Part shown: positions 1-64,000 of the stretch, in pieces
Layout of the letters: each line of letters opens with the position of its first letter
How positions within the stretch are numbered: position 1 is the stretch's first letter
Assembly (NCBI GenBank): GCA_013360215.1
Contig: JABWCP010000017.1
Location: 1-64,000 of the forward strand
Length of the DNA stretch: 64,000 bases
Source of the DNA: a bacterium
Lineage (GTDB): Bacteria > CLD3 > SB21
Direction: 5' to 3'
Made by a program: the position numbers and the translations under genes
The notes under the pieces: generated by a model
The model's input: the letters and a program-made list of their open reading frames with translations, nothing else
Databases searched by the model: none
Told to the model about the DNA's origin: nothing

Positions 1-130
<130 letters not shown>

Positions 131-141
131 GAAGAAAAATA

Positions 142-173
142 TCCCTCCGGCGCAGCGTCGGAGGGACTTGTTT
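142..173 (+). terminator. Hairpin after tuf, weak terminator or processing site
   Basis: An 8-bp perfect stem (142-149 with 159-166, arm TCCCTCCG) has a 9-nt loop and is followed by a short interrupted T stretch (CTTGTTT). It lies between the tuf stop and tRNA-Trp. The poor U tract suggests partial termination, or a processing signal in a tuf-tRNA transcript. Confidence 0.5.
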
Positions 174-246
174 AGGGGAGTGGCTCAATTGGCAGAGCGG
201 CGGTCTCCAAAACCGTAGGTTGCAGGTTCAAGTCCTGTCTCCCCTG
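174..246 (+). tRNA. tRNA-Trp (anticodon CCA)
   Basis: The cloverleaf can be drawn by hand: acceptor stem AGGGGAG (174-180) pairs with CTCCCCT (239-245), with G246 as discriminator. The anticodon stem GCGGT/ACCGT closes the 7-nt loop CTCCAAA, giving anticodon CCA, and the T arm carries TTCAAGT. The 3' CCA is not encoded and must be added after transcription. tRNA-Trp between tuf and secE is a recurrent arrangement in bacteria. Confidence 0.97.
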
Positions 247-275
247 CGAAAAAATATTCAGGAGTTAAGGAACAA

Positions 276-458
276 ATGAACAGAATAAAAGAATTTTTTA
301 TGAGCGTGCAGACCGAAATGAAAAAAGTGTCTTGGCCTACACGTGAAGAGTTGATGGGTTCTACGGGAGTTGTTATGGTCCTTTGGCTCATATTGTCGTT
401 GTATATTTTTACATCGGACAATGTGTTGCAAGCGATCGTAAAGAAACTCCTTCTGTAA
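276..458 (+). CDS. secE: Preprotein translocase subunit SecE
   Basis: A 60-residue protein of the short single-span SecE type. The N-terminal amphipathic region contains the family motif EMKKVSWPTREEL (about residues 14-26), followed by one transmembrane helix (about 29-53). It is a core subunit of the SecYEG protein-conducting channel in the inner membrane. A ribosome-binding site (AGGAG, from about 260) precedes the ATG. It sits between tRNA-Trp and nusG as in most bacteria. rpmG, often found just upstream, is absent: only 29 bases separate the tRNA from secE. Confidence 0.95.
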   Translation: MNRIKEFFMSVQTEMKKVSWPTREELMGSTGVVMVLWLILSLYIFTSDNVLQAIVKKLLL

Positions 459-482
459 TCGGATTTATTAAAGGAATCGCAA

Positions 483-1082
483 GTGGAAAACACGGAAAAA
501 ACGGATTCTCCTGAAATTGTGACGAAAGATGCACCGCGTCCTGAAAATACACGTTGGTATACGTTACGTGTGTACTCAGGTCAGGAGGCCAAAGTTCGCG
601 ATCATATCAAAAGTGAACTCGAGATAGCCGGTCTTAAAGATCTCGTTTTTCGCATTATGATTCCCGAAGAAACCATCGTCGAAATGAAGAACGGTAAAAA
701 GAAAGAAAAAACACGTTCCTTTTTACCGGGATATATGATTATTGAAATGGTGGACGATAAACGTGTGCAACATGTAATCACCAACACACCCGGCGTTGTG
801 AGTTTTGTAGGACCTAAGAATATGCCGCAACCGCTTCGTCCGGATGAAGTAGATCGTATGCTCGGTCGCATGCATGAAAAACAGACCACCGAAACGATCG
901 AAATACCTTATAAAGTGGGTGATGCTGTCAAAATCATTGATGGTCCTTTTGCGGATTTCAACGGTTTTATTGATGAAATCAACTACGAAAAGAAAAAACT
1001 CAAAGTCATGGTCAGTATTTTTGGCCGTTCGACACCGGTGGAACTGGATTTTCTCCAGGTAAAAACCGTAACGAATTCATAA
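483..1082 (+). CDS. nusG: Transcription termination/antitermination factor NusG
   Basis: A 199-aa NusG starting at GTG 483, preceded by AAAGGA. The N-terminal NGN domain starts near WYTLRVYSGQE (about residue 26) and has the segment FLPGYMIIEM. The C-terminal KOW domain contains VKIIDGPFADFNGFIDEI. NusG binds RNA polymerase, suppresses pausing, and links it to Rho or the ribosome. It is 24 bases downstream of secE and leads into the ribosomal protein genes. Length and domain order are normal; a short acidic N-terminal extension precedes the NGN domain. Confidence 0.96.
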   Translation: MENTEKTDSPEIVTKDAPRPENTRWYTLRVYSGQEAKVRDHIKSELEIAGLKDLVFRIMIPEETIVEMKNGKKKEKTRSFLPGYMIIEMVDDKRVQHVITNTPGVVSFVGPKNMPQPLRPDEVDRMLGRMHEKQTTETIEIPYKVGDAVKIIDGPFADFNGFIDEINYEKKKLKVMVSIFGRSTPVELDFLQVKTVTNS

Positions 1083-1107
1083 TTAAACACACAACGGAGA
1101 ATCAACT

Positions 1108-1530
1108 GTGAAAAAAGTTGTCGCTCAAATTAAGTTGCAGATTTCTGCCGGTGCAGCCAATCCGCAACCGCCGATCGGTCCGGCTCTCGGTCAGCACGGC
1201 GTGAACATCATGGAATTTTGTAAGGCGTTTAACGCCAAGACCCAGGATCAGAAGGGTATGATCATTCCGGTGATCATAACGGTCTATTCGGATCGTTCGT
1301 TTACATTTATCCTCAAAACGCCTCCGGCTGCCATTTTGATCAAAAAAGCGATCAATTTGGAAAAAGGTTCGGCCCAACCGAATCGTAACAAAGTAGGCAA
1401 AATTTCTCGCGCTAAGCTGATGGAGATTGCTAAAATCAAATTGCCCGACCTCAATACTAAAGATATCAAATCGGCTACGAGCATGATGGAAGGTACCGCA
1501 AAGAGCTTGGGTCTGGATATTATTGATTAA
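1108..1530 (+). CDS. rplK: 50S ribosomal protein L11
   Basis: A 140-aa L11, GTG start with GGAGA upstream (1096-1100). The N-terminal domain shows [21 protein letters not shown], with the prolines that thiopeptide antibiotics contact in this family; the C-terminal rRNA-binding domain ends [11 protein letters not shown]11 forms the base of the ribosomal stalk with L10 and L12 and is part of the GTPase-associated centre. Only 25 bases separate it from nusG, so no long L1-type leader precedes rplK. Confidence 0.97.
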
Positions 1531-1564
1531 TTTCTAATTTACTCATAACACACCACGTCCGTGA

Positions 1565-1599
1565 GGCATGTGGGAGAACCAGTATGTGCCGTATGCACA
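1565..1599 (+). promoter_or_regulatory. Alternative hairpins in the rplK-rplA spacer
   Basis: The 91-base spacer contains two mutually exclusive hairpins. The first is GGCATGT (1565-1571) with ATGTGCC (1584-1590), seven pairs including wobbles, around a loop containing GGGAGAACC. The second is TGTGC (1585-1589) with GCACA (1595-1599). The ribosome-binding site AAAGGAG of rplA follows at about 1611-1617. The placement would suit autogenous control by L1, or translation coupling, but this is an inference from shape only. Confidence 0.3.
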
Positions 1600-1621
1600 G
1601 AAAATTCGCAAAAGGAGAACT

Positions 1622-2326
1622 ATGAAAAAACACAGCAAACGCTTTAAAGCGGCTGTCGCAAAGATCGAGAAAGGTAAGGAATATTCCATTTCCGATACTT
1701 TCAAAATGATCAAAGAAACCGCCACAACTAAATTTACAGAAACGGTTGATGTGGCTGTCAATCTCGGTGTTGATCCGAAACACGCCGATCAAGCGCTTCG
1801 CGGGACGGTTATGTTACCGCATGGTAATGGCCGTACGGTGCGTGTCCTTGTGATCACCAAAACCAAAGAAAAAGAAGCCAAAGAAGCCGGTGCGGATTTG
1901 GTTGGTTTTGATGAATATCTGCAAAAGATCAAAGAGGGTTGGACGGATATAGATGTGATCGTAGCTACACCCGAAGCTATGATTGAGTTGGGTAAATTAG
2001 GTAAAGTCCTTGGCCCTAAGGGCCTCATGCCTAATCCGAAAAGCGGAACTGTCACACCGGATGTTACCAAGGCGGTAAAAGAAGTGAAAGCCGGTCGTGT
2101 GGAATTTCGCGTTGATAAGCAAGGTAATGTACACGTTGGTATCGGCAAATCGTCGTTTGATGCCAAACAGCTTGAAGAAAATTTCAAGAGCTTTATGACT
2201 ACGATTATTCGTATGAAGCCGGCTACGGCGAAAGGTACATACTTGAAAAGTGTGCATGTTTCCACGAGTATGGGACCTTCAGTCAAAGTCAGCAACACGG
2301 AAGTGGGCGGACTGACGATACACTAA
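1622..2326 (+). CDS. rplA: 50S ribosomal protein L1
   Basis: A 234-aa L1. The frame is open from 1568, but the start at ATG 1622 is chosen: it has AAAGGAG directly upstream and begins MKKHSKRFK as expected for L1, with normal family length. Signature segments include LGKVLGPKGLMPNPKSGTV and the C-terminal KSVHVSTSMGPSVKV. L1 binds 23S rRNA in the mobile L1 stalk near the E site and, in many bacteria, represses its own operon by binding mRNA. Confidence 0.96.
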   Translation: MKKHSKRFKAAVAKIEKGKEYSISDTFKMIKETATTKFTETVDVAVNLGVDPKHADQALRGTVMLPHGNGRTVRVLVITKTKEKEAKEAGADLVGFDEYLQKIKEGWTDIDVIVATPEAMIELGKLGKVLGPKGLMPNPKSGTVTPDVTKAVKEVKAGRVEFRVDKQGNVHVGIGKSSFDAKQLEENFKSFMTTIIRMKPATAKGTYLKSVHVSTSMGPSVKVSNTEVGGLTIH

Positions 2327-2360
2327 TTAACGCGTTGTCAAACACTAAACATCTACGACC

Positions 2361-2888
2361 ATGAAAAAAGAAAATAAAGAACAGATCATAGCGGACCTCG
2401 CTGATAAATTCCAGAAGGCCTCCAGCCTCTATCTGACGGATTTTACGGGTATCAATGTGATCAAAATGGAACAGCTCCGTAATAAATTTCGTGAAACCAA
2501 TTCGGAATTTAAAGTTGTCAAAAACACATTAGCCAAACAAGCGCTCAATAAAGCCGGCTATACGGTTGATCTGAGCAAGTATTTGCAAGGACCGACGGGT
2601 ATTGCATTTGGTTACGATGATGCGGTTGCTCCGGCGAAAGTTATATCGGAGTTTCTCAAAGAAAAAGAAAACGATAATCTCAAAGTTAAAATCTGTATTA
2701 TCGAAAAAGAAATGTATGCCGCATCGAAGATCGGCGACATTGCGAAAATGCCTAATAAGAAAGACATGCTGGCTCAGCTTGTCGGCCTTTTCAATTCGCC
2801 GATGCAGAATGTGGTGATGGTACTCAATGCCCCGATGCAAAATCTCGTGGGTGTGCTAGAGTCCCTGAAAAACCAAAAAGCAGCTTAA
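2361..2888 (+). CDS. rplJ: 50S ribosomal protein L10
   Basis: A 175-aa L10: N-terminal rRNA/L11-binding region with SLYLTDFTGINV and FKVVKNTLAKQAL, then the C-terminal helix (ending LVGVLESLKNQKAA) that anchors L7/L12 dimers. Only 34 bases separate it from rplA, so the long L10-binding leader known from other bacteria is not present here. It forms the stalk base together with rplK and rplL products. Confidence 0.95.
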   Translation: MKKENKEQIIADLADKFQKASSLYLTDFTGINVIKMEQLRNKFRETNSEFKVVKNTLAKQALNKAGYTVDLSKYLQGPTGIAFGYDDAVAPAKVISEFLKEKENDNLKVKICIIEKEMYAASKIGDIAKMPNKKDMLAQLVGLFNSPMQNVVMVLNAPMQNLVGVLESLKNQKAA

Positions 2889-2981
2889 TTTTTCATTCAT
2901 TCATTAACGTTTGCGGCCTTAATATGTTGTCCGTGTAAGTGTTGCGGATAACCGGTTGCAACAAAAGTCAGGAGTCCTAAA

Positions 2982-3371
2982 ATGGCTATCTCTCGCGCAG
3001 ATGTACTGGAATATCTTGCCAGTGCTAACATGATGGAAATCGGCGAACTGGTCAAAGAAATCAAGTCCAAGTTCGGTGTCGAAATTGCAGCCCCTGTTGC
3101 AGTAGCAGCAGCTCCGGGCGGTGCTCCGGGTGCCGGTGCAGCCGCTGCAGCTGAAGAAAAGACCGAATTTACAGTGAAGCTCACCAACGCCGGTGACAAA
3201 AAAATCCAGGTGATCAAAGTCCTCCGCGAAATCACCAATCTCGGCCTCAAAGAAGCTAAAGATGCTGTTGATGCAACGCCCGCCGTTGTCAAAGAAGGCG
3301 TATCGAAAGATGAAGCCGAAAAAATCAAAGCGAAATTTGCTGAAGTCGGCGCTACCGTCGAAGTTGCTTAA
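2982..3371 (+). CDS. rplL: 50S ribosomal protein L7/L12
   Basis: A 129-aa L7/L12: N-terminal dimerisation domain, alanine/glycine-rich hinge (about residues 38-57), and C-terminal domain with [19 protein letters not shown] and [13 protein letters not shown], which recruits translational GTPases. The ribosome-binding site CAGGAG lies at about 2969-2974. The 93-base spacer after rplJ contains a small dyad (GTTGC at 2941-2945 with GCAAC at 2958-2962), possibly allowing separate expression of this multi-copy stalk protein. Confidence 0.97.
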
Positions 3372-3389
3372 TCGTTTTTGGATTGATAA

Positions 3390-3428
3390 GGAAGGCAGTT
3401 GGAATCCAACTGCCTTCCAATGTTTTTT
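3390..3428 (+). terminator. rplL-rpoB intergenic hairpin (attenuator-like)
   Basis: Arms 3390-3403 (GGAAGGCAGTTGGA) and 3405-3418 are perfectly complementary over 14 bases, effectively a 12-13 bp stem with a 3-5 base loop, followed by AATGTTTTTTG. It has the shape of an intrinsic terminator. Because it lies before rpoB in the same transcription direction, it probably reduces transcription from ribosomal protein genes into RNA polymerase genes, as the attenuator at this site does in Escherichia coli. Confidence 0.8.
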
Positions 3429-3615
3429 GAATTTTTGAAAAATACGCGGAGAACGTTAAAAACGATTTTGCGCTCTCGGCGTGTTTTTTAGTTTTGATCC
3501 GATAAAGAAATCCAGGCGATAATATGGGTTTCTCCCGCAAGCGAACATGCCTTTCGCTTTTTCTACAAAAAAATTAAGAGTTTTCTGACAACCTTAATTA
3601 AAAGGCAGGATTCCA

Positions 3616-6600
3616 TTGAGTACAAAAAAAGTTATTGAGCGTGTGAACTTCGCCAAAAATCCGAGCGTAGTTCCCATGCCGGATCTTCTGGAAATCCAGA
3701 TTGATTCCTATAAAGAATTTTTGCAGGAAGATGTTCCTGCAGAAAAACGGACCAATACCGGTCTTCAGAATGTATTTTTGAGTAATTTTCCGGTAGACGA
3801 TGCTAAAGAATTGTTCAAACTTGAATTTCTGAAGTATTACGTCGAACGTCCTAAATATGACGTCCGCGAATGCCAGGAACGCGGTGTTTCGTTTTCTGTT
3901 CCTTTGAAAGCGACGTTGCGTCTGATCAGCAAAAAATCAGCGGATGACAAGCATCCCGAGATCATCGAACAGGATGTATATCTCGGTAACCTTCCGTACA
4001 TAACGGAGAAGGGTACCTTTGTTATCAACGGTGCAGAACGCGTCATCGTAAGCCAGCTTCACCGTTCCCCGGGCGTATTTTTTGACGAATCGCTGCATCC
4101 GAACGGAACCAAGATGTTTTCGGCGCGCGTCATACCTTTCCGCGGTTCGTGGATAGAGTTCACGACGGACATCAACGATGTCATGTATGTGTTTATTGAC
4201 CGTAAAAAGAAATTCCCCGTAACGACGTTTTTACGTGCTTTGGGCTATTCGTCGGACCGCGACATGCTCAAGCTTTTTAATATTATTGACGAAGTGGAAA
4301 TCTCCAAGATTGACGGCGATAAGATTATGGGCCGTAAATTGGCGTTAGATATCGTCAATGAGGAAACCGGCGAAATTATTGCCGAACGCGAAACTGAACT
4401 GACCGAAGAAACTTTTGCCAAGCTCAAACGCAGCAAAATCAAAAAAATTGATTTGATCAAAGCCGAAGAAGTCATTCCGGAAGTGATCGCCAATACGATT
4501 CGTAAAGACGTTACCAAAGATGAAAAAGAAGCTTTGGAAACGATTTACCGTCAACTTCGCTCCGGCGATGCGCCGGATCTGGAAACGGCGCGCGGGCTTT
4601 TGGAACGTCAATTTTTTAATTCCAAACGTTATGATCTTGGCGATGTAGGACGTAATCGTATCAATAAACGTCTGAGCCTCAATATACCGGAATCGGTTAC
4701 GGTTCTTACCAAAGATGATATTATCGCGATCATCAAAGCATTGATAGAATTGCGCGACGGCATTCGCCAAACCGACGATATAGACCATCTTGGAAATCGT
4801 CGTGTGAAAACCGTCGGTGAGCAGCTCGCCGGACAATTCAGTGTAGCTTTGACGCGTATGACACGTACGATCAAAGAACGTATGAACCTGCGCGATAATG
4901 AAAATCTGACACCACAAGATCTTGTCAATGCGCGTACGGTATCCAGCGTAATCAATACGTTTTTCGGTACCAGCCAGCTTTCACAGTTTATGGATCAGAC
5001 GAACCCGTTATCCGAGTTGACGCATAAACGTCGTCTCTCGGCTCTCGGACCGGGCGGCCTTACGCGTGAACGCGCAGGATTTGAAGTGCGTGACGTGCAC
5101 TATACGCACTACGGTCGTCTTTGCCCGGTCGAAACACCGGAAGGCCCGAATATCGGTCTTATTTCTTCACTTTGCCTTTTTGCGCGAGTGAATCGGTACG
5201 GGTTTATCGAAACGCCTTATCGTAAAGTCGTCAAAGGTCGTGTACAGGAAAATATTGAATTTCTGATTGCCAGCGACGAAGACGGCATGACGATCGCGCA
5301 AGCGAACGAACCGATCGACAAAAAAGGTTCTTTTGACAATGAATTCGTAAAAGCGCGTAAAGAAGGTGATTTTCCGGTGGTAACTCCGGATGAAATCCAG
5401 TTCATGGATATTTCGCCTGCGCAGATTGTATCGCCGGCGGCCGCGTTGATTCCATTCCTTGAACACGATGACGCCAACCGCGCACTGATGGGATCTAACA
5501 TGCAACGTCAAGCGGTGCCGTTGCTTGTGCCGGAAGCACCGATCGTAGGTACCGGTCTTGAACGCACCGTGGCTGTGGATTCACGCTCGGTTATCATTTC
5601 GGATATTGACGGTGTGGTCGAAGATGTTTCAGCAACAGAAATCACCATCCGTAAGAAAACCATGGGCGGAAAGAAAGGTAAAGACTCTGTTTCGGATACG
5701 ATGACGTATCGGTTACTGAAGTTTTTCCGTACCAATCAAGATACGTGTATCAATCAACGCCCGATCGTCTCTGTAGGTGATGAAGTGAAAGCCGGACAAA
5801 TTATTGCTGACGGGTGTTCGACCGAACGCGGTGATCTTGCTCTCGGTCGTAACGTGTTGGCGGCTTTCATGCCGTGGCGCGGTTATAACTTCGAAGATGC
5901 TATCATTCTGAGCGAACGCGTGATACGTGATGACGTATTTACGTCAATACACATCGAAGAGTATGAAATACAGGTACGTGATACCAAACGCGGCGAAGAA
6001 GAACTTACGCGCGAAATTCCCAACGTCAGCGAAGAAGCGACGAAGGATCTTGATGAAAACGGTGTTATCCGTGTCGGTGCAGAAGTATTGGCCGGTGATA
6101 TTCTTGTAGGAAAAGTAACACCTAAAGGTGAAACGGATCCTACGCCGGAAGAAAAACTTCTGAAAGCGATTTTCGGAGATAAAGCCGGTGATGTCAAGGA
6201 CGCATCCCTCAAAGCGCCTCCGGGCATGAAGGGGATTGTCATTTCGACCAAACTTTTCAGCCGTAAGAAAAAAGATACAGAATCCAAAAAAGAAGATAAG
6301 AAGAAGCTCGAAGAATTGGAAAACGAACTTAAAAAACAAGTTCGCCGTTTGAAATCCAACTTGCGCGATGAGTTGACCAAACTGCTTGTCGGCAAAGTAT
6401 CGGCAGGCGTTGTCTACACGGACGGTTCCGAGTTTTTGAAAAAAGGTAAAAAATTTACCGAAGATTCTTTCAAAAATTTGGACCCTGCGGAAATCAACCT
6501 GCAGGAAAGCCGTTGGACGGATGATGAAGAAACAAACGAGATGGCCAATTTCTTATTTGACAACTTTGAACGCAATGCCGAAGAAGTCGAAACGGAATAC

Positions 6601-7374
6601 AATTCCGAGAAATTCAAAGTCCAGGTTGGGGATGAATTGCCTCCGGGAATTGTACAGTTGGCTAAAGTCCAGGTTGCTAAGAAACGCAAAATCTCGGTCG
6701 GCGATAAGATGGCAGGACGTCACGGAAACAAAGGCGTTGTGTCCAAAATCGTTCCCACTGAAGATATGCCATTTCTGAGCGACGGTACACCTGTTGACGT
6801 GATTCTCAATCCGCTCGGAGTGCCTTCGCGTATGAATCTTGGACAGATATTTGAAACTTCGCTCGGTTGGGCGGGTAAGATTCTCGGCAAACACTATGAA
6901 ACCAACGTGTTTGACGGAGCGAAGATATCCGATGTAAAAAACGAATTACGTTTGGCCGGTTTACCGGATCATGGTAAAGTGCGCTTGACTGACGGACGAA
7001 CCGGTGATCGCTTCGATCAGGAAACTATGGTCGGCTACATCTACATGATGAAACTAAACCACCTTGTCGATGATAAGATCCATAGCCGTTCTATCGGTCC
7101 GTACTCACTCATCACGCAACAGCCCTTGGGCGGTAAGGCTCAGTTTGGCGGTCAGCGTTTTGGTGAAATGGAAGTGTGGGCGCTTGAAGCCTACGGCGCG
7201 GCTTACATTCTGCAAGAAATTCTCACGTACAAATCCGATGATGTCGGCGGACGTGCGAAAGTGTACGAGGCCATCGTTAAAGGCGATAATTTGCCTGAAC
7301 CGGGTGTTCCCGAATCATTTAACGTGCTTGTACGCGAATTGCAGGGTCTTGGCCTTGAAGTAAAAATTGAGTAA
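3616..7374 (+). CDS. rpoB: DNA-directed RNA polymerase subunit beta
   Basis: A 1252-aa beta subunit starting at TTG 3616, with GGCAGGA upstream. The rifampicin-pocket region is intact and wild-type-like (FFGTSQLSQFMDQTNPL, THKRRLSALGPGG). The hybrid-binding and C-terminal clamp segments include GGKAQFGGQRFGEMEVWALE. A lysine/glutamate-rich charged segment near residues 880-920 lies within a lineage-variable insert typical of FCB-group beta subunits. The gene is 244 bases from rplL, a gap occupied by a hairpin, and 64 bases from rpoC. It forms the catalytic core with beta prime. Confidence 0.98.
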   Translation: MSTKKVIERVNFAKNPSVVPMPDLLEIQIDSYKEFLQEDVPAEKRTNTGLQNVFLSNFPVDDAKELFKLEFLKYYVERPKYDVRECQERGVSFSVPLKATLRLISKKSADDKHPEIIEQDVYLGNLPYITEKGTFVINGAERVIVSQLHRSPGVFFDESLHPNGTKMFSARVIPFRGSWIEFTTDINDVMYVFIDRKKKFPVTTFLRALGYSSDRDMLKLFNIIDEVEISKIDGDKIMGRKLALDIVNEETGEIIAERETELTEETFAKLKRSKIKKIDLIKAEEVIPEVIANTIRKDVTKDEKEALETIYRQLRSGDAPDLETARGLLERQFFNSKRYDLGDVGRNRINKRLSLNIPESVTVLTKDDIIAIIKALIELRDGIRQTDDIDHLGNRRVKTVGEQLAGQFSVALTRMTRTIKERMNLRDNENLTPQDLVNARTVSSVINTFFGTSQLSQFMDQTNPLSELTHKRRLSALGPGGLTRERAGFEVRDVHYTHYGRLCPVETPEGPNIGLISSLCLFARVNRYGFIETPYRKVVKGRVQENIEFLIASDEDGMTIAQANEPIDKKGSFDNEFVKARKEGDFPVVTPDEIQFMDISPAQIVSPAAALIPFLEHDDANRALMGSNMQRQAVPLLVPEAPIVGTGLERTVAVDSRSVIISDIDGVVEDVSATEITIRKKTMGGKKGKDSVSDTMTYRLLKFFRTNQDTCINQRPIVSVGDEVKAGQIIADGCSTERGDLALGRNVLAAFMPWRGYNFEDAIILSERVIRDDVFTSIHIEEYEIQVRDTKRGEEELTREIPNVSEEATKDLDENGVIRVGAEVLAGDILVGKVTPKGETDPTPEEKLLKAIFGDKAGDVKDASLKAPPGMKGIVISTKLFSRKKKDTESKKEDKKKLEELENELKKQVRRLKSNLRDELTKLLVGKVSAGVVYTDGSEFLKKGKKFTEDSFKNLDPAEINLQESRWTDDEETNEMANFLFDNFERNAEEVETEYNSEKFKVQVGDELPPGIVQLAKVQVAKKRKISVGDKMAGRHGNKGVVSKIVPTEDMPFLSDGTPVDVILNPLGVPSRMNLGQIFETSLGWAGKILGKHYETNVFDGAKISDVKNELRLAGLPDHGKVRLTDGRTGDRFDQETMVGYIYMMKLNHLVDDKIHSRSIGPYSLITQQPLGGKAQFGGQRFGEMEVWALEAYGAAYILQEILTYKSDDVGGRAKVYEAIVKGDNLPEPGVPESFNVLVRELQGLGLEVKIE

Positions 7375-7399
7375 TTGCAACGCACGTGGTGTTGTAATT
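7373..7399 (+). other. Hairpin between rpoB and rpoC
   Basis: AATTGCAAC (7373-7381), beginning inside the rpoB stop codon, pairs with GTTGTAATT (7391-7399) over nine bases with one G-U pair and a 9-base loop. No U tract follows, so it is unlikely to terminate; it may be an mRNA stability or processing element. Confidence 0.35.
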
Positions 7400-7438
7400 T
7401 AGATTAACTCATAACGCTCCGATAAAGGAGGATCAACC

Positions 7439-10400
7439 GTGTCCATATATTTGTCCAATAACAGTTTGTCAAAAGACTTTTCAACGATCACGATCGGTAT
7501 CTCATCGCCGGATGCGATTTTGAGCCGTTCGTACGGAGAAGTCACCAAAGCGGAAACTATCAATTACCGCTCATTCAAGCCGGAAAAAGACGGTTTGTTT
7601 TGTGAGAAAATTTTCGGTCCCGTAAAGGATTGGGAATGCCACTGCGGTAAATACAAACGTATTCGCTACAAAGGCATCATCTGCGACCGTTGCGGCGTGG
7701 AAGTGACGCTCAAAGCCGTTCGTCGCGAACGCATGGGTCATATTTCGCTGGCCGTACCCGTCGTACACATTTGGTTTTTCAAATCCCTGCCGAGCAAGAT
7801 CGGTTCGCTTCTTGGTCTGAGCATCAAGCAGCTTGAAAAAATCATTTATTACGAAAACTATATCGTCGTACAGCCCGGCAAAAGCGGTCTCAAGTACAAA
7901 GATATTATCCCTGAAGAAGAGCTGTATCGTGTCAAAGAAGAGCTCGGATTGGATAATGAAAATCTGCCGAACACCGATCCCAATAAGTTTATTGCGTTAA
8001 TCGGCGGGGAAGCCGTTAAAGAATTGCTCAAGCGCGTTGATGTCGAGCAGATCTGTATTGATTTGCGTAAAGTGTTGCGCGATCCTTCGACTTCCATTCA
8101 AAAACGTTCCGATGCCTTGCGTCAGCTTCGTGTGGCCGATGCATTTCGCCTGAGCGAAGGCGCGATCGAAAACCGCCCTGAGTGGATGGTGCTCGATGTT
8201 GTGCCGGTCATTCCTCCCGAATTGCGTCCGCTCGTACCGCTTGAAGGCGGACGTTTTGCGACGAGCGATCTGAATGACTTATATCGTCGTGTCATCATAC
8301 GTAATAACCGTTTGCGCAAATTGATTGAAATCCGCGCTCCTGAGGTGATTTTGCGTAATGAAAAACGCATGCTTCAGGAATCGGTTGATTCGCTTTTTGA
8401 TAACAGCCGTAAGACCGCGGCAGTACGTAGCGACAGCAATCGTCCGTTGAAATCCTTGTCGGACATGCTCAAAGGAAAACAAGGCCGTTTCCGTCAAAAC
8501 TTGCTCGGAAAACGCGTTGATTATTCCGGTCGTTCCGTGATCGTCGTCGGACCTGAACTCAAACTTCATGAGTGCGGTTTACCCAAAGAGATGGCCGTTG
8601 AATTATTCAAGCCATTCATTATTCGTAAACTGGTCGAACGCGGTTATGTAAAAACCGTCAAGTCAGCCAAACGCATGGTAGATAAGCATGGCGCGGAAGT
8701 ATGGGAGATATTGGAAAAGATCGTTTCCGATCACCCTGTAATGCTTAACCGTGCTCCTACGTTGCACCGCCTTGGTATTCAAGCGTTTCAACCGGTGCTC
8801 GTCGAAGGCCGTGCGATCCAAGTGCACCCTCTGGTTTGCGCCGCATTTAACGCAGACTTTGACGGCGATCAGATGGCCGTTCACATTCCGCTGTCGTACG
8901 AAGCGCAAATCGAAGCGCGTATGTTGATGCTCTCGAGCCACAATATTATTCAGCCCTCCAGCGGTCGCCCGATAGCAATTCCTTCGCAGGATATTGTTTT
9001 GGGTAACTATTATCTGACTAAAGCGAAGCCCGGCGCACGCGGAGAAGGGATGCGTTTCTCATCCATTGCCGAAGTTCGTCAGGCATTTGATAACGGCGTT
9101 GCCGAATTGCATGCCAAAATCAAATTGCGTTATATCAAAGGTGAAGGCAAAACGGCTACGGTGGCGTACATTGATACGACGGTGGGTCGCTCTCTTTTCA
9201 ATGAAATCATTCCCAAAGAAATGGGATTTGTCAATGAATTGATGACAAAAAAGAAAATCGAAGAAACCGTTTCCCGCATGCATCGCGCTGCAGGAAATCT
9301 TAAGACCGTTGAATTTCTTGATAACCTCAAGATGCTTGGTTTTATGACGGCAACGCGTGCCGGTGTGTCCATCGGTATTGAGGACGTATTGACGCCTCCG
9401 AATAAAGAAGGCGTACTCAAACAAGCCTCATCGCAAGTCGAAAAAGTTCAAAAAACATACCGTATGGGTCTCATGACCGATGGTGAGCGTTACAATAAAA
9501 TTATCGACATCTGGACTCACGCATCCAATGATGTGGCGGCTTCGATGTATGAAAGCACACAAACCGATCGCGGCGGTTTTAATCCTATCTTCATGATGAT
9601 GGATTCCGGCGCTCGCGGTTCGCGTGATCAGATCAAGCAGCTCGGCGGTATGCGCGGACTTATGTCCAAACCGCAAAAGAGTATGACGGGTCAGGTCGGT
9701 GAAATCATCGAAAACCCGATCACGGCCAGCTTCAAAGAAGGTTTGTCGGTATGGGAGTACTTTATTTCAACGCACGGTGCCCGTAAAGGTCTTGCTGACA
9801 CCGCTTTGAAAACAGCTGACGCCGGTTATTTGACTCGTCGTCTTGTGGACGTTGCTCAGGACGTGATCATAACTGAAGACGATTGCGGTACGATCCTCGG
9901 CGTTAAAACGATGGCTATCAAAGAAGGCGAAGAAATCAAAGAGTCACTCGGTGAACGCTGCCTCGGCCGTGTAGCTGCGGATGACGTGATAGATCCTTCG
10001 ACAGGTAAAGTGGCTATCGAAGCCGGTGAACTTATCGATGAAGCCAAAGCTGAAATGCTGAATAACTCAGCCATCGAAATGGTTGAAATTCGTTCTGTAC
10101 TTACTTGCGAATCCAAACGCGGAGTATGTGCTAAGTGTTACGGACGTAATCTTGCAACCGGTAACGTTGTAAATATGGGCGAAGCCGTCGGTGTTATGGC
10201 TGCCCAGTCCATCGGTGAACCGGGTACACAGCTTACTCTGCGTACATTCCACATCGGCGGTGTGGCTGCACGCGTCGGTGAATTACCGCAAGCGCTTTCC
10301 AAGTCGGACGGCAAAGTTGTTTTCGCGCCGGGTATGAAAATGCTCGAACGTCAAACCGATGGTATCGTGATTTCACTAAGCCGCAACGGACGTATTGAAC

Positions 10401-11692
10401 TTCTTGATGAAGATCGTTTGGTATACGCATACAAAGTTCCCTACGGTGCGGAATTGAGCGTACATGACGGCCAAAAAGTCAAAAAAGACGATCTTATTAT
10501 GACATGGGATCCGTACAATACGCCGATTATTTCCGAACATGATGGTATCGTTCATTATGAAGGATTGAAAGAAGGCGTGACATGCCGTGAAGAAGCCGAT
10601 GAAGCTACCGGTATGAAGCACCTTGTGGTTATCGAATCCCGCGATAAAAAGATGACTCCGAGCGTCGTGATCAAAAAAGGACGCGAAGTTCTGGAAACCC
10701 ACATTTTACCGACCCGCGCGTACCTCGTTATCAAAGATGGGGAAGAAGTGCATGCCGGTGAAGCGGTAGCCAAAATCCCGCGTGAAATGGCGAAAACCAA
10801 AGATATTACCGGCGGTCTCCCGCGCGTACAGGAACTCTTTGAGGCACGTCGTCCCAAAGATTCGTCTGCCGTGGCTGAAATTGACGGTACGGTCAAAATC
10901 GGAAAAATATCCCGCGGTTACCGCGAAATTATGATCGAAGGAAAAGACGGCGAAAGCAAGTCTTACAAAATTCCTTTCGGTAAGCATCTTATCGTACACG
11001 AAGGCGATTACGTGATCGCCGGCGAACAAATGTCCGATGGGTCTGTCGCGCCGCATGATATTTTGCGTATCAAAGGCCCTGCCGAAGTACAGCGCTACTT
11101 GGTCAATGAAATTCAGGAAGTGTACCGTACTCAAGGTGTGAAGATCAACGATAAACATATCGAGGTGATCGTACGCCAGATGTTGCAACGCGTTCGTATT
11201 CAGGATCCAGGCGATACGTATTTCCTCCAGGATGATCAGGTTGACCGTCTTCGTTTTAATGAGGAGAATCAAGGTATCCGCGATAAAGTCGTGGTTTCTG
11301 ACAAAGGCGATTCCAACCTCAAAGAAGGACAACTTATCAGTCGAATCGAGATCGAAAAGATCTGCAAAAAACTGGAGAAAAAACGTCCGCCTCAGTATCG
11401 CGAAGCGCAGCCTGCGACGGCCGAACCGTTATTGCTTGGAATCACCCAAGCTTCGCTCAGCACCGAAAGCTTTATTTCGGCAGCTTCCTTCCAGGAAACT
11501 ACCAAAGTGCTTGCGGATGCAGCGATCAACGGTAAAACCGATTATCTGCTCGGTCTCAAAGAAAACGTGATCATGGGCCGATTAATCCCTGCCGGAACCG
11601 GTCTTAAGCGTTACCAAGATATTGCTGTTTCTTCAACCGATGTCGAAGAAGAAGCGGCAAGCGGAAAGAAAACTAAGTCCGCAAAAAAATAG
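7439..11692 (+). CDS. rpoC: DNA-directed RNA polymerase subunit beta prime
   Basis: A 1417-aa beta prime, GTG start with a perfect AAAGGAGG upstream. The N-terminal zinc-binding module is visible ([13 protein letters not shown] then CDRCGVEV). The catalytic magnesium motif [12 protein letters not shown] lies near residue 472, and the second cysteine cluster [16 protein letters not shown] and the trigger-loop/bridge-helix region [19 protein letters not shown] follow. The C-terminus carries a lysine-rich tail ([10 protein letters not shown]). It is followed by a strong terminator that closes the secE-to-rpoC block. Confidence 0.98.
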
Positions 11693-11714
11693 TCGTATAA
11701 AAATACGATCATAT

Positions 11715-11753
11715 AAAAGTGATGCTGTTCAATGACAGCATCACTTTTTTTTT
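11715..11753 (+). terminator. Intrinsic terminator after rpoC
   Basis: A 14-bp perfect stem (11715-11728, ending GTGATGCTGT, with 11735-11748) has a 6-base loop and merges into a run of nine T. Confidence 0.93.
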
Positions 11754-11831
11754 GTTCTGTCGGAAACTATGTATTACATTGGTATAGCACGCCGTCTATA
11801 GAACCAATCTTTGTACGAAAGAGTCCCTCAT

Positions 11832-14444
11832 ATGACAATGGAAGAACAGCGTATCATTGACGCAAGATCGCATGAAAAACCCTGGAAAAAATGGGGGCCT
11901 TATCTGGCGGAGCGCCAATGGGGTACGGTACGCGAAGATTACAGTCCCTATGGTACGGCATGGGAATATCTCACGCATGATCAGGCGCGTTCTAAAACTT
12001 ATCGTTGGGGAGAAGACGGTATTGCCGGTATTTCGGATGAGAAACAAATTTTATGTTTTGCTATTGCGCTGTGGAATAAAAAAGACCCTATACTTAAAGA
12101 ACGATTTTTTGGTGTAACGGGTACCGAAGGAAACCACGGCGAAGATGTAAAAGAGTACTATTATTACCTCGATAGTACGCCGACACATTCGTATATGAAA
12201 ATGTTGTATAAGTATCCTCTTGAAGCTTTCCCGTACGGCCAACTTGTGGAAGAGAATCGAAGACGCACTAAACTCGAACCGGAATTTGAACTTGCCGATA
12301 CGAAAATATTTGATAACGATAATTATCTGGATGTTTTCGTTGAATACGCCAAAAATACACCGGAAGATATTCTCATTCGTGTCACCATTCACAATCGCAG
12401 CGGGCAGAAAGCATCGGTCAATTTGTTGCCCCAGATTTGGTTTCGTAATACATGGGCTTGGGGGTATGACAGCTATAAGCCGCGGCTTCATGCTGAAAAT
12501 CATGCCATACATGTGACTCACGCTGAACTTGGAGCAATGACGCTATTTTCGAAGGAAAAGGGGGAGCTTCTTTTTTGTGAAAACGAAACCAATTATTCTA
12601 AGTTGTATAATATGCCGCCGGGTTCGGGATATTACAAAGACGCATTTCACGAATACTTAATTGGCAATAACCGAAAGGCCGTCAACCCGGATAAGGAGGG
12701 AACGAAAGCGGGAATCAATTATGATATTTCAGTGGAGGCTCAAAATTCGGTTACCGTTCTTCTAAGGTTAGGTCCGTCACGGATGAACGATCCGTTTTCT
12801 GATTTTGATACTGCTTTTCAAAATCGAATAAAGGAATGCGATGAATTTTATGCGACACTTCAAAAAAAAATGAATAATGATGACATGCGTTTAATTCAGA
12901 GACAAGCTCTGGCCGGCATGTTGTGGAGTAAGCAGTTTTATTATTTTGATGTAGCACAGTGGTTAGCCGGAGATCCGGGACAACCTTCACCGCCTAGCGA
13001 ACGAAAAAAAGGCCGTAATCATGCTTGGACCCACCTGAATAATGCGGATATCCTATCCATGCCTGACAAATGGGAGTATCCCTGGTATGCGGCATGGGAT
13101 TTGGCGTTTCACTGTATTCCGTTAGCGATGGTGGATATTGACTTTGCAAAGCACCAACTAACGTTGCTTACACATGAATGGTATATGCATCCCAATGGAC
13201 AACTCCCGGCGTACGAATGGCAATTCGGTGATGTTAATCCCCCCGTACATGCTTGGGCCGCCTGGCGTGTATATAGTGTTGAAAAAATGAAATGCGGAAC
13301 GGGGGATCTCCATTTTTTAAAATCCATATTTCACAAATTACTTCTCAATTTCACGTGGTGGGTCAATCGCAAAGATTCCGAAGGTAATAACGTTTTTGAA
13401 GGCGGGTTCCTCGGTTTGGATAATATTGGTGTTTTTGACCGTAGCGCCGAATTACCTACGGGAGGAAAGCTAGAACAAGCGGACGGTACGAGTTGGATGG
13501 CGATGTATGCCGTCAATATGATGCGTATAGCTTTGGAATTGGCGCGTTTTGATAAAGTTTATGAAGACATGGCAACCAAGTTTTTTGAGCATTTTCTGCT
13601 TATAGCCGGCGCTATAGCGGATACAGGTAAAGGGGGCGGCGACCTCTGGGATGAAGAAGATCAATTTTTTTATGATGTTCTAAGAGCTCCGGGTATTGGC
13701 GAAATGCGCCTCAAAGTGCGTTCGATGGTGGGTCTTACACCCATATTTGCAGTCGAGATTCTGGATACACAGTCATTACATGAAGTGCCTACATTCGCCA
13801 AACGATTGGAATGGTTTCTCCAGCATAGACCTGACTTGGCCAAACTTGTTTCGCGTTGGCAAGAACCGGGTATTGGAGAAAAACGTTTATTATCTCTTTT
13901 GCGAGGACATCGCCTCAAACAACTTCTCAAACGGATGTTAGATGAAAACGAATTTTTATCTGACTATGGGATCCGTGCATTGTCTAAATTTCATCAGAAA
14001 AATCCTTATGTATTTCAATCTAATGGCAAATCGTTTACGGTTAATTATCAACCTGGAGAGTCTGAATCGGAAGTTTTTGGAGGAAATAGTAATTGGCGCG
14101 GCCCGATATGGATGCCGATGAATTATATGCTTATAGCTTCGCTATATAAGTTTCATAGTTATTATGGCGATGATTTCTTGGTAGAACATCCAACAGGTTC
14201 AGGTAACTATATGACGCTGACGGCTATAGCGGATGACTTGTCTAAACGGTTAACTCGGATTTTTTTAAGAAATGATCAAGGTCAACGTCCCATTTTTGGA
14301 GATATAGCAAAATTTCAGAAAGATCCTTTTTTCAAAGACTATATTTTATTTTATGAATACTTTCACGGCGATAATGGGCGTGGCGTTGGCGCCTCCCACC
14401 AGACAGGATGGACGGGGTTGATTGCAAAGCTTTTGGAGGCTTAA
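11832..14444 (+). CDS. MGH1/GH63-like glycoside hydrolase
   Basis: An 870-aa protein without signal peptide, resembling large cytoplasmic glucosidases of the MGH1/GH63 (alpha/alpha)6-barrel group. The frame is open from TTG 11811, but ATG 11832 is preferred, with GAAAGAG about 9 bases upstream. An N-terminal beta-rich half (HNRSGQKASVNLLPQIWFRNTWAWG) precedes the barrel. WYAAWDLAFH places an acidic residue at about 423, and EVFGGNSNWRGPIWMPMNY places Glu near 747; these match positions where GH63-type enzymes hold their general acid and base. The substrate (an alpha-glucoside, trehalose- or glycogen-derived oligosaccharide, or glucosylglycerate-type solute) cannot be told from sequence. It stands alone between the rpoC terminator and its own terminator. 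Confidence 0.8.
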   Translation: MTMEEQRIIDARSHEKPWKKWGPYLAERQWGTVREDYSPYGTAWEYLTHDQARSKTYRWGEDGIAGISDEKQILCFAIALWNKKDPILKERFFGVTGTEGNHGEDVKEYYYYLDSTPTHSYMKMLYKYPLEAFPYGQLVEENRRRTKLEPEFELADTKIFDNDNYLDVFVEYAKNTPEDILIRVTIHNRSGQKASVNLLPQIWFRNTWAWGYDSYKPRLHAENHAIHVTHAELGAMTLFSKEKGELLFCENETNYSKLYNMPPGSGYYKDAFHEYLIGNNRKAVNPDKEGTKAGINYDISVEAQNSVTVLLRLGPSRMNDPFSDFDTAFQNRIKECDEFYATLQKKMNNDDMRLIQRQALAGMLWSKQFYYFDVAQWLAGDPGQPSPPSERKKGRNHAWTHLNNADILSMPDKWEYPWYAAWDLAFHCIPLAMVDIDFAKHQLTLLTHEWYMHPNGQLPAYEWQFGDVNPPVHAWAAWRVYSVEKMKCGTGDLHFLKSIFHKLLLNFTWWVNRKDSEGNNVFEGGFLGLDNIGVFDRSAELPTGGKLEQADGTSWMAMYAVNMMRIALELARFDKVYEDMATKFFEHFLLIAGAIADTGKGGGDLWDEEDQFFYDVLRAPGIGEMRLKVRSMVGLTPIFAVEILDTQSLHEVPTFAKRLEWFLQHRPDLAKLVSRWQEPGIGEKRLLSLLRGHRLKQLLKRMLDENEFLSDYGIRALSKFHQKNPYVFQSNGKSFTVNYQPGESESEVFGGNSNWRGPIWMPMNYMLIASLYKFHSYYGDDFLVEHPTGSGNYMTLTAIADDLSKRLTRIFLRNDQGQRPIFGDIAKFQKDPFFKDYILFYEYFHGDNGRGVGASHQTGWTGLIAKLLEA

Positions 14445-14471
14445 TTTTAGGTTATGTTTGTTGGTATTGTA

Positions 14472-14496
14472 CGAAATAGCTAACTATTCGTTTTTT
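14472..14496 (+). terminator. Terminator after the glycosidase
   Basis: CGAA(A)TAG (14472-14479) pairs with CTATTCG (14484-14490) with one bulged A and a 4-base loop, followed at once by six T. A second dyad, TACAGAC (14496-14502) with GTCTGTA (14506-14512), starts in the last T and could be an operator or extend the structure. Confidence 0.6.
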
Positions 14497-14573
14497 ACAG
14501 ACCTTGTCTGTATGTCGGCTATAAGTTAAATTAAATTGAGTTTTTTGTTAATTCACTTCCCCTGGAGAAATCT

Positions 14574-15479
14574 ATGAAACGAATGCTATTGTTTGTCACC
14601 GTTATTCTTATGGCTTGCGATGGTGGAAAATCAGATGAAGCCTTGATCCTAGATTTGACCGATTTTCCGCTGCCTTTAGCGGCTTCGACGGCGGCCATAT
14701 ACAACGGTGAATTGTACGTATTCGGAGGCAGTGATAACTACAATGGCGATACGACGTATCAATCCATTTTTAAATTTAACGGAAGCAGTTGGGAAACGGT
14801 CGATACGATGTTTAATGACGCTACTTGGGACGGAAAAGTTTTGATAAAAGAAAACTCAGCTTATTACGTTTCAGGATGGCCGGATATTTCAGGCGCTCTA
14901 AAACGTTATAATTTTACCACAAAAACATGGGCCAGTCTCGACACCGGTAGTATTAGTTTGAATTGGGGAACAACAGCCCAGATCGTAGGCAATAAGATTT
15001 ATCACTTTGATTCTTACGGTGAAGTCGAAGTTTATGATATAAATACCAATCAATGGATTTCCCGCAATCCGAACGGTTTGAAAAACGGATCGGAGAGAGG
15101 TTTGACTTCGGTGGTATACGACGGAAATATCTTTGTAACAGGTTACGGGGATACGGTGTTGTATAAGTATCATGTTGATGCCGATTCGTTTTCAGTAGAA
15201 TCCGTTATGCCGCGTTCAATTATATCTTGCGTTATGGTTGAGTTAGAAAACAAAATCTATTTTATCGGTGGTAGCGAAAATGATGGTGAAGACAATGTGT
15301 ATTCAGATTCTTATATTTATGATATAACAGAACAGGAATGGACTCACAGCTCTATTGCTTTAAAAATCCCTTCCATTTTTACCGCTTATGCGTTATCCGG
15401 GAGTACGGTGTATGTGATCGGCGGTATCAATGCCAGTGGTGATGGTATTACAGATGCATACAAAATATCTCTACAATAG
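14574..15479 (+). CDS. Kelch-repeat lipoprotein
   Basis: A 301-aa protein with a lipoprotein signal (hydrophobic stretch then LMAC, lipid-anchoring Cys at residue 15). The rest is a beta-propeller of Kelch-like repeats, recognisable by recurring NGELYVFGG, NKIYHFDS, NKIYFIGGS and STVYVIGG segments followed by aromatic W positions; about five or six blades. Kelch propellers are binding scaffolds, or in the NanM family sialate mutarotases. No catalytic signature is recognised here. The ribosome-binding site CTGGAG precedes the ATG. It is followed 8 bases later by a secreted protein gene. Confidence 0.75.
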   Translation: MKRMLLFVTVILMACDGGKSDEALILDLTDFPLPLAASTAAIYNGELYVFGGSDNYNGDTTYQSIFKFNGSSWETVDTMFNDATWDGKVLIKENSAYYVSGWPDISGALKRYNFTTKTWASLDTGSISLNWGTTAQIVGNKIYHFDSYGEVEVYDINTNQWISRNPNGLKNGSERGLTSVVYDGNIFVTGYGDTVLYKYHVDADSFSVESVMPRSIISCVMVELENKIYFIGGSENDGEDNVYSDSYIYDITEQEWTHSSIALKIPSIFTAYALSGSTVYVIGGINASGDGITDAYKISLQ

Positions 15480-15487
15480 GAGGTACT

Positions 15488-16120
15488 ATGCGGTTTATTA
15501 AAAAATTTTATTCGATTTGGGCTTTAGCATTGATTACTCAAGTATCGTCATTTGTAGTCGCGCAGTCAAAACCCGAACCTTGTATGATCAATGAATCGTT
15601 TAGTCTGGCTAAACATAAACCTGAAAAAATCGCGCAATGTATCGAGGAACAATATAATAAATCACTTAACAGTTCGGGCACTGTACTCTACGATAGTAAA
15701 GATATAAACATGTTTTTTGTAAAAGGCGTAAGATTGCCTGATGTAAATAAAAATCTATCCTCTTTTGGTAAGAGATTATATGCGGACTGTTTTGAGTATC
15801 GTGGTGGTCCTATTTTGGCGTTTTCTGAAGATAAGTCGGATAGTACGGACGAAACGGTACGCCGTTATGTATTCGGTTCAGCCGTAGTGCTTACAGACAA
15901 AAAGGGCATATTTGAGATACACTGTTATGACAGTAAATATGAAGTTGCAAAAGGAGTGAAAGTCGGAATGGCGATCACCGAGGTTGTTGCTAAATTTCCC
16001 GGTTTGAAACTTACCAATGAAAAAGAAGGTGATGTGTTGATTTCTAACAAAGGTTGTCTGACTTTGCATTATACCGATGGTATAGTACGTTGGATGGTTG
16101 TAGCGAGGGGTTGTTATTAG
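15488..16120 (+). CDS. Secreted protein of unknown function
   Basis: A 210-aa protein with a clear signal peptide (MRFIKKFYSIWALALITQ..., cleavage probably after VVA near residue 25). Its ribosome-binding site AGGAGG overlaps the stop of the Kelch gene, so the two are translated together. The mature part has several cysteines and no family I recognise; a segment KVGMAITEVVAKFPGL resembles short periplasmic substrate-independent folds but no function follows from that. Likely periplasmic or outer-membrane associated. Confidence 0.7.
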   Translation: MRFIKKFYSIWALALITQVSSFVVAQSKPEPCMINESFSLAKHKPEKIAQCIEEQYNKSLNSSGTVLYDSKDINMFFVKGVRLPDVNKNLSSFGKRLYADCFEYRGGPILAFSEDKSDSTDETVRRYVFGSAVVLTDKKGIFEIHCYDSKYEVAKGVKVGMAITEVVAKFPGLKLTNEKEGDVLISNKGCLTLHYTDGIVRWMVVARGCY

Positions 16121-16122
16121 TC

Positions 16123-17499
16123 ATGTCGCTGCTGCTTATTGGAATTTTGTCGTATGTAGCACTCCAACTTTTGATCGGCGTATTCGTTTCACGCAAAATC
16201 CATTCGGAATCGGACTATCTCCTTGCCGGGCGGAGTCTGGGCATGGGGCTTGCAACATTTTCGATTTTTGCGACTTGGTTTGGTGCTGAAACATGTATCG
16301 GCACGGCCGGAGCGGCCTATGAAAGCGGTTGGGCCGGCGTCAAAGCGGATCCTTTTGGTTATGGCGTATGTGTTTTGATCGTCGGTATTTTTTTTGCAAT
16401 TCGCCTGTGGAAACAAAAACTAACGACAATCGGTGATTTCTTTAGAGCCAGATACTCACGTTCTGTTGAAAAAACAGCTGTCATCCTGATGATCCCCACA
16501 TCGATCATGTGGGCTGCCGCGCAAATACGTGCGTTTGGCCTGGTGTTATCCGCCTCATCAGAACTTACCATTACACTTTCTTTGACAATCGCCGCTGCGG
16601 TCGTCGTAACTTACACGGCATTCGGAGGTCTTTTAGCCGACGCTATGACGGATGTAGTGCAGGGTATCACGCTTATTATCGGATTACTCGTGATCTTGCC
16701 ATTTCTGATATCTGACACCGGTGGAATAAAAGGTTTTATGCACGTTGTTTTGCAGGAACGGCATAACGAAACGAATGTCAATTTTTTAGAAATAGCTGAG
16801 ACATGGGCTATACCGATATGCGGGTCGCTCGTTGCACAGGAATTGCTTTCGCGTGTCATTGCGAGCCGTTCTCCTCAAATCGCACAACGCTCATCGATCC
16901 TCGCCGCGATACTGTACGTCAGCGTGGGTATTATCCCTGTGTTGATCGGGTTGACAGGTTTTGTTGTTTTGCCAGGACTATCCGAGAGTGAAAGTATTTT
17001 GCCGATGATGGCACAAAAATATCTTACACCGATGTTGTACATTATTTTTTCCGGTGCACTCGTGTCTGCGATTTTATCTACGGTGGACAGTACACTTTTA
17101 GCAGCTTCATCACTGATGACACATAACTTGATCATTGCTTCGCGTCCCGATTTAGATGAAAAGTCAAAACTTCGTATATCCCGATGGGGGGTTATCTCTA
17201 TGGGTATTTTATCCTATATCTTAGCATTATATGCCGAAGGTATTTATGATTTGGTCAAAGATGCGTCGGCCCTCGGTAGTGCGGGAATTTTCATCGTTTT
17301 TGTTTTTGGGCTGTTTACGAATTGGGGTGGTGCGTATAGCGCTTTGGCGAGTTTGATAGTAGGTACAACCGTATGGATCGGCGCTCACTACGTGTGGGAA
17401 TCTTCGACGGGCTACCTTATTGCACTTGGTGCAGCTTTTATAGTGTATGTGGGAATTGGTTTTTTTGAAAAGCACACTAAGCCCATAACACCAATTTAA
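16123..17499 (+). CDS. Sodium:solute symporter (SSS family)
   Basis: A 458-aa polytopic membrane protein of the SSS/SLC5 family with about 13 hydrophobic helices. The frame runs upstream into the previous gene, but ATG 16123, just past the previous stop and preceded by GCGAGGGG, gives the normal N-terminus. Family features include DYLLAGRSLGMGLATFSIFATWFG near residue 30 and AILSTVDSTLLAASSLM near residues 315-330, with the serines/threonines that form the Na2 site in this family. Substrate unknown. The 2-base gap after the secreted protein indicates one operon with the Kelch lipoprotein. Confidence 0.88.
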   Translation: MSLLLIGILSYVALQLLIGVFVSRKIHSESDYLLAGRSLGMGLATFSIFATWFGAETCIGTAGAAYESGWAGVKADPFGYGVCVLIVGIFFAIRLWKQKLTTIGDFFRARYSRSVEKTAVILMIPTSIMWAAAQIRAFGLVLSASSELTITLSLTIAAAVVVTYTAFGGLLADAMTDVVQGITLIIGLLVILPFLISDTGGIKGFMHVVLQERHNETNVNFLEIAETWAIPICGSLVAQELLSRVIASRSPQIAQRSSILAAILYVSVGIIPVLIGLTGFVVLPGLSESESILPMMAQKYLTPMLYIIFSGALVSAILSTVDSTLLAASSLMTHNLIIASRPDLDEKSKLRISRWGVISMGILSYILALYAEGIYDLVKDASALGSAGIFIVFVFGLFTNWGGAYSALASLIVGTTVWIGAHYVWESSTGYLIALGAAFIVYVGIGFFEKHTKPITPI

Positions 17500-17507
17500 T
17501 TAACGAA

Positions 17508-17575
17508 AATCGCTCTTTTCATACACCTTACTGCGTAGCTCGTTTCTAATACAAAACGCAATCATAAGAGCGATT
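17508..17575. repeat. 10-bp inverted repeat, possible structured element
   Basis: AATCGCTCTT (17508-17517) is the exact reverse complement of AAGAGCGATT (17566-17575). Inside lies a second pair, TGCGT (17532-17536) with ACGCA (17556-17560). The nested stems are not followed by a T run. They fill the 143-base space between the symporter gene and the next lipoprotein gene. Confidence 0.5.
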
Positions 17576-17642
17576 ATCATCAAGAATTCAACATATCCTT
17601 TAAATAAATAAAATCGGTTATTCATAAAACCGTGGAGATAGC

Positions 17643-18545
17643 ATGAATCGCAGCATTCTCTTTTGTTTGGCTATGTATATAGTCGCATGCGGCGAAAAAG
17701 TGAATTTTGCCGATAAGAGTGAACCGCACTCGCAAGCCGGTGCAGCGATGCGAAATATTCAGGCACCATTAAATGAACAAGGTGCGGATGCGTCACCGAT
17801 AGCTGATCGCCATGAACATAGCTCAACCGCATCGTTGTACGCTGCGGAAAAAAAGCAGGATCGTATTATCATAAAGAACGGTTCACTTCAGATACAAGTT
17901 CAAAACTATGACGAAACAGTTTCCAAGCTTAGGACCATGGTTACGGCGTGGGGAGGATTTGTTGCACATTCATCTACGTCTGTACCTTACGCCGATGTCA
18001 AAGAGGGAAACTGGACCATACGTATTCCGAGTGAACACTTTGATACGGCCATGACCGGGGTTAAAACTTTAGGTCAAAAAACAGAAAGAGAAAGCGTTGA
18101 AGGACAAGATATAACAGAGGAATTTTACGATCTGGAAGCGCGGCTTCGCAATAAACGTCTTGAAGAAGAACAAGTACAAGCAATCCTCCGGCGTGCAGGT
18201 ACGATTTCGGATGTATTAGAAGTGCAGCGTGAATTAAACCGAATTCGTGAAGAAATCGAACGAGCGGAAGGCCGTAAACAATTTCTCTCGGATCGGGTCA
18301 AATATTCTACGATCAATATACAAATGCACGAAGCTTATCCCGTCACGGTCAGCGCGAGCGGAGGGTTTTGGGCAACCATCGCTGAAGGTTTTGCGGACGG
18401 TTTTAAAGGCTTTGCCAATGTCCTCAGCAGTACGATCACCGTTTTGATCGCCGGAATACCTGTTTTTATTGTTTTCGGTCTAGTGATCAGGTTTGTTTTT
18501 TTACGTATGCGGCGGCACAGGGAAAATCCAAAAACATCCGGTTGA
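17643..18545 (+). CDS. DUF4349-like lipoprotein with C-terminal membrane anchor
   Basis: A 300-aa protein with a lipoprotein signal ending IVAC (Cys at residue 16). A low-complexity linker is followed by the DUF4349-type domain: RIIIKNGSLQIQVQNYDET, then WTIRIPSEHFDTAM, and a coiled-coil RNRLEEEQ-like region with LEVQRELNRIREEIERAEGR. A final transmembrane helix (about residues 264-288) ends in an arginine-rich cytoplasmic tail. Proteins of this family are membrane-associated and of unknown role. GTGGAGA precedes the start. A palindromic terminator follows. Confidence 0.8.
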   Translation: MNRSILFCLAMYIVACGEKVNFADKSEPHSQAGAAMRNIQAPLNEQGADASPIADRHEHSSTASLYAAEKKQDRIIIKNGSLQIQVQNYDETVSKLRTMVTAWGGFVAHSSTSVPYADVKEGNWTIRIPSEHFDTAMTGVKTLGQKTERESVEGQDITEEFYDLEARLRNKRLEEEQVQAILRRAGTISDVLEVQRELNRIREEIERAEGRKQFLSDRVKYSTINIQMHEAYPVTVSASGGFWATIAEGFADGFKGFANVLSSTITVLIAGIPVFIVFGLVIRFVFLRMRRHRENPKTSG

Positions 18546-18571
18546 GGGCCAATTCATATATTAGCATAGTT

Positions 18572-18603
18572 ATCGCATATGAATTTCATATGCGATTTTT
18601 TTT
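18572..18603 (+). terminator. Intrinsic terminator after the DUF4349-like gene
   Basis: ATCGCATATGAA (18572-18583) pairs with 18585-18596, an almost perfect palindrome, effectively 11 bp with a 3-base loop, followed by eight T. Confidence 0.85.
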
Positions 18604-18643
18604 GATATCGGTGTATATTAGATGAACAATAGCAATAAAACTT

Positions 18644-19585
18644 ATGGCCGATAAAAAATTAAAAGAGCTTATATGTGAAGAAGCCCGGGATTTGGGGTTT
18701 GATAAAATCGGATTCGCTACAGCGGCTCACGTTACACAGGCGGAATATCTAAAGCGTTGGTTGAATCAAGGTTACCATGCGTCCATGCAGTGGATGAGTA
18801 ACCACTTAGAAAAACGCATTGATCCGCGCACGTTGTTTCCGGGTGCCCGCTCTGTAATCGTTGTGGCACTTAACTATCACCAGCCTCAAGCACGTTCTGT
18901 GACAGAAAATACCGGAAAAATTTCCCAGTACGCATGGGGCGAAGATTATCATGAGGTGTTAAAAGATAAGTTGTATATGCTACTAAATAAACTTTGTTTG
19001 CACGATACGCAGATCGAAGGCAAGGTGTGTGTTGATACGGCGCCGATGATGGATAAATATTGGGCCGTACAGGCAGGTATCGGATGGCAAGGCAAACATT
19101 CCAATGTTATTTCACGTGAATTGGGTTCATGGTTTTTTATCGGATCGCTGATCGTCAATGTTGATATAGAGCCAGATATGCCGATCGCGGATTTTTGCGG
19201 ATCATGTACACGATGCATTGATGCATGTCCCACGCAAGCGATTATCCATCCGTATGTTGTAGATTCCGGGCGATGCATTTCATACTATACGATCGAACAC
19301 CGAGGAGAGCAGTTGCCCGAGAGCCTTGTTGCACATTTGCAAAACTGGATATATGGTTGCGACGTGTGTCAGGATGTTTGCCCGTGGAATATCAAATTTG
19401 AAAAACCTACACGGGAAGCCCGTTTTACTCCACGTATGGAAAACATCAATGTTTCGTTACAGACTTGGCAAAACTTGACTGAATATGATTTTCGCTTAAA
19501 ATTCCGCAAAAGCGCGGTCAAGCGCACTAAATTTGCAGGGTTACGAAGAAATATTTATGCGGCTCTGGAACCGAAAGCGTATTGA
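18644..19585 (+). CDS. queG: Epoxyqueuosine reductase
   Basis: A 313-aa QueG, which uses cobalamin and two [4Fe-4S] clusters to reduce epoxyqueuosine to queuosine in tRNA. Both ferredoxin-like cysteine sets are present: CGSCTRCIDACPTQAI (about residue 185) and CDVCQDVCPWN (about 243). The upstream segment VCVDTAPMMDKYWAVQAGIGWQGKHSN is typical of the cobalamin-binding half. It lacks the C-terminal HEAT-like domain of the longer QueG type. A possible promoter, TTGATA (18602-18607), 17 nt, AACAAT (18625-18630), would give an almost leaderless transcript. Confidence 0.95.
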   Translation: MADKKLKELICEEARDLGFDKIGFATAAHVTQAEYLKRWLNQGYHASMQWMSNHLEKRIDPRTLFPGARSVIVVALNYHQPQARSVTENTGKISQYAWGEDYHEVLKDKLYMLLNKLCLHDTQIEGKVCVDTAPMMDKYWAVQAGIGWQGKHSNVISRELGSWFFIGSLIVNVDIEPDMPIADFCGSCTRCIDACPTQAIIHPYVVDSGRCISYYTIEHRGEQLPESLVAHLQNWIYGCDVCQDVCPWNIKFEKPTREARFTPRMENINVSLQTWQNLTEYDFRLKFRKSAVKRTKFAGLRRNIYAALEPKAY

Positions 19586-19682
19586 CTTTGTTTGTTTTTT
19601 TTTCGATTTTTGATCCAATCATTGTTTTCAGGTCAATAATTTTTAGAATACAATTACTTCAATACGGCGGAGGCACGGTCTC

Positions 19683-20270
19683 ATGGCAAAGAAAAAATCA
19701 GCGCCAAAAAAAGCGGCTAAAAAAGTCGTAAAAAAAGCAGTCAAAAAAGTAGCTAAGGCTGCACCAAAAAAATCAACGAAGAAAGTTGCTAAAAAAGCAG
19801 CCGGAGTCAAAAAGCAACAGTTAACCACGGATCAATTGCACGCCAAGGTATTGGGTAAAGTAGAGACATATATCAAACGTATCTATGGTAAGAGCTATGA
19901 AAAACACGATGACGGGCGATTCCTCGTATTTGAGGGCTCTACGGTTGTTCAAACGGTCTTGCGTCCGTGGCACGCCGGTGATATTGTCGTCGAATCATTT
20001 GCTTATGTGGTTCAGGATGCGCGTTTAACGGACGAACTGATGAAGTTTTTGTTGCGTGAAAATGCGACATTACACTTCGGTTCATTTGGATTGTCATTTG
20101 ACGGAACGATTATATTCGGTCACTCGCTGGCCGGCGCCAATCTGGATGAAAACGAATTTTCCGCTTCGATCAAATCCGTAGCACGTATTGCGGATCACTA
20201 TGATAATAAAATCGTCGAAATGGCCGGCGGTATGACTGCACGTGAAGCAATGAAAAAAGGCATCATGTGA
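19683..20270 (+). CDS. Histone-H1-like tail fused to YbjN/type III chaperone-like domain
   Basis: A 195-aa protein in two parts. Residues 1-42 are almost only lysine, alanine, valine and proline, with KKAAKK and KKVAKK repeats as in bacterial histone H1-like DNA-binding tails. Residues 48-195 form an alpha/beta domain (KVLGKVETYIKRIYG, GRFLVFEGSTVVQTVLRPW, LLRENATLHFGSFGLSFDGTI) that resembles the YbjN/type III secretion chaperone fold, in which a small cytosolic dimer binds other proteins. The pairing suggests a DNA- or RNA-associated adaptor. Domain assignment is by eye. It is followed by its own terminator and so is probably a single-gene unit. Confidence 0.65.
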   Translation: MAKKKSAPKKAAKKVVKKAVKKVAKAAPKKSTKKVAKKAAGVKKQQLTTDQLHAKVLGKVETYIKRIYGKSYEKHDDGRFLVFEGSTVVQTVLRPWHAGDIVVESFAYVVQDARLTDELMKFLLRENATLHFGSFGLSFDGTIIFGHSLAGANLDENEFSASIKSVARIADHYDNKIVEMAGGMTAREAMKKGIM

Positions 20271-20295
20271 TCTGAAATAAAATATTACGTTGAAA

Positions 20296-20327
20296 AAAAC
20301 CAGCGTCTCCGGCGCTGGTTTTGATTT
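20296..20327 (+). terminator. Terminator after the histone-tail gene
   Basis: AAAACCAGCG (20296-20305) pairs with CGCTGGTTTT (20313-20322), loop of 7 bases, followed by GATTTTTA. It lies just upstream of the thioesterase start. Confidence 0.85.
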
Positions 20328-20348
20328 TTATATATCAGGGGATACTTT

Positions 20349-20849
20349 ATGAATTTGTGGATTCGTATGTTGCGTGTTTTTTGGAAATCTTTTTTTTGCA
20401 AAAAGAAAATAGGTCTTTTCGACGAAAGCCGGTTGAGTTTTAGAGTGTGGCCACATGACTGCGACATCAATATGCACCTCAATAACGGGCGCTACCTTAC
20501 ACTCATGGACCTTGGGCGTACGTATCTGATGGCGGAAATGCAAATGCTCTGGAAATTACCCAAAAGAAAATGGTTTCCTGTACTAGGCGGAGTGGAAATC
20601 CAGTTTCTGAAATCAATAGATCCTTTTCAAAAATTTGATATTGCGACACACGTTCTCACTTGGGATGCCAAATGGATTTATGTGGAACAGCGTTTCGAAA
20701 GAAACGGGGTAGTTTTGGCTAAAGCCCATCTGCGTGCATTATTTCTAGGTCCGCAAGGCCGTGTTGCTACGGATGCCATAATTGCTTTAGCGGAATTAGG
20801 TTCTGTCGAAGCGCCTTTGCATCCAGTTTTACAAAAATGGAAAGATTAA
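20349..20849 (+). CDS. Hot-dog fold acyl-CoA thioesterase-like protein
   Basis: A 166-aa protein of the 4HBT/THEM6-like hot-dog group. The diagnostic segment is FRVWPHDCDINMHLNNGRYL (about residues 34-53), in which an Asp and the HxNN stretch precede the long central helix (LTLMDLGRTYLMAEM). Such enzymes hydrolyse acyl-CoA or acyl-carrier thioesters; the substrate cannot be predicted. The N-terminal 15 residues are hydrophobic and aromatic (LWIRMLRVFWKSFF), perhaps for membrane contact. Confidence 0.75.
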   Translation: MNLWIRMLRVFWKSFFCKKKIGLFDESRLSFRVWPHDCDINMHLNNGRYLTLMDLGRTYLMAEMQMLWKLPKRKWFPVLGGVEIQFLKSIDPFQKFDIATHVLTWDAKWIYVEQRFERNGVVLAKAHLRALFLGPQGRVATDAIIALAELGSVEAPLHPVLQKWKD

Positions 20850-20955
20850 ATTATTAATTTATCGAAATTGTACTTGCAAAAATTGTAACTATTTCTATCG
20901 CCGTACTAAGCCTCCTAATTCCTATCTAAACGCTTCAAATTAAGCGATATGACGT

Positions 20956-21015
20956 CTTGTCAATTAGACAAGCGACACGGTGTCTTTTTGTCACTAAATT
21001 CACTTTATATGACAA
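20956..21015 (+). promoter_or_regulatory. TTGTC/GACAA half-site cluster upstream of dnaK
   Basis: The 295-base gap before dnaK holds four copies of one pentamer: TTGTC at 20957-20961, inverted GACAA at 20967-20971, TTGTC at 20988-20992 and inverted GACAA at 21011-21015. They form two dyads (CTTGTC, 5 nt, GACAAG; and TTGTCA, 16 nt, TGACAA). Between them GACA (20974-20977) and TGTC (20981-20984) form a small hairpin followed by five T, which may be the weak terminator of the thioesterase gene. No CIRCE element is present. I see no confident -35/-10 pair. Confidence 0.45.
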
Positions 21016-21144
21016 TTTTTCAGTAGATTTAATCGTAAGTTATTTAAAATCAATATTAAAATTAGCGGCACAAGCTTTGCTAAATTAATGGCAGGTAAAA
21101 AAGTTTACTTAAAATAAACATTTGAAAATAAAAGGAGTAATGGT

Positions 21145-23061
21145 ATGGCAAAGGGTAAAGTAATCGGAATCGATCTCGGAACAACGAATTCATGTGTTTC
21201 GATTATGGAAGGCGGTCAACCGGTTGTCATTGCAAATTCTGAAGGTGGTCGTACAACGCCGTCGGTTGTGGGTTTTACCAAAAACGGTGAGCGTTTGATC
21301 GGTAATCCGGCCAAACGTCAATCCATCACCAATCCCAAAAATACGATTTTTTCGATCAAACGTTTTATGGGTCGTCGTTATGACGAAGTAACCAGTGAGC
21401 GTGGACGTGTACCTTACGAAGTGACAGCCGGCGATAATAATACGGCACGTGTCAAAGTAGCGGATATTATGTATTCACCGCCGGAAATTTCGGCTATGGT
21501 GCTTCAAAAAATGAAACAAACTGCGGAAGACTATCTCGGTCAGACGGTAACGGATGCCGTTATTACCGTGCCGGCTTATTTTAATGATGCGCAACGTCAG
21601 GCGACAAAAGATGCCGGAAAAATCGCAGGCCTCAATGTATTGCGTATTCTCAATGAACCTACAGCCGCGGCGTTGGCCTACGGTCTGGATAAGAAGAAAA
21701 ACGAAAAAATAGCCGTCTATGATCTTGGTGGCGGTACATTTGATATTTCCATTCTCGAAATCGGCGACGGTGTTTTCGAAGTATTGGCGACCAACGGTGA
21801 CACCCATCTTGGCGGCGATGATTTTGATGATCTGATCATGAATTATCTTGCGGACGAATTTAAGAAAAATGAAGGCATAGATCTTCGCAAAGATCCGATG
21901 GCTTTGCAACGCCTCAAAGATGCGGCTGAAAAAGCTAAAATTGAGTTGTCGAGCTCTCAGCAGACGCAGATCAATCTGCCGTACATCACGGCCGTAGACA
22001 GCGTGCCGAAGCATTTGGACATCACATTGACACGTTCCAAATTTGAACAAATTTGCGATTCGTTGATTCAACGTACCGTCAAACCGGTCGAGCAGGCGAT
22101 GAAAGATGCCGGTTTGCAATATGCGCAGATTGATGAGGTTATTCTCGTCGGCGGTTCGACGCGTATTCCCAAAATCCAGCAGCTTGTGCAAGACCTTTTC
22201 AAACGCGAACCGCACAAGGGTGTTAACCCGGATGAAGTGGTCGCCGTCGGTGCGGCTATTCAGGGTGCCGTCCTTGCGGGCGAAGTCAAAGACGTATTGT
22301 TGCTTGATGTGACACCGCTTTCACTCGGTATTGAAACGTTGGGCGGGGTATTCACCGCGATGATTCCGCGCAACACGACAATCCCGACGAAGAAGAGCGA
22401 AATTTTTTCAACAGCGGCCGACAGTCAGACGGCGGTAACGATTCGCGTCGGTCAAGGCGAACGCCAAATGTTTGCCGATAACCGCGAACTGGGTCGGTTT
22501 GAACTGATGGGCATTCCGCCTGCGCCGCGCGGTGTACCGCAGATCGAAGTGACATTTGATATTGATGCCAATGGTATCTTGCACGTAACGGCCAAAGATA
22601 AAGCGACCAATAAAGAGCAGCAAATTCGTATCGAATCGTCGTCCGGTCTTAACAAAGACGAGATTGATCGTATGGTCAATCAAGCGCAGGAACATGCCGA
22701 AGAAGACAAAAAACGTCGTGAAAAAATCGATACCAAAAATCAGGCTGAAAGCTTGGCGTATCAGACGGAAAAAAATATCAAAGAATTCGGAGATAAAGTC
22801 GATGCGGACAGCAAATCACGCTTAGAGGGTGAAATGCAAAAACTGAAAGACGCCATCGCTACGGATAACACCGACACGATGAAATCGGCCATGGAGTCGC
22901 TCAGTGCGATTTGGAATGAAGTGTCTTCTAAAATGTATCAGGCAGGTGCCGGTGCTCAGGGCGCGACCGGTGCCGGTCCGACAGACGGTGGTGCGCAACA
23001 GCAGAGTGGCCAAAAAGTCGAAGAGGCCGATTATGAAGTGGTGGATGAAAATAAGAAGTAA
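21145..23061 (+). CDS. dnaK: Chaperone protein DnaK (Hsp70)
   Basis: A 638-aa DnaK. The ATPase domain opens with [17 protein letters not shown] and contains [15 protein letters not shown] and [19 protein letters not shown]. The interdomain linker is [19 protein letters not shown]; the substrate-binding domain and helical lid follow, and the C-terminus [13 protein letters not shown] has the EEVD-like ending of bacterial DnaK. A good AAAGGAG precedes ATG 21145. It is the first gene of a run of chaperone and protease genes; grpE and a full-length dnaJ are not adjacent. Confidence 0.98.
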
Positions 23062-23084
23062 CCAGTTTAGTAAATGAATTTAAA

Positions 23085-23231
23085 ATGAATAATATATCAT
23101 ACGATATTGCTAAAAAAATAAAAGAGATAGACACGCAGTCAAAAAATTTGTTCGCTGAAAAATCCAAATTAGACTTGGTATTATCTGAGCCGAACTTATT
23201 TAATTTTTTAACCAAAAAGTTTTTTGAGTGA
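23085..23231 (+). CDS. Possible 48-aa small protein between dnaK and fmdB
   Basis: An ATG-initiated frame of 48 codons fills the gap after dnaK and stops three bases before the next ATG (TGA 23229-23231, next start 23235). The product (MNNISYDIAKKIKEIDTQS..., ending LTKKFFE) is a charged, helix-prone peptide of no known family. No convincing ribosome-binding site is visible; it may be translationally linked to dnaK or be chance. The tight spacing to the zinc-ribbon gene is the main argument for it. Confidence 0.3.
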   Translation: MNNISYDIAKKIKEIDTQSKNLFAEKSKLDLVLSEPNLFNFLTKKFFE

Positions 23232-23234
23232 AAA

Positions 23235-23453
23235 ATGCCGACATACGATTATAAATGCAAAAACGGCCATGTTTTCGAAGAATTTCATGGTATCAATGAT
23301 AGCCCCGAGACGGTTTGCCCGCAATGCGGACAACCGGCAGTGAAAGAAATTGGCGCCGGTTCAGGCCTGATGTTCAAAGGTTCCGGGTTCTACATTACCG
23401 ACTATAAAAAGAACAGCGGCTCGGACAGCGGATCAAAATCGGGCAAAGAGTAA
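23235..23453 (+). CDS. FmdB-family zinc-ribbon protein
   Basis: A 72-aa protein with the FmdB/CxxC_CxxC regulatory-protein signature: MPTYDYKCKNGHVFEE, then CPQCGQPAVKEIG, with a C-x4-H/C-x2-C type metal ribbon. The tail is serine/glycine/lysine-rich (GSDSGSKSGKE). FmdB proteins are small putative transcriptional or protein-binding factors whose biochemical role is not settled. Here it sits between dnaK and htpX, which suggests a stress-linked role by context only. Confidence 0.88.
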   Translation: MPTYDYKCKNGHVFEEFHGINDSPETVCPQCGQPAVKEIGAGSGLMFKGSGFYITDYKKNSGSDSGSKSGKE

Positions 23454-23467
23454 CGATTTTTTAATAA

Positions 23468-23569
23468 GCACTTAGGCATCCGTAAAAACTCATGCCAAAG
23501 TGCAGTTGAAATCATTTACCGGCGTGGGTTTACGGACGACGGTGCAACTAAAATGACAGGTGAAAACCT
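23468..23569 (+). promoter_or_regulatory. Structured htpX leader (pseudoknot candidate and SD hairpin)
   Basis: GCACTTAGGCAT (23468-23479) pairs with ATGCCAAAGTGC (23492-23503), 11 of 12 positions, with a 12-base loop. The loop bases CCGTAAA (23480-23486) are exactly complementary to TTTACGG (23529-23535) downstream, so an H-type pseudoknot can form. Just before the start codon AGGT-GAAA-ACCT (23558-23569) makes a 4-bp hairpin with a GNRA tetraloop that contains the AGGTG ribosome-binding site. No U tract follows the large hairpin, so it is not a standard terminator. Confidence 0.5.
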
Positions 23570-24457
23570 ATGAAAATCCTGAACACGTTCAAAACGATGT
23601 TCTTCCTCACGACACTCGTTCTGCTTTTTGGTTTTATCGGCATGATGATCGGCGGTAAAAGCGGAATGATCATTGCCTTGATTTTGGCGGGGTTGATGAA
23701 TTTTGTAACGTATTGGTTCAGTGATAAGATCGTACTCAGCATGTATGGTGCTAAAGAAGTGCAGTACGCCGATCAACCCAAGTTGTATAGCATGGTACAA
23801 AACCTTGCCCAGCGTGCCGGTTTACCGATGCCGCGCGTGTACATCATTCCTACCGATACGCCCAATGCTTTTGCTACGGGGCGCGATCCCCAGCACGGTG
23901 CCGTAGCGGTGACCGAAGGTATTATGGCCCGTTTGAGTGATGATGAAATGGAAGGTGTTATTGCGCACGAACTCGGTCACATCAAAAACCGGGATATTCT
24001 GATCAGTACCATCGTGGCGACGATCGCAGGAGCTATTTCCTCCTTGGCCAGTATGGCCCAATGGGCGGCTATTTTCGGCGGGTTTAACCGTTCCGATGAC
24101 GAAGATAATGGCGGCGGCGGTAATATCGTGAGTGCTATGATCATAGCCATAGTGGCTCCGATCGCAGCGATGCTGATACAATTAGCCATTTCGCGTTCGC
24201 GCGAATTTTTAGCCGATCAGGCCGGTGCTGAAATATCCGGTAAACCGATGGGTTTGGCTAATGCCCTGATTAAACTGGAGCAGACCAATCTGCGTCTGCC
24301 CATGGACGCCAATCAGGCTACCGCGCATTTGTTTATTGTAAGTCCGCTTTCGGGCAAAGGGTTTGTTAATTTGTTTCGCACGCACCCGACGACCGAGGAG
24401 CGTGTTGCCAAACTCAAACAATGGGAAGAACAGCAGTACGGACTTATTACCCGTTAA
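23570..24457 (+). CDS. htpX: Membrane zinc metalloprotease HtpX
   Basis: A 295-aa M48B peptidase. Two N-terminal transmembrane helices (about residues 8-28 and 32-52) are followed by the cytosolic protease domain with the zinc motif HELGH (133-137, then IKNRD) and two more hydrophobic segments (about 144-165 and 183-205). The third zinc ligand is expected in [10 protein letters not shown]. HtpX degrades damaged inner-membrane proteins and overlaps in function with FtsH, encoded 6 kb away in the same island. Confidence 0.95.
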
Positions 24458-24466
24458 TGCGTAACG

Positions 24467-25333
24467 ATGAAAGATTATTATAAAATACTCGGTGTGCCGG
24501 AATCGGCTTCGTCGGAGGATATTAAAGCGGCGTATAAAAATCTCGCCAAAAAATATCATCCGGACCGCAATCCGGGCAATAAGCAATCCGAGGAGAAATT
24601 TAAGGAGATGTCCGAGGCGTATAATATTTTAAGCGATGTCAAAAAACGTAAAGAATATGATACGATGCGGCGTTTTGGCGGCCAGGGCAGCGGCTTTTCG
24701 GGAAGCGATAATTTTGACCTGAATGATTTCATGCGCAATTTCGGATTTAGCGGACAGAACGCTTCTTTTCGAAGTTCAGGCGGTTTTTCGGATTTATTTG
24801 ATGAAATGTTCTTTGGAAAAGGCGGCGCGCATACTTCAGAGGCGGACCAGCGGGTTGAATTGACCATTACATTTGAAAAATCAATTCAGGGCGGTGAAGT
24901 GGATTTTACGTTACGGCAACATGGTAACCAAAATTTACGCGTTAAAATCCCCGCGGGCATACAGGACGGCGAGGTGTTGCGAATTCAAAATCCGAATATC
25001 GGTTCAATTAACCTGACGATTCGCGTGCAGCCGGATAAAGCATTTACTCGCAAAGGAATTGATATTTATGCGGATGTGCAGGCCAATCTTGCGCAGCTGA
25101 TGCTTGGGAGCAGCGTACGTGTACACACCGTATATGGCAATGCGATCGATGTCAAAATACAGCCCGGCACACAACCCGGTACGATATTAAAGCTTTCCGG
25201 TTTTGGTGTTAAAACTTCGCGCAATCATGGCGATATGTATGTTACGATCAAAACAAAAATCCCGGGACATTTGAACAAACATCAAAAGGAGCTTTTTGAA
25301 AATTTTGCTAAGAGTTTGGATTTAAAGTGGTAA
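24467..25333 (+). CDS. cbpA: DnaJ-family co-chaperone (CbpA-like)
   Basis: A 288-aa class-B J protein. Residues 1-65 are the J domain, with the essential HPD at 31-33 ([10 protein letters not shown]). A Gly/Phe-rich linker ([25 protein letters not shown]) follows, then the two C-terminal substrate-binding beta domains ([16 protein letters not shown]... [11 protein letters not shown]) and a dimerisation end. The cysteine-rich zinc domain of classical DnaJ is absent. It starts 9 bases after htpX, so the two are co-transcribed. It should stimulate DnaK ATPase activity. Confidence 0.92.
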
Positions 25334-25376
25334 CAATTTTCAGATTTTACATTGATTAAAAAAAATTAACAAAACT

Positions 25377-25426
25377 TTGACATGACGTTGTGCGTAAATA
25401 ATAATCGTAAACAACATCGCACAACG
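25377..25426 (+). promoter_or_regulatory. degP promoter with flanking 9-bp inverted repeat
   Basis: TTGACA (25377-25382), a 17-base spacer and AATAAT (25400-25405) form a near-consensus sigma-70 promoter. CGTTGTGCG (25386-25394) lies in the spacer and its exact reverse complement CGCACAACG (25418-25426) lies near the expected start site; centre-to-centre distance is 32 bases, about three helical turns. The arms bracket the -10 box as a repressor operator would. Confidence 0.6.
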
Positions 25427-25442
25427 AATGGAGGTCTTAACC

Positions 25443-26966
25443 ATGGTTAGCACACGTTCATCAAAACTCATTGCTGGATTTTCCCTCATCATTATCGGTA
25501 TTGTCGCCGGCGTGATTTTGACGGCCAATTTCAATTTTACGCATAAAGGCAAAGCATCGGCGGAATCCGAGCAACGCGCCAAACTGGAAGAAACGATGGC
25601 GACAATGAAGGATTTCAGTGAAGGATTTTCGGCCGTTGCAGAATACGTTACTCCGAGTGTTGTCACGGTCGAAACGGAAAAAACCGTTCGCGTAGATTCC
25701 CGTCAATTTAATCCGTTCGGTGATTTTTTTGGCGATAATGATCCCTTTCAACAGTTCTTTGGCGCTCCGCGCGGTGGACAACCCCAGGAACAAAAATTGA
25801 GTGGTCTCGGGTCGGGCGTTATCGTCAGTGAAGACGGATATGTCATTACCAACAATCACGTGATTGATAATACGGATAAGATCAAAGTTACCTTGTCCAA
25901 TGAAAAAACATACGAAGCCAAACTTATCGGAACGGATCCGCGCACGGATATAGCTATTCTCAAGATTGATGAAAAAGGGTTACCCGCTGTAAAGATTGCC
26001 GATTCGGATAAGATCAAAGTGGGCCAGTGGGCTGTCGCGATCGGCAATCCGTTTAGCAAACAGCTTAGCCATACGGTAACAGCCGGTATTGTCAGCGGTA
26101 TTGCGCGCTCGTCCATTAACTCGGATACCGACGTGGATTTTCTGCAAACCGATGCCGCAATCAATCCCGGTAATAGCGGCGGTGCTTTGGTGAATATGAC
26201 CGGAGAACTCATCGGTATCAATGCTGCGATTTTATCGAAAAGCGGTGGTTACGAAGGCATCGGTTTTGCGATTCCTTCGAACCTTGCTAAATCGGTAATG
26301 GATCAATTGATCAAAAATGGTAAAGTCGTTCGCGGATATGTCGGTGTACAAATGCAGGATATTTCCGAAGAGATGGCCAAAGCGCTGAGTTTGAAAGAAC
26401 CAAAAGGCGCCGTAGTGGCCGCGATCATGGAAGACAGCCCTGCAGAAAAAGCCGGTTTGCAGCAAGGCGATGTAATCACCAAAGTTAACGGCAAATCGGT
26501 TGAGAACAGTGCTGAAATTCGAAAAAATATCGTAAACAAAAACCCCGGAACATCGGTTGATCTCGGCGTTATACGTGATGGAAAAGATATGACGATCAAG
26601 GTTGTACTCGGCGAAGCACCGTCAGAACAACCCGTAGCGGCCAGTAAAGAAGAAAGTTCGACCGCAAAGAAAAATGCCGAAAGACTGGGTATGGGCATTG
26701 CCAACCTCAGTCGCGATTTGGCGCAGAAATACGGATTTAATGCCAAAGAAGGCGGCGTCGTGATCACATCGATTGACCAAAATGGTCCGGCATTCCGAGG
26801 CGGTCTGCGCGAAGGTGATGTTATCAAACGCGTAGGTCGTACGGATATCAAGTCCACTAAAGAATTTTCAGAAGCTGTAAACAAGATCAGTAAAGGTGAT
26901 ACCGCGTTGTTCCTCGTCAATCGCAAAGGAACTTCGATGTTTATCGCGTTTAATATACCGAATTAA
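25443..26966 (+). CDS. degP: Periplasmic serine protease DegP/HtrA family
   Basis: A 507-aa HtrA protease. ATG 25443 is chosen over the in-frame ATG 25428 because GGAGG (25430-25434) is correctly spaced before it. An N-terminal hydrophobic helix (residues 8-29) is a signal or membrane anchor. The trypsin-like triad is visible: His139 (TNNHVID), Asp169 (DPRTDIAIL), Ser245 (NPGNSGGAL). Two PDZ domains follow (GYVGVQMQDIS; GMGIANLSRDLAQKYG). A Q-loop-like segment contains the phenylalanine-rich NPFGDFFGDNDPFQQFFG. It degrades or refolds misfolded envelope proteins. A promoter lies directly upstream and a terminator downstream, so it is a separate unit. Confidence 0.95.
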   Translation: MVSTRSSKLIAGFSLIIIGIVAGVILTANFNFTHKGKASAESEQRAKLEETMATMKDFSEGFSAVAEYVTPSVVTVETEKTVRVDSRQFNPFGDFFGDNDPFQQFFGAPRGGQPQEQKLSGLGSGVIVSEDGYVITNNHVIDNTDKIKVTLSNEKTYEAKLIGTDPRTDIAILKIDEKGLPAVKIADSDKIKVGQWAVAIGNPFSKQLSHTVTAGIVSGIARSSINSDTDVDFLQTDAAINPGNSGGALVNMTGELIGINAAILSKSGGYEGIGFAIPSNLAKSVMDQLIKNGKVVRGYVGVQMQDISEEMAKALSLKEPKGAVVAAIMEDSPAEKAGLQQGDVITKVNGKSVENSAEIRKNIVNKNPGTSVDLGVIRDGKDMTIKVVLGEAPSEQPVAASKEESSTAKKNAERLGMGIANLSRDLAQKYGFNAKEGGVVITSIDQNGPAFRGGLREGDVIKRVGRTDIKSTKEFSEAVNKISKGDTALFLVNRKGTSMFIAFNIPN

Positions 26967-26990
26967 AAAATAAAATTTCCGATCTTAGAG

Positions 26991-27023
26991 AAAAGCATCA
27001 GGACTTTTCCTGATGCTTTTTTT
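26991..27023 (+). terminator. Terminator after degP
   Basis: AAAAGCATCAGGA (26991-27003) pairs with TCCTGATGCTTTT (27008-27020), a perfect 13-bp stem with a 4-base loop, running on to seven T. Confidence 0.95.
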
Positions 27024-27042
27024 CTAATCAACCAGGAAGGTT

Positions 27043-29496
27043 ATGACGAAAACGCTGGAAGAACAAATTTCCACCAAAGAAAAGAAAAAACGCGGCGGCC
27101 AGGTGCCCGATTCGCTGCCGATCATTCCGCTGCGCAATACGGTGCTGTTCCCGCAGCAAATCATGCCGTTGTCGATAGGGCGCGATAAAACATTACGTTT
27201 GGTGTCTGAATTCGCCGATGCCAATCGTCTGATCGGTGTCGTGGCTCAAAAAGAAAGCGCTATCGAAAATCCGTCTCAAACCGAAATGTACGAATACGGT
27301 GTGGCCGCGACGATCGTACGTGTTTTTGATATGCCGGACGGGAGCAAAAGCGTCATCGTGCAGGGTGTTCAACGCATACGCATCAACGATTTTATACAGG
27401 AAGATCCGTACTGGATTGCCAATGTAACCGAGCTGGGCGATATTCCTGCGCCGGCGAGCGACCTGGAAATTGACGCGTTGATGAATAACATCAAAAACAT
27501 TTTTCAAAAAATGTCGGGACTTGCGCCGTATATCACGGCCGAGCAGACGACGATGATTCTGAATATTCAACAACCTGGGCGATTGTCCGATGCCGCCGTA
27601 GCAGCGCTCAATATTCCTACGGATGAAAAGCAGGGCATACTTCAAATTTTGGATGTCAAAATCCGACTGGAGCAGACACATATCATGCTTACCAAAGTAC
27701 TTCAGACTTTGGAACTTGGTAATAAAATTCAGAGCGATGTACAAGACGAGATCAGCAAAACGCAACGCGAATATTATTTGCGTGAACAACTCAAAGCCAT
27801 ACAGCGCGAGCTGGGCGAAGTCGAAACCGGTAATCCGGAAATTTCAGAATTACGCGAAAAAGTAGAAAAAGCCAACATGCCTAAAGAGGCGTTGGAGGTA
27901 GCTAAAAAAGAATTAGAACGTCTCGGCCGCATGTCGCCGATGGCGGCCGAATACACGGTTTCGCGCACATATATTGATTGGCTGATTGATATCCCGTGGA
28001 ATATTTTTACTGAAGACAACCTCAATATCAAAGAAGCGCACGAGAGGTTAGATTCGGATCACTTTGGATTGGATAAGGTTAAAAAACGTATTCTTGAATA
28101 CCTTGCTGTTCGTAAACTTAAGAATGATATGCGTGGGCCGATTTTATGTTTTGTTGGCCCTCCGGGCGTAGGCAAAACATCACTGGGACGCTCTATTGCC
28201 AATGCTCTTGGACGCAAATTTGTGCGCGTCGCTTTGGGTGGTATTCGCGATGAGGCGGAAGTACGTGGTCATCGTCGTACCTATATCGGTGCATTGCCCG
28301 GTCGTGTGTTACAAGGAATAAAGAAAGCCGGTTCATCCAATCCTGTTTTCATGCTGGATGAAATTGATAAGGTAGGAATGGATTTTCGGGGTGACCCGTC
28401 AAGTGCGTTACTGGAAGTTTTGGATCCGGAGCAAAATAATTCGTTTTCTGATCATTATCTCGAAGTACCTTTTGATTTGAGTAAAGTGCTTTTTATTGCT
28501 ACGGCCAATTTAGCTGACCCGATCATACCGGCGCTTCGCGATCGTATGGAGGTCATAGAAATTCCGGGTTACACGGAAGAAGAAAAAATTAAGATTGCTG
28601 AAAAATTTATCATCCCAAAACAAACCAAAGAACACGGTCTGAAAGAAAATCAAATTCGTTTTACTAAAGATGCCGTCCGTTTGATAGTTCGCGAATATAC
28701 ACGGGAAGCCGGTTTACGAAACTTGGAACGTGAAATGGCAACGGTTTGCCGAGGTGTGGCGCGTGAAGTAGCGGAAAATAAAATTACGAAGAAGACGATT
28801 GACGGAAAAAATCTTCACGAATACCTCGGTCGCGCGAAGTTTTTTCTCGATGCATCCGAACGTATCAAAAAACCGGGTATTGTCACAGGGCTTGCGTGGA
28901 CGGCTGCCGGTGGGGATATTTTATTTATCGAAGCGAGTAAAATGCGCGGAAAAGGTGCGCTTACATTGACCGGTCAACTCGGCGATGTAATGAAAGAAAG
29001 CGCCGTAGCGGCTTTAAGTCAAATCAAGTCGCAAGCCGATGTATTGGGTATCACGGAAGATTTTGACAAGATTGATATACATATTCACGTTCCTGCCGGG
29101 GCTATACCCAAAGACGGTCCTTCGGCCGGTATCACGATGTACACGGCGTTGTATTCTTTACTGACGGATCGACTCGTTCGCAATGATGTCGCCATGACAG
29201 GTGAAATCACATTACGCGGTACGGTTTTGCCAATCGGTGGAGTAAAAGAAAAAATTTTGGCGGCTCATCGTGCGGGATTGCGAACGATCATTTTGCCGGA
29301 TAAAAACGAAAAAGATCTTGATGAAGTACCTGCACAGATTCGTAAAGAAATGACCTTTATACCTGTGAATGAGGTTTCTAAAGTCATCGAAAATGCTTTA
29401 CGACCGGAAAAACGTGCGGGTCATTCTTCGCATGGTAACGGAAAAATAAAGTCAAAAAAAATGCTACGTAAAAAGATCGCTGCGCGAAGTAAATAA
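27043..29496 (+). CDS. lon: ATP-dependent protease La
   Basis: An 817-aa LonA. N-terminal substrate-recognition domain begins near [16 protein letters not shown]. The AAA+ module has Walker [10 protein letters not shown] (about residue 370) and Walker [12 protein letters not shown]. The C-terminal protease domain holds the catalytic Ser in [11 protein letters not shown] (about 693) and the Lys in [15 protein letters not shown] (about 735). A lysine-rich tail ([17 protein letters not shown]) extends the C-terminus. Lon removes misfolded and regulatory proteins. AGGAAGG precedes the ATG, flanked by AACC and GGTT that could form a small hairpin. ftsH follows after 26 bases. Confidence 0.98.
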
Positions 29497-29522
29497 ATAC
29501 AGAAAGGTAACCGGTTAGTCGA

Positions 29523-31469
29523 ATGAACTCCAAATACCAAATACCAGTCATTATCGGCATATTGCTGGTATTTATGCTGCTCAATCCGATATTGTTTTCT
29601 TCCAATCAGGATGTTGAAGTTTCCTATAAATCCTTTCGGGATAGTCTTCAGGCCGGTCGCGTGGATGAAGTGCAAATCACCGGTGAAAAAATATTCGGCC
29701 GCTTTAAATTATCCGATAGCGCCATAGCGGCGATGCAAACAAAAGAAGCCGAAAAACCTACGGATTTGGCAGAACGTATTCGCCTCGGTCAATTATTTGA
29801 GAATACGTTCAAAAAAGACATGCGTCAGCCGTTTGTTGTAATTGCCTTACCGGATGAAAAATTAGTCGAGGATTTACAAAAGTACGGTGTTAACTACAAA
29901 GGCGTAATTGACAGCAATTGGCTTGAAAATCTGCTACTGTATTGGGTATTCCCTCTGATACTTTTATTTTTTGTTTGGGGTTTTATTTTCCGACGCATGG
30001 GCGGCGGTGCCAATGTGATGAACATAGGCAAAAATAAAGCGCGTATATATGCCGCTGATACTAAAACACGGGTTACCTTTGAAGACGTAGCCGGAGTTGA
30101 AGAGGTTATCGAAGAAGTACGCGAAATTGTGGATTTCCTCAAAAATCCTAAAAAATATACCAAGTTAGGCGCTAAAATTCCCAAAGGTGTCTTATTAGTA
30201 GGTCCTCCGGGTACTGGAAAAACACTCTTGGCAAAAGCCGTTGCCGGTGAGGCCAATGTTCCGTTTTTCAGTCTCAGCGGTTCGGACTTTGTGGAGATGT
30301 TTGTCGGCGTGGGCGCTTCGCGCGTGCGTGATCTTTTTGCCGAAGCTAAATCTAAAGCCCCGTGTATCATCTTTATTGATGAGATCGACGCTATCGGTCG
30401 CAGTCGTGCAAAAGGTTTTGTGATGGGCGGCCATGATGAACGCGAAAATACGTTGAACCAATTACTCGTTGAGATGGATGGTTTTAATACGGACAAAGGT
30501 GTCATCATCATGGGAGCGACCAATCGTCCTGATGTTTTGGATTCGGCATTACTCAGACCAGGCCGTTTTGATCGTCAAGTTGTGTTAGATCGTCCTGATC
30601 TCAAGGCGCGCGTGGATATTTTTAATGTACACACCAAAGGTATGCCGTTAGCGGCGGATCTTGATATCAAATCACTTGCAGCACAAACGCCCGGTTTTGC
30701 CGGTGCGGAGATCGCCAATGTCTGCAACGAAGCGTCATTATTGGCTTCCCGTAAAGATAAAGAACGCATCGAAATGAGTGATTTTCAGGAAGCCATCGAA
30801 CGTGTTATCGGTGGATTAGAAAAGAAAAATAAAATTATCAGCCCGAGGGAACGTGTCATCGTGGCATATCACGAATCCGGTCACGCCGTGGTCGGGCATT
30901 ATCTTGAAAATGCGGACCCCGTACATAAAGTTTCCATCGTGCCGCGCGGTATCGGTGCACTCGGTTATACGCTGCAGACGCCGCTGGAAGACCGATATCT
31001 TTTATCCAAAGATGAATTGATCGAGCGTATGTGCAGTCTGCTTGGCGGGCGTGCGGCGGAAGATATCGTTTTAGGCAAAGTTTCTACCGGTGCCTCCAAT
31101 GATCTCGAACGCGTCACTGAGATCGCCAATCGTATGGTGACAATGTACGGGATGAGCGATAAATTGGGCAATTTATCCTTTACCGAACAAGGTCGTGAAA
31201 ATTTCCTTGGTGGCGTCAACATGAAGCCTTATAGCGAAGAAACGGCTAAACTAATTGATAGCGAAGTCAAATCCATCGTGGATATGGCTTACGAGAAAAC
31301 CAAACAACTTTTAATCGATCGACGTGAGGAGTTGGAAGCCCTAACTCAGCGTTTGCTTGAAAAAGAAGTGCTCGATAAAAAACAAATCGAGGAGATTCTG
31401 GGAGAAAAGCCCGTGCCGGAGAATAACGGGCATGTTCCTAAAGAAAAAACAATAGCAACGCCGGAATAA
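29523..31469 (+). CDS. ftsH: ATP-dependent zinc metalloprotease FtsH
   Basis: A 648-aa FtsH. Two transmembrane helices (about residues 7-24 and 136-156) flank a periplasmic domain. The AAA+ domain has Walker [14 protein letters not shown] (about 226), Walker [13 protein letters not shown] and the arginine-finger region [14 protein letters not shown]. The M41 protease zinc motif is HESGH (450-454). FtsH extracts and degrades membrane proteins and regulatory substrates. An 8-base palindrome AACCGGTT occurs shortly before the start. Downstream is a terminator, so lon-ftsH form one transcription unit. Confidence 0.98.
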
Positions 31470-31479
31470 TATATTATCC

Positions 31480-31513
31480 AAACCGGATACCTTTACGGGT
31501 GTCCGGTTTTTTT
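31480..31513 (+). terminator. Terminator after ftsH
   Basis: ACCGGATACC (31482-31491) pairs with GGTGTCCGGT (31498-31507), ten pairs with one wobble and a 6-base loop, followed by a run of T to 31513. Confidence 0.9.
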
Positions 31514-31524
31514 ATGAATGGTGG

Positions 31525-31552
31525 TTGTTTATTGGTGATAATTTTGTAAATT
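31525..31552 (+). promoter_or_regulatory. Possible pfkA promoter
   Basis: TTGTTT (31525-31530), 16 bases, TAAATT (31547-31552). Placed between the ftsH terminator and pfkA; matches consensus only moderately. Confidence 0.3.
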
Positions 31553-31577
31553 GCGTCCCTTAAATTTGAGGTGTGTT

Positions 31578-32663
31578 ATGCGCATCGGTATTTCTACAGG
31601 CGGGGGCGATTGCCCGGGACTAAACGCAGTAATTCGTGGAGTCACTGTTTCCGCGATCAACAACTACGGCTGGGAAGTTATCGGCATTCAGGACGGTTTT
31701 GAAGGTTTGCTCGATACCTCTAAAACACAAGTTTTAAAACTTAAAGACGTTGAAGGAATTATCGGTCTCGGAGGCACGATATTGGGAACGACCAATCATG
31801 GTAATCCTTTCAAATATCCCGTCAAAAAGAACGGTACGGCAGAGATCAAAGATCTGTCCGACGTTGTATTAGCCAATATCAAAAAGCTGGAACTGGATGC
31901 CTTGATTGTAGTCGGTGGAGACGGAACGCAAACTATCAGCCGTGACTTGTGGCGTAAAGGTGCGCCGATCGTTGGTATTCCTAAAACTATAGATAATGAT
32001 CTTTTATCTACGGATGTAACGATCGGATACAATACCGCTGTTACCATCGCCGTGGATGCACTTGATAAACTGCATACTACAGCCAAAAGTCATCATCGTG
32101 CTATGGTCGTTGAAGTGATGGGGCGATATACGGGTTGGATTGCATTAGAAGCCGGTATTTCCGGTGCGGTGGATGTCATACTGATTCCTGAAATCCCTTT
32201 TGAAATAACCAAAGTTTGTGCGCACCTACAGAAGCGCATTGAACAAGGTAAAAACTATAGCATCATCATGGTAGCCGAAGGTGCAATGCCGGTCGGCGGT
32301 AAAACCATGATACTTGAAACGGCCGAACAAAACGTCGGCGGGGCTGAACGTCTTGGAGGCATTGGTAACTGGGTCAGCGCTCAGATCGAAAAAGAGTCGG
32401 GTGTCGAATCGCGTTGCGTTGTCCTGGGGCATATTCAGCGCGGCGGACCTCCGTCGCACATTGATCGTCTTTTTGCCTCGCGTATGGGTGCGTATGCCGT
32501 AGAATTGGCACAACAAAAAATGTTTGGTTATATGGCAAGTGCCCGTAATAAAGAAATCATTCACGTCAGCATAGAAAATGCCGTCGAAAAAATCCGTTAT
32601 ATTAACCCGGATAGTGAAACGGTAAAATCAGCTCGACAAATCGGAATCAGCTTCGGAAATTAG
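31578..32663 (+). CDS. pfkA: 6-phosphofructokinase
   Basis: A 361-aa PfkA-family enzyme, phosphorylating fructose 6-phosphate in glycolysis. The frame is open from 31551, but ATG 31578 has GAGGTG upstream and gives the usual MRIGISTGGGDCPGLNAVIRG start. The phosphate-donor loop is VVGGDGTQT, with Gly at position 116, which favours ATP. The segment PKTIDNDL has Lys at position 136, where classical ATP enzymes have Gly and PPi enzymes have Lys. The catalytic Asp lies in TIDND and MGRYTGWIALEAG follows. Donor preference is therefore most likely ATP but not certain. It heads a run with secA and purC. Confidence 0.93.
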   Translation: MRIGISTGGGDCPGLNAVIRGVTVSAINNYGWEVIGIQDGFEGLLDTSKTQVLKLKDVEGIIGLGGTILGTTNHGNPFKYPVKKNGTAEIKDLSDVVLANIKKLELDALIVVGGDGTQTISRDLWRKGAPIVGIPKTIDNDLLSTDVTIGYNTAVTIAVDALDKLHTTAKSHHRAMVVEVMGRYTGWIALEAGISGAVDVILIPEIPFEITKVCAHLQKRIEQGKNYSIIMVAEGAMPVGGKTMILETAEQNVGGAERLGGIGNWVSAQIEKESGVESRCVVLGHIQRGGPPSHIDRLFASRMGAYAVELAQQKMFGYMASARNKEIIHVSIENAVEKIRYINPDSETVKSARQIGISFGN

Positions 32664-32664
32664 T

Positions 32665-33366
32665 ATGCGCATTGCGATCATATCGGATATACACGGAAAT
32701 ATGGAAGCGTTGCGCCAGGCGTTGGATATTATCGGCGAACTCGGAACCGATGAAATTGTGTGCCTTGGTGACATCGTCGGCTACGGCCCGGATCCCGAAC
32801 CGTGTGTGGATTTAATTCGCAAGCACTGTAAAACCGTGATCATGGGTAATCATGACAATGCCGTAATCGATATGTCCGCTACTGAAAATTTTAATCCCGT
32901 GGCCAAACAAGCGGTATGGTGGACGCATCAGCAGTTGAGTCCCGAAAGTTTATCCTTTCTTCAAGGATTGCCATACCGCAACCAACGTCAGGATTTACTC
33001 TTTGTGCATGCATCGCCGATGAATCCGGCCAAGTGGACGTATCTTTTTACGATCAATGACGCCTTACCGGAATTCGATGCATTTCAAGAGCGGATATGTT
33101 TTGTAGGTCATACGCATTCGCCGCGTGTGTTTTGCAATTCTCCGCATGCGACGGCGATAACCCGCGAATTCCAGTTTATTATCAATGTTGGCAGCGTCGG
33201 CCAACCGCGGGATGGCGATGCGCGTTTGAGTTTTGGATTGTTTGATACAGAAAAATGGGATTATAAAAATATTCGCAGTGAGTACGATGTTCAGACCACG
33301 GCACGCAAAACCCGCGAACGGGGATTACCGGTGATATTGGCGGAACGCCTTCTGCGCGGACGATAA
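32665..33366 (+). CDS. Metallophosphoesterase (YfcE/MJ0936-like)
   Basis: A 233-aa calcineurin-like phosphoesterase. Metal-binding motifs appear in order: SDIHGNMEAL (residues 7-16), CLGDIVGYGPDP, MGNHDNAVI, VHASP and FVGHTHSPRV. The substrate is unknown; relatives include phosphodiesterases of cyclic nucleotides or small phosphodiesters. It starts 1 base after the pfkA stop, so it is translated as part of the same operon. Confidence 0.88.
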   Translation: MRIAIISDIHGNMEALRQALDIIGELGTDEIVCLGDIVGYGPDPEPCVDLIRKHCKTVIMGNHDNAVIDMSATENFNPVAKQAVWWTHQQLSPESLSFLQGLPYRNQRQDLLFVHASPMNPAKWTYLFTINDALPEFDAFQERICFVGHTHSPRVFCNSPHATAITREFQFIINVGSVGQPRDGDARLSFGLFDTEKWDYKNIRSEYDVQTTARKTRERGLPVILAERLLRGR

Positions 33367-33396
33367 AAAGAAACTTACAGGGAGTATACAGATACG

Positions 33397-36300
33397 ATGA
33401 TTCAAAGCCTTTTATCCAAGATTTTTGGAAACAAACACGAACGCGATGTAAAAAAGCTCTATCCGATCGTGGATGCGATCAATCAAAACTTTCAACAATT
33501 CGACACCCTATCGGACGACGAATTGCGCGCCAAAACCAACGAGTTTCGTGATCGGATACGCGAAAGCACGAAAGAAGAAATAGCCGCTGTACAGGCGATC
33601 AAAGAAACGATACGAACCAATACCGATCCGAATCGTTCTAAAACTTTGGTTGAAGAACTTAAAGTTGGCGAAAAAACTTTGCGCGAAGCGGAACAATATA
33701 TTTTAGATGAAATTTTACCCGAGGCTTTTGCCTGTGTAAAACAAGCCTGCAAACGCTTGGTTGGGCAAAAATACATGGTTTGCGGCCGTGAAGTAAAGTG
33801 GGATATGGTACCATACGACGTACAAATGATCGGCGGGATCGCATTGCATGAAGGTAAAATCTCTGAAATGTCAACCGGTGAAGGTAAAACACTGGTGGCA
33901 GTAGCGCCGGTTTATTTGAATGCGCTGGCCGGACACGGCGTCCACCTTGTTACCGTCAACGATTACCTTGCTTTGCGTGACAAAGAATGGATGGGGAAAG
34001 TTTATGAATTCTTGGGGCTTACGATCGGCGTGATTCTTAACGATATGAACCCCACGCAACGCCGTGTAGCCTACGGTTGCGATATTACGTACGGTACGAA
34101 TAATGAATTTGGTTTTGATTATTTGCGTGATAATATGGCTACTTCACCCGATGACGTTGTGCAGATTCGCGGGCATCATTATGCAATCGTGGACGAAGTG
34201 GATTCGGTGTTGATAGATGAAGCGCGTACGCCCTTGATTATCAGCGGCGCTGTAGATACTCCGACCAATCAGAAATACGAAGAAAGTAATCCGGGTGTAC
34301 GGCGCCTCGTGGACTTGCAAACACGTTTGGTGAGCCAATTGGTGGCTGATGCGGATAAGCTGATCACTGAAGGAAAAAATAAAGAAGCCGGCATCAAGCT
34401 GCTGATGGCACAGCGCGGTGCGCCAAAAAACAAACGATTGATGAAAGCCATGACGGAAGAAGGTGTTGCGCAATTGATACAAAGTGTCGAAAGCGAATAT
34501 CTCCGCGATAAAAAAATGCACGAAATCGATGAAGAGCTGTTTTTCGCTATTGACGAAAAAAATCACGGTATAGATCTTACTGAAAAAGGACGCAATGCCC
34601 TGTCACCGTCCAATCCTGAGATGTTTGTGATTCCCGATTTATCTGAGGAAATCATCAAAATTGACGGCAATAAAGAATTAACCGATCATCAGAAAGCAAT
34701 CAAAAAAGAAGAACTCGGCACGCTGTACGCCGAGCGCAGTGATCGCATTCACAGTATCGAAAAATTGCTCACGGCCTACTCACTCTATGAAAAAGATGTC
34801 GAATACGTCGTACAAGACGGAAAAGTGCAAATTGTGGATGAATTTACGGGCCGTATTTTGCACGGAAGACGTTATAGTGATGGGTTACATCAAGCCATCG
34901 AAGCCAAAGAGAATGTAAAAGTCGAAAAAGATACGCAAACGTTGGCGACTATCACACTTCAAAATTATTTCCGTTTGTATAGCAAATTAGCCGGTATGAC
35001 CGGTACGGCTTCAACGGAATCAACTGAGTTTTATGAAATTTACAAACTTGATGTAACGGCAATTCCGACCAATAAACCCATTCAGCGTGAAGATTTTGAA
35101 GATATGATCTATCGCACTAAACGGGAAAAATACAACGCTGTCATTGAACTGATACGTGAAAATCATAAAGCCGGTAAACCCACGCTGGTCGGAACTACCT
35201 CCGTCGAGGTGTCGGAGACCTTAAGCCGTATGCTGTCCCGCACGGGCATCAAACACGAAGTGCTCAACGCCAAACAAAATCAGCGTGAAGCGGAGATCAT
35301 ATCCAACGCCGGACAAAAAAGCGCCGTAACGATAGCTACCAATATGGCAGGCCGTGGTACGGATATCAAATTGGGCTCCGGTGTCGTAGAAGCCGGAGGT
35401 TTGCAGATCATCGGTACCGAAAGGCATGAATCCCGGCGTATTGACTTACAGTTACGCGGGCGAAGCGGTCGTCAAGGCGATCCGGGTAGCTCGGTGTTTT
35501 TTATTTCCCTCGAAGACGATCTCATGCGCCTTTTTGGTTCCGATCGTATTGCGCGGGTTATGGACAAATTGGGTGCCGAAGAAGGTGAAGTGATATCACA
35601 CCGCTGGATAACCAAAGCGGTCGAAAGAGCGCAAAAGCGAGTAGAGTTCCGTAATTTCAGCATTCGTAAACGCCTCATCGAATACGATGACGTGATGAAT
35701 CAACAACGTGAAATCATTTATAGCCGCCGCCGTCGAGCACTGATGGGTGAAAACATCAAAGTAGAGTTCCTTGATGTTCTGGACGAATTTGTAGAAATGC
35801 TCAATGATCGCTTTGTCAAAAATCAACCGCATCCCGAGGATTGGGATTTGGTTGGATTGACGGAGACACTGTTGCGTTCCTGTGGTATTGCCGTTGCACA
35901 AGATGAGTTTTATAAATTAAATGCCGAGCAGTTTTCCGTTCACATTCGCGGAATGCTCATGGAGCGTTATCAACAGCGCGAAGAAGTTTGGTCATCTGAA
36001 AACATGCGCCGTATCGAGCGTATCGCCGTTCTCAAGACCATTGATGAACGTTGGAAAGAGCATCTACGTGAAATGGAAGAGTTTAAAGAAGGTATCCACT
36101 TACGCGGTTATGGTCAGAAAGATCCGCTGATCGAATACAAAACCGAAGGTTTTGAGATGTTCATGCAATTGCTTGACCGCATCACATCCGAAATTGTGGA
36201 ATTTGTTTTTCGCGCGGAACCGGCTGCAGAGATGGAACAACAAATGATTCGCCGCGCACGTGCTATGAAGGCTGTGCATGCATCATCGGAAGGAATGGGC

Positions 36301-36441
36301 TTTAGCGGGAGCGGGGATGAGCAGGCTGAACGACCCGTGCAATCGACTACAACGCCGATACGTGCCGAACAAAAAGTTGGACGTAACGACCCGTGTCCTT
36401 GCGGCAGTGGAAAAAAATATAAACAATGCCACGGCAAATAG
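33397..36441 (+). CDS. secA: Protein translocase ATPase SecA
   Basis: A 1014-aa SecA, the motor pushing preproteins through SecYEG. Walker A is STGEGKTLVA (about residue 158), followed by LRDNMA, YAIVDEVDSVLIDEARTPLIISG, TIATNMAGRGTDIKLG and LRGRSGRQGDPGSS. Compared with Escherichia coli SecA (901 aa) an additional charged helical segment after PLIISG (about residues 290-455) accounts for most of the extra length; such an insert is characteristic of the FCB group. The C-terminus has the zinc SEC-C motif [17 protein letters not shown]. The last 16 bases overlap the next gene. Confidence 0.98.
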   Translation: MIQSLLSKIFGNKHERDVKKLYPIVDAINQNFQQFDTLSDDELRAKTNEFRDRIRESTKEEIAAVQAIKETIRTNTDPNRSKTLVEELKVGEKTLREAEQYILDEILPEAFACVKQACKRLVGQKYMVCGREVKWDMVPYDVQMIGGIALHEGKISEMSTGEGKTLVAVAPVYLNALAGHGVHLVTVNDYLALRDKEWMGKVYEFLGLTIGVILNDMNPTQRRVAYGCDITYGTNNEFGFDYLRDNMATSPDDVVQIRGHHYAIVDEVDSVLIDEARTPLIISGAVDTPTNQKYEESNPGVRRLVDLQTRLVSQLVADADKLITEGKNKEAGIKLLMAQRGAPKNKRLMKAMTEEGVAQLIQSVESEYLRDKKMHEIDEELFFAIDEKNHGIDLTEKGRNALSPSNPEMFVIPDLSEEIIKIDGNKELTDHQKAIKKEELGTLYAERSDRIHSIEKLLTAYSLYEKDVEYVVQDGKVQIVDEFTGRILHGRRYSDGLHQAIEAKENVKVEKDTQTLATITLQNYFRLYSKLAGMTGTASTESTEFYEIYKLDVTAIPTNKPIQREDFEDMIYRTKREKYNAVIELIRENHKAGKPTLVGTTSVEVSETLSRMLSRTGIKHEVLNAKQNQREAEIISNAGQKSAVTIATNMAGRGTDIKLGSGVVEAGGLQIIGTERHESRRIDLQLRGRSGRQGDPGSSVFFISLEDDLMRLFGSDRIARVMDKLGAEEGEVISHRWITKAVERAQKRVEFRNFSIRKRLIEYDDVMNQQREIIYSRRRRALMGENIKVEFLDVLDEFVEMLNDRFVKNQPHPEDWDLVGLTETLLRSCGIAVAQDEFYKLNAEQFSVHIRGMLMERYQQREEVWSSENMRRIERIAVLKTIDERWKEHLREMEEFKEGIHLRGYGQKDPLIEYKTEGFEMFMQLLDRITSEIVEFVFRAEPAAEMEQQMIRRARAMKAVHASSEGMGFSGSGDEQAERPVQSTTTPIRAEQKVGRNDPCPCGSGKKYKQCHGK

Positions 36442-36944
36442 TAGTTACAACGCCTCGTTTAACACTTCAAGCTTTGGATATAGAGTCACTGAAGTTGTTA
36501 AGTGAAAATCGTACTAAATTCGCTCAGCATCTAGGCGTTAATATCCCGGAGCATTGGCCAGCTCCCGATTTGATTGAAGCGTTGCCATTTTTTATCGGTT
36601 TGATCGAACAGAATCCGAGCGCGTACATGTGGCTGGTATGGATTACTGTCGAAACAAAAGCCAAAAATATCGTAGGCGGGATCGGGTTTAAAGGATCCCC
36701 TGATATGCAGGGAACCGTCGAAGTAGGCTACGATACGGCAGAAATGTATCGTGGTCTTGGCCTTGCTACAGAGGCTTTACAAGGCATAACAAACTGGGCT
36801 TTTGAGCAAAGTCAAGTCCGTCGGGTGATAGCGGAGACTGATAAATCAAACTTCCAATCCCATCGAGTATTGGAAAAAGCAGGATATTTAAAGTCCGGTG
36901 AAAATGAAACAATGTTTTTTTGGGAAAGGCTTAGATCATTATGA
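36426..36944 (+). CDS. GNAT N-acetyltransferase (RimJ/RimL-like)
   Basis: A 172-aa GNAT acetyltransferase of the RimJ/RimL group. It begins [13 protein letters not shown], carries the acetyl-CoA loop equivalent in [19 protein letters not shown] and ends with the typical [18 protein letters not shown]. The only plausible start is ATG 36426, within the last 16 bases of secA, in another frame; it then overlaps the purC start by ATGA. Likely a protein or small-molecule acetylase; substrate unknown. Confidence 0.85.
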
Positions 36945-37834
36945 AGTCTAGTGCACCGGTACAGCAGACTGATTTTAAAAACTTAAAATTGATGCGTCGC
37001 GGAAAAGTTCGTGACGTGTATGATCTCGGTGACAAACTGCTCATCGTAGTGACAGATCGCATATCCGCGTTTGACGTGATCATGAAAGATCCAATACCGC
37101 AAAAAGGCGTAGTTCTCAATACGATGGCCTCATTTTGGTTTGATCAGACACGTCATATTATTCGAAATCATGTGATCACTACGGATGTTGAAAAATATCC
37201 AGAGCCTTGCAAGACCTACCGCGATGCACTTCAAGGGCGAAGTATGCTTGTCGAAAAAGCGAAATCGCTGCCGGTAGAGTGCATTGTCCGTGGCTATATT
37301 TCAGGCTCAGGTTGGAACGAATATCAAAGAACCGGAACCGTCTGCGGCGTCGTTTTGCCCCAAGGTTTAAAAGAATCGGATAAACTCCCGGAACCAATTT
37401 TTACGCCGACGACAAAAGCGGAACAAGGTCACGATCAGAATATTACCTTTGATGAAATGTGTAAAACGATAGGCAAAGATGTTGCTGAACAAGTCCGCGC
37501 TACGAGCATTAAGATTTATCAATTTGCTCAAACTCTGGCAGCTTCTAAAGGTATTATCATTGCCGATACGAAGATGGAGTTCGGCATCAAAGATGGTGAA
37601 TTGATATTGATCGATGAACTTTTATCGCCGGATTCATCGCGATTTTGGCCTGCTGATCAATATAAACCGGGTGATAAACAGCCGAGTTATGACAAACAAT
37701 TTCTTAGGGATTATCTGTTAGCTATTAAGTGGGATAATAATACAGCCGCACCCATTTTGCCGGAAGATATTATTAAGAAAACAGGCGAGAAATATCGTGA
37801 AGCGCTTCGGCTGATCACCGGTATAAATTTATAA
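36941..37834 (+). CDS. purC: SAICAR synthetase, first copy
   Basis: A 297-aa phosphoribosylaminoimidazole-succinocarboxamide synthase, step 8 of purine synthesis. The N-terminus [20 protein letters not shown] and [30 protein letters not shown]-like region ([20 protein letters not shown]) match the longer Ade1-type form. [18 protein letters not shown] is also diagnostic. It overlaps the GNAT gene by four bases. A second, shorter and clearly different purC lies at 48996-49757 on the opposite strand. Confidence 0.95.
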
Positions 37835-38245
37835 TCATTTTTCACCGGCCATTTTCATCAATTCTTTCCAAAGAGTATCCGGTACTTTGCTGACAGACAG
37901 TCGGCTGATACGCACCAACTCTAACTGAGCGAGTTTCGGGTTAGATTTGATTTCTGCAAGAGTTACCGGCTTAGCTAAAGTTTTACCCACCGACAGTTCC
38001 ACCACGACAAGCTTAGGATTTTTCGATTTAGGATCAGGATAGGCTTCTTTATTTACTACCGCTGTTCCCACAAGGCATTTACCATCGTTGCTGTGATAAA
38101 ATAATACGGTGTCACCTTTTTTCATGGATCGCAAATTAATAAGTGCGGCTGGATTTTTGACGCCGTCCCAAACCGTAGTTTTGTCTTTTTGGAATTGTTC
38201 AAATGAATAAACGGACGGTTCTGATTTGACGATCCAATACGCCAT
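37835..38245 (-). CDS. EVE-domain protein
   Basis: A 136-aa protein that is one EVE domain: MAYWIVKSEPSVYSFEQF, TVWDGVKNPAALINLRSMKKGD, VLFYHSNDGKCLVGTAVV, DPKSKNPKLVVVEL. EVE domains share the PUA-like fold and, in the THYN1 group, bind modified cytosine or related bases. Its stop abuts the purC stop without a base between. The ribosome-binding site AGGAG lies before the start. The histidine kinase gene is only 12 bases upstream on the same strand, so they may be co-transcribed. Confidence 0.9.
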   Translation of the reverse strand: MAYWIVKSEPSVYSFEQFQKDKTTVWDGVKNPAALINLRSMKKGDTVLFYHSNDGKCLVGTAVVNKEAYPDPKSKNPKLVVVELSVGKTLAKPVTLAEIKSNPKLAQLELVRISRLSVSKVPDTLWKELMKMAGEK

Positions 38246-38257
38246 ATATGCTCTCCT

Positions 38258-39817
38258 TTAAGATGGATTTTCTTTTGGCAAAGTGATGGTAAAAGTTGTT
38301 CCGAGGTTTTCGATGCTATCGACAGAGATAGTGCCTTGATGCTCTTCGATTATTTTTTTTACGATCGCCAGACCAAGTCCCATACTAGTTGTTTTCGTTG
38401 AAAAATGAGGCTCAAAAATTCGTTCGAGATTAGATTTGGGAATTCCGTATCCGTTATCGGCAATAATAAGTTGTACGTGTGTGTTCACATCTATCGTTGC
38501 TATACGAATCAGGCGATCCTGTTTGTTTGAAACTGCGGCCAGCGCATTATCAATAAGGTTAATTAATACGCGTTTGAATGCCTCGGTATCAAGGGGAATA
38601 AATGGAAGGCGATCATCTAATTTTTTTTCGAAGGGGATAGCGGCATACATCAGGATGATATCTTCAATAAGTTTATTCAGAGACGAAGGCTTAAGAACAA
38701 CGATCGGCATACGTGCAAAATCCGAAAATTCTTTGGTCAAATTGCGTAATGTTTCAATTTCTTCTTCGATGATAGTTGTGCATTCCGCGAGAAGTTTCCG
38801 ATATTTTTCATCATTTCCGGCGTATGAATCTTTAATTTGCTGAATCGTAAGTTGTATCGGAGTAAGCGGGTTTTTTATCTCGTGCGCCATACGTTGCGCC
38901 ATTTCACGCCATGTCGCTGTTTTTTCAAGTTGTAAAATGCGCTGCTGCTCTTCACGAAGGTTTTGAACCATTTGATTAAGGGCGGCGGCTAAAGCACCAA
39001 ATTCATCCCTTGTGTCCAGTTGTAAACTATAATCCATTTGCCCCTTAGCAATATTGGAAGCCTGCCGACTAAGCGCCTGAAACGGTTTGAACATCTGGCC
39101 GATAAAAAACCATAAAAGTAAAATAAATATAGATGCAGGTACAAGTACCGCGGCAAAGAATATCCATAGATGAGAAAAGCGCATGTTATCTGCGCCACGG
39201 AGCAGCAAAGTATATTGATTGTTCGCAGCGACAATACGCTCGTATTTTTTGGCGAATTCCTTTTCTACCATCCGCGCCGTGATAAGGTAACCCTGCTGTT
39301 GTGAAGGCAACGCCAGCGTTGTTTTGTACACGAGGGACCGATTGATACTGTCGTAAGCGGAGGTAGATCTTGCAAATTGTTCATCTGTTTTGAGGCTATC
39401 GGGAAACACGGACGAAAGGCGTTTGTCTAGTATGCTTAAATGCCGGAATAAACAACGGCCGTTTTCGTCATACAAAAAAACGCCATCTATACGGAGTTGA
39501 GTAAATAAAGGCAAGCCGATAAAGGCCTGAAACTGATCGGAGGTCAATTTTTGGCCTTGTAAACGGATAATGAAATCAGTGAATTCGGGTCGCTGTGAAA
39601 AAGCACGAGCATTTTCTGAAAAAATGCGACGTTCGTCTTCGATCAGATTTTCGGCTATTTGACGACCACTAACCAGCGCTTGTCCGATTTTATTGTCCAT
39701 CAGTTGTTCGGAAAAGCGTGATGAAAAATAATGAAATCCGAAAATTGCGATACCGGTAATGAACAGTATCGAAGCGGCTGCGGCGATTAAAATCTTTTTT
39801 TCTAAGGGAACCCGCAT
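38258..39817 (-). CDS. NtrY-like membrane histidine kinase
   Basis: A 519-aa sensor kinase: transmembrane helix (residues 9-30), periplasmic sensor region (31-215, rich in glutamine and arginine), second helix (216-241), HAMP (about 242-292), DHp with phospho-acceptor His312 in REMAQRMAHEIKNPLTPIQL, and a complete ATPase domain (NLIDNALAAV, DNGYGIPKSNL, STKTTSMGLGLAIV). The DHp sequence is the NtrY type. No response regulator is adjacent, so its partner lies elsewhere. The signal sensed is unknown. Confidence 0.92.
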   Translation of the reverse strand: MRVPLEKKILIAAAASILFITGIAIFGFHYFSSRFSEQLMDNKIGQALVSGRQIAENLIEDERRIFSENARAFSQRPEFTDFIIRLQGQKLTSDQFQAFIGLPLFTQLRIDGVFLYDENGRCLFRHLSILDKRLSSVFPDSLKTDEQFARSTSAYDSINRSLVYKTTLALPSQQQGYLITARMVEKEFAKKYERIVAANNQYTLLLRGADNMRFSHLWIFFAAVLVPASIFILLLWFFIGQMFKPFQALSRQASNIAKGQMDYSLQLDTRDEFGALAAALNQMVQNLREEQQRILQLEKTATWREMAQRMAHEIKNPLTPIQLTIQQIKDSYAGNDEKYRKLLAECTTIIEEEIETLRNLTKEFSDFARMPIVVLKPSSLNKLIEDIILMYAAIPFEKKLDDRLPFIPLDTEAFKRVLINLIDNALAAVSNKQDRLIRIATIDVNTHVQLIIADNGYGIPKSNLERIFEPHFSTKTTSMGLGLAIVKKIIEEHQGTISVDSIENLGTTFTITLPKENPS

Positions 39818-39866
39818 ATGAGCATTAAACCAAAGATAACGTTATTGTACACATACACGATAGTTC

Positions 39867-39896
39867 TTGCAGATGTATGGCGGAATAAATTATATT
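39867..39896 (+). promoter_or_regulatory. Possible vanW promoter
   Basis: TTGCAG (39867-39872), 18 bases, TATATT (39891-39896), in the divergent region between the kinase and vanW genes; predicted leader about 78 bases. A palindrome ATAACGTTAT (39836-39845) lies upstream and could serve the divergent kinase gene. Confidence 0.4.
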
Positions 39897-39980
39897 GCAC
39901 CAGTTTAAAAAGTTTTTTTACGTTATACAAGCGCGTATTTAACCTATTTATTGCGAAAAAAGATAGGGGTAACTCTGACG

Positions 39981-41888
39981 ATGGCCGATACAACTGAAGT
40001 AGAATACATTATTGATCACAATCAAACTCAGGTCAATCTTTCGTCAGCACCGAGTTTACAGATACGTACATTCATTCCTCATAAAATAATGCGGTCGCTA
40101 TATTATTTTGTTTTAGCTAGCGGATTGATTTTATTTATCGTTTCCGTAAATAATTTGTATCTCAATAACAGGATTCCATGGAACACTATGGTCCATGACG
40201 TTTCCGTCGGAGGTATGACCGTTTCTCAGGCGCGCGCGGCAATGACTGTATATGTAGATGAGTTTAAAAATCGGGATGTTCGATTATTGACGGAAGAAGG
40301 AGAGTTCCTAACCAAAAATTCCGAGTTCCAGCCGACTTTTGATATAGAAAAAGCCATAGTAACAGCTTTCGAGCGTGGCCATAATCCGGATCCGTGGAAA
40401 AACGTTCAAACGCGCACCGCGTCTATGTTTTTCTCAGTTAGAGTTCCGTTAGAAGGCTGGTACGACGAAAATCGTTTTGTCCGAACTATCATCAACAAAA
40501 TTCCCAAGCTTAAGAATAATCAACCGATAGACGCTACTGTAGCTTGGGCTGATCGTCAATTCAAAGCTGTGGCAGGGCGAGGCGGACTTGGATTTGATGA
40601 AGAAAAAGCAAAAAAATCATTTTCTGAAAATATCCGATCCTTCGCGTCCATAGATATACCTGTAGATATACGAAGTAAAGAGCCGGATGTCACGATAGCC
40701 GCTACAACTAAGGCAATTCGACGTGCCTACGCGGCGTACGGGAAAAACGTTCGTATGTATTATACATACGATGGCTATAACTACGATTCGTGGGCTTTTG
40801 CAATATCTGATCGGAGAGAATTTATCGAATTCCGCAAAGTGTGGGAAGGAAATGAATTTGCTTTATATCCGGTGCTTAATACAGAGATGTTACGTGAAGA
40901 GCTCAATCGTCGCGTTGCGCCGTATATGTATCGTGCTAAAGAAGATGTTACAATTCGTGATGATAATGGTAAAATAGTTGTTGAAGGTGTCGCCCGCGAC
41001 GGATATTATCTTGACATACCGCGTTCGATCATCAATATCAACGAATCCGTCATGAAGGGGATATTGGATACAGTCGGCAATATTCGCGCAGATTTAGTAG
41101 TAGCTCATCTTACCGGCGGCATATCTAACCCTGATAATCCCTTTGGTATTACGGACGTATTAGCAACCGGAGTTACGGATTATTTTGGTTCACCGGAAAA
41201 TCGTAAATTTAATATTAACCACGCAGCAAAAAATTTTCAAAATATTGTGGTCAAGCCGGGTGAAGATTTTTCATTTTTAAAATATCTCGGTGAAGTGGAC
41301 AGCCTTTCCGGGTACCTCAAAGAACTTGTAATCGTAAACGGAGACAGCAGTGAGCCTAATTGGGGCGGCGGAGTATGTCAGGTTTCAAGTACGCTTTTTA
41401 GAACTGTTTTTTTTGCCGGATTGAATGTCAAAAAACGCACTAACCATTCTTATGCTGTTAAATATTATGAACCGCTTGGGTTAGATGCGACGATCTTTAT
41501 ACCTGCACCGGATTTGGTATTTGAAAACGATACCAAAAATACGATTATCATTCAAAATCTTGTTGATCTCAAACGAACCAAAATGTATTTCAAACTTTTT
41601 GGAAAAAAAGACGGGCGGAAAGTTGAGTATGAGGGCCCGATAGATCAGGGGACAGTCGGCGAAAAAAATGAACACTACCGCGTTATGTGGACGCGTACGG
41701 TCGAGTTGCCGGATGGAACAAAACGGGCGGACAAATTCGGTTCGACATACAAAAATAAGGACCTTGTTAAAAAACATAAACCGGATTCGACACTCAATAC
41801 CCCTGCAGACAGTTCCGGGTTACGAAATGGTGTTGTTTTTGGTGATTCAGCCCACACCAGTGCGACGACGTCCAATACACCCAATTAA
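39981..41888 (+). CDS. VanW family protein
   Basis: A 635-aa protein. ATG 39981 is preferred to the open frame from 39951 because AGGGGT (39965-39970) precedes it. A transmembrane helix lies near residues 38-58 after a cytosolic N-terminus. Extracytoplasmic repeats of the PG_binding_4 type follow (VSVGGMTVSQARAAM; AVAGRGGLGFDEEKA). The VanW domain holds NFQNIVVKPGEDFSFLKYLG, WGGGVCQVSSTLFR and NHSYAVKYYEPLGLDATIF. VanW was named from vancomycin-resistance clusters but its activity is unsettled; the domain set suggests a peptidoglycan-associated role. The C-terminal tail is Ser/Thr/Pro-rich. Confidence 0.88.
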   Translation: MADTTEVEYIIDHNQTQVNLSSAPSLQIRTFIPHKIMRSLYYFVLASGLILFIVSVNNLYLNNRIPWNTMVHDVSVGGMTVSQARAAMTVYVDEFKNRDVRLLTEEGEFLTKNSEFQPTFDIEKAIVTAFERGHNPDPWKNVQTRTASMFFSVRVPLEGWYDENRFVRTIINKIPKLKNNQPIDATVAWADRQFKAVAGRGGLGFDEEKAKKSFSENIRSFASIDIPVDIRSKEPDVTIAATTKAIRRAYAAYGKNVRMYYTYDGYNYDSWAFAISDRREFIEFRKVWEGNEFALYPVLNTEMLREELNRRVAPYMYRAKEDVTIRDDNGKIVVEGVARDGYYLDIPRSIININESVMKGILDTVGNIRADLVVAHLTGGISNPDNPFGITDVLATGVTDYFGSPENRKFNINHAAKNFQNIVVKPGEDFSFLKYLGEVDSLSGYLKELVIVNGDSSEPNWGGGVCQVSSTLFRTVFFAGLNVKKRTNHSYAVKYYEPLGLDATIFIPAPDLVFENDTKNTIIIQNLVDLKRTKMYFKLFGKKDGRKVEYEGPIDQGTVGEKNEHYRVMWTRTVELPDGTKRADKFGSTYKNKDLVKKHKPDSTLNTPADSSGLRNGVVFGDSAHTSATTSNTPN

Positions 41889-42982
41889 ATCATATCCTTT
41901 ACCAACTTCTCTAATGCTTTCCGGTGGCTAGTAGCCCATGCCAATTCCAGTGCTTTTTTGGGGTAAACCCAACGTAAGGCAGAGTGCTTGCGTTTGACCG
42001 CTTGTCCCCCAATGTAGTCACATTTATAAAAATGTAATGTAACTGTATAATGTGAATAGGCATGCTTATGCACTAATATGCATTTACCGATTTTAGCCCT
42101 AATACCGATTTTGTTTTGCAATTCGCGCTCACAAGTTTTTAAAAGCGATTCACCGGATTCTTTTTTTCCCCCAGGAAATTCCCATAGATTACCCAAAATC
42201 ACATCGGTCGGGCGTTTGGCTGCAAGAATTCTTTTATTTTTAAAAACTATTCCTGCAGCGATATGCAAGTGAGGTTTGATGGTTTTCTTTTTTTTGTTAG
42301 GTAAAATATTAGGATTGGGTAATTCATTATAAGATTTGCAAAATCGGTGTACAGGACAGCGGGTGCATTGAGGCGATTGGGGCGTGCATATCAAAGCGCC
42401 TAGCTCCATGAGTGCTTGATTAAAATCGCCCGGGTTTTCATCCGGTATCATAGATTGCACTAAGCTTTCAATTTGTCGTTTGGTTGCGGACAGATGAACT
42501 TCAGATTCGATTCGGTAAAGCCGACTCATAACACGGATTACGTTTCCGTCAATAGCCGGTAATTTCTTTTGGTAGGCGATACTAAGTACAGCACCGGTAG
42601 TATAATCTCCGAAACCGGGTAAGCTACGTGCAAATTCGTATTGATCCGGTATTCGACCTTGATATTGAGCAACTACGATCTGAGCTGCTTTGTGAAGTAA
42701 AGCGGCTCGACGGTAATAGCCTAAGCCTTCCCAAAGTTTATAGACTTCGTCGGTTTTAGCATTGGCAAGCGATAAAATGTCAGGGAATGCGACCATAAAT
42801 CTTTGATAATAGGGGCGCACTTGCTCCACTTGAGTTTGTTGCAGCATGACTTCCGAAACCCATATGCGATACGCATCCTGTGTTGTACGCCATGGCATCT
42901 CTCGTTTATGTTTGTAGAACCACGGAAGAAGTTTTTTCGTAATTTTTTCCGGTATTTGGGTTGTAGTCCGTCGAGGCGTCAT
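41885..42982 (-). CDS. mutY: A/G-specific adenine glycosylase
   Basis: A 365-aa MutY, removing adenine opposite 8-oxoguanine. Catalytic Glu44 is in WVSEVMLQQTQ, the helix-hairpin-helix in LPGFGDYTTGAV, the catalytic Asp145 in LPAIDGNVIRV, and the [4Fe-4S] cysteines are 199, 206, 209 and 215 (C-x6-C-x2-C-x5-C). The C-terminal Nudix-like domain has GGKKESGESLLKTCEREL, where the EE of the hydrolase motif is replaced (QNK), as expected for MutY, in which this domain only reads 8-oxoG. The gene end overlaps vanW by four bases tail to tail. Confidence 0.96.
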   Translation of the reverse strand: MTPRRTTTQIPEKITKKLLPWFYKHKREMPWRTTQDAYRIWVSEVMLQQTQVEQVRPYYQRFMVAFPDILSLANAKTDEVYKLWEGLGYYRRAALLHKAAQIVVAQYQGRIPDQYEFARSLPGFGDYTTGAVLSIAYQKKLPAIDGNVIRVMSRLYRIESEVHLSATKRQIESLVQSMIPDENPGDFNQALMELGALICTPQSPQCTRCPVHRFCKSYNELPNPNILPNKKKKTIKPHLHIAAGIVFKNKRILAAKRPTDVILGNLWEFPGGKKESGESLLKTCERELQNKIGIRAKIGKCILVHKHAYSHYTVTLHFYKCDYIGGQAVKRKHSALRWVYPKKALELAWATSHRKALEKLVKDMI

Positions 42983-43008
42983 GGATAGTGTTGGAGGTAA
43001 ATTATTTA

Positions 43009-43037
43009 TTGATAAACGCTGTAGTGTTGTCTATATT
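43009..43037 (+). promoter_or_regulatory. dcd promoter
   Basis: TTGATA (43009-43014), 17 bases, TATATT (43032-43037). It lies in the divergent mutY-dcd region and would give a leader of about 50 bases. Confidence 0.55.
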
Positions 43038-43093
43038 TATTTCTAATATTGGATTCATTTAGTTTTATTACAATCCTAATTTTATTTATCCCA

Positions 43094-43651
43094 ATGATCT
43101 TAACGGACACTCAGATTTTAGCCGAAATCGCTAAAGGTACCATACGTATTGAACCTTTTCGTCGCGATTGCCTTGGTTCCAATAGTTATGATGTGCATTT
43201 AGGCAAATACCTCGCGGTGTATTCCGAGGAAACTCTAGATTGCAAAAAAGATAATCCGATCGAACATTTTGAGATACCCGAAGAAGGGTATGTATTGATG
43301 CCCACGAAACTTTATCTCGGTGTAACCCAAGAATACACGGAGTCCATGGCCCATGTTCCATTTTTGGAAGGCAAATCGAGTATCGGAAGATTGGGAATTG
43401 ACATTCACGCGACAGCCGGTAAAGGGGATATTGGTTTCTGTAATACATGGACACTCGAAATTTCAGTAAAACACCCCGTACGCGTATACGAGGGTATGCC
43501 CATAGGTCAATTGATTTATTTTGAGGTTTCGGGGCAGATTGAAACACCTTATAATTCTAAGCCGTCGGCTAAGTATAATGAACGCACGATACGTCCTGTC
43601 GCATCCATGATGTTTAAAAATTTTGATCGTGAAAAAAATCGCTGGAAATGA
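43094..43651 (+). CDS. dcd: dCTP deaminase
   Basis: A 185-aa Dcd of the trimeric dUTPase fold: MILTDTQILAEIAKGTIRIEPF, GSNSYDVHLGKYL, FLEGKSSIGRLGIDIHATAG and MPIGQLIYFE. It deaminates dCTP to dUTP for thymidylate synthesis. The frame is open from TTG 43049, but ATG 43094 gives the family N-terminus; no Shine-Dalgarno is visible, the leader being AT-rich. It heads an operon with two signalling genes and tyrS. Confidence 0.95.
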   Translation: MILTDTQILAEIAKGTIRIEPFRRDCLGSNSYDVHLGKYLAVYSEETLDCKKDNPIEHFEIPEEGYVLMPTKLYLGVTQEYTESMAHVPFLEGKSSIGRLGIDIHATAGKGDIGFCNTWTLEISVKHPVRVYEGMPIGQLIYFEVSGQIETPYNSKPSAKYNERTIRPVASMMFKNFDREKNRWK

Positions 43652-43667
43652 AAGAGCCGATTATAAC

Positions 43668-45221
43668 ATGATGGCTGAACAACAAATGTATTCCCTCTCC
43701 GAAGTGTTGAACGCATTGCGTATGCGTGTGAAACCCGAAACTTTTGCATCGGTATGGTTACAGGAGTGGCTCCGTCAATGCGATGTTGCGCGATTGGAAT
43801 GTTTTGAAGCAAACAATGAAGGTCAATGGAGTTCTATTCTGCGTTGGGAAAAAAACGGCTCTCATAATCCGGCATTAAATTCACAACCGGTTCATCCGAA
43901 TGCAGCGATGCAAATCGCCTTTAAGCAAGCAGAACCTCTAATCGGCGATAGTTCCCAAATATACGGTAAACCATCAGCGGTGCCGATGACATCGGTCGTA
44001 TTGCCCGTTTTATCGGACAAACAAGTAGTAGGCCTTATTGTTGCCGATAAATTGACTGAGCATGAAAAAAATATAAACATACCATTTTTGGAATTATTGT
44101 CATCGTTATGGGGCCTGCACCGCGCCTCTATGGTCGCAACGGAAACTCTCGAAGCCGTTCGATTTGAAAGAGATAATTTACGTGCTCAGATTGAACAGGC
44201 TCTAGCCGCATTTAGGCCGGAAACACCACAAGATGAATTGGCGCGTACATTGATTACGATTGCTCGAAGCTTAGCACAAATGCTGCTACCGTCAATAATT
44301 CAACAAGACAAAAACAATATAGATGCTGTTTTATCTTTCTCAAAAGAAGTTTCCTTTTTTGAAAAAAATGAATTTCATGCAAATTTTTATCAACCGCAGG
44401 AAAATGAGGAGTCGGATATTTCATCGGTCTTAGACGAATCTGTAGACATTGCAAGAAACGATGAGGCGTGTGTCAAAAAAAGATTTATTATAGACTTCAA
44501 AAGGCAAGGTCGTGAAATCGTTTCGTCTGAGTTTAAGCGATTGCAACAATTTATATCTTCCGTATTTTCATTGATGATCAGCTATGGCAAAGAAAATTCA
44601 ACAATAGCCGTTGAATACACGCCTCAAGGTGAATTTATAAAAATTCTAATAAAGGCCGATACCGAAAGAGGGTTTCACGAAAAAATCGGTGATTTTTATG
44701 CTTTCACAGCTAGGTTAAATGGCTGGGAATGTGATTGGTCAGCGCATGAAAACAAGATACAGTGTATTCTATCACTGCGACGTGTTGCGAGTTCGGATTC
44801 ATCGCAGAACACATCACAATCTTTGGCCGACTCGAAAAAGGAAACAAGACTTCTTATTGTTGATGATGACGAATCTTTACGTGAACTTATGGTGGATATT
44901 TTGGAGTCACGTAATTATCAAGTCGTATGTTGTCCGGATGCATCATCGGCGATGGAACAGATTAATAAATTGCGCTACGACATGATCATTACAGATTTAG
45001 GTCTTCCCAATATCAGTGGTTCGGAATTGGCTGCACAGATTAAAGCCTTAAATCCACATCTACCTGTAATGATGATGACCGGGTGGAATATCGATACAGA
45101 GCGTCCGGATGCGCGGACCACATATGTAGATTTTATTTTGCCGAAACCTTTCAATTTGAATGAATTGCTGGAGAAAGTAGAAAACGGTCTCCATGCATCA
45201 CGTACGATGAGGCATTCATGA
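43668..45221 (+). CDS. GAF-like and degenerate kinase protein with receiver domain
   Basis: A 517-aa protein (ATG 43668, with AAAGAG upstream; ATG 43671 is also possible). Residues 1-150 look like a GAF-type sensor (VLPVLSDKQVVGLIVADKL). Residues about 160-385 follow the outline of a histidine kinase (coiled region, then FIIDFKRQGREIV before SSVFSLMISYGKENSTIAVEY) but lack the H box, the Asn of the N box and the glycine boxes, so it should not bind ATP or autophosphorylate. Residues 394-512 are an intact receiver: acidic pocket DDD (399-401), phospho-acceptor Asp443 (MIITDLGLP), MMTGW and LPKPF. It overlaps the next gene by ATGA. Confidence 0.75.
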   Translation: MMAEQQMYSLSEVLNALRMRVKPETFASVWLQEWLRQCDVARLECFEANNEGQWSSILRWEKNGSHNPALNSQPVHPNAAMQIAFKQAEPLIGDSSQIYGKPSAVPMTSVVLPVLSDKQVVGLIVADKLTEHEKNINIPFLELLSSLWGLHRASMVATETLEAVRFERDNLRAQIEQALAAFRPETPQDELARTLITIARSLAQMLLPSIIQQDKNNIDAVLSFSKEVSFFEKNEFHANFYQPQENEESDISSVLDESVDIARNDEACVKKRFIIDFKRQGREIVSSEFKRLQQFISSVFSLMISYGKENSTIAVEYTPQGEFIKILIKADTERGFHEKIGDFYAFTARLNGWECDWSAHENKIQCILSLRRVASSDSSQNTSQSLADSKKETRLLIVDDDESLRELMVDILESRNYQVVCCPDASSAMEQINKLRYDMIITDLGLPNISGSELAAQIKALNPHLPVMMMTGWNIDTERPDARTTYVDFILPKPFNLNELLEKVENGLHASRTMRHS

Positions 45222-46360
45222 AACCTACTTTAATGCTGGTTGATGACGAATCGAGGGTTCTGGAGGTACTTGTTAAAACATTCGAATCCCAATATCAGAT
45301 TTTTTCTTTTACAGGTGCTCATGATGCGCTGGAGTTACTCAAAAGGCAACCGGTTCAGGTGATCATTACCGATGAACGTATGCCAAAAATGAACGGCATG
45401 ACGTTTCTTAAAGAAGCAAAAGTATGGGCTCCCAATACAGTGAATATCATTCTTACGGCCTATACGGATATCAATGTTGCTATCGAAGCAATCAATAGTG
45501 CGGTGGTATATCGTTATGTCGTAAAACCATGGGATACAGATGACCTTAGAACGATCGTGCGTCAAGCTTTTGAACGGTATGCATTGGTACAAGAAAATAA
45601 AAAACTAACTGACGAGCTGATCGCTAAAAATGCGGCACTGGAACAAAACCTGAAACAATTAAAGGAGACTCAGGAAAAACTGCTGCGCCAGGAAAAATTA
45701 GCCGTAGTGGGTCAATTGACGGCGAGTATCGGCCATGAGTTACGCAACCCGCTGTCGCGTATCAAAGCATCCGCCGCGTTGATGCGAAATGAAATTTTAC
45801 CGGAAGAAAAAGAGAAAAAAGAGCTTCTTCAAATCATTGATAATGAGGTCATGATATCTACCAAAATTATTAATGACCTTTTAGATTATTCCCGTGACCG
45901 TAAAACTATTTTTAAATCGGGTAATTTTAATATTATTATTGATGAAACGCTAATGCGCATGCGTTTCCCGGATGAAGTGGAGGTTGTGCGCGAATTGGCA
46001 TCGGATCTGCCGGACAATCAAGTGGATGAAGGTCAGATTCAGCAAATACTTATCAATCTCATGCTTAATGCCATCCAAGCCATGGAATATAGCGGAAAAA
46101 TCTATGTCCGTACTCATCATGACGGAGATGCAGCAATCGTCGAAATCAAAGATACCGGATGCGGTATATCCAACGAAAACCTTGAGCGCATTTTCGAACC
46201 ACTTTTTACTACCAAACCGAAAGGTATAGGCCTTGGTATGTGTATCGTAAAAATGTTAATTGAAAAACACGGTGGCACCATCGGTATTACTAGCAGAGAA
46301 AATATAGGAACTACCGTAAAGATTAGAATTCCATTTCATCCGAATTTTATGGAGAATTGA
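45218..46360 (+). CDS. Receiver-histidine kinase hybrid
   Basis: A 380-aa soluble protein. Receiver domain (1-120) with phospho-acceptor Asp52 (VIITDERMPKMNGM) and KPW; a coiled coil (about 122-160); DHp with His173 in LTASIGHELRNPLSRIK; and a complete ATPase domain (LINLMLNAIQAM, DTGCGISNENLERIFEPLF, TKPKGIGLGMCIVKML). It has no membrane segment, so it likely receives phosphate or signals from another protein, the obvious candidate being the preceding receiver protein with which it shares an ATGA overlap. No output DNA-binding domain is encoded nearby. Confidence 0.93.
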   Translation: MKPTLMLVDDESRVLEVLVKTFESQYQIFSFTGAHDALELLKRQPVQVIITDERMPKMNGMTFLKEAKVWAPNTVNIILTAYTDINVAIEAINSAVVYRYVVKPWDTDDLRTIVRQAFERYALVQENKKLTDELIAKNAALEQNLKQLKETQEKLLRQEKLAVVGQLTASIGHELRNPLSRIKASAALMRNEILPEEKEKKELLQIIDNEVMISTKIINDLLDYSRDRKTIFKSGNFNIIIDETLMRMRFPDEVEVVRELASDLPDNQVDEGQIQQILINLMLNAIQAMEYSGKIYVRTHHDGDAAIVEIKDTGCGISNENLERIFEPLFTTKPKGIGLGMCIVKMLIEKHGGTIGITSRENIGTTVKIRIPFHPNFMEN

Positions 46361-47571
46361 TGTTTCTTCCGATTGCAGACCAGCTTGCAGTTATCAAACG
46401 TGGCATCGTTGACTTAATCCCAGAAGACGAACTTGTAAAAAAACTTGAGAATTCACTCAGAACCTCAAAACCGCTTAAAGTCAAATTAGGCTGTGATCCT
46501 TCACGTCCGGACTTACATATAGGCCATTCTGTGGTACTGAGGAAATTACGCCAATTTCAAGATCTTGGACATCAGGCGATATTGGTGATCGGTGATTTTA
46601 CCGGTATGATCGGCGACCCAACAGGTAAAAATAAAACCAGACCATCGTTATCATTGGAAGAGACACGGCTTAACGGTAAATCGTACCTGGAGCAAGCGTC
46701 TAAGATTTTGGACGCCCAAAAAACAAAAATCGTATATAATTCTGACTGGTTGGGAGCCATGAATTTTGCCGATGTGGTAAAATTGGCCAGTCGGTATACG
46801 GTAGCACGCATGTTGGAGCGAGATGACTTTGAAAACCGTTATCGTAGCGGAGAACCGATCAGTATTCATGAGTTTTTATATCCATTAGCGCAAGGTATGG
46901 ATTCGGTGGCCTTGGAAGCCGATGTGGAGTTGGGCGGTACAGATCAGAGATTCAATTTGTTGGTAGGCCGGGATTTGCAGCGCGAATACCAGCAGCAACA
47001 GCAGGTCATTATTACTATGCCGTTATTGGAGGGGACAGACGGCGTTCAAAAAATGAGCAAATCGTTAAATAATTATATCGGCATTGATGACTCGCCTAAA
47101 GAAATGTTTGGCCGGGCAATGTCTATTCCTGATGCTTTAATTTATAAATATTTTGAATTAACGACGAATGTTGATGCAGGCGAGCTTCATAAAATAAAAA
47201 CAGATTTGGACAGCGGTACAGTAAACCCATCGCACTTAAAACGACGCTTGGCTAAAGAATTGATATCTATTTATCACGATGCCGGGCGTGCGCAAGCGGC
47301 GGAAGAAGAGTTTGATCTGATTTTCAAAAAGAAAGAAATCCCGGAAGACATTCCGGTTATTTCATTGAACAAGGGCACGTGGATCATTTCAAAACTACTA
47401 CTTGAATGTAAATTAGTTGAATCGGGCAAAGAAGCACAAAGACAAATTCAACAAGGTGCCGTGAATATTAATGGTGAAAAAATAACGGATGAACGTGCAG
47501 TTATCCAAATCGAATCGGAGCTTGTGATTAAGGTAGGTAAGAGAAAGTTTTTGAAAATTATTCCGACTTAA
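46360..47571 (+). CDS. tyrS: Tyrosyl-tRNA synthetase
   Basis: A 403-aa class I synthetase. The start ATG 46360 overlaps the kinase stop (TGATG) and has GGAGAA upstream. The HIGH motif is DLHIGHS (about residue 51) and the KMSKS motif is VQKMSKSLNN (about 231); GGTDQRFNLLVGRDLQ is the tyrosine-pocket region. The spacing and sequence fit the TyrZ-like subgroup. A C-terminal S4 RNA-binding domain (about 340-403) begins near ISKLLLECKLVESGKEAQRQIQQGAV. Its stop lies 3 bases from the convergent pssA stop. Confidence 0.96.
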   Translation: MFLPIADQLAVIKRGIVDLIPEDELVKKLENSLRTSKPLKVKLGCDPSRPDLHIGHSVVLRKLRQFQDLGHQAILVIGDFTGMIGDPTGKNKTRPSLSLEETRLNGKSYLEQASKILDAQKTKIVYNSDWLGAMNFADVVKLASRYTVARMLERDDFENRYRSGEPISIHEFLYPLAQGMDSVALEADVELGGTDQRFNLLVGRDLQREYQQQQQVIITMPLLEGTDGVQKMSKSLNNYIGIDDSPKEMFGRAMSIPDALIYKYFELTTNVDAGELHKIKTDLDSGTVNPSHLKRRLAKELISIYHDAGRAQAAEEEFDLIFKKKEIPEDIPVISLNKGTWIISKLLLECKLVESGKEAQRQIQQGAVNINGEKITDERAVIQIESELVIKVGKRKFLKIIPT

Positions 47572-47574
47572 TCG

Positions 47575-48321
47575 TTAGTCTATAGCCGGAATATCTTGCG
47601 TATCCTCGTCTGGTTCTTTATTAGAAAATATTGCCACAAAACCCATCAGAATTCCATAGGCTATGAAAAGCATCATGACAGGAAACGCAACACGCTGAGG
47701 ATAAATCAAAAAAGCAATAAAACAAACTATCAAAAGCCCAAGTTTGATGCGATCTTCGGTTTTCTGGAATGAAAAATTAGGCATGCCCTCGTAGCGAATT
47801 TTACTGACCATAAGAAACGATACAAGCAAAGTGATTGCAGCCATGACGATAATATGGTTGCAGGCCTGAAATACGTCTATTTCAAATGCTACAAAAGAGG
47901 CGATAGTAATAGCCGACGAGGGAATCGGTAAACCGGTAAAGAAACTGTCTTTTTCCGAATGATCGGCGACGCCGACATTAAAACGTGCTAAACGGATTCC
48001 TCCGAAAACAAGTGGCATGAAGCTGATTAAAATCCCCCATATACCCCAAGGCTCAAAGTAAGCTTTGTAGATCAATACTGCAGGCGCAAATCCAAACGAC
48101 GATACATCGGCGAGAGAATCTAATTCAACCCCAAATTCCGAACTCGACTTGGTGAGGCGTGCAACTTTACCGTCCAGTACATCCATGATGGCCGCAACGA
48201 CAATCAGAGAGGCGGCTTCCATATAATCACCCCGAATGGAGCTGATGACAGAGAGGAAACCGGCAAAAAGATTGAGCGCGGTTACAAGCGATGGCAGATG
48301 CCTTTTGGGCGAGGCTTTCAA
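47575..48321 (-). CDS. pssA: CDP-diacylglycerol-serine O-phosphatidyltransferase
   Basis: A 248-aa membrane enzyme of the CDP-alcohol phosphatidyltransferase family. The catalytic motif is complete: DVLDGKVARLTKSSSEFG then VELDSLADV, near residues 47-73. About seven hydrophobic helices follow, with a short acidic C-terminus. It makes phosphatidylserine, which the adjacent psd product decarboxylates to phosphatidylethanolamine. It is the last gene of a minus-strand run. Confidence 0.93.
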   Translation of the reverse strand: MKASPKRHLPSLVTALNLFAGFLSVISSIRGDYMEAASLIVVAAIMDVLDGKVARLTKSSSEFGVELDSLADVSSFGFAPAVLIYKAYFEPWGIWGILISFMPLVFGGIRLARFNVGVADHSEKDSFFTGLPIPSSAITIASFVAFEIDVFQACNHIIVMAAITLLVSFLMVSKIRYEGMPNFSFQKTEDRIKLGLLIVCFIAFLIYPQRVAFPVMMLFIAYGILMGFVAIFSNKEPDEDTQDIPAID

Positions 48322-48336
48322 AAGATAAATCCCTGA

Positions 48337-48981
48337 TTACTTTATGATGCCGATTATGGTTTCTCCGGCCGTTGTCGTGTCACCGACTTTAACTTTGATG
48401 TCTACGTTTTTCGGAACGATAATGTCCATGCGGGAACCGAATTTCATAATCCCACAGCGTGTACCGCGATCAACACGGTCGCCTTGTTTTCCGTAAAACA
48501 CTATTCGACGTGCAAGAAGGCCGGTTATTTGTTTGAATAGAATTTTTACACGTGGATGCTCTAGGCCGACGATGGTTTGCTCATTTAGCTCGGATGCTTT
48601 GTCATCAAAAGCTACCATGAACTTACCTTTCATATACTCATAAAAAGCGATTGTCCCACCTAAAGGATAGCGATTGACGTGTACATTGAATACAGACAGA
48701 AAAATACTGATTTGTGTAGCCTCCGACTTGAGGTATTTATCTTCGCGAACATCGCGTATCAAAACAACTTTGCCGTCTGCCGGGGCAATGATCGTATTGT
48801 CATCACCAGCGATTGTTCGTTCGGGATCACGAAAGAACCATAGTACGAGCAGTTCGACTAAAAGCAACGCGATCACCAGTGCGATCCATCCGGAGCCCAG
48901 CGTAGCATACATGATGATTGCTATCGAAACGAGTATGTTTACGATGAAAATCGTTACAAGGCCTTCGCGCGATATTTTCAA
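48337..48981 (-). CDS. psd: Phosphatidylserine decarboxylase
   Basis: A 214-aa short-form (PSD-A-like) decarboxylase. Two N-terminal hydrophobic segments (about 7-50) precede FFRDPERTI, IIAPADGKVVLI and SIFLSVFNVHVNRYP. The self-cleavage site is in GIMKFGSRMDII, where the Ser becomes the pyruvoyl group; in this subgroup GSR replaces the LGST of the Escherichia coli type. Gap to pssA is 15 bases, so the two steps of phosphatidylethanolamine synthesis are co-expressed. Confidence 0.93.
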   Translation of the reverse strand: MKISREGLVTIFIVNILVSIAIIMYATLGSGWIALVIALLLVELLVLWFFRDPERTIAGDDNTIIAPADGKVVLIRDVREDKYLKSEATQISIFLSVFNVHVNRYPLGGTIAFYEYMKGKFMVAFDDKASELNEQTIVGLEHPRVKILFKQITGLLARRIVFYGKQGDRVDRGTRCGIMKFGSRMDIIVPKNVDIKVKVGDTTTAGETIIGIIK

Positions 48982-48995
48982 AGCAAAATCTCCGG

Positions 48996-49757
48996 TTAAT
49001 CGTGAATGGTTGGTCGCTCATCCCGTGTTTTAGGATGCGTTATCGTTTGTCGTACCTCGCCATAAATTTTATGCAAATCATTTTCTTTAGCGGCGGCTAT
49101 TTCCTTGTCAAATTTGCGGCCGCGGTTAATATCCCACAAACGGCAGGTATCTAAGGTCAATTCGTCAGCCAAATAGATCTTACCTTTTTGCCGGCCAAAT
49201 TCAAGTTTGATGTCTACTAACTGAAAACCGCGACGTTCAAAGAAATTACGAACAATCGCGTTGACCTTACCGGAAAGCCTCTGGATCGTACGTACTTCAT
49301 CCTGATTGGCCGAGCCGAACGCATACAGATGGTATTCGTTGACCATCGGGTTGCCCATTTTATCATTTTTAAAATAAAATTCAATGATCGGAGCAGGTAA
49401 AGGGTCGCCATCGCTCATCTTAAAGTTTTTTGCGAAACTGCCGGCTGCGATATTCCGTACCACGACATAAATAGGAATCATTTCAAGATTGCGTACCACG
49501 AGGGATTTGTCGTCGTATTTGCCGACGTAGTGCGTAGGGATATGATAGCTCTCAAGAAATTGAAATACATACGATGTAAGCTCTGTATTAATCTGACCTT
49601 TCCCACGTGCTTTCATCACTTTTTTTGTATCCATAGGCACGAGATCATTTTTACATTCCATCAACAAATAATCAGGATTATTTGTTGAGTAGAATTTTTT
49701 AATCGTTCCTTCAAGAAATATTTTTTCTTTCTCGAGTTTCTTGATATTAACTTCCAA
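48996..49757 (-). CDS. purC: SAICAR synthetase, second copy
   Basis: A 253-aa PurC of the short bacterial type, not closely similar to the 297-aa copy at 36941. The frame is open to 49781 (GTG), but AGGAGG ends five bases before TTG 49757, which is therefore the likely start. Recognisable segments: LVPMDTKKVMKARGKGQINTE, VVRNIAAGSFAKNF, FFERRGFQLVDIKLEFGRQKG and YLADELTLDTCRLWD. It lies directly after purB in a minus-strand run and so is well placed to supply the purine pathway. Residue details of the aspartate and ATP sites differ from the first copy. Confidence 0.9.
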   Translation of the reverse strand: MEVNIKKLEKEKIFLEGTIKKFYSTNNPDYLLMECKNDLVPMDTKKVMKARGKGQINTELTSYVFQFLESYHIPTHYVGKYDDKSLVVRNLEMIPIYVVVRNIAAGSFAKNFKMSDGDPLPAPIIEFYFKNDKMGNPMVNEYHLYAFGSANQDEVRTIQRLSGKVNAIVRNFFERRGFQLVDIKLEFGRQKGKIYLADELTLDTCRLWDINRGRKFDKEIAAAKENDLHKIYGEVRQTITHPKTRDERPTIHD

Positions 49758-49797
49758 AATAACCTCCTGCGGATACCGCACTATACTTAAATTAATT

Positions 49798-51096
49798 CTA
49801 TGATTTTATTCCTGCGCGTTCAAAAAGATACCCGATATGCTTCATACTATGCTTCAGATCAAAACATTCATCTATTTCTTCCATCGATAGGCGCGATGTT
49901 ACTTCCGCATTAGCCGTAATGGCTTTTTTGAAGTTACCATCCGGTGCTTCCCATACCGCCATGGCCGTCGTTTGAACGATTTTATACGCCTCTTCGCGTT
50001 TTAGTCCTTTTTTGGCAAGTGCCAGCAATACCGGTTGGCTAAAGATCAAACCTTTGGAACGTTCAATATTGCGCATCATGTTTTCCGGGTACACGATGAG
50101 TTTATCAACGACGCGTATAAATTGTGTTAACATATAATCCAGCAAAATAGTGCTGTCAGGAATGATCACACGCTCGACGGAAGAGTGGGTAATATCTCTT
50201 TCATGCCACAGCGCCACGTTTTCCAGTGCCGCTTGAGCATTACCACGGAGAACGCGAGCCAATCCTGCGACACGTTCGCAGGTAATAGGATTACGTTTAT
50301 GCGGCATCGCCGAAGATCCTTTTTGACCTTTAGAAAAATATTCTTCGGCTTCAAGAACTTCTGTTCGCTGTAAACTGCGAATTTCAGTGGCAAATTTTTC
50401 CAAAGATGCACCGATGACGGCCAGTGTTGCAAGAAAATCGGCATGGAGGTCACGCGGCACGACTTGCGTTGCATTGATTGGTTTTAAGCCAAGAAGCGAA
50501 GCTGTTTTCTCTTCAACGCGCGGATCCAAGTGCTCAAAGGTTCCTACGGCTCCGGATATTTTGGCAACACTGATCGCTGCGACAGCACGTTTCAAACGCT
50601 CGGCATTGCGCGTCATTTCATCATACCACAGTGCCAGTTTTAAACCAAAAGTAACCGGTTCGGCGTGCACGCCGTGCGTACGTCCCATACATGGCGTCAT
50701 CTTGAATTCTAATGCGCGGTGATGGAGTACTTCACGCAGTTGTTGGATATCCTGGAGCAAGATGTTTCCGGCTTCTCGAATCGTCAACGAAAGGGAAGTA
50801 TCCAAAACATCGTTGGATGTCATACCAAGATGTATAAAACGCGAAGGTTCACCGACATATTCGGCGACGTTTGTAAGGAATGCAATCACGTCATGCTTGA
50901 CTTCGGCTTCGATCTCCAAAACGCGTGCCGTATCAAAACGTGCACGGGATTTGATAGCGGCTAATGCATCGCCAGGTATATAACCCAAATCCGCTTGCGC
51001 TTCGCAAACGGCTATCTCCACGTCAAGCCATTTTTGAAATTTATTTTCGTCCGACCAGATTTTTCCTAGCTCCGGGCGTGTATATCGTGTTATCAT
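49798..51096 (-). CDS. purB: Adenylosuccinate lyase
   Basis: A 432-aa PurB, which acts twice in purine synthesis, directly after PurC and at the AMP branch. The fumarase/aspartase signature is GSSAMPHKRNPI (about residue 262); TSNDVLDTSLSL and MGRTHGVHAEPVTFG carry other active-site residues including the general-acid His. It is the first of purB-purC-psd-pssA. No clear Shine-Dalgarno precedes the ATG. Confidence 0.97.
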   Translation of the reverse strand: MITRYTRPELGKIWSDENKFQKWLDVEIAVCEAQADLGYIPGDALAAIKSRARFDTARVLEIEAEVKHDVIAFLTNVAEYVGEPSRFIHLGMTSNDVLDTSLSLTIREAGNILLQDIQQLREVLHHRALEFKMTPCMGRTHGVHAEPVTFGLKLALWYDEMTRNAERLKRAVAAISVAKISGAVGTFEHLDPRVEEKTASLLGLKPINATQVVPRDLHADFLATLAVIGASLEKFATEIRSLQRTEVLEAEEYFSKGQKGSSAMPHKRNPITCERVAGLARVLRGNAQAALENVALWHERDITHSSVERVIIPDSTILLDYMLTQFIRVVDKLIVYPENMMRNIERSKGLIFSQPVLLALAKKGLKREEAYKIVQTTAMAVWEAPDGNFKKAITANAEVTSRLSMEEIDECFDLKHSMKHIGYLFERAGIKS

Positions 51097-51170
51097 GCGT
51101 TATGTTCATCCGGCAGTACTATGGGGTACCAAATTACTGCCGTCGTTTGCCTATCTGAATTTTATCTAAA

Positions 51171-52670
51171 TTATTTAATTTCGTTTGCTTTTTTAAATGC
51201 GGCTTCGGCTTCACGTTTTTTCTGCAAATTAACATAGGCCGTACCAAGCATGATCCATGTATTTGCATGGGAAGGGCGCAGCTCGGAGGCTTTTACCAAA
51301 TACGGAATTGCTTTTTCAAAATAAGGCTTTTGTTTTTTAACTTTTTCAGCGTTGACGAGCGTGTAGTACAAATGACCCTCGATTTCCGCCTGATAATTGT
51401 ACATTTTTCCGATACGGTAATTTGTTTCAGCCATTTCAAGTGTAGTCGGTAAACTGGCTTCCAATGATGCGATAGCATCAGCTATATCCGTGCGAACAAT
51501 CTCGATGTCGGATTTGAGCGTCGTAGTGATTTTGTTCATGTCGGCACGGGCGCCGCCATTTTTGTCAATCGTTTCAGTACGCTTACTTTGATAAGATTGA
51601 TACGACTGTTCAGCTACTTGGAAATTTACAACCGGATCATCTTTACGCAGACTTTTGACTTTACGAAATTGAGTGTTGGCTTTATCGAAATCTTTACGGT
51701 TATAGTATAGACGTCCGAGATTGAAATGTAAATCCGGGTTTTCCGGGTTTTTTTCTAATGCTTTGGTATACACGGCAATGGCTTCATCCGCTTTACCTTG
51801 ACGATCAAGCATAAGTGCCTTATCGCCGATGAGGGATGTCTGATATGCAACAGCTTGACTATCTGGAGCGTTCATGGCTAAAGCGGTATCCATCCAAGCC
51901 ATCATTTTTTCTTCATTATTTTCTTGTGTGTACAGACTTATAATGCTTGTGACAAATGAGAAATTAGCACGGTCAAGAGCATGCATTTTGGTAAGATATG
52001 ATACGATGTCTTCCCGAATTGTTTTTTTATTAGTTTCTTCTTTTTCCATATTAAGAAGCTGAATATATACGGTAGCAATCGTTCCATAAACGCCTAAAGC
52101 ATACGAACTCGGTACGTTATTGGCTGTAATGGTAACGGTAGGATCGATTTCAAGTAATGATTTGAATTTTGAAATGGTTTTATGATACAAAACCTTTTGA
52201 GAATCCGGCGATGTAGCAGCCGCGGCAGCACGATAAGCTTGATTGCCTTGGTTATATGTTTTCAGTTTGACATCATTCATCATATCTTTGATGGAGAAAA
52301 GATCAACACCGCCTGAAACTTTTTCTCCTTTTTCGAAATATTTCTTACCGAAGGTTAATGTTTTATTGCAATACTCCCATGCTTTAATCATATCATTCAT
52401 ACGATGATATACGGCGGCAGCATAGTAGTGTGTTTCTTCTTTTTCTTTATCATTTTTATCAACTTGAGCATTGTTGACCAATAAAATTTCTAAAGCCTGT
52501 TGGTAATATTTATCTGCATCACCGGGCTCATTAGAAGCATTTTTCAGACGTTGTTTAATGCCTGTAATAGATGCAGAATGGCTGATTTTCTTTTTTTCCT
52601 GCGCGAAAATTTGTTGACCTAAAATTAGACTAAGAAGAATCATCGCTGCGGATTTGAATACCAGTTTCAT
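51171..52670 (-). CDS. Periplasmic TPR-repeat protein
   Basis: A 499-aa protein with a signal peptide (MKLVFKSAAMILLSLILGQQIFAQ, cleavage after residue 24). The mature part is helical with tetratricopeptide repeats, clearest at about 285-345 (ADEAIAVYTKALEKNPENPDLHFNLGRLYYNRKDFDKA) and near the C-terminus (SHANTWIMLGTAYVNLQKKREAEAAFKKAN). Probably a periplasmic or outer-membrane scaffold. It is flanked by mtnA and purB with no functional link visible. Confidence 0.85.
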   Translation of the reverse strand: MKLVFKSAAMILLSLILGQQIFAQEKKKISHSASITGIKQRLKNASNEPGDADKYYQQALEILLVNNAQVDKNDKEKEETHYYAAAVYHRMNDMIKAWEYCNKTLTFGKKYFEKGEKVSGGVDLFSIKDMMNDVKLKTYNQGNQAYRAAAAATSPDSQKVLYHKTISKFKSLLEIDPTVTITANNVPSSYALGVYGTIATVYIQLLNMEKEETNKKTIREDIVSYLTKMHALDRANFSFVTSIISLYTQENNEEKMMAWMDTALAMNAPDSQAVAYQTSLIGDKALMLDRQGKADEAIAVYTKALEKNPENPDLHFNLGRLYYNRKDFDKANTQFRKVKSLRKDDPVVNFQVAEQSYQSYQSKRTETIDKNGGARADMNKITTTLKSDIEIVRTDIADAIASLEASLPTTLEMAETNYRIGKMYNYQAEIEGHLYYTLVNAEKVKKQKPYFEKAIPYLVKASELRPSHANTWIMLGTAYVNLQKKREAEAAFKKANEIK

Positions 52671-52718
52671 TAGAAATCTCCAATCATTAGTGTGAATGAA
52701 ACAATATTATTATTTGTG

Positions 52719-53744
52719 TCAATTGAAACAATAATCCGGGCCTCGGAATATTTGTTTCTCAGTTATTATAGCCGAAATCAATTCGGCCGGTGTTACATCA
52801 AATGCAGGGTTGTATACATGCACACCATGTGGTGCTGTTTGTTTTCCCATACCCATTGTTATTTCGTCAGCTGAGCGCTCTTCAATGGTTATTGCGCTTC
52901 CGTCAGGTATTTGTTTGTCAATCGTCGAATGCGGAGCGACGACATAAAATGGTATTTTATGTTTTTCGCACAATACCGCTAAAGTATAAGTTCCGATTTT
53001 ATTTGCCGCATCACCATTACGTGCAATTCGATCAGAACCAACGATTACAGCCTGAACGCGGCCTTTGGACATAAGCTGTCCCGCCATATTATCGCAAATC
53101 AATGTATGGCGTATATTCTCTTTTTTTAATTCCCAAGCCGTTAATCGGGCGCCTTGTAAAAGTGGTCGCGTTTCATCAACCCAAACGTGGATTCTTTTTC
53201 CGTTTTGGTGGGCTGTTACCAGTACACCAAGGGCTGTACCGAATCCTCCTGTTGCAAGTCCGCCGGTATTACAGTGAGTCAAAACCTGCATGCCGTCGTC
53301 TATGAGTTCGGAGCCTAATTTTCCCATCGCAATACATGCATCTAGCTCTTCTTGGAGGATAAGGTGCGCTTCCTTAAGAACAGAAGATCGCAATATATCC
53401 GAGTTCGAAGCCGTGGAATAAACAGATTCGAAAACCTTTAGCACGCGATTGACGCCCCACGCAAGATTAACGGCGGTTGGGCGACTTTGGATCAATTGCG
53501 CACCTGTTTTGATGGCTTCGTCGCGAAGTATGGCTTTATCTGAAGTGGTACAACGATAAAGTCCTAAGCACAAACCGTATGCACCGGCAATTCCTAACGC
53601 AGGAGCCCCGCGAATTTTCAATTTTTTAATTGCATCAATGAGATCATCCACATCGGCGATTGTGAGATAAGTCTCATAAACCGGTAATTGGGTTTGATCA
53701 ATGATGCGTACAGCGGGATGCGCCCACCGTATCGTTTCAATCAT
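52719..53744 (-). CDS. mtnA: Methylthioribose-1-phosphate isomerase
   Basis: A 341-aa MtnA of the eIF2B-like fold. The frame extends to 53801 but ATG 53744 gives the family N-terminus (MIETIRW). Active-site segments: IRGAPALGIAGAYG, THCNTGGLATGGFG with the catalytic Cys, and VGSDRIARNGDAANKIGTY with the catalytic Asp. It isomerises methylthioribose 1-phosphate to the ribulose form in methionine salvage. No other salvage gene is adjacent. The leader is AT-rich without a Shine-Dalgarno. Confidence 0.95.
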   Translation of the reverse strand: MIETIRWAHPAVRIIDQTQLPVYETYLTIADVDDLIDAIKKLKIRGAPALGIAGAYGLCLGLYRCTTSDKAILRDEAIKTGAQLIQSRPTAVNLAWGVNRVLKVFESVYSTASNSDILRSSVLKEAHLILQEELDACIAMGKLGSELIDDGMQVLTHCNTGGLATGGFGTALGVLVTAHQNGKRIHVWVDETRPLLQGARLTAWELKKENIRHTLICDNMAGQLMSKGRVQAVIVGSDRIARNGDAANKIGTYTLAVLCEKHKIPFYVVAPHSTIDKQIPDGSAITIEERSADEITMGMGKQTAPHGVHVYNPAFDVTPAELISAIITEKQIFRGPDYCFN

Positions 53745-53782
53745 ATTAAGTTTAACAAAAACAAAAACGTAATTCTGTCGCG

Positions 53783-53811
53783 AATATATTGGTTGTACCA
53801 TAAAAAATCAA
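53783..53811 (-). promoter_or_regulatory. mtnA promoter
   Basis: On the minus strand TTGATT (53811-53806), 17 bases, TATATT (53788-53783). Predicted leader about 30 bases. The remaining gap up to crcB (53812-53941) shows no gene; a small dyad TTGTAA/TTACAA covers the crcB stop. Confidence 0.5.
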
Positions 53812-53941
53812 GCAGTTTTACAATTTGCCAATCGTTATGATTAATGCCAATCTGACATGGATCAACATATAATTGAGCGAGTAAACGGATAGAATATTAA
53901 CAATGACAATAGAAGGGGGTATAAGGTTTGTTGTAAATAAA

Positions 53942-54316
53942 TTACAAAAGTCTAGCCAGAGTTTGGCCTAAGAGAACAAGTGCAAGCCCGCCCACAATGC
54001 TTCCGGCAATATAAAATATAGAAAAATAAAACTCCATCGTACGCATCATAAGTATGCTTTCGTATCCAAACGCTGAAAAAGTAGTGAAACCGCCGAGCAA
54101 TCCTACAGTGATAAATAATCGGATTTGCGGATTAAATGCAGAACGTATTTCAGCGATCTCCATAATGAATCCTATAAAAAAACAACCGATGAGATTGACA
54201 ATCAAAGTACCCAAAGGAAACAACAAACCGGAACGTTGTTGTATGACGTATTGAAGCCCATACCTTGCCATTGCACCCAGTGCGCCGCCTAATCCGATCA
54301 GGATAAATTGAGTCAT
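53942..54316 (-). CDS. crcB: Fluoride channel CrcB/Fluc
   Basis: A 124-aa four-helix membrane protein. GGALGAMARYGLQY, GTLIVNLIGCFFIGF and the helix-break GLLGGFTTFSAFGYE are the Fluc signatures; the Asn and the Phe-box residues lining the fluoride path are present. It forms antiparallel dimers that export fluoride. No fluoride riboswitch lies upstream, where only 33 bases separate it from the prenyltransferase gene. Confidence 0.94.
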   Translation of the reverse strand: MTQFILIGLGGALGAMARYGLQYVIQQRSGLLFPLGTLIVNLIGCFFIGFIMEIAEIRSAFNPQIRLFITVGLLGGFTTFSAFGYESILMMRTMEFYFSIFYIAGSIVGGLALVLLGQTLARLL

Positions 54317-54349
54317 ATTATAAAATTGTAAAATTAACGGAGTTAATTT

Positions 54350-55213
54350 CTATAGATAAATATCTAATGCCGTAAAAACAAAGTAGGTGATACTGATGAA
54401 GCCATTCATATTCATGAAAGCGATATTTACTTTGGATAAATCATGAGCACGTACTAACGATTGTTCGTATATCAGCAAAGCCGTAATTATGCACACACCT
54501 GCGAAATATATCCAGCCCATTTCCCAGTGAAAACCGACGTATGTTAGAAAAAAAACGGCTGTCGCATGCAAGAAACGCGAAATCCACAGAGCATTGGTAA
54601 TTCCAAATTTGCCCGGTATCGAAAACAAACCTTCAGAGCGATCAAATTCGTAATCCTGGCAAGCATAGATTATATCAAATCCGGAAACCCAAGTTAATAC
54701 GGCGCAACCAAGCATGAATGCCGTCCAATCCCATTGGCCGGACATAGCGATCCATGCTCCCAGGGGAGCGATTCCCAGCGCGATTCCTAAAAAAATATGT
54801 GCTGAAGCCGTAAAACGTTTGGTAATGGAATAAAATAAAACAAAAAAAAGAGCGACGGGTGATAACATAAAACATAGAGGGTTGAGAAAATAGGATGCCA
54901 AAACCAGCGCGGCTGATGCTATAACCACAAATATCCATGCTTGCTTTTGCGTGATAACACCGCGAGGAATTTCTCGATTCACCGTACGTGGATTTTTTGC
55001 ATCATACCGTGCGTCCACGATACGATTGAAGCCCATCGCCGCACTGCGTGCACCGGCCATGGCGATGACGATCCAAAAAAATTTGGACAAGGTCAGTGGA
55101 AACTCGCGGCCGCTGACGACAAACGATGTTAAAGCAAACGGTAGCGCAAAAATCGTATGAGAAAACTTGATCATGCGACCGTAATCAACAACTAACTTCC
55201 AAACGCGCATCAT
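54350..55213 (-). CDS. UbiA-family aromatic prenyltransferase
   Basis: A 287-aa polytopic UbiA enzyme with both Asp-rich motifs: [15 protein letters not shown] (about residue 63) and [13 protein letters not shown] (about 185), which bind prenyl diphosphate through magnesium, and about eight helices. FCB bacteria usually make menaquinone, so the closest fit is the UbiA-like MqnP enzyme of the futalosine route or a related prenyl transfer; 4-hydroxybenzoate prenylation for ubiquinone is less likely. No other quinone gene is in the window. The start overlaps the upstream TPR gene (ATGA). Confidence 0.88.
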
Positions 55214-55785
55214 GCGTTGTATTCCTTGCGCGTAAGTTCTTCGAATTTGTCAAAGGAGATTTTAGGGTGACCAAAACGGCAAGCCAAGTCGAGCCATTTT
55301 TGCGCTTCATTTTTTTGTCCGCGTAAAATGTAAACAGCGGCGAGGCCTCGCTTAGCCATGACGTATTTGTCATCCACCAAGAGCGCATCGCGGAACGCTT
55401 TTTCGGCATCATCATATTTTTTTAAATAAAGCCATGCATGTCCGAGATAAACTAGAGCAACGGCTTCTACTTTGAAAGAATACAGACCGTACGAAAAAAA
55501 CATCAACCACTTTATCCAAGGAGCGCCACGCAGAGTTTCCAGGAATTGCCGAAATCGTATTGTTGCTTGTTCAGGACGTTTACGACGCAATTCGCGTTTT
55601 CCTGCAAAAAAATCAAACCAATAGTAGCGTGCCAAACGATTGGGGATAAGGATCACGGCCGCCATTAAAACCATTTGATACATTTTGAGTTGATAGTTGA
55701 TCATCAAATAACCAAAACCCGTTATGATCAGACCTAAAAGTATGATATACAAAAAACGATTGCGGGCAACGCGATGTTTGAACAT
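55210..55785 (-). CDS. Membrane-anchored TPR protein
   Basis: A 191-aa protein. ATG 55785 (with GAGGAAA upstream) is chosen over the longer open frame to 55851. Two hydrophobic helices near the N-terminus (about 10-28 and 36-52) are followed by a basic stretch and two tetratricopeptide-like repeats (VALVYLGHAWLYLKKYDDAEKAFRDAL; VMAKRGLAAVYILRGQKNEAQKWLDLA). Function unknown; overlaps the prenyltransferase gene by four bases. Confidence 0.8.
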   Translation of the reverse strand: MFKHRVARNRFLYIILLGLIITGFGYLMINYQLKMYQMVLMAAVILIPNRLARYYWFDFFAGKRELRRKRPEQATIRFRQFLETLRGAPWIKWLMFFSYGLYSFKVEAVALVYLGHAWLYLKKYDDAEKAFRDALLVDDKYVMAKRGLAAVYILRGQKNEAQKWLDLACRFGHPKISFDKFEELTRKEYNA

Positions 55786-55852
55786 AGTTTTTTCCTCGAT
55801 TGTGCGTACGATACCAAAAAAATCAATGCCGTGCAAGGCTTGAAAATACATT

Positions 55853-55881
55853 TTGCATTTTACAATGCGATAAACTATATT
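55853..55881 (+). promoter_or_regulatory. recJ promoter with internal dyad
   Basis: TTGCAT (55853-55858), 17 bases, TATATT (55876-55881), leader about 100 bases. GCATT (55855-55859) and AATGC (55864-55868) form a dyad overlapping the -35 box and spacer. The 205-base divergent region otherwise shows no gene. Confidence 0.5.
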
Positions 55882-55990
55882 TTATCAAGGGTTTATTTAT
55901 TATCTTTCGGCCCTAATGAAATCAAAAGTGGATTTTTTTCAATTATGATGTTTAAAAAACTAAATATAAATCAAACCATTACAATCCCTT

Positions 55991-57721
55991 ATGTTGGAAC
56001 AACAATGGGTACTGAGCAATCATCATGACAAGGAGCGTGTAAAGAAATTAGCGGAAGAAATTAACGTACCGGAGCTTATAGCCGGCATCCTTTTCAATCG
56101 TGGTATTCGTACGTTTGAAGAGGCTAAAAATTTTTTCCGGGCAGAGAGCGCACCGCTCAATGATCCTTTTCTTATGCACAATATGGATATTGCGGTTGAT
56201 CGTGTAACCCGCGCGATCAATAACCGTGAATCTATCATGATTTATGGCGATTACGATGTGGACGGTACGACCAGTACTTCCATGTTGTATCTCTTCTTCA
56301 AAGAAATTCACCGCGGATTTATTTCCTACTACATTCCGGATCGCGTCAAAGAAGGGTATGGGCTTTCTCCGACGGGCATCAAGTATGCTCAAGAGCAGGG
56401 GATTGACTTACTTATTGCGGTAGATTGTGGTATAACCGCTATTGATCAGGTCAATCTTGCCAATAAATACGGGATTGACGTGATAATTTGTGACCATCAT
56501 CATCCCGGCGATCAATTACCTGCGGCGCTAGCTATTCTCAACCCCAAAAAAGAATCGTGCCCTTATCCGTACAAAGAACTGTGCGGCGTGGGCGTAGCAT
56601 TCAAATTAGCACAGGCGATCACGCAGACATTGAAAATAGACGAAGATGTGCTTATGCAACATCTTGATCTGGTGGCGATCGGCAGCGCTGCTGACATCGT
56701 ACCGCTTACGGGAGAGAATCGCACCTTAGTAAAAAACGGGCTCAAATTAGTCAGCGATGCCAATAAAGTCGGAATTCGCCAGCTGGTCAAGAATGCCAAT
56801 GTGTTCGGCAAACCTATTTCAACCGCACAGATTGTTTTTTCATTAGCGCCCCGTATCAATGCCGTAGGCCGATTGGGTGACGCTAATAGAGCTGTAAAAT
56901 TATTGGTTACTAAAAGTGAATCCGAAGCCGTCGAATTTGCCAGTGTTTTGGAATCTGAGAATCGCAATCGCCGTGATCTCAACGAGGTAATGTTTCTTGA
57001 AGCTTGTGAAATCGTCGATCAAGAGTTTGATTTTGTCAATGACAAAGTCATCGTGGTTTATAAAAAAGGATGGCATCAAGGTGTGATCGGTATCGTGGCC
57101 AGCAAACTTGTTGAACGTTATTATCGTCCAGCCGTGGTTATCGCCGAAGCCGACGATAAAGGTAAAGGTTCGGCGCGCAGCGTAGAAAATTTTGATGTGT
57201 TTCAAGCGCTCAAGTCGTGCGAAGATCTCATGGTCGGTTACGGAGGCCACAAATATGCGGCCGGATTGACCATAGACCTCAATAACATAGAAGAGTTTCG
57301 CCGCAGACTGAATGAATATGCTGCTATTCATCTTCCGCCCAACGATCTGATCCCGAAAATCCATATTGATGCCGAAATTTCATTAGATGAAATCAACAAT
57401 CGTCTGATGACATTGCTTAATCTTTTTAAACCGCATGGCCCGGCTAATATGAGACCGATATTTATCTCACGTTCTTTGCAGATCGTGGGTTATCCTCAAT
57501 TGATGAATGAGCGTCATATCCGAATGAAAGTTCGCCAAAATGGTGCCGTGTTTGACGCTGTGGGCTTCAATCTAGGGCACTATTACAACAAAATCGGCGT
57601 AGGTGATAATCCGCTGGATCTGGTGTACCAGATTGATGAGAATACCTGGCAAGGTCGGACGACTATACAGCTTAAAATCAAAGATCTGAAAATTCAGACT
57701 AACGGAAACGGTTATCACTAG
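55991..57721 (+). CDS. recJ: Single-strand-specific exonuclease RecJ
   Basis: A 576-aa RecJ. The DHH-family motifs are in order: YGDYDVDGTTSTSMLY (about residue 84), AVDCGIT, ICDHHHPGD (about 166), and NPKKESCPYPYKELCGVGVAFKL. DHHA1 and OB-type regions follow (GYGGHKYAAGLTI; FLPHGPANMRPIF-like). It digests 5' ends of single strands in recombination and mismatch repair. No strong Shine-Dalgarno is seen. It heads an operon with gmhB and an aminotransferase. Confidence 0.96.
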   Translation: MLEQQWVLSNHHDKERVKKLAEEINVPELIAGILFNRGIRTFEEAKNFFRAESAPLNDPFLMHNMDIAVDRVTRAINNRESIMIYGDYDVDGTTSTSMLYLFFKEIHRGFISYYIPDRVKEGYGLSPTGIKYAQEQGIDLLIAVDCGITAIDQVNLANKYGIDVIICDHHHPGDQLPAALAILNPKKESCPYPYKELCGVGVAFKLAQAITQTLKIDEDVLMQHLDLVAIGSAADIVPLTGENRTLVKNGLKLVSDANKVGIRQLVKNANVFGKPISTAQIVFSLAPRINAVGRLGDANRAVKLLVTKSESEAVEFASVLESENRNRRDLNEVMFLEACEIVDQEFDFVNDKVIVVYKKGWHQGVIGIVASKLVERYYRPAVVIAEADDKGKGSARSVENFDVFQALKSCEDLMVGYGGHKYAAGLTIDLNNIEEFRRRLNEYAAIHLPPNDLIPKIHIDAEISLDEINNRLMTLLNLFKPHGPANMRPIFISRSLQIVGYPQLMNERHIRMKVRQNGAVFDAVGFNLGHYYNKIGVGDNPLDLVYQIDENTWQGRTTIQLKIKDLKIQTNGNGYH

Positions 57722-57722
57722 C

Positions 57723-58319
57723 ATGGGTATGCAGGCCAAACCCGCCGTTTTTTTTGATCGTGACGGTACTCTGAATGTTGAAAAAAATTACCTGTATCGT
57801 CCTGAAGATTTTGAGTGGATATCTGGTGCGCAAGAGGCCGTGCATTTGCTCAATGAAGCGGGTTTTTTGGTTTTTGTTATTACCAATCAGGCCGGAGTGG
57901 CGCGTGGTTTTTATAGCGAACAAGATGTAAATCGTCTACATGATTTTATGGCGGATCAATTAGAACAAAAAAAGGCACACATGGATGCCTTTTTTTATTG
58001 CCCGCATCATCCGGAAGGCACGATACCCGAATACACTAAACTATGCGATTGCCGCAAACCGGCATCGGGCATGATTCGGCAGGCGTTAATGAGGTTTGAT
58101 ATTGATTTAAACACTTCGTTTGTGGTTGGAGATTATAAGTCGGATATTGAGTTGGCCAATCGTGAAGCCATACGATCGGTACTGGTAAAAACAGGGCATG
58201 GACAAAAGACACTCGATGCGATGAGCACCGGATCAACGGCGTGTAAACCAGATCATATAGCCGAAGAAGTTACCGAAGCCGTTCGATGGATATTATGGCA
58301 ACATAGGGAGCGTAAATAA
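57723..58319 (+). CDS. gmhB: D,D-heptose 1,7-bisphosphate phosphatase
   Basis: A 198-aa HAD-superfamily phosphatase of the GmhB/HisB-N group. Motif I is VFFDRDGTLN (nucleophile and acid Asp), motif II VITNQAGVARG, the zinc loop has CPHHPEG and CDCRKP, and motif IV is VVGDYKSDIELA. It removes the 1,7-bisphosphate's C7 phosphate in ADP-heptose synthesis for lipopolysaccharide, which fits a diderm envelope. It begins one base after recJ and its stop overlaps the next start. Confidence 0.92.
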   Translation: MGMQAKPAVFFDRDGTLNVEKNYLYRPEDFEWISGAQEAVHLLNEAGFLVFVITNQAGVARGFYSEQDVNRLHDFMADQLEQKKAHMDAFFYCPHHPEGTIPEYTKLCDCRKPASGMIRQALMRFDIDLNTSFVVGDYKSDIELANREAIRSVLVKTGHGQKTLDAMSTGSTACKPDHIAEEVTEAVRWILWQHRERK

Positions 58320-59479
58320 TGCAGTATCCGTTTTCATCCTTGAGCCAAACGCTGAAAGGTTCACCCACCGTTCGGCTTGCTGAAAAAGCACAGACGCTGA
58401 AAGATGCGGGCGTTGATATCGTAGATCTGACTATCGGGGAACCGGATTTCCCGACACCTGCGCATATTAGCGAGGCCGCCTATCGTGCAGCACAAGCGGG
58501 TAATACTAAGTATACCAACAGCCGCGGGATACTTCCTCTACGTAAGGCGATTGCCGAAAAACTTCAACGAGATTACTCACTTTCATATGATGCGAATACT
58601 GAAATTATCGTAACTCCCGGCGGGAAACAAGCTGTGGTGTATGTGATCCAGGCAATAATCAATCCGGGCGATGAAGTGATATGTATCGAACCGTGTTGGG
58701 TCGGTTACGAGGGTTCTATAGCAATGGCCGGAGGCCAATATATCGGCGTACCTATGTATGAATCGGATAATTTTTGTATAGATATTGATCGCCTTCGAGC
58801 GGCGGTGACGCCTAAAACTAAATTAATCATCATCAATAGTCCGTCTAATCCTACCGGTAAGGTCCTTTCAAAACGGGAAATCGAAAGTATTTGTTCTGTA
58901 TGTAATGAACGCAATCTGATGCTTCTGACGGATGATATTTATGAAAAAATACTATACGATAATCACATGTTTGTCCCTGCAGCCGGTTTACCGGGCATGC
59001 GCGATCGTACGATCATACTCAATGGTTTTTCCAAGGCATACTCGATGACGGGTTGGCGACTGGCGTATTTGGCCGCCCATAAACAAATCATATCGGAGAT
59101 CAATAAACTGCAACAGCTTTCAGCAACATGTCCTTCGTCGGTGAGTCAATGGGCGGGTGTGGAAGCCTTGAACGGTGATCAATCCGCTATTCAAGTCATG
59201 GCGTCAGCTTATGCTGTACGCCGCGAAATCGTCGTGCAGGGATTTACTAAACATGGTTTGCCATGTTTCAGACCCGAAGGCGCTTTTTACGCATGGATCA
59301 ATGTGAAAAAGTTAGGTATGAATTCTGTCGCGGCATGCGAATATATACTTGATAAATGCAATATCGCCGCTGTACCCGGAAGTGCTTTTGGAATCTCGGG
59401 CGAAGGTTATATCCGCGCCTCATTTGCTACGTCAGAAGAAAATTTACAAAAAGCTATTAAAAACCTTGAGAATTTGTAA
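58319..59479 (+). CDS. Class I aminotransferase (aspartate aminotransferase-like)
   Basis: A 386-aa PLP enzyme of the Aat I-gamma group. DLTIGEPDFPTP, SNPTGKVLSK, the PLP lysine in LNGFSKAYSMTGWRLAY (about residue 236) and PEGAFYAWINV are all present, as is the C-terminal arginine in GYIRASFA that holds the substrate carboxylate. Aspartate or a related amino acid is the likely donor; specificity cannot be fixed. Its 3' end overlaps the promoter of tRNA-Pro. Confidence 0.9.
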   Translation: MQYPFSSLSQTLKGSPTVRLAEKAQTLKDAGVDIVDLTIGEPDFPTPAHISEAAYRAAQAGNTKYTNSRGILPLRKAIAEKLQRDYSLSYDANTEIIVTPGGKQAVVYVIQAIINPGDEVICIEPCWVGYEGSIAMAGGQYIGVPMYESDNFCIDIDRLRAAVTPKTKLIIINSPSNPTGKVLSKREIESICSVCNERNLMLLTDDIYEKILYDNHMFVPAAGLPGMRDRTIILNGFSKAYSMTGWRLAYLAAHKQIISEINKLQQLSATCPSSVSQWAGVEALNGDQSAIQVMASAYAVRREIVVQGFTKHGLPCFRPEGAFYAWINVKKLGMNSVAACEYILDKCNIAAVPGSAFGISGEGYIRASFATSEENLQKAIKNLENL

Positions 59480-59494
59480 TCGGTAGTATATATT
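59466..59494 (+). promoter_or_regulatory. tRNA-Pro promoter
   Basis: TTGAGA (59466-59471), 17 bases, TATATT (59489-59494), predicted start about 20 bases before the tRNA. Confidence 0.6.
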
Positions 59495-59520
59495 GCCGCC
59501 GTTGTTTGAATAATATGGAT

Positions 59521-59595
59521 CGGAATGTGGCGCAGCCCGGATAGCGCACTCCCTTGGGGTGGGAGGGGTCGGAGGTTCAAATCCTCTCATTCCGA
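59521..59595 (+). tRNA. tRNA-Pro (anticodon GGG)
   Basis: Acceptor CGGAATG (59521-59527) pairs with CATTCCG (59588-59594), discriminator A59595. The anticodon stem CTCCC/GGGAG closes loop TTGGGGT, anticodon GGG. The T arm has GGTTCAAATCC. The 3' CCA is not encoded. The initial C:G pair of the acceptor is the proline-type identity feature. Confidence 0.97.
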
Positions 59596-59597
59596 CA

Positions 59598-59635
59598 AAA
59601 AAGAAAAGCCCTCATCAACGAGGGCTTTTCTTTTT
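59598..59635. terminator. Bidirectional terminator, tRNA-Pro and OPT gene
   Basis: AAGAAAAGCCCTC (59601-59613) pairs with GAGGGCTTTTCTT (59620-59632), extendable to 16 pairs, with a 6-base loop. The stem ends in A on the left and T on the right, so it works for tRNA-Pro on the plus strand and for the transporter gene on the minus strand. Confidence 0.92.
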
Positions 59636-59653
59636 ATGATATTTTTATAGCCT

Positions 59654-61639
59654 CTATTCTTCTTCCGGTTTTCCGCGCATCGAGTCCCAATACATATAGA
59701 TCAGAATTCCAACAAACATCAAACCGGCTAATAATTCACCCCCGTGCGATTCAGCCCATTCGGCATTAAACCAGTTATATCCCGCATAGCGTAAGATCGC
59801 GCTGATTACGCCCATGAGGGCGCCGCCGGCAATGAAGCCCGAAGCGATGAGCGTGCCGCGTTCGCGACGCGCATTGTTAAGTTTTTCGTCGGTGGAACGG
59901 GTTGAAACCCAGTGAGCTATCAGACCACCGAAAAGCAAGGGTGTATTGAGTTCTAAGGGAATATACATCCCTAGGGCAAAAGCGAGTGCCGGTACGCCTA
60001 ACCATGCCAGTACTATCGCCATAAATGCACCTCCGACATACAGCATCCACGGTGCCGGTTGACCGGTCATCAGCGGCTGTATGACGGCGGCCATGGCATT
60101 GGCTTGTGGTGCAACTAATGCATCAGGCCCGGTAAACCCGTAGGTTTCATTGAGAAGCATGATCACCCATCCTACAGTAAGTGATGCTACTAATGCACCC
60201 GCAAATTTCCATGTTTCTTGTTTGTACGGAGAGGAACCGAGCCAATATCCGATTTTGAGGTCCGTAATAAAAGAACCAGCACATGATAAAGCTGTACAGA
60301 CTACGCCACCGATGATCAGTGCCGAGAGCATACCGACTTCACCTGTAAGACCGGATGAAACTAATACTACAGACGCGATGATAAGCGTCATTAAGGTCAT
60401 ACCGGAAACGGGATTTGTTCCGACAATAGCGATCGCATTAGCCGCAACGGTCGTAAACAAAAATGATATAATGAGCACCACTGCGAGTCCGATCAGTGCG
60501 TGGGTCAGATTTTGTACAACGCCCATTTGAAAAAATATGAAAATCATAACGGCTACAACCAAAACACCGATGCCGACGATTTTCATACTCAGATCACGTT
60601 GGGTGCGCAAGGCATTAGCGTTGTCGCCTTTGTTACCGCCGATTTCTTTGAATCCTAAGATGAAAGCTGACTTGATGATACCGGATGAACGAATAATGCC
60701 AATGATGCCGGCCATTGCGATACCACCGATGCCGATATGACGAACGTAATTTCTAAAAATTTCCTCCGCCGTCATAGCGCCGATCAGTTTGGTTACATTG
60801 ACGCCGAGCGGTGTCGTAAGGCCTGTGCCTATGTAATATACGGTCGGAATCAGAAGATACCACGAGACGAATGAACCGCAAGCAATGATCAATGAATAAC
60901 GCAGACCGATAATAAAACCGAGGCCGGTTACGGCGGCGCCGATATTCACTTTAAAAACAAGCTTGGCTTTATCGGCTAATTCCATGCCCCATGGCAATGC
61001 GCGGGTTGAAAAAACTTCGCTCCACCAACCAAAAGTAGCCACGATAAAATCGTAAATTCCGCCTATGATGCCTGATAATACCAATACTTTCGCTTGATTG
61101 CCGCCTTTTTCGCCGGCCACAAGAACTTCGGTTGTGGCCGTTGCTTCCGGAAAGGGAAACTTACCGTGCATGTCGGCTACGAAATATTTACGGAATGGAA
61201 TCAGGAATAGGGTTCCTAGAAAAGCACCGAAAAGCGATGCTAGGAATACTTTGAAAAAGTCAGCTTGGAGGTTGAGAATGTAAAGCGCTGGTATTGTAAA
61301 TATGGCGCCTGCTACCACCGCGCCGCTATTGGCTCCGATGGATTGAATGATCACATTTTCGCCCAGCGCATTTTTGCGTTTCGAAGCGGCGGAAAGTCCT
61401 ACGGCGATGATCGCGATAGGGATGGCGGCTTCAAAAACCTGACCGATTTTGAGTCCTAAATATGCGGCGGCCGCAGAAAACAACATCGCCATGATCAGTC
61501 CCCAAAAAACAGACCTGAAATTTACTTCGGGATACACCTGCTGCGGTGACATAATGGGGGTGTAGGTTTCGCCGGGCTTTAATTCCGTGTAGGCATTGGA
61601 GGGTAAACCTTTGACGCCTTGAGAAGAATGTTCGCTCAT
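59654..61639 (-). CDS. Oligopeptide transporter, OPT family
   Basis: A 661-aa polytopic protein with about 15 hydrophobic helices. N-terminal PEVNFRSVFWGLIMAMLFSAAAAYLGLKIG and GKFPFPEATATTEVLVAGEKGG, and GTNPVSGMTLMTLII and LGMYIPLELNTPLLFGGLIAHW are typical of the bacterial OPT group. OPT carriers import oligopeptides or metal-chelator complexes with protons; the substrate here is unknown. The gene has its own spacer on both sides. Confidence 0.93.
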   Translation of the reverse strand: MSEHSSQGVKGLPSNAYTELKPGETYTPIMSPQQVYPEVNFRSVFWGLIMAMLFSAAAAYLGLKIGQVFEAAIPIAIIAVGLSAASKRKNALGENVIIQSIGANSGAVVAGAIFTIPALYILNLQADFFKVFLASLFGAFLGTLFLIPFRKYFVADMHGKFPFPEATATTEVLVAGEKGGNQAKVLVLSGIIGGIYDFIVATFGWWSEVFSTRALPWGMELADKAKLVFKVNIGAAVTGLGFIIGLRYSLIIACGSFVSWYLLIPTVYYIGTGLTTPLGVNVTKLIGAMTAEEIFRNYVRHIGIGGIAMAGIIGIIRSSGIIKSAFILGFKEIGGNKGDNANALRTQRDLSMKIVGIGVLVVAVMIFIFFQMGVVQNLTHALIGLAVVLIISFLFTTVAANAIAIVGTNPVSGMTLMTLIIASVVLVSSGLTGEVGMLSALIIGGVVCTALSCAGSFITDLKIGYWLGSSPYKQETWKFAGALVASLTVGWVIMLLNETYGFTGPDALVAPQANAMAAVIQPLMTGQPAPWMLYVGGAFMAIVLAWLGVPALAFALGMYIPLELNTPLLFGGLIAHWVSTRSTDEKLNNARRERGTLIASGFIAGGALMGVISAILRYAGYNWFNAEWAESHGGELLAGLMFVGILIYMYWDSMRGKPEEE

Positions 61640-61700
61640 ACGTGTCTCGCTTGAAGTTCGGTGAGAGAATTTAATTATTTAGAAATGATTGATTGAATAT

Positions 61701-61737
61701 AGATAGGCGCTCAAAACAAGCAAACACGAGCCTATCT
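61701..61737. repeat. 8-bp inverted repeat between purF and OPT genes
   Basis: AGATAGGC (61701-61708) and GCCTATCT (61730-61737) are exact reverse complements, 21 bases apart. No T run follows on the minus strand. It lies in the 203-base space between purF and the transporter gene and could be a leader or weak termination structure; nothing else is recognised there. Confidence 0.4.
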
Positions 61738-61842
61738 GAAGTAATCAGGTCAAACGTAAATCAAAGAAAGGTTACAGTCGTCAAGCGCAGAATACCATGA
61801 GAAAAATCATAAAGGCCAACTGCGAATATATAAGGCTTGCGG

Positions 61843-63237
61843 TTAATCACATTGGGTGATTTGTGTATCGGGTTCGATGGGTACGGGATATTTCCCGCTA
61901 AAGCAAGCTGTGCAGTAGTTGTGTGGGCCGTTGGGCACACACTCCAACATACCGTCAAGAGAAAGATACTCCAACGAATCGGCGCCGATACTTTTGCAGA
62001 GTGCATCTTTATTCATGGTATTGGCGATTAATTCTTCTTTGGTCGGGAAATCCATGCCATAATAACATGGTGAAGTGACGGGCGGGGAACTGATACGAAT
62101 GTGCACTTCTTTGGCCCCGGCTTTACGTATCATCGTAACCAAAGCTTTGAGCGTAGTGCCGCGCACGATCGAATCGTCAATGACGACAACACGGCGATCA
62201 CGCAGAACGCCTTCTACCGCATTAAACTTTAATCGCACTTTCAGATCGCGCATAGACTGTACGGGATGAATGAAGGTACGGCCTACATAATGGTTGCGGA
62301 TAAGACCGAGTTCAAATTTCAAACCCGTTCGGCGCGAATAGCCTACGGCTGCGGTATTGCTGGAGTCGGGTACACTGATCACGATATCCGCGTCCACACT
62401 GTGTTCCAGAGCGAGGCGTTTCCCGAGTTTGCGACGTGCTTTGTCCACATTATCGCCAAAAATTTTACTGTCTGGGCGAGAAAAATATACAAATTCAAAA
62501 ATACAATGCGCGGGTGTGGGTAGCGGGTCAAAAATCATTCGAGTTTGCATACGGTCACGGTCCACGACGATAAATTCGCCCGGCTTTACGTCACGCACAT
62601 ATTCGGCGCCGATGATATCCAGCGCGCAGGACTCACTTGCTATTACGGTAGCTTGGTCCAATTTACCGATACATAGCGGACGAATACCCCACGGATCACG
62701 TGCAGCAATAAGTTTGTCTTTAGTTATCAGAAGTAGCGAATATGCACCGCGAATCTGATGCAATGCGGCGATAATTTGTTCTTCAACAGTGGCTTTACCG
62801 GAACGGGCAGCAAGATGAAGAATGACTTCGGTGTCGTTGTTTCCTTGAAGGATGGCCCCGTTATTTTGGAGTTCGCGACGAAGGCTTTGATAGTTGGTCA
62901 GGTTTCCGTTATGGGCGGCCGATATCGGCCCGGTGCTGATAATAGCTGTCAAAGGCTGTACGTTTTGCATAAAACTTCCACCGGTCGTTGAATACCGATT
63001 ATGACCGATGGCCGAATGACCGGGTAAACGATCAAAAATTTTATCATCAGCGAATACGTCGCTGACTAATCCCATACCGACATGGCGATAGGTTCGTTCA
63101 CCATCGGCCGATACGATGCCGGTGGACTCTTGTCCGCGATGTTGGAGGGAATACAAGCCAAAATAAGTCAGTCGTGATGCTTCAGGATGACCATAAATGC
63201 CAAACACACCGCATTCTTCTTTGATATCTTCTGACAT
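61843..63237 (-). CDS. purF: Amidophosphoribosyltransferase
   Basis: A 464-aa PurF, the first committed purine enzyme. ATG 63237 is chosen; the frame runs further upstream but MSEDIKEECGVFG is the expected pre-peptide, with Cys9 to become the N-terminal nucleophile after cleavage. The glutaminase domain shows SLQHRGQESTGIV and AHNGNLTNY; the PRPP loop is VVVIDDSIVRGTT. Cysteines in ESCALDIIG, SPCYYGMD and NYCTACF match the [4Fe-4S] ligands of the Bacillus subtilis type, so it is probably the oxygen-sensitive form. No purine riboswitch is seen upstream. Confidence 0.97.
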   Translation of the reverse strand: MSEDIKEECGVFGIYGHPEASRLTYFGLYSLQHRGQESTGIVSADGERTYRHVGMGLVSDVFADDKIFDRLPGHSAIGHNRYSTTGGSFMQNVQPLTAIISTGPISAAHNGNLTNYQSLRRELQNNGAILQGNNDTEVILHLAARSGKATVEEQIIAALHQIRGAYSLLLITKDKLIAARDPWGIRPLCIGKLDQATVIASESCALDIIGAEYVRDVKPGEFIVVDRDRMQTRMIFDPLPTPAHCIFEFVYFSRPDSKIFGDNVDKARRKLGKRLALEHSVDADIVISVPDSSNTAAVGYSRRTGLKFELGLIRNHYVGRTFIHPVQSMRDLKVRLKFNAVEGVLRDRRVVVIDDSIVRGTTLKALVTMIRKAGAKEVHIRISSPPVTSPCYYGMDFPTKEELIANTMNKDALCKSIGADSLEYLSLDGMLECVPNGPHNYCTACFSGKYPVPIEPDTQITQCD

Positions 63238-63359
63238 AGTGTTACTTAATAGATTTTTGAGAACATACTTAACACAATTCGTGCGGCGCAAGATAGAAAA
63301 AAAAAGGCATTCATCCAATGTTTTTTGACGAATGTAACAATCATTATTCATGTAGAGAT

Positions 63360-63388
63360 TTTTATGTAAAGTTTGTATTTTATGTAAA
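63360..63388 (+). repeat. Direct repeat before the chemoreceptor-like gene
   Basis: TTTTATGTAAA occurs at 63360-63370 and again at 63378-63388 (18-base period) in the 188-base divergent region between purF and the sensor gene. It may be an operator; no clear -35/-10 pair is evident. Confidence 0.35.
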
Positions 63389-63425
63389 ATGGAACATGAA
63401 TATGTTGATATTTCGGAGAATCGGC

Positions 63426-64000
63426 ATGCGTTCACCTAAACGGCTATTTCAGATACTTTCATTGTTATTGATTGCGGCGCTTACGGCGGTAATTTTTTTT
63501 ATTCACCGTATTCATGACAAATCTAAACAGATTAGCGAAAATTGGTTGCCCAGCGTAATGCATGTCGGTAACTTAAACACGCTCACTTCCGATTTTCGGA
63601 TTATGGAGCTACAGCATATTTTGTCTACTTCGGACGAACAGATGCGTACGTATGAATCGGCTATGCAACGCATAGCCGATTTGATTAACTCGGAGATGAA
63701 ACTGTATGAGCCTCTGATTACGACGCCCGTAGAAAAAACACTGTATGAGGATTTCTTGAGTAAGTGGTCTGAGTATATGAAGCATCATCTTGACATGCTT
63801 CAACTTTCCAAACTCAACAAAAACGAAGATGCGAAACTATTAATTCGTGCACGTTCGGAAGTTTTATTCAATGAGTATTCCTCTGCGCTTTCGGCGCTTG
63901 TGCGAGAAAATCGCAGAGCCGCCGACGATGAAGTCAAACGTGCTAACGCGTTATATATTGGGTCGGTTATTAATTTAATTTTGATTTTAGGGTGTGTTGC
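63426..64000 (+). CDS. Four-helix-bundle sensor protein, chemoreceptor-like (partial)
   Basis: The gene starts at ATG 63426 with GGAGA upstream and runs off the right edge after 191 codons. Residues 9-30 are a transmembrane helix. A helical periplasmic domain follows (SKQISENWLPSVMHVGNLNTL, then DFRIMELQHIL), which has the 4HB_MCP layout, and a second transmembrane helix begins at about 178 (ALYIGSVINLILILG). The output part (methyl-accepting or kinase) is outside the window, so the exact class is open. Confidence 0.75.
   Translation, partial: MRSPKRLFQILSLLLIAALTAVIFFIHRIHDKSKQISENWLPSVMHVGNLNTLTSDFRIMELQHILSTSDEQMRTYESAMQRIADLINSEMKLYEPLITTPVEKTLYEDFLSKWSEYMKHHLDMLQLSKLNKNEDAKLLIRARSEVLFNEYSSALSALVRENRRAADDEVKRANALYIGSVINLILILGCV

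Follow-up and report, generated by a model that had tools for sequence, protein, structure and literature searches.

The 64,000-nucleotide stretch of bacterial DNA analysed here (the window) carries, between dcd and tyrS, two overlapping genes for signalling proteins that we call P1 and P2. P1 is best described as a pseudo-histidine kinase whose core is recognisable by profile comparison and Foldseek but lies below Pfam detection, because a kinase-like core emerged in three tests and the catalytic motif positions are lost. P2 is, judged by its architecture, a receiver-controlled kinase of the LvrB type, although it lies below the cut-off for LvrB itself. The pair is an uncommon form of known two-component signalling rather than a new system, and it recurs in one small bacterial family.

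All four genes of the locus lie on the forward strand. The likely operon begins with dcd (dCTP deaminase, 43097-43651; NCBIfam TIGR02274, 106 bits against a cut-off of 92.8, and Pfam DCD), whose end is separated by 16 nt from the start of P1 (43668-45221, 517 aa), which consists of a GAF-like N-terminus, a decayed histidine-kinase core and an intact C-terminal receiver. The codons of P1 run from 43668 to 45218 and are followed by TGA, and this stop overlaps the start of P2 (45218-46360, 380 aa; codons 45218-46357, stop TGA 46358-46360) in the tetranucleotide ATGA at 45218-45221. Both genes lie exactly where the initial annotation had placed them. The ATG of tyrS (tyrosyl-tRNA synthetase, 46360-47571; NCBIfam TIGR00234, 386 bits) in turn shares one base with the P2 stop (TGATG). 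Because of these two overlaps, dcd-P1-P2-tyrS looks like a single tightly packed operon. The P1/P2 junction overlaps by 1-4 nt in all orthologous loci, and the ATGA arrangement makes translational coupling of P1 and P2 likely. A membrane histidine kinase (HAMP-HisKA-HATPase with a sub-threshold CHASE4) is encoded 4 kb upstream of the pair at 38258-39817 on the reverse strand, and since the window gave no Response_reg match besides those of P1 and P2, this kinase has no adjacent partner.

The middle of P1 (residues 156-388, 44133-44831) was assigned to a DHp-CA-like pseudo-kinase from hhalign comparisons, a motif table, the AF2 order of secondary structure and Foldseek. Pfam detected neither HisKA nor HATPase in this region of P1 or its five orthologues, and a PDB sequence-profile search with the P1 middle region returned nothing convincing. 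When the middle regions of the six orthologues were aligned with hhalign to 46 DHp-CA cores, however, the match was collinear and scored 48.9, whereas the maximum of 150 shuffles was 18.3. Subsets behaved differently: the regions from G003, G005 and G006 reached 51.0 against the kinase profile (150 shuffles, maximum 24.6) and that of P1 alone reached 28.7 against the 46 kinase cores (shuffle maximum 22.8), while those of G002 and G004 alone did not match the profile (21.5, with shuffles up to 32.7). Searched over 193 genomes, the middle-region profile gave strong matches to the six orthologues only, and four of the five weak extra matches fell within HisKA + HATPase_c proteins, the fifth being a 152-aa frame. 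When Foldseek was run on an AF2 model made for the middle region of one orthologue, 49 of its top 50 matches were histidine-kinase or kinase-like cores (E ~1e-3 or weaker), DivL and phytochrome A among them, and the full P1 model had the hybrid kinase ShkA (6qrj) as its top match over 513 columns. Confidence in these models is low (pLDDT 49.7 for full-length P1 and 43.6 for the orthologue's middle region), and they were used solely for fold class and for the order of helices and strands, which in P1 is H288-306, E313-320, E323-332, H338-350, E354-360, E363-371. The hhalign comparison, the profile search and Foldseek thus all point to a kinase core and not to an unrelated fold.

In this core, the H, N, F and G2 motifs are lost, with the reservation that residue-by-residue equivalence with kinase motifs is uncertain at such divergence. 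Across the six orthologues, the position of P2 H173 is occupied by Q/S/S/S/H?/K, so that no histidine is conserved; the second N-box asparagine (P2 N284) is replaced by L/V/E/V in four; and the G2 glycines (P2 G338 and G340) are gone in all six. The initial annotation had described a kinase-shaped middle lacking the H, N and G boxes. The shape is recovered by profile methods and not by Pfam, and the loss holds for the H, N and G2 positions, but it is not complete throughout: one D-box position may persist in P1 (DTERG for DTGCG), and the G002 orthologue has, close to the H box, a histidine that is absent from the sister species.

The region in front of the core (residues 1-155, 43668-44132) is assigned to GAF by orthology. 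Pfam GAF or GAF_2 exceeds the cut-off at the equivalent position in all five P1 orthologues; it does not do so in P1 itself, whose N-terminus matches GAF weakly in hhalign (23.4, shuffle maximum 22.5). From this position and this match we infer a GAF domain in P1 as well, as the initial annotation had suspected. The P1 proteins of G003, G005 and G006 (L039, L041 and L040) have 160 aa more, and their additional segment at the N-terminus looks GAF-like by eye. At the other end, the predicted C-terminal receiver around Asp443 is confirmed (residues 396-505, 44853-45182; Pfam Response_reg, 86 bits), with all of its catalytic residues present (D399, D400, the phospho-acceptor D443, T471 and K493). 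For five of this receiver's best non-orthologous matches outside the family, the domain order was checked by Pfam; each of them lies at the C-terminus of a HisKA-HATPase-REC hybrid, and four of these hybrids have GAF or PAS as the sensor. Within the genome, the best paralogue of this receiver likewise sits at the C-terminus of a kinase, a REC-HK-REC protein. Most simply, then, P1 would be a decayed hybrid kinase of the order GAF-kinase-receiver.

P2 is intact. Pfam finds REC (75.9 bits, residues 6-114), HisKA (52 bits, 165-226) and HATPase_c (93.2 bits, 270-374), and the expected residues are in place: D9, D10, D52, T80 and K103 of the receiver, H173, N280 and N284, D312-G314-G316, and G336, G338 and G340. 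These catalytic residues are invariant across seven orthologues. The N-terminal receiver leads directly into DHp and CA, as in LvrB, with no other sensor and no transmembrane segment. A 19-residue Kyte-Doolittle scan detected no transmembrane-grade stretch in either protein, the best means being 1.19 in P2 and 1.46 in P1 versus 2.71 in the membrane kinase of the same window. The earlier description of the second protein, with receiver, His173, full ATPase motifs and no membrane sensor, therefore stands on Pfam, residues and hydropathy alike. NCBIfam gave only generic receiver and kinase matches for P1 and P2, all below cut-off.

The pair is conserved beyond its own genome, and so is the four-gene synteny: the order dcd-P1-P2-tyrS is found in six of the seven available genomes of the family. 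P2 has orthologues (51-65% identity) in each of the six other family genomes and P1 in five of these, while the two sister-family genomes contain no comparable P1/P2 pair. A scan of genome contigs that used P1 alone as the query yielded no relatives, whereas one with the P2 alignment found them. In the exceptional genome, G001, a 43-codon ORF (L056:1430-1558, reverse strand) lies between dcd and P2 and overlaps the P2 start. The end of this ORF can be aligned with the final 23-32 residues of the P1 receiver at scores of 59-83 (maximum of 500 shuffles, 45), and because of this alignment we regard it as a P1 remnant, P1 having been lost and P2 kept intact, in a single case that comes from an 85%-complete, fragmented assembly. 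The remnant may persist only for translational coupling. P1 appears dispensable in G001, since it has shrunk to a remnant there beside an intact P2. An obligatory P1/P2 relay in every genome is thus ruled out; that P1 and P2 together form a soluble relay, as first proposed, is plausible where both are present.

The reading that we prefer, and to which we give about an even chance, is that P1 descends from a GAF-kinase-receiver hybrid, has decayed and now acts through its receiver and pseudo-DHp, either modulating P2 or reading the output of P2. The catalytic core would have decayed into a non-catalytic dimerisation or docking module, and P1 would sense a cytoplasmic signal through its GAF domain and then modulate P2. 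Since P1 is predicted to be catalytically dead, it could not supply P2 with phosphate from its own histidine. Two options may apply: P2 phosphorylated at H173 might phosphorylate D443 of P1, which would serve as a phosphate sink or would switch the P1 dimer by feedback, or the pseudo-DHp might contact P2, and the sensing role of GAF and the acceptor role of D443 may be combined. P2 itself would be switched by phosphorylation of D52, and the phosphate would pass to a regulator encoded elsewhere, a mechanism proposed by analogy with LvrB (PMC13269768, PMC5863495). An output domain is absent from both proteins, and the other receivers and Hpt domains of the genome, which has 94 Response_reg matches and several Hpt domains, could carry the signal onward. 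A dead kinase that steers a live one would have precedents in DivL and in the laboratory-evolved ChrS (PMC4211667, PMC9491836). Against this reading stand the persistence of P2 in G001, the failure of the G002 and G004 middle regions alone to match the kinase profile, the low confidence of the AF2 models and the weak GAF call in P1 itself.

Alternatively, P1 could be the output response regulator of P2, phosphorylated at D443, with the remainder acting as an effector on an unrelated target and without feedback. The gene order, the overlap and the intact receiver fit such a role, and so does the paralogue that stands nearest to the P1 receiver within the genome, a receiver at the C-terminus of the REC-HK-REC protein (76.5 bits, the next being 55.2); the fused arrangement suggests that a REC-HK can serve a P1-type receiver. 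This paralogous protein is encoded at G000:C7:34824-36368 (L141:1301-2980:-) and is matched in five other family genomes. However, the receiver of P1 is C-terminal and the remainder resembles a sensor kinase rather than an effector, and P2 persists without P1 in G001, so we consider an output role possible but clearly less probable than modulation of P2.

In a third explanation, P1 would be a decaying, redundant hybrid kinase carried along by the operon structure, and only P2 would matter. Values of dN/dS were calculated by simple NG86 counts for three species of one genus. The kinase-like region is the fastest-evolving part of P1, at 0.35 (0.24-0.50) and 0.38 (0.25-0.57), against 0.17-0.20 for the GAF domains and 0.11-0.22 for REC, while the P2 kinase gave 0.04-0.07 and the cores of four intact control kinases 0.02-0.06. 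The point estimates of P1 run against the usual order, since a kinase core normally changes most slowly, although the P1 domains have intervals that partly overlap one another; these intervals do not overlap those of the intact kinase cores. The dead core of P1 is under relaxed yet still purifying selection. Decay would agree with this fast evolution, with the loss of P1 in G001 down to a 43-codon remnant and with the mere 23-29% overall identity of the P1 orthologues. On the other hand, the reading frame of P1 stays open in six of seven species from three genera, the catalytic residues of its receiver are all kept, and dN/dS is well below 1 in the kinase-like region (upper 95% bound 0.57) as well as in REC. 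Because the ratio stays below 1, a plain pseudogene is disfavoured and a retained signalling role of P1 is suggested, and we regard simple decay as unlikely.

It is highly improbable that the pair reports nucleotide or translation status owing to its location, as the initial annotation had speculated: its position between dcd and tyrS is conserved in family genomes, but gene order in the surrounding block of ~32 kb is largely shared with other genera (most genes between ~21 kb and 54 kb of the window keep their order in G003 and G002, across three genera), and the sister family carries a distant homologue of dcd whose contig is not that of tyrS. Because the block is mostly collinear across genera, the dcd/tyrS position would reflect block synteny, and a functional link of the pair to these genes was rejected on that basis. 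Elsewhere in the window, eight ORFs at 11811-20849 have no match on the two compared contigs, unlike most of the flanks, and are either rearranged or specific to their own genome.

Returning to P1 as a modulator of P2, the pair can be compared with several known systems. Pseudo-histidine kinases are rare among recognised kinases, the histidine being lost in 0.9% of HisKA domains (PMC12632262). This count covers Pfam-detectable domains only, and P1-like proteins may be under-counted because the P1 core has decayed beyond Pfam's reach in all orthologues. A natural pair of dead hybrid and live Rec-kinase, together with a relative that has lost the dead partner, makes a compact system for testing what an inactive kinase contributes to a working one.

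The closest parallel to P2 is LvrB, a receiver-controlled kinase in which receiver phosphorylation releases the catalytic domains (PMC13269768) and which in Leptospira is co-encoded with the hybrid kinase LvrA, by which it is phosphorylated (PMC5863495). Both are soluble Rec-DHp-CA proteins of nearly the same length (380 versus 382 aa) and match over residues 40-374 (PDB 8vc9), but P2 scores 93.8 bits with NCBIfam NF047466, far under the cut-off of 500. At the level of the pair, a Rec-kinase is in both cases co-encoded with a partner that is, or derives from, a hybrid kinase, but LvrA is an active PAS-HK-REC-HK kinase whereas P1 has the order GAF-pseudoHK-REC.

For P1, the hybrid histidine kinases, such as ShkA and a GAF-HK-REC protein in L016, share the domain order and include the nearest relatives of the receiver, but they retain the catalytic motifs that P1 has lost. 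DivL of Caulobacter is kinase-shaped, lacks kinase activity and modulates the phosphorelay of another kinase (PMC4211667). P1 is likewise kinase-shaped and predicted to be inactive, and DivL (4q20) was among the Foldseek matches of a P1 orthologue. DivL has PAS domains and a tyrosine at the histidine site, whereas P1 has GAF, a fuller loss of motifs and an intact receiver. DivL is not known to have a receiver. In RetS-GacS and in the ChrS pseudokinase of an evolved C. glutamicum, an inactive or partner kinase acts on a sister kinase, possibly via heteromers (PMC9491836); these systems differ from P1/P2 in their sensors and in their classical response-regulator output, and the ChrS pseudokinase arose in the laboratory. 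The subfamily II ethylene receptors (ETR2; PMC10968091) have the same order of GAF, degenerate kinase and receiver as P1, a likeness at the domain level, but they are plant membrane proteins with an ethylene-binding domain whereas P1 is soluble and bacterial. We tentatively raise one further idea, more doubtful than an output role for P1: P1/P2 might be a bacterial soluble counterpart of such degenerate receptors, in which the dead core, whose evolution outpaces that of the sensor, would serve as a docking platform for reading phosphorylation and would set how active a separate Rec-kinase is via a D443/D52 double switch.
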